A DNA stretch of 13,772 nt. It comes from Bacteroidales bacterium (GTDB lineage: Bacteria > Bacteroidota > Bacteroidia > Bacteroidales > UBA932). This document shows positions 1 to 13,772 of this stretch, one piece after another. The translations under genes were made by a program, and so were the position numbers. The stretch lies in the NCBI GenBank assembly GCA_017483985.1, contig JAFUUB010000003.1, positions 1 through 13,772 of the forward strand, in the 5' to 3' direction. Below the pieces are notes generated by a model that was not told where the DNA came from, ran no database searches, and saw nothing but the letters and a program-made list of their open reading frames with translations. Each line of letters begins with the position of its first letter. Within the stretch, counting starts at the first letter, position 1.

Positions 1-1
1 A

Positions 2-20
2 GGTTGACATTCCGTCAACC
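2..20 (-). terminator. Possible terminator hairpin downstream of rpmH
   Basis: A perfect inverted repeat: GGTTGAC (2-8) and GTCAACC (14-20) around a 5-base loop. It lies 28 bases beyond the rpmH stop on the minus strand, a sensible place for an intrinsic terminator. The window ends right after it, so the T-run that would confirm termination cannot be seen. It could instead be a transcribed hairpin leading into another gene. Confidence 0.45.
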
Positions 21-47
21 CTCATTCTCCTTCTTCAGGTACGGTTC

Positions 48-200
48 CTAGAACCGGTCTTCGGAAGAAACGGTCAGCTTCTTGCGGCCATGACGGCGGC
101 GGGAAGCCAGCACGCGGCGACCGTTGGCGGAAGCCATACGCTCGCGGAAACCGTGCTTGTTGACACGCTTGCGGCGGGAAGGTTGGAATGTTCTTTTCAT
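48..200 (-). CDS. rpmH: 50S ribosomal protein L34
   Basis: Encodes a 50-residue, very basic protein of the large ribosomal subunit, which binds 23S rRNA. The translation begins [20 protein letters not shown] and continues through the family signature [12 protein letters not shown], then [12 protein letters not shown], so identity is clear. The usual length is 44-53 residues. The C-terminal tail SSEDRF is a short extension of the kind seen in Bacteroidota. The start ATG is at 198-200 and the stop is TAG. It is transcribed away from polA across a 94-bp gap that holds a textbook TTTG-N19-TACATTTG promoter. In many bacteria rnpA follows rpmH; here the downstream side is cut off by the window edge, so that cannot be checked. 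The gene was found by direct reading, being too short for a long-ORF screen. Confidence 0.97.
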
Positions 201-243
201 TGTATGTCGTTTTTATTATTATCGTCTTTTGCGAAATGGATTG

Positions 244-274
244 CAAATGTAGTGATTTTGCATGGATTTGCAAA
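244..274 (-). promoter_or_regulatory. rpmH promoter (Bacteroidetes type)
   Basis: On the minus strand TTTG (complement of 271-274) is followed after exactly 19 bases by TACATTTG (complement of 244-251). This matches the Bacteroidetes primary sigma consensus TTTG-N19-21-TAnnTTTG. Transcription should start near 238, giving a leader of roughly 38 bases before the rpmH ATG. The -33 element lies within the 10-bp palindrome ATTTGCAAAT (266-275), in the space shared with the polA promoter. Confidence 0.8.
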
Positions 275-282
275 TTTTTTTT

Positions 283-290
283 TACCTTTG
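283..290 (+). promoter_or_regulatory. polA -7 promoter element
   Basis: TACCTTTG is an exact TAnnTTTG match on the plus strand. The nearest well-placed -33 candidate is TTTG at 257-260, with a 22-bp spacer, slightly long; the TTTG at 267-270 is too close. The element ends only four bases before the polA ATG at 295, so transcription would start at or next to the start codon. It faces away from the rpmH promoter and the two share the AT-rich core of this gap. Confidence 0.6.
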
Positions 291-294
291 ATGA

Positions 295-2928
295 ATGATG
301 CCTGACAAACTCTACCTCATCGACGGCCATGCGTTGATATTCAAGATGTACTACGCGTTCGCGCGCCGTCCGATGATCAATTCCAAGGGAATGGACATGT
401 CCATCCTGTTCGGATTCACCAAATACCTCCTCGAATTGATTGAGCGGGAACAGCCCACCCACCTGGCCGTGGCCTTCGACCCGCCGGGCGGAACCTTCCG
501 CAATGAAATGTATCCCGCCTACAAGGCCAACCGGAGCGAGACGCCCCAGCTGGTCATCGATGCGCTGGAACCGTTGACGGAGCTCTGCGAGGCGCTGGAC
601 ATCCCGGTCCTGATGCAGCGCGGCTACGAGGCCGACGATGTCATCGGTACAGTCGCCCGCCGGTACGGCGCCGTGGGGACGGATGTCTACATGGTGACCC
701 CGGACAAGGATTACGGTCAATTGATTGCAGACCATGTCTTTCAGGTTAAACCCGGAAAAAGCGGGGGAGAAGACGAAGTGGTCGACAAGGCCGCCGTTTG
801 CGGGAAATACGGCATCCAGGATCCGTCCCAGGTCATCGAAATGCTCACGCTCTGCGGCGATACCGCCGACAACGTGCCCGGCGTCAAGGGTGTCGGGGAA
901 GTCGGTGCCGCCAAACTCATTGCGAAATACGGTACGGTCGAGAACATCTACGCCCATCTGGGGGAGCTCAGCGCCCGCCAGCAGGCGATGTTCCAGGAAG
1001 CCCGCGACCACATCGCCCTCAGTCATGAACTCGTGACCATCAAGACCGATGTGCCCGTGGAAACCGACCTGGAGCAGATGCGGCTGACCCGGGCCTACAG
1101 CCCCCGGGTCGCGGACCTGTTCGAAAAATACGAATTCAATTCCCTGCGGAAATACATCGCCCACATCGCTCCTTCGGCGCAGGCTCCGCAGAAGAAAGAC
1201 CTGGCCTTCGAAGCGGCCGGCGTGGCGGAGGTCGCCAAGGCGGCTTCCCGGTCCGGCTGCCTGTCCCTGGTGGTCGAGCCGGAAGGGGAGGGCATTTTCG
1301 CTCCGGTCCGGCGCATCACCGTGGCTGCCGGGGATCCGTGCCGGGTCGCCAGCGGGACGCCCGCCGATTTCAAGGCGGTCCTCGAGGATCCGGCCATCGG
1401 GAAGTACGGCCATGACCTGAAATTCCAGGCGAACCTGCTGGACCATGCCGGCATCAGCCTGGCCGGCCGCCTGCTGGATATCGGCCTGATGCATTACCTG
1501 ACCGATCCGGAGAAGAGCCACAAGCCGGACATCCTGGCCAAGGCTTACCTGGGACTTGACATGGAAGAGGACCTGGAGGAAGCGCCGGTTTCGCTTTTCG
1601 ATGTGCCGGAGCAGACCGACCCCGGCCGCGAGCGGGAGGCGGCCATCCTGCTGCAGCTGGGCCCTGCCGTCCGTGCCGATATGGAAGACAAGGGGGTGAC
1701 GACCCTGTATGAGGAGATTGAGGAACCGCTCATCCGCGTACTGGCCCGGATGGAACGCAATGGCGTCCGCGTGGACCTGGCCCAGCTCCGCAGCTATGCC
1801 GAGGGGCTTCGCCGGGAAACGGAAGCCCTGGAGGCGGAAGTCCGGGAAATGGCCGGCGAGCCCGGCCTGAACGTGTCCTCGCCCAAGCAGATCGGCGACG
1901 TCCTCTTCGACAAGCTGAAACTCGACGCCAAGGCCAAGAAGAACAAGAACGGCAGCTATTCCACGGACGAAACGACCCTCCAGTACCTGACCGACCGGCA
2001 TCCGATCGTCGGTAAGATTTTGGAATTCAGGGCGGTGAAAAAACTGCTCAGCACCTATATCGAGCCCTTCCCGGGCTATGTTTCCCCCTCGGACGGGAAG
2101 ATCCATACGACCTTCAACCAGGCCCTGACCGCCACCGGTCGGCTGAGTTCCTCGGGCCCCAACCTGCAGAACATCCCGATCCGCACCGAACGGGGCATGC
2201 AGATCCGCAAGGCCTTCGTCCCCTCGACACCGGACGGACTGATCCTGTCGGCCGACTATTCCCAGATCGAGCTGCGGATCATGGCGCACCTGTGCGGCGA
2301 CGCCCATCTGCTGCAGGCTTTCCGCGACGGGGTGGACGTCCATGCCGCCACGGCTGCCAAGATTTTCGGCATTCCGGTCTCCGAGGTGACCCGCGAGCAG
2401 CGCGGCATCGCGAAGACGGCCAATTTCGGCATCATGTACGGCATCTCTTCCTTCGGTCTGGCCCAGCGGCTCCAGGTCTCCCGGACCGCCGCCAAGCAGA
2501 TCATCGACGACTATTTCGCGGCCTTCCCGTCCATCCGGACCTTTATCGACCAGACGACGGCCGCCGCCCGCGAAAAAGGCTATGTGGAGACCCTGTTCGG
2601 CCGTCGGCGCTACCTGCCGGACATCACTTCGCGCAACCAGACCATCCGTGCCCTGGCCGAGCGGAATGCCGTCAACGCCCCGATCCAGGGGACGTCCGCC
2701 GACATCATCAAGCTGGCCATGATCAGCGTCCAGCGGCGCATGGATGCCGAAGGCCTGCGCAGCCGGATGGTCCTGCAGATCCACGACGAACTCGTCTTCG
2801 ACACCTTCCCGGACGAAGTGGAGGCGCTGCGCCGGGTCGTGGTCGAAGAAATGGAACATGTCATCACCCTTTCCGTCCCGTTAACCGCCCAATGCAATTA
2901 TGGCAAGAACTGGCTCGAAGCACACTGA
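295..2928 (+). CDS. polA: DNA polymerase I
   Basis: A 877-residue family A polymerase that removes RNA primers and fills gaps in replication and excision repair. Residues 1-290 are the 5' nuclease domain (KLYLIDGHALIFKMYYAF at the N-terminus, EADD at 112-115, TPDKDYGQL, GDTADNVPGVKGVGEVGA at 188-205). Residues 315-465 occupy the 3'-5' exonuclease position, and 475-877 form the polymerase with TGRLSSSGPNLQNIP (614-628), motif A DYSQIELR (654-661), motif B R703/K707/YG716 and motif C QIHDEL (828-833). E. coli PolA is 928 residues and Taq 832. The exonuclease residues appear lost: the D-x-E, D424 and D501 positions read VVEPE, Q378 and E/A, so it probably cannot proofread. ATG at 295 and 298 are both possible starts. 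Its 3' end overlaps the sigma factor gene by 29 bp. Confidence 0.97.
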   Translation: MMPDKLYLIDGHALIFKMYYAFARRPMINSKGMDMSILFGFTKYLLELIEREQPTHLAVAFDPPGGTFRNEMYPAYKANRSETPQLVIDALEPLTELCEALDIPVLMQRGYEADDVIGTVARRYGAVGTDVYMVTPDKDYGQLIADHVFQVKPGKSGGEDEVVDKAAVCGKYGIQDPSQVIEMLTLCGDTADNVPGVKGVGEVGAAKLIAKYGTVENIYAHLGELSARQQAMFQEARDHIALSHELVTIKTDVPVETDLEQMRLTRAYSPRVADLFEKYEFNSLRKYIAHIAPSAQAPQKKDLAFEAAGVAEVAKAASRSGCLSLVVEPEGEGIFAPVRRITVAAGDPCRVASGTPADFKAVLEDPAIGKYGHDLKFQANLLDHAGISLAGRLLDIGLMHYLTDPEKSHKPDILAKAYLGLDMEEDLEEAPVSLFDVPEQTDPGREREAAILLQLGPAVRADMEDKGVTTLYEEIEEPLIRVLARMERNGVRVDLAQLRSYAEGLRRETEALEAEVREMAGEPGLNVSSPKQIGDVLFDKLKLDAKAKKNKNGSYSTDETTLQYLTDRHPIVGKILEFRAVKKLLSTYIEPFPGYVSPSDGKIHTTFNQALTATGRLSSSGPNLQNIPIRTERGMQIRKAFVPSTPDGLILSADYSQIELRIMAHLCGDAHLLQAFRDGVDVHAATAAKIFGIPVSEVTREQRGIAKTANFGIMYGISSFGLAQRLQVSRTAAKQIIDDYFAAFPSIRTFIDQTTAAAREKGYVETLFGRRRYLPDITSRNQTIRALAERNAVNAPIQGTSADIIKLAMISVQRRMDAEGLRSRMVLQIHDELVFDTFPDEVEALRRVVVEEMEHVITLSVPLTAQCNYGKNWLEAH

Positions 2929-3499
2929 CAAGACGGACCTCGAACTGATCCGCATGGCGCTCGGCGCCCCGGAGGCTGAAGCTGCGTTCTTCCACCTCTA
3001 TACCCGCTACCATGCCGGGGTCTCGGCGCACATCACCAAATATGTCTCCGACCCGGACGAGGTGGAGGATATCTGCATGGAAACCTTCGAAAAGGCGTTC
3101 AAGCAGCTGGCTTCCTATAAGCCGGAAAACCACTTTTCGACCTGGATCTACCGGATCGCCCGGAATACGGCCTTTGACCACATGGACAAGGAGAAGGTCC
3201 GCGGGCAGAAGATCGAGAAGATGACGATCGACTATTCCGACCTGGAACCGGTCGACGTGCCTTCCGACAGCGAGAGCCCGGAAGAGGAAATCATCAGCAG
3301 CCAGGACCATGAGCATTTCCTTTCCTGCCTGGAAGGCCTGCCGGACCTGTACCGGGACGTGGCGAAGATGTGTTTCATCGAGAACCTGGAATACAAGGTG
3401 ATCGCCGAAAAGACCGGCCTTCCGATGAATACGGTCAAGACCCGGATCAGCCGGGCAAAGAACATAATTGTCCAGATGATGCTGGACCTGGAGGAGTAA
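2900..3499 (+). CDS. ECF-type RNA polymerase sigma factor
   Basis: A 199-residue sigma-70 family protein of the extracytoplasmic function group. Region 2 spans about residues 24-98: FFHLYTRYHAGVSAHITKYV, then DEVEDICMETFEKAF (core binding) and FSTWIYRIARNTAFDHMDK (-10 recognition). An acidic linker at 108-137 follows, then region 4 at 141-193, with the helix-turn-helix YKVIAEKTGLPMNTVKTRISRAK. There is no extra C-terminal domain. The start ATG lies inside the last codons of polA (29-bp overlap in another frame), so translation is probably coupled; a later in-frame ATG at 2954 would shorten it by 18 residues but still leave region 2. No anti-sigma gene is adjacent, which is unusual for a classical stress-responsive ECF factor. 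The stop is two bases before rsmG. Target genes cannot be read from the sequence. Confidence 0.92.
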   Translation: MARTGSKHTDKTDLELIRMALGAPEAEAAFFHLYTRYHAGVSAHITKYVSDPDEVEDICMETFEKAFKQLASYKPENHFSTWIYRIARNTAFDHMDKEKVRGQKIEKMTIDYSDLEPVDVPSDSESPEEEIISSQDHEHFLSCLEGLPDLYRDVAKMCFIENLEYKVIAEKTGLPMNTVKTRISRAKNIIVQMMLDLEE

Positions 3500-3501
3500 A
3501 G

Positions 3502-4161
3502 ATGGATTTCGAAGGATTCAAAGGGACCGTACTGACGGTCTTCCCGGAACTGACGGAGGTGCAGTGGGACCGTTTCGCGGCCCTGGATGCCCTATATCAG
3601 GATTGGAACGCCAAGATCAACGTGATTTCCCGCAAGGACATCGGGGGCTTGTACCTGCACCATGTCCTGCATTCCCTGTCGATTGCAGCCTACCTGAAGG
3701 TTGAAAAACCGGCGGAATACGCCGCCTTGGCCGGCCGTACGGTCCTGGACCTGGGCACCGGCGGAGGCTTTCCGGGCATCCCGCTGGCCATCCTGTGGCC
3801 GGAGGTCCGGTTCACGCTCTGCGATTCGGTCGGAAAGAAGACCCTGGTCGCTTCGGAAGTCGCGAAGGCCCTGGGCCTGGAGAATGTCCGGGTAGTGAAT
3901 GCCCGGGCCGAGTCCTTGCCTGAAACCTTCGATTATGTGGTATCCCGTGCGGTCGCTTCGCTGGAGGATTTCTATCCCTGGGTGAAGGGAAAGTTCTCGC
4001 AGGCCATCCTGTACCTGCGCGGCGGGGATGTCGCCGAGGAAACCGCCCGCCTGATGGGCCGCTACCGGCTCCGTCCCGGGAGCGTGGGGACCTGGTGGAT
4101 CGACCAGTGGCTGGAAGATCCTTACTTTGACGGGAAATATGTAATCGACATCCGCAGATAA
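3502..4161 (+). CDS. rsmG: 16S rRNA (guanine(527)-N7)-methyltransferase RsmG
   Basis: A 219-residue SAM-dependent methyltransferase of the GidB/RsmG family, which makes m7G527 in the 530 loop of 16S rRNA. The SAM-binding glycine motif is VLDLGTGGGFPGIPLAI (81-97); NVISRKD (40-46) and LHHVLHSLSI (52-61) correspond to the family's N-terminal segments, and the later SRAVASL (148-154) is also typical. E. coli RsmG is 207 residues. The ATG at 3502 is chosen over an upstream in-frame start at 3370 because it is preceded by a strong Shine-Dalgarno run, GGAGGAG, at 3490-3496, within the last codons of the sigma gene, and because the protein then aligns with the family N-terminus. It is the last gene of the polA-sigma-rsmG operon and is followed by a hairpin. 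Confidence 0.95.
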   Translation: MDFEGFKGTVLTVFPELTEVQWDRFAALDALYQDWNAKINVISRKDIGGLYLHHVLHSLSIAAYLKVEKPAEYAALAGRTVLDLGTGGGFPGIPLAILWPEVRFTLCDSVGKKTLVASEVAKALGLENVRVVNARAESLPETFDYVVSRAVASLEDFYPWVKGKFSQAILYLRGGDVAEETARLMGRYRLRPGSVGTWWIDQWLEDPYFDGKYVIDIRR

Positions 4162-4164
4162 ACG

Positions 4165-4194
4165 TTGAGCCGGCCTCGCAGGAGACCGGCTCAA
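4165..4194. terminator. Bidirectional terminator between rsmG and the TonB-domain gene
   Basis: A perfect 9-bp stem, TTGAGCCGG (4165-4173) with CCGGCTCAA (4186-4194), around a 12-base loop. It starts four bases after the rsmG stop and ends 23 bases before the end of the converging minus-strand gene. A short T-rich stretch (GATTTT) follows on the plus side, and on the minus side the flank is CGTTT, so tails are weak. Its position between convergent genes argues for a shared terminator. Confidence 0.75.
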
Positions 4195-4217
4195 TGATTT
4201 TCTATGCAAGCGAGCGC

Positions 4218-4793
4218 TTACTGGAGCTTGAAGACCACAGGGAAGGTGTAGGAAACCTTGGCGGCCTGGCCGTTCTGCTTGCCGGCGGCCCACTTCGGGG
4301 AAGCGGAGACGACGCGGACGGCTTCCGCATCCAGGGCCGGATCGGCGCCCTTGAGGACCTTGACATCCTTCACATCACCGTTCTCGTCCACGACGAAGCC
4401 GAGGACAACGCGGCCTTCGACACCCTGCTCCTTGGCGGCAGCCGGGTAGTTGATATTCTGGTTGACCCACTTGGCGAAGTCGTTGGCATCACCGCCGTTG
4501 AAGGTCGGCTTGTCTTCCACGGAGACGAACGGGATCGCTCCGGCAGCCTCGGCCAGCGCCTTGGCGGCAGCCTCTTCGGCAGTCCCCTTGATCTCATCCA
4601 GGGCTTCGAGGGCCAGGTCACGGACGGCTCCGCCCGCCTGCTCGGCGCTCTGGGCGGCTGCATCTTCCACAGCCTCGATCGCCTCGTCAATCTTTTCGCC
4701 GTCTACCGGCTTCGGGGTGCTCTTGCTTCCATTCTTGCAACTGACAGCCATCATCATGCTGAGGGCCATCACAACATACATTACTTTTTTCAT
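4218..4793 (-). CDS. TonB C-terminal domain lipoprotein
   Basis: A 191-residue protein with a lipoprotein signal peptide: MKKVMYVVMALSMMMAVSC with the lipidated Cys at 19 (AVSC lipobox, a little off the ideal L at -3). After it comes a Lys/Ser linker, then an Ala- and Glu-rich predicted helical stretch (about 33-86). The C-terminal 87 residues are a TonB_C domain: VEDKPTFNGGD, WVNQNINYPAAAKEQGVEGRVVLGFVVDENGD, and SPKWAAGKQNGQ, ending in the family-typical FPVVFKLQ. Classical TonB is anchored by an N-terminal transmembrane helix and bound to ExbB-ExbD; here the anchor is a lipid and no Pro-rich span is seen, so energy transduction is uncertain. No acidic surface-export signal follows Cys19 (KNGSK), suggesting a periplasm-facing location. 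The gene is monocistronic, with its own TAACTTTG promoter and a shared terminator. Confidence 0.88.
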   Translation of the reverse strand: MKKVMYVVMALSMMMAVSCKNGSKSTPKPVDGEKIDEAIEAVEDAAAQSAEQAGGAVRDLALEALDEIKGTAEEAAAKALAEAAGAIPFVSVEDKPTFNGGDANDFAKWVNQNINYPAAAKEQGVEGRVVLGFVVDENGDVKDVKVLKGADPALDAEAVRVVSASPKWAAGKQNGQAAKVSYTFPVVFKLQ

Positions 4794-4831
4794 AAGACTA
4801 TGTTTGATAGGGTTGTTTCAAAAACCGGGGC

Positions 4832-4839
4832 CAAAGTTA
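4832..4839 (-). promoter_or_regulatory. -7 element of the TonB-domain lipoprotein gene
   Basis: The minus strand reads TAACTTTG here, an exact TAnnTTTG match, ending 38 bases before the ATG. No clear TTTG is found 19-21 bases upstream, so only the -7 element is supported. It is divergent from, and 36 bp away from, the tmk element. Confidence 0.6.
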
Positions 4840-4875
4840 CAAATAATTGATAAAGATTGTTCTGATTTTTTTGAC

Positions 4876-4883
4876 TATCTTTG
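4876..4883 (+). promoter_or_regulatory. tmk -7 promoter element
   Basis: TATCTTTG is an exact TAnnTTTG match, 24 bases before the tmk ATG. A weak -33 candidate ATTG at 4856-4859 is too close (16 bp), so the upstream half is not convincing. This element also shows that the TTG start at 4881 cannot belong to the gene's transcript in full. Confidence 0.65.
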
Positions 4884-4907
4884 TCTTCCAAAGGAATCCA
4901 ACTGATC

Positions 4908-5594
4908 ATGCTGTTTGTCATTGAAGGCCTGGATGGGGCTGGGAAATCGACCCAGGTCCGCTGGCTGAAGCAATATCTGGAAGAACGTCTCGGCGCGCTG
5001 GAATACATCCATTTCCCGCGGTATGATGCGCCGGTTTACGGAGAACTCATCGGAAAATTCCTGCGGGGCGGATTTGGCACCCTGGATGCCGTCCATCCCC
5101 AGCTTGTCGCCCTGCTGTATGCGGAAGACCGCCATGGCGCCGCACCGCAGATGCGGGCGAGCCTGCAGGCCGGCCGGGCCCTCCTGCTGGACCGGTATGT
5201 CTATTCCAACATTGCCTACCAATGCGCCAAACTGGACCGGCAGGAAGAACGGGAACAGCTGCGGGAATGGATCATCAACACCGAATTCGGTGCCTTTGAC
5301 CTGCCCCGCCCGGACCTGAACCTCTTCCTGGACGTGCCCATCGGCTTCGTCGAGCAGAAACTCTCCGCCCAGCGGCAGGGGAGTGACCGGGCTTACCTGG
5401 AAGGCAGCCGGGACATCCATGAGGCGGACATCCGTTTCCAGATGCGTGTCCGTGAGGTGTACCTGCGCCAGTGCGAGGTCGACCCGCGCTTCCTGCGGAT
5501 CGACTGTGCCGCCGCCGACGGATCCATGCTTCCGCCCGATGCCATCTTTGAAAAAATCCAGCAGGCCGTTGACGGCGTCCTTTCCCTGTCATGA
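4908..5594 (+). CDS. tmk: Thymidylate kinase (dTMP kinase)
   Basis: A 228-residue P-loop kinase that phosphorylates dTMP to dTDP with ATP, an essential step in dTTP supply. Visible motifs are the P-loop IEGLDGAGKST (5-15), FPRYD (36-40) for the substrate site, and the DRYVYSNIAYQ segment (95-105), which is the family's DR(Y/W) signature. The lid lies around residues 153-168 (SAQRQGSDRAYLEGS). E. coli Tmk is 213 residues. The ATG at 4908 gives the standard MLFVIEGLDG start; an in-frame TTG at 4881 would add nine residues but overlaps the promoter. The stop overlaps the next gene's start as ATGA, so the two are translated together. Confidence 0.95.
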   Translation: MLFVIEGLDGAGKSTQVRWLKQYLEERLGALEYIHFPRYDAPVYGELIGKFLRGGFGTLDAVHPQLVALLYAEDRHGAAPQMRASLQAGRALLLDRYVYSNIAYQCAKLDRQEEREQLREWIINTEFGAFDLPRPDLNLFLDVPIGFVEQKLSAQRQGSDRAYLEGSRDIHEADIRFQMRVREVYLRQCEVDPRFLRIDCAAADGSMLPPDAIFEKIQQAVDGVLSLS

Positions 5595-6811
5595 AACGCT
5601 TCCACTATTATCTGCGCCGCAGTTGCGCCACCCTGGTCGGCATCGTATTCTTCGTCGCCGGCGTCCTGAAACTCATGGATCCGGTGGGTGCCGGGCTCGT
5701 GGTCGAGGAATATTTCCAGTTTTTCCATGTCGGGTTCCTGGCCTTCGCCGCGAAGCCCTTCGCCGCGGCCCTCGCCCTGCTGGAAGCCCTGCTGGGCGCA
5801 GCCATGGTTACCGGCGCCTACCGCCGGCTGACGGCCTGGATCACGGTCTTCCTGACCGCCTTCTTCACGGTCGTCACCCTGATCCTCTGGCTCGCCAACC
5901 CGGCCATGGATTGCGGCTGCTTCGGCGAGGCGATCCATCTGACCCATTTCCAGACCTTTGCAAAGAATGTCATCCTGCTGGCCCTGGAATCGGTCGCTTT
6001 CTTCCCCCTGGGCAGTCTCGGCCGTCCGCGCAAGCACCGGGCCGTCTCCTTCTGGGTGGTTGCCGTGTCCCTGCTGGCCCTCCTCGTCTATACCTGGCGC
6101 TATATCCCGCCGGTGGATTTCACCCCGTTCGACCTGTCCAGCCGGCTCTATGAAGCCGTGAAGGACGAAGTCGCGGAGGAACCGGAATTCGTATCGACCT
6201 ATGTCTATGAGAAAAACGGCCAGGAAGGGATCTTCACGCTCAACAACCTCCCCGACTCCACCTGGACCTTCGTCCGGGCGGAGACCCTCCAGAAAGAGGA
6301 CAACCTTCCGACCGACAACTATCCCATCCTGACCCTGACCGACGCGGAAGGGAACCTGCAGGATTCCCTGGCCGTCGGCCGTTTCGTGATGGCCGTCTCC
6401 GTCTACCGGCCCGACCGCCTTTCCGGGAAGCAATGGTCCGAACTGGGCCGTTTCGTCGCCGCAGCCGGCCAGGCGGGTTTCACCCCGCTGCTGCTGACGG
6501 CCGCTACGCCCCAGACCCTCCGGATTCCCGAAAGCCTCCCGGCGGAGGAGCGTCAGGCCTTGCAGGCCTCGACCTATTTCTCGGACTACAAGACCCTGGT
6601 TTCCCTGAACCGCTCCAACGGCGGCGCCAGCTATTTCCACAATGGCAGTCTCATCGAGAAATGGGCCCGCCGCGCCCTGCCTTCCGAGAAAAAACTCGGC
6701 CGCATCGTACGGAACAATGCGACCGAAGTTGAACTGAGCGCCAGCACCAAGGGCCGCCAGACCTTCTGGGGCTTCTTCCTCTACTCCTTCGCAGTCCTCT
6801 TCTTCGTCTAG
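5591..6811 (+). CDS. DoxX/MauE-like membrane protein with extracytoplasmic domain
   Basis: A 406-residue membrane protein. The first 170 residues hold about five hydrophobic segments (roughly 13-29, 47-73, 82-103, 124-140, 152-170), resembling the DoxX/MauE family, with a CGCFG motif (108-112) at the end of the third helix as in MauE-like redox proteins. Residues 171-390 are hydrophilic and probably periplasmic; the part FVMAVSVYRPDRLSG...FVAAAGQAGFTPLLLTAA (about 265-305) has the strand-helix-strand look of a thioredoxin-like fold but has no CxxC. A last hydrophobic segment (about 391-406) closes the chain. Similar proteins are common in Bacteroides, annotated as DoxX family or BT_3928 family; this is from memory. 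The biochemical role is unknown; a role in disulfide or quinone-linked redox chemistry is only an inference from the CGC motif. It overlaps tmk by 4 bp. Confidence 0.8.
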   Translation: MKRFHYYLRRSCATLVGIVFFVAGVLKLMDPVGAGLVVEEYFQFFHVGFLAFAAKPFAAALALLEALLGAAMVTGAYRRLTAWITVFLTAFFTVVTLILWLANPAMDCGCFGEAIHLTHFQTFAKNVILLALESVAFFPLGSLGRPRKHRAVSFWVVAVSLLALLVYTWRYIPPVDFTPFDLSSRLYEAVKDEVAEEPEFVSTYVYEKNGQEGIFTLNNLPDSTWTFVRAETLQKEDNLPTDNYPILTLTDAEGNLQDSLAVGRFVMAVSVYRPDRLSGKQWSELGRFVAAAGQAGFTPLLLTAATPQTLRIPESLPAEERQALQASTYFSDYKTLVSLNRSNGGASYFHNGSLIEKWARRALPSEKKLGRIVRNNATEVELSASTKGRQTFWGFFLYSFAVLFFV

Positions 6812-6826
6812 CAATCAGATGCCATA

Positions 6827-7000
6827 CAACGCAGGAACCTTTCCCTGCGAGGCGACATTGGCTCCCGAACCGACGCAAAGTCGAGTGAAAAAAGAAAGAT
6901 TTCTTTTTCCCGAGACCAAAGGAGGAAAAGACCTTTGGTCTTAAAAGGGAGGGGACCCACTAGTGGGGAGGATCGCCTGCAGGGAAAGGTTCCTGCGTTG
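6827..7000. repeat. 174-bp inverted-repeat element with nested hairpins (MITE-like or structured RNA)
   Basis: The ends are perfect 22-bp inverted repeats (6827-6848 and 6979-7000, outermost CAACGCAGG / CCTGCGTTG). One bulged G (6849) allows six more pairs (6850-6855 with 6973-6978), for 28 bp in all. Inside are a small CGAC/GTCG hairpin (6871-6883), AAAAAGAAA/TTTCTTTTT (6889-6897/6900-6908), AGACCAAAGG/CCTTTGGTCT (6913-6922/6932-6941) and the palindrome CCCACTAGTGGG (6956-6967). The trinucleotide ATA stands immediately outside both ends (6824-6826, 7001-7003), like a 3-bp target duplication. No credible gene lies inside. It fills most of the gap between the converging DoxX-like gene and infB, so it may also end both transcripts, though no T-run follows the outer stem. 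Miniature transposable element, repeat family or structured RNA are all possible. Confidence 0.75.
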
Positions 7001-7008
7001 ATAGAAAA

Positions 7009-9816
<2,808 letters not shown>

Positions 9817-9844
9817 TTACCCCTTTTTAATCGTAGTGAAACTT

Positions 9845-11101
9845 CTATTCAAATTCGGAACGCAGGATCTGGAAGACCTCCTTGACGGTCTCTTCCTCCA
9901 GGTCGGCCCGCTTCTCGATATCGGCCTCGCTCAGGGCCAGGACGCTCTTGGCCGTATCGCAGCCGATGGCCTGCAGGCGCTCGATGATCCACGGGTCGAT
10001 CTCGTTGCTGAAATCGGCGAGCAGCACATCTTCCTCGTCATCGTATTCATCCTTCGGCAGTTCGCGCCAGACCTCGATCTCGCGTCCGACAAGCATGCCG
10101 GCCAGCTTGATGTTGCAGCCGCCCTTGCCGATGCCCTTCTTGACCTCGTCCGGGTGCATGTAGACCTTGATCTTGTCGTCCGGACCTTCGCCCATGTCGA
10201 TGCCGGAGATCTTGGCCGGATTGAGGGCGCGCTGGATCAGCAGCTGGGTGTTGGAGGTCCACTGGAGGACGTCGATGTTCTCGTTGCGCAGTTCGCGGAC
10301 GATGCCGATGATGCGGGAACCCTTCACGCCGATGCAGGCGCCGATCGGGTCGATGCGGTCGTCATAGGATTCGACAGCGACTTTGGCCCGTTCGCCCGGG
10401 ACGCGGACGACCTTCTTGATGGTGATCAGTCCGTCATAGATTTCCGGGACTTCCTGCTCGAACAGCTTGACGAGGAATTCGTCGGAGGTTCGGGACAGGA
10501 CGATGTACGGGGTGGTGTTGTTCTTCATCTCGACGCTCTTGATGATCGCGCGGACGGTCTCGTTCTTCTTGAAACGCTCGCCCGGGATCTGCTCGCTCTT
10601 CGGAAGACGGAGCTCGTTGCCGTCCTCGTCGAGGATCAGGACTTCCTTGGACCAGGTCTGGTAGACCTCGCCGGTGAAGATGTCACCGATCTTCTCGGAG
10701 TATTTGTTGAAGAGGTTGGCCTTTTCGATGTCCATGATGCGGCCCTGCAGGTTCTGGCGGATGTTGAGGATGCCACGACGACCGAAGTCCTTGAGCTCCA
10801 CCTTCTTGGTGAAGGTCTCACCCAGTTCGTAGTCGTCTTCGCCCATCGCCTTGAGTTCCTCCAGGGAGATCTCGGTGTTCGGATTCTCCACCTCCTCGAC
10901 GACGTCGAGGTTCTGGTAAATCTCGCAGTCACCCTTGTCGACATTGATGATCACGTCGAAGTTGTCGGCGCTGCCGAAGGTCTTCGCGATCTGGGTGATG
11001 AACACATCCTTGAGCACACCCATCATGACCGGACGGTCGATATGCTTCTCATCCTTGAAAATCGCAAACGCGGTTTTGAGGTCAATCTTTTCTTCTGCCA
11101 T
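9845..11101 (-). CDS. nusA: Transcription termination/antitermination factor NusA
   Basis: A 418-residue RNA polymerase-binding factor that modulates pausing, termination and antitermination. The N-terminal polymerase-binding domain is residues 1-130 (LKTAFAIFKDEKHIDRPVMMGVLKDV; ILNIRQNLQGRIMDIEK). An S1 domain follows at about 136-203 (GDIFTGEVYQTW...ELRLPKSEQIPGE), then KH1 at about 205-300 with the NusA hallmark RIDPIGACIGVKGSRI (249-264), and KH2 at 307-347 (GIGKGGCNIKLAGMLVGREIEV). The C-terminus (365-418) is a single short helical part; the two acidic repeats of the 495-residue E. coli protein are absent, as is usual outside Gammaproteobacteria. The gene lies 20 bp after rimP with an A-rich, SD-less leader, typical for Bacteroidota, and upstream of infB. 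Confidence 0.98.
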   Translation of the reverse strand: MAEEKIDLKTAFAIFKDEKHIDRPVMMGVLKDVFITQIAKTFGSADNFDVIINVDKGDCEIYQNLDVVEEVENPNTEISLEELKAMGEDDYELGETFTKKVELKDFGRRGILNIRQNLQGRIMDIEKANLFNKYSEKIGDIFTGEVYQTWSKEVLILDEDGNELRLPKSEQIPGERFKKNETVRAIIKSVEMKNNTTPYIVLSRTSDEFLVKLFEQEVPEIYDGLITIKKVVRVPGERAKVAVESYDDRIDPIGACIGVKGSRIIGIVRELRNENIDVLQWTSNTQLLIQRALNPAKISGIDMGEGPDDKIKVYMHPDEVKKGIGKGGCNIKLAGMLVGREIEVWRELPKDEYDDEEDVLLADFSNEIDPWIIERLQAIGCDTAKSVLALSEADIEKRADLEEETVKEVFQILRSEFE

Positions 11102-11121
11102 TGTTATATTTTCTTTTCTTG

Positions 11122-11589
11122 TTATTCAAATGTTATGTGGGGCGTGACGCTGTTGACCTGGTCCATCGCGACCGTGTCGGTATGCTCGACCAGGACTTTC
11201 TTCTTGGAGCCTTCTACCGTCTCCTTGGCGCTGTAGCGCAGGGTGACGGTATCTTCCGTGGCATCCATCAGTTCGGCGACGAACTTGCGGCCGCCCTTGA
11301 GGCGGACTTCCACTTGGGAACCGATGGCCTTGCGGAACTGCTTGAGAACCTTGAAGGGCTGGTCCAGGCCGGCGGAGGTGACCGTCAGGGCGTAGTCTTC
11401 CACGTCCTGGTCCCAGATTTCGTGGAAGGCTTTGTCGATGGCGACGCAATCTTCCATGACCACCGTACCTCCTTCGGATTCAATGGCCAGTTCGATGTCG
11501 TTGTCGGCGCTGACCTTGACATCCACGATGAAACAGCCTCTTTCAGAGACGGCCTGCGCGATCTTTTCCCGGATATCCTGAGCGTTCAT
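11122..11589 (-). CDS. rimP: Ribosome maturation factor RimP
   Basis: A 155-residue protein needed for 30S subunit maturation. The N-terminal alpha/beta domain (1-80) contains CFIVDVKVSADNDIELAIESEGGTVVMEDCVAIDKAF and the family-typical YALTVTSAGLDQPFK (66-80; compare Y-x-LEVSSPGLDRPL in other RimPs). The C-terminal SH3-like domain begins near residue 84 (FRKAIGSQVEVRLKGGRKFVAELMDATEDTVTL). E. coli RimP is about 150 residues. The ATG at 11587-11589 is preferred to an in-frame TTG four codons upstream. It is the first gene of the rimP-nusA-infB operon, as in many bacteria, preceded by a good promoter and a leader with a possible attenuator. Confidence 0.94.
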   Translation of the reverse strand: MNAQDIREKIAQAVSERGCFIVDVKVSADNDIELAIESEGGTVVMEDCVAIDKAFHEIWDQDVEDYALTVTSAGLDQPFKVLKQFRKAIGSQVEVRLKGGRKFVAELMDATEDTVTLRYSAKETVEGSKKKVLVEHTDTVAMDQVNSVTPHITFE

Positions 11590-11605
11590 ATCTGCTGTCA
11601 AATAT

Positions 11606-11627
11606 AAAAAAGACAGGAACCGTCCTG
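11606..11627 (-). promoter_or_regulatory. Candidate attenuator in the rimP-nusA-infB leader
   Basis: In the minus-strand leader, CAGGA and TCCTG (complement of 11614-11627) form a 5-bp stem with a CGGT loop, followed after two bases by six Ts (11606-11611), 17 bases before the rimP ATG. This is the form of a weak intrinsic terminator. Five pairs is marginal, and the T-run could simply be AT-rich leader. NusA autocontrol of its own operon is known in E. coli, which makes the site plausible here. Confidence 0.35.
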
Positions 11628-11650
11628 GCCCCTATCTCAACTTCACTTTG

Positions 11651-11682
11651 CAAAGATAGGAAGAAATCCCGATAATGGCAAA
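11651..11682 (-). promoter_or_regulatory. rimP-nusA-infB operon promoter
   Basis: The minus strand carries TTTG (complement of 11679-11682), a 20-base spacer and TATCTTTG (complement of 11651-11658), a near-ideal Bacteroidetes promoter. The predicted start is near 11645, leaving a leader of about 55 bases. The -7 element overlaps the palindrome CTTTGCAAAG (11646-11655), whose other half gives a weaker plus-strand match, TCACTTTG (11643-11650). Confidence 0.8.
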
Positions 11683-11752
11683 TAATGGTAGAAAAACATG
11701 GGTTTTCGGCATGGAAATGGCAGTTTTATTTCGTTGTTTCCGTGAAAAATCG

Positions 11753-11760
11753 TTACTTTG
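11753..11760 (+). promoter_or_regulatory. lpxD -7 promoter element
   Basis: TTACTTTG matches TAnnTTTG at five of six fixed bases (T instead of A at position 2) and lies 25 bases before the ATG chosen for lpxD. No good -33 TTTG is present 19-21 bases upstream. The location supports the internal ATG at 11786 as the true start. Confidence 0.5.
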
Positions 11761-11785
11761 CAAAATAATAAAACTTGACTTTTGT

Positions 11786-12775
11786 ATGGAATATACCGCC
11801 GGCCAGCTTGCCAAGGTGCTGAAGGGGACTGTTGAAGGAGATTCGCAAGCCATCGTGACGGGTTTCGCCAAGATCGAGCATGGGAAGCCCGGGAAGCTTT
11901 GTTTCTACGCCAATCCTAAATACGAACAGTATGTCTATACCTGCAAGGCTTCCGTCTTGCTGGTCGACAAGGATTTCCAACCCAAGGAGCCGGTCACCCC
12001 GACGATGATCCGGGTCGAAAACGCGTATACGGCCGTCGCCGAACTGCTCAAGTACGTTACCGCCCAGAAACGCAAGGACCGCCGGCACCGGGGACTGTTC
12101 AGCCGCCGTTTCCTCACCACCAAATTCGGCAAGAAAGTCTATCTGGGCAATTTCTCCTATGTCGGCCACCATACGGAAGTGGGGGACTGCACCAAGATCT
12201 ATGAGAATGTCTATATCGGCGACCATACCCGCATCGGAAAGAACTGCATCCTCTATCCGGGCGTGGTGATCTATCCCGGCATGGTCATCGGGGACAACGT
12301 CATCATCCATGCCGGTGCCGTGATCGGTTCCGACGGCTTCGGCAACGCCCCGCAGGAAGACGGTACCTGGGAGAAGATCGAGCATCTGGGCAATGTGATC
12401 ATCGGCAACAACGTCGAGATCGGAGCCGGTACGACGATTGACCGGGCCGAAATGGAATCGACCATCATCGGCAACGGCGTGAAGATCGACAACCTCTGCC
12501 AGATCGCCCACAATGTCGAGATCGGGGACAATACCGTCATGGCGGCCCAGTGCGGCATCGCCGGATCGACCAAGATCGGCAAGAACTGCATCCTTGCCGG
12601 CCAGGTCGGCATCGTCGGCCACCTGACCATCGCGGACGGCACCATCATCGCGGCGCAAGCCGGTGTGACCAAGAGCATCCGGAAATCCGGCCTGAAACTG
12701 GTCGGATCCCCGGCGATTGAGATCAACAATTACATGAAGAGCTACGCCAAGTTCAAGATGGCGGGCCAGGAATAG
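11786..12775 (+). CDS. lpxD: UDP-3-O-(3-hydroxyacyl)glucosamine N-acyltransferase LpxD
   Basis: A 329-residue enzyme that adds the N-linked hydroxyacyl chain from acyl-ACP in lipid A synthesis. The N-terminal uridine-binding domain is residues 1-100 ([40 protein letters not shown]). From about 112 to 300 runs the left-handed beta-helix of hexapeptide repeats (for example [29 protein letters not shown]). VIGSDGFG (179-186), TTIDR (216-220) and QIAHNVEIG (239-247, catalytic His at 242) are LpxD signatures. The C-terminal helix is [12 protein letters not shown]. coli LpxD is 341 residues. The upstream in-frame ATG at 11675 is rejected because it precedes the promoter and adds a tail unlike the family. 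A 59-bp gap with another promoter separates it from lpxC. Confidence 0.95.
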
Positions 12776-12797
12776 CGGAAAATCTAATTATTTTTCT

Positions 12798-12805
12798 TAT
12801 CTTTG
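12798..12805 (+). promoter_or_regulatory. lpxC -7 promoter element
   Basis: TATCTTTG, an exact TAnnTTTG match, lies in the 59-bp gap after lpxD, 29 bases before the lpxC ATG. No -33 TTTG is seen at the usual spacing. It would let lpxC be expressed separately from lpxD. AAGG at 12826-12829 is a modest ribosome binding site five bases before the ATG. Confidence 0.65.
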
Positions 12806-12834
12806 CCGGCCAATAAAAACCGACAAAGGTCCGC

Positions 12835-13752
12835 ATGCGCCAACGTACGCTTTCACAATCATACACTTTCGAAGGGAAAGGCCTGCATACCGGCAGGATT
12901 GCCCGGATGACCGTTCATCCGGCACCGGCCGATACCGGCATCCGTTTCAGAAGGATCGATCAGGGTGAGAACGCCTGGATTCCCGCCTGTGCGGACCGGG
13001 TTTCCTCTACGGCCCGCAGCACCCGCCTGAGCGCGGACGGCTGCGATGTCAACACCGTCGAACACATCCTCTCCGCCCTGACTGGCATGGGCATCGACAA
13101 TGCCGTCATCGACATCGACAACATCGAGGTGCCGATCCTGGACGGAAGTGCCCGCTATTATGTCGAGGCGTTCGCCGCCGATCCGCTCGTTGAGCAGGAT
13201 GCGGAGCGCAAGTATCTGGACTTGAGTGAGACCGTTGAGGTCCATGATGAAAAGTCCGGTTCCTGGGTCCGGATCGAACCGGCGGACAAACCCTCCTATG
13301 AAATCACGGTGGATTTCGGATCCCGCGTCCTGGGTGTGCAGAAGGCTGCCTGGGAGCCGGGGGAGGATTACGCCCGTGAAATCGGTATCTGCCGGACCTT
13401 CGTTTTCTTCCACGAAATCGAGTACCTCTTCGCCAACAACCTGATCAAGGGCGGCGACGTGGACAACGCCATCGTCATCGTCGAGCATCCCGTTTCCGAC
13501 GAGCAACTGGACCGGATGTCCGCTGCGATGGGCCTTCCGAAACTGAAGGTGGTCGGCGGCGGTTACCTGAACAACCTGAAACTGCATTTCGACAATGAAT
13601 GCGGCCGGCACAAACTGCTGGACCTCATCGGCGACATGCGGCTCTGCGGCTGGCTGAATGCCCGGATCACGGCGTTCAAGCCCGGACATACGATCAACAA
13701 TCTGGCTGCCCGTGCCGTCCTGGCAAAACTGGAGGGCGCCCTGACAATATAG
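12835..13752 (+). CDS. lpxC: UDP-3-O-acyl-N-acetylglucosamine deacetylase LpxC (not fused to FabZ)
   Basis: A 305-residue zinc deacetylase catalysing the committed step of lipid A synthesis. The N-terminal half opens with QRTLSQSYTFEGKGLHTG and carries VNTVEHILSAL with E76 and zinc ligand H77. IDNIEVPILDGSA (95-106) is typical, as is the second half's RTFVFFHEIEYLFANNLIKGG (187-207). RHKLLDLIGD (258-267) gives zinc ligands H259 and D263, and FKPGHTINN gives catalytic H285. All catalytic residues are present. The length equals that of E. coli LpxC (305). In most Bacteroidota the enzyme continues into a FabZ domain (about 460 residues); here a TAG stop follows LEGALTI, and a new ATG begins nine bases later. 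The gene lies downstream of lpxD with its own promoter. Confidence 0.96.
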   Translation: MRQRTLSQSYTFEGKGLHTGRIARMTVHPAPADTGIRFRRIDQGENAWIPACADRVSSTARSTRLSADGCDVNTVEHILSALTGMGIDNAVIDIDNIEVPILDGSARYYVEAFAADPLVEQDAERKYLDLSETVEVHDEKSGSWVRIEPADKPSYEITVDFGSRVLGVQKAAWEPGEDYAREIGICRTFVFFHEIEYLFANNLIKGGDVDNAIVIVEHPVSDEQLDRMSAAMGLPKLKVVGGGYLNNLKLHFDNECGRHKLLDLIGDMRLCGWLNARITAFKPGHTINNLAARAVLAKLEGALTI

Positions 13753-13761
13753 AAAAATACC

Positions 13762-13772
13762 ATGAGCAAGAT
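13762..13772 (+). CDS. Start of a further reading frame, cut by the window edge
   Basis: An ATG nine bases after the lpxC stop begins MSK and then the window ends. The short gap suggests co-transcription with lpxC. Candidates from gene order in the phylum are a stand-alone fabZ or lpxA, but eleven bases cannot tell them apart. Confidence 0.4.

What the first reader, a model, noticed from the sequence alone, without database searches (positions are those of the whole stretch)
6824..7003. Highly structured 174-bp inverted-repeat element flanked by ATA on both sides
Between the convergent DoxX-like gene and infB lies a sequence whose ends are a perfect 22-bp inverted repeat (28 bp with one bulged G), enclosing four further dyads: CGAC/GTCG, AAAAAGAAA/TTTCTTTTT, AGACCAAAGG/CCTTTGGTCT and CCCACTAGTGGG. 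Such a layout is far beyond a normal terminator. The identical ATA directly outside each end suggests a 3-bp target duplication, as for a non-autonomous (MITE-like) element, but a 3-base match could be chance. Alternatives are a structured RNA with a multi-branch fold, a dispersed Bacteroidales repeat, or an invertible segment.
Basis: partly seen in the sequence, partly recalled or inferred. Interest (0 to 1): 0.75.

Follow-up and report, generated by a model that had tools for sequence, protein, structure and literature searches.

The report
Invertible palindromic repeat in gut Bacteroidales
A hairpin-forming DNA repeat sits between genes, and sometimes in frame inside genes, of many gut Bacteroidales; its middle part flips while its two arms keep matching each other, which suggests a new lineage of selfish palindromes that proteins can tolerate.

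Summary
The element is real and far beyond chance (fold z -9.9 and -10.3 on the two strands). It is one copy of a dispersed family in Candidatus Cryptobacteroides and relatives. Copies share a folded core (three-way junction, about 42 nt) between two long inverted arms whose sequence differs from site to site but nearly always pairs. The window copy is a rare long form with about 75 nt extra in a core loop. The nearest held relative has no element at this site. (2) Where arms are alignable, 9 pairs changed on both sides and stayed paired (about 0.3 expected) and 21 changed on one side. (3) At least 17 of 196 compact copies lie in open frames inside genes (miaA, truB, dnaX, uppP and others), in all six frames; in miaA the insert is 105 nt against the commonest in-clade homolog length. 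No clear target duplication, U-tract, Rfam match or link to Y1 transposases was found. Best reading: a selfish palindrome that works like Rickettsia palindromic elements, its arms matched and its core flipped by template switching; what moves it is unknown.

The parts
6827..6855 (+). Left arm (P1, 5' strand): 22-bp perfect repeat 6827-6848, one bulged base, then an inner part that also pairs
6856..6869 (+). 5' half of the conserved core: CATTGG, P2 5' strand CTCCC (6862-6866), start of the P2 loop (GAA)
   Evidence: alignment of compact copies
6870..6944 (+). Long-form insert in the P2 loop, with hairpins CGAC/GTCG, AAAAAGAAA/TTTCTTTTT, AGACCAAAGG/CCTTTGGTCT; exact right end uncertain by about 2 nt because of an A run
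   Evidence: whole-length match only in G001, partial in G159, of 250 genomes
6945..6955 (+). End of the P2 loop, P2 3' strand GGGAG (6947-6951) and linker GGGA
6956..6967 (+). P3 hairpin CCCAC-TA-GTGGG
6968..6972 (+). 3' end of the conserved core (GAGGA)
6973..7000 (+). Right arm (P1, 3' strand), pairs with the left arm
6812..7008 (.). Whole 197-bp gap between the convergent doxX-like gene and infB; in G001 the same gap is 2 bp

Best explanation
It is one copy of a dispersed, probably selfish palindromic repeat family found in Candidatus Cryptobacteroides and related Bacteroidales. A conserved single-strand fold (three-way junction core) is carried between two long inverted arms. Shown here: many dispersed copies; absence at orthologous sites; arms that pair at nearly every site although their sequence differs; inversion of the core between species; residence in open frames inside genes, in all six frames. 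Inferred: the arms stay complementary and the core flips because DNA polymerase switches template between the arms, a known process that causes both effects; the element spreads as non-autonomous DNA by machinery not yet identified that recognises the folded core; it persists between genes and in tolerant loops of proteins because its core is largely free of stop triplets on both strands.
For: Core conserved and arms variable over many sites. Covariation: 122 two-sided changes against 42.7 in shuffles, 25 copies. Arm pairing score 22.5 at the median against 1.5 with permuted partners, n=195. 30 ortholog pairs: 11 with inverted core, at 10 of 23 sites; 59 of 60 arm sets keep at least 17 of 24 inner pairs; in 16 pairs with alignable arms 417 base pairs unchanged, 9 changed on both sides and still paired, 21 changed on one side. 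Element absent at the window's site in G001, whose infB is 96% identical. miaA: 25 of 28 parsed homologs lack it; inserts are multiples of three. 17 of 196 copies in open frames in 13 genes, 12 of them recognised by Pfam. Template switching causes arm homogenisation and spacer inversion, also in coding genes (PMC8604942, passages).
Against: No transposase or helper was found; presence of Y1 transposases is unrelated (36 of 68 carriers against 95 of 182 others). No clear target duplication. No clean pre-insertion site at high identity: the best candidate was a deletion that kept half an arm. Single-sided arm changes (21) outnumber compensated ones (9), so pairing is not perfectly kept. Core conservation at sites with diverged flanks could also mean a useful function, but copies were found through the core, so this is biased. 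Flips rest mostly on metagenome assemblies.
Confidence: 0.62

Rival explanations
1. A useful host element: a DNA or RNA structure kept between genes (like BIME/REP sites), for example absorbing supercoils between convergent genes or protecting mRNA 3' ends; copies inside genes are tolerated strays.
For: 68 of 122 copies with both neighbours called lie between convergent genes. The core is the same at an orthologous site with 73-75% flank identity (L081/L134), and the P3 loop is identical in 17 of 30 ortholog pairs against 7.7% of random pairs. GNRNA-like loop pattern and a covarying purine pair in the core.
Against: Patchy presence (68 of 250 genomes), absence at the orthologous site in a sister species, copies in 13 different genes, and no strand preference (25 forward, 21 reverse). 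The copies were searched by their core, so core conservation is overstated.
Confidence: 0.2
2. A family of intrinsic terminators with a conserved cap.
For: Many copies follow gene ends and some have flanking A and T tracts, e.g. L022 after infB.
Against: T is 0.21-0.32 at each of the first 16 positions after the right arm; 25 of 195 copies have 5 or more T in the next 10 nt, 55 of 195 on either side (no background control was run). The window copy has no U-tract on either side. Copies inside genes must be transcribed through.
Confidence: 0.08
3. A site-specific invertible switch (phase variation) acted on by a recombinase that recognises the arms.
For: Core inversion in 11 of 30 ortholog pairs.
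Against: The arms share no sequence between sites of one genome such as G001, so there is no common recombinase site in them; no promoter or other switchable part was identified in the core (not searched systematically).
Confidence: 0.04

Closest known systems
Rickettsia palindromic elements (RPE)
   Same: Palindromic, about 100-150 bp, found between genes and in frame inside unrelated genes, truB among the targets (PMC10969869 passages; PMC3733652 passages).
   Different: Other phylum. The arms here are specific to each site and keep pairing, whereas RPEs are said to lose repeat identity over time (PMC6649704 Discussion); here all six frames are used and the core inverts. I did not compare the sequences, and the RPE papers themselves were not held.
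REP elements (GTAG- or CGTC-tagged, RAYT-associated)
   Same: Often between convergent or co-directional genes; some lie inside genes, tRNA pseudouridine synthase among them (PMC3733652 passages).
   Different: REPs are 20-40 bp with 6-13 bp stems and a GTAG or CGTC tag (same source); this core has no such tag at its edges and its presence is unrelated to Y1 transposases.
Bacterial MITEs (ERIC, RUP, NEMIS and others)
   Same: Size, dispersion, folding into stable hairpins (PMC3733652 passages).
   Different: No terminal repeats common to all copies, no clear target duplication, no parent insertion sequence identified.
Coding palindromes of Nematomorpha mitochondria
   Same: Inverted repeats inside protein genes whose arms stay matched, possibly through template switching (PMC6649704 abstract and Discussion).
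   Different: There both arms encode conserved protein regions and no common dispersed core is described in what I read; here the insert is extra sequence around a shared core.

Membership tests
Rickettsia palindromic elements | in-frame copies in many unrelated protein genes | tested here: met
   17 of 196 copies in 13 genes
Rickettsia palindromic elements | sequence of an RPE family and occurrence in Rickettsiales | not tested
   RPE sequences were not compared; the copies found here are in Bacteroidales
Rickettsia palindromic elements | a conserved encoded peptide (as stated in PMC10969869) | tested here: not met
   all six frames are used, giving different peptides
REP / RAYT system | GTAG or CGTC tag at one end of a 20-40 bp stem-loop | tested here: not met
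   core edges are TTGG and GAGG; inner arm bases vary (by eye)
REP / RAYT system | association with Y1 transposase genes | tested here: not met
   36 of 68 carriers and 95 of 182 other genomes have PF01797, odds ratio 1.03; genome-wide presence only, linkage not tested
MITE | target-site duplication | tested here: not met
   3-mers 18 against 24.3 permuted; small unconvincing excess at 5-6 nt
MITE | terminal inverted repeats shared by the copies | tested here: inconclusive
   arms shared by copies in G596 and partly in an environmental group, not in G001
MITE | presence or absence at orthologous sites | tested here: met
   infB gap in G001; miaA
Intrinsic terminator | U-tract after the stem | tested here: not met
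   25 of 195 copies with 5 or more T in 10 nt; none in the window
Known structured RNA (Rfam 15) | match at gathering score | tested here: not met
   0 in the window and 0 in 8 loci that hold other copies; below gathering the best are mir-2071 E 3.3 and mir-63 E 0.02, 22.1 bits against 55
Template-switch palindrome | arm homogenisation and spacer inversion | tested here: met
   pattern only, the mechanism was not observed

The most novel reading that the evidence does not exclude
The core is a strand-specific folded nucleic acid (GNRNA-like pentaloop; P3 extended by a covarying A.G / G.A pair) that is the true mobile unit, and at new sites the arms are made afresh by fold-back copying, so that the element builds its own site-specific palindrome. 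The long form, with 91% identical cores but unrelated arms at two different sites in sister species, points this way; the G596 copies, where core and arms are shared, point the other way.
Probability: 0.17. Interest if true: 0.9.

Novelty: new variant of a known kind. Interest (0 to 1): 0.7.

Why it matters
In-frame palindromes are described for Rickettsia and for REP insertions in several bacteria. A family in gut and environmental Bacteroidales that is readable in all six frames and is found inverted inside genes would show that this way of making protein inserts has arisen elsewhere. Orthologous copies give natural replicates for measuring template switching, arm homogenisation and spacer inversion in bacteria, and the site-specific arms make the question of how such palindromes are born directly testable.

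Tried and rejected
Target duplication (ATA): not supported. Capped-terminator idea, first favoured because many copies lie at gene ends: not supported as the general role for lack of U-tracts. Strand-specific RNA in 3' ends: no strand bias and core inversion. RAYT mobilisation: no association (in one search I also removed by hand 22 genomes with weak hits, leaving 46, with the same result, p 0.52; G114 with a weak hit stayed in). Known RNA: none at gathering score. Phage or plasmid carriage: exact pattern absent from IMG/VR; one compact copy had no match in phages or plasmids. Apparent empty site at 98% identity: a deletion that kept half an arm. Arms as terminators present before insertion: not supported in miaA, where homologs without the element hold no trace of the arms.

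Counting notes. One search stopped with an error at its last line; its rows are valid, the sums used are those, which counts both directions and gives more one-sided changes. From 38 pairs, 8 were dropped (5 within one locus, 3 within one genome); one of the 30 kept (L111/L145) matches neighbouring tandem copies rather than true orthologs, and pairs at one site are not independent, hence the count by sites. Model R1 was built from 25 of the 30 sequences: two long forms and one false match were left out, and two near-duplicates. The 196 copies exclude the two long forms and copies near contig ends, and were selected by at most 5 mismatches to the core, so core conservation is overstated. The P3 extension pair counted contained register slips (its four C-G cells); one search replaces it. 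In one search the longest open frame is on the strand opposite to the Pfam-supported gene for L018, L088 and L135; the frames given are those of the genes. Open-frame candidates L112 and L316 were not pursued.

Full report
WHAT IS THERE. Between the 3' ends of a doxX-like gene (+, ends 6811) and infB (-, ends 7009; gene names are my reading of the translations) lies a 197-bp gap. It holds a palindromic element at 6827-7000: a 22-bp perfect inverted repeat, extended inward past one bulged base, that encloses several hairpins. Both strands fold far better than shuffles (z -9.94 and -10.26, 0 of 200). Rfam has no match at gathering score.

A FAMILY. The window's own assembly is not held; its nearest held relative is G001. 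A BLAST search of 61 genomes gave hits in 13 at E 0.01, at least one of them (G046, an A/T-rich piece) by chance. Laid side by side, the copies show one plan: a conserved core, TTGG-CTCCC-GAAnA-GGGAG-GGGA-CCCAC-n-GTGGG-GAGG, between two long arms. The arms differ from site to site but are complementary to each other. A covariance model (R1) finds the core in 68 of 250 genomes of the genus at E 0.01, some weakly, with at most 20 candidates scored per genome, and in 3 of 295 genomes drawn from the order at E 0.0001: G001, G254 of the same genus (weak) and G473 of another genus of the same family. That GTDB calls this family UBA932 is recalled. The exact pattern is absent from IMG/VR, and one compact copy has no match in the plasmid or phage collections.

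THE CORE IS A FOLDED STRAND. In 25 compact copies 86.4% of cells pair, against 70.2% in shuffles, with 122 two-sided changes against 42.7. In 196 copies the P2 loop is nearly always G-A-R-N-A: position 3 is A or G in 195, position 4 takes all four bases, position 5 is A in 194. This resembles GNRNA pentaloops such as lambda boxB (recalled). For copies found with the exact pattern part of this loop was fixed by the search; in the 106 found by model or BLAST, position 4 is A 94, G 11, C 1. The pair that would extend P3 swaps: A.G 161, G.A 28, T-A 1, others 3, unparsed 3. The window copy and one copy in G001 carry about 75 nt more in the P2 loop; among 250 genomes only G001 matches that insert along its whole length (91%), with a partial 75% match in G159.

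ARMS. Anchored pairing of the two arms scores 22.5 at the median, against 1.5 with permuted partners (n=195). At 30 ortholog pairs, 59 of 60 arm sets keep at least 17 of the inner 24 pairs. Where the arms are alignable (16 pairs), 417 base pairs are unchanged, 9 changed on both sides and stayed paired, 21 changed on one side. Independent change would give about 0.3 of the compensated kind (my arithmetic). At 6 pairs the arms are largely different although the site is the same. The window copy and the G001 C24 copy share 91% of the core but have unrelated arms. In G596, 11 copies share core and left arm, one of them with a different right arm; three lie at contig ends and may be one place, and several sit in larger shared repeats. 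There core and arms did spread together.

INVERSION. In 11 of the 30 ortholog pairs, at 10 of 23 sites, the core is turned around relative to the flanks; examples are L084/L131 with 94% and 93% flanks and L108/L127 with 100% and 88%. Neighbouring genes are convergent in 68, co-directional with the core forward in 25 and reverse in 21, and divergent in 8 of 122 copies with both neighbours called (crude gene calls, 58 of 147 copies overlapped by some called frame). Vertical descent shows in P3 loops that are identical in 17 of 30 ortholog pairs against 7.7% of random pairs. Template switching of DNA polymerase between inverted arms is known to homogenise arms and to invert spacers, also in coding genes (PMC8604942, passages). 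Most genomes here are metagenome assemblies, so an assembly error cannot be excluded in single cases.

INSIDE GENES. At least 17 of 196 copies lie in open frames that go on at both sides, in 13 genes. Fourteen of the 17 proteins were scanned; Pfam recognises 12 of the 13 genes: IPP transferase (miaA), TruB (two species), dnaX, GH92, ferredoxin-like, FAD oxidoreductase, SpoU methylase, NamZ, Methyltransf_4 (trmB), PseudoU_synth_2, BacA (uppP), NTP transferase; L010, like its ortholog L077, has none. In NamZ the copy lies before the recognised domain, in the NTP transferase, dnaX and trmB behind it. In miaA 28 of 31 loci could be parsed: 25 lack the element (4 of these have an unrelated insert there); three rows carry it and are two species, with the core in opposite orientation. 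The insert is 105 nt against the 258-nt homologs and 108 against the 255-nt ones. In truB two of 23 parsed homologs carry it, in the same length-variable loop and in opposite orientation. All six frames are used: 5, 2 and 2 copies forward, 4, 3 and 1 reverse. Cores have no stop triplet on either strand in 127 of 195 copies against 16% of shuffles. truB is also hit by RPE-1 and by REPs (PMC3733652, passage). Expression or activity of these proteins is not shown.

MOBILITY. At the window's site G001 (infB 96% identical) has two bases between the stop codons and no element; whether it never had one or lost it is open. Target duplication is not supported. Y1 transposase presence is unrelated. The best high-identity empty site proved to be a deletion. 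So dispersal is clear, the machinery is not.

PRINT. Searches for Cryptobacteroides with noncoding RNA or inverted repeat and for palindromic element with Bacteroidales gave no paper; one for MITEs with Bacteroidetes gave three. Of these the Cardinium paper (abstract) describes an IS982-derived MITE, the REP survey was read in passages, and the Porphyromonas paper was seen only in the listing. Other searches are. The library holds open-licence papers only, so absence from print is not established.

VERDICT. A palindromic dispersed repeat that works like Rickettsia palindromic elements but is not shown to belong to any family I tested; new in its conserved core, site-specific matched arms, inversion, and use of all six frames.

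Noticed in passing
L022 (G027), infB 3' end: G027 also carries a compact core just after infB, in the opposite orientation relative to infB and with arms unrelated to the window's.
   Followed up: partly
L237, L239, L242, L244 (miaA): An unrelated insert of about 23 residues occurs at the same place of MiaA in four other genomes.
   Followed up: no
L111, L145: Two adjacent copies; in the first one only the innermost arm bases pair, as in a young or decaying copy.
   Followed up: partly
L199-type copy L329, and G078 and G101 loci (L317, L321-L328): Species-specific subfamilies with altered cores or extra sequence between P2 and P3.
   Followed up: no
G596 loci L379-L391: The element sits inside larger dispersed repeats of Candidatus Coprenecus stercorigallinarum.
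   Followed up: partly
window 7009-9813: infB of the window has a long N-terminal stretch of P-E-P-V type repeats.
   Followed up: no
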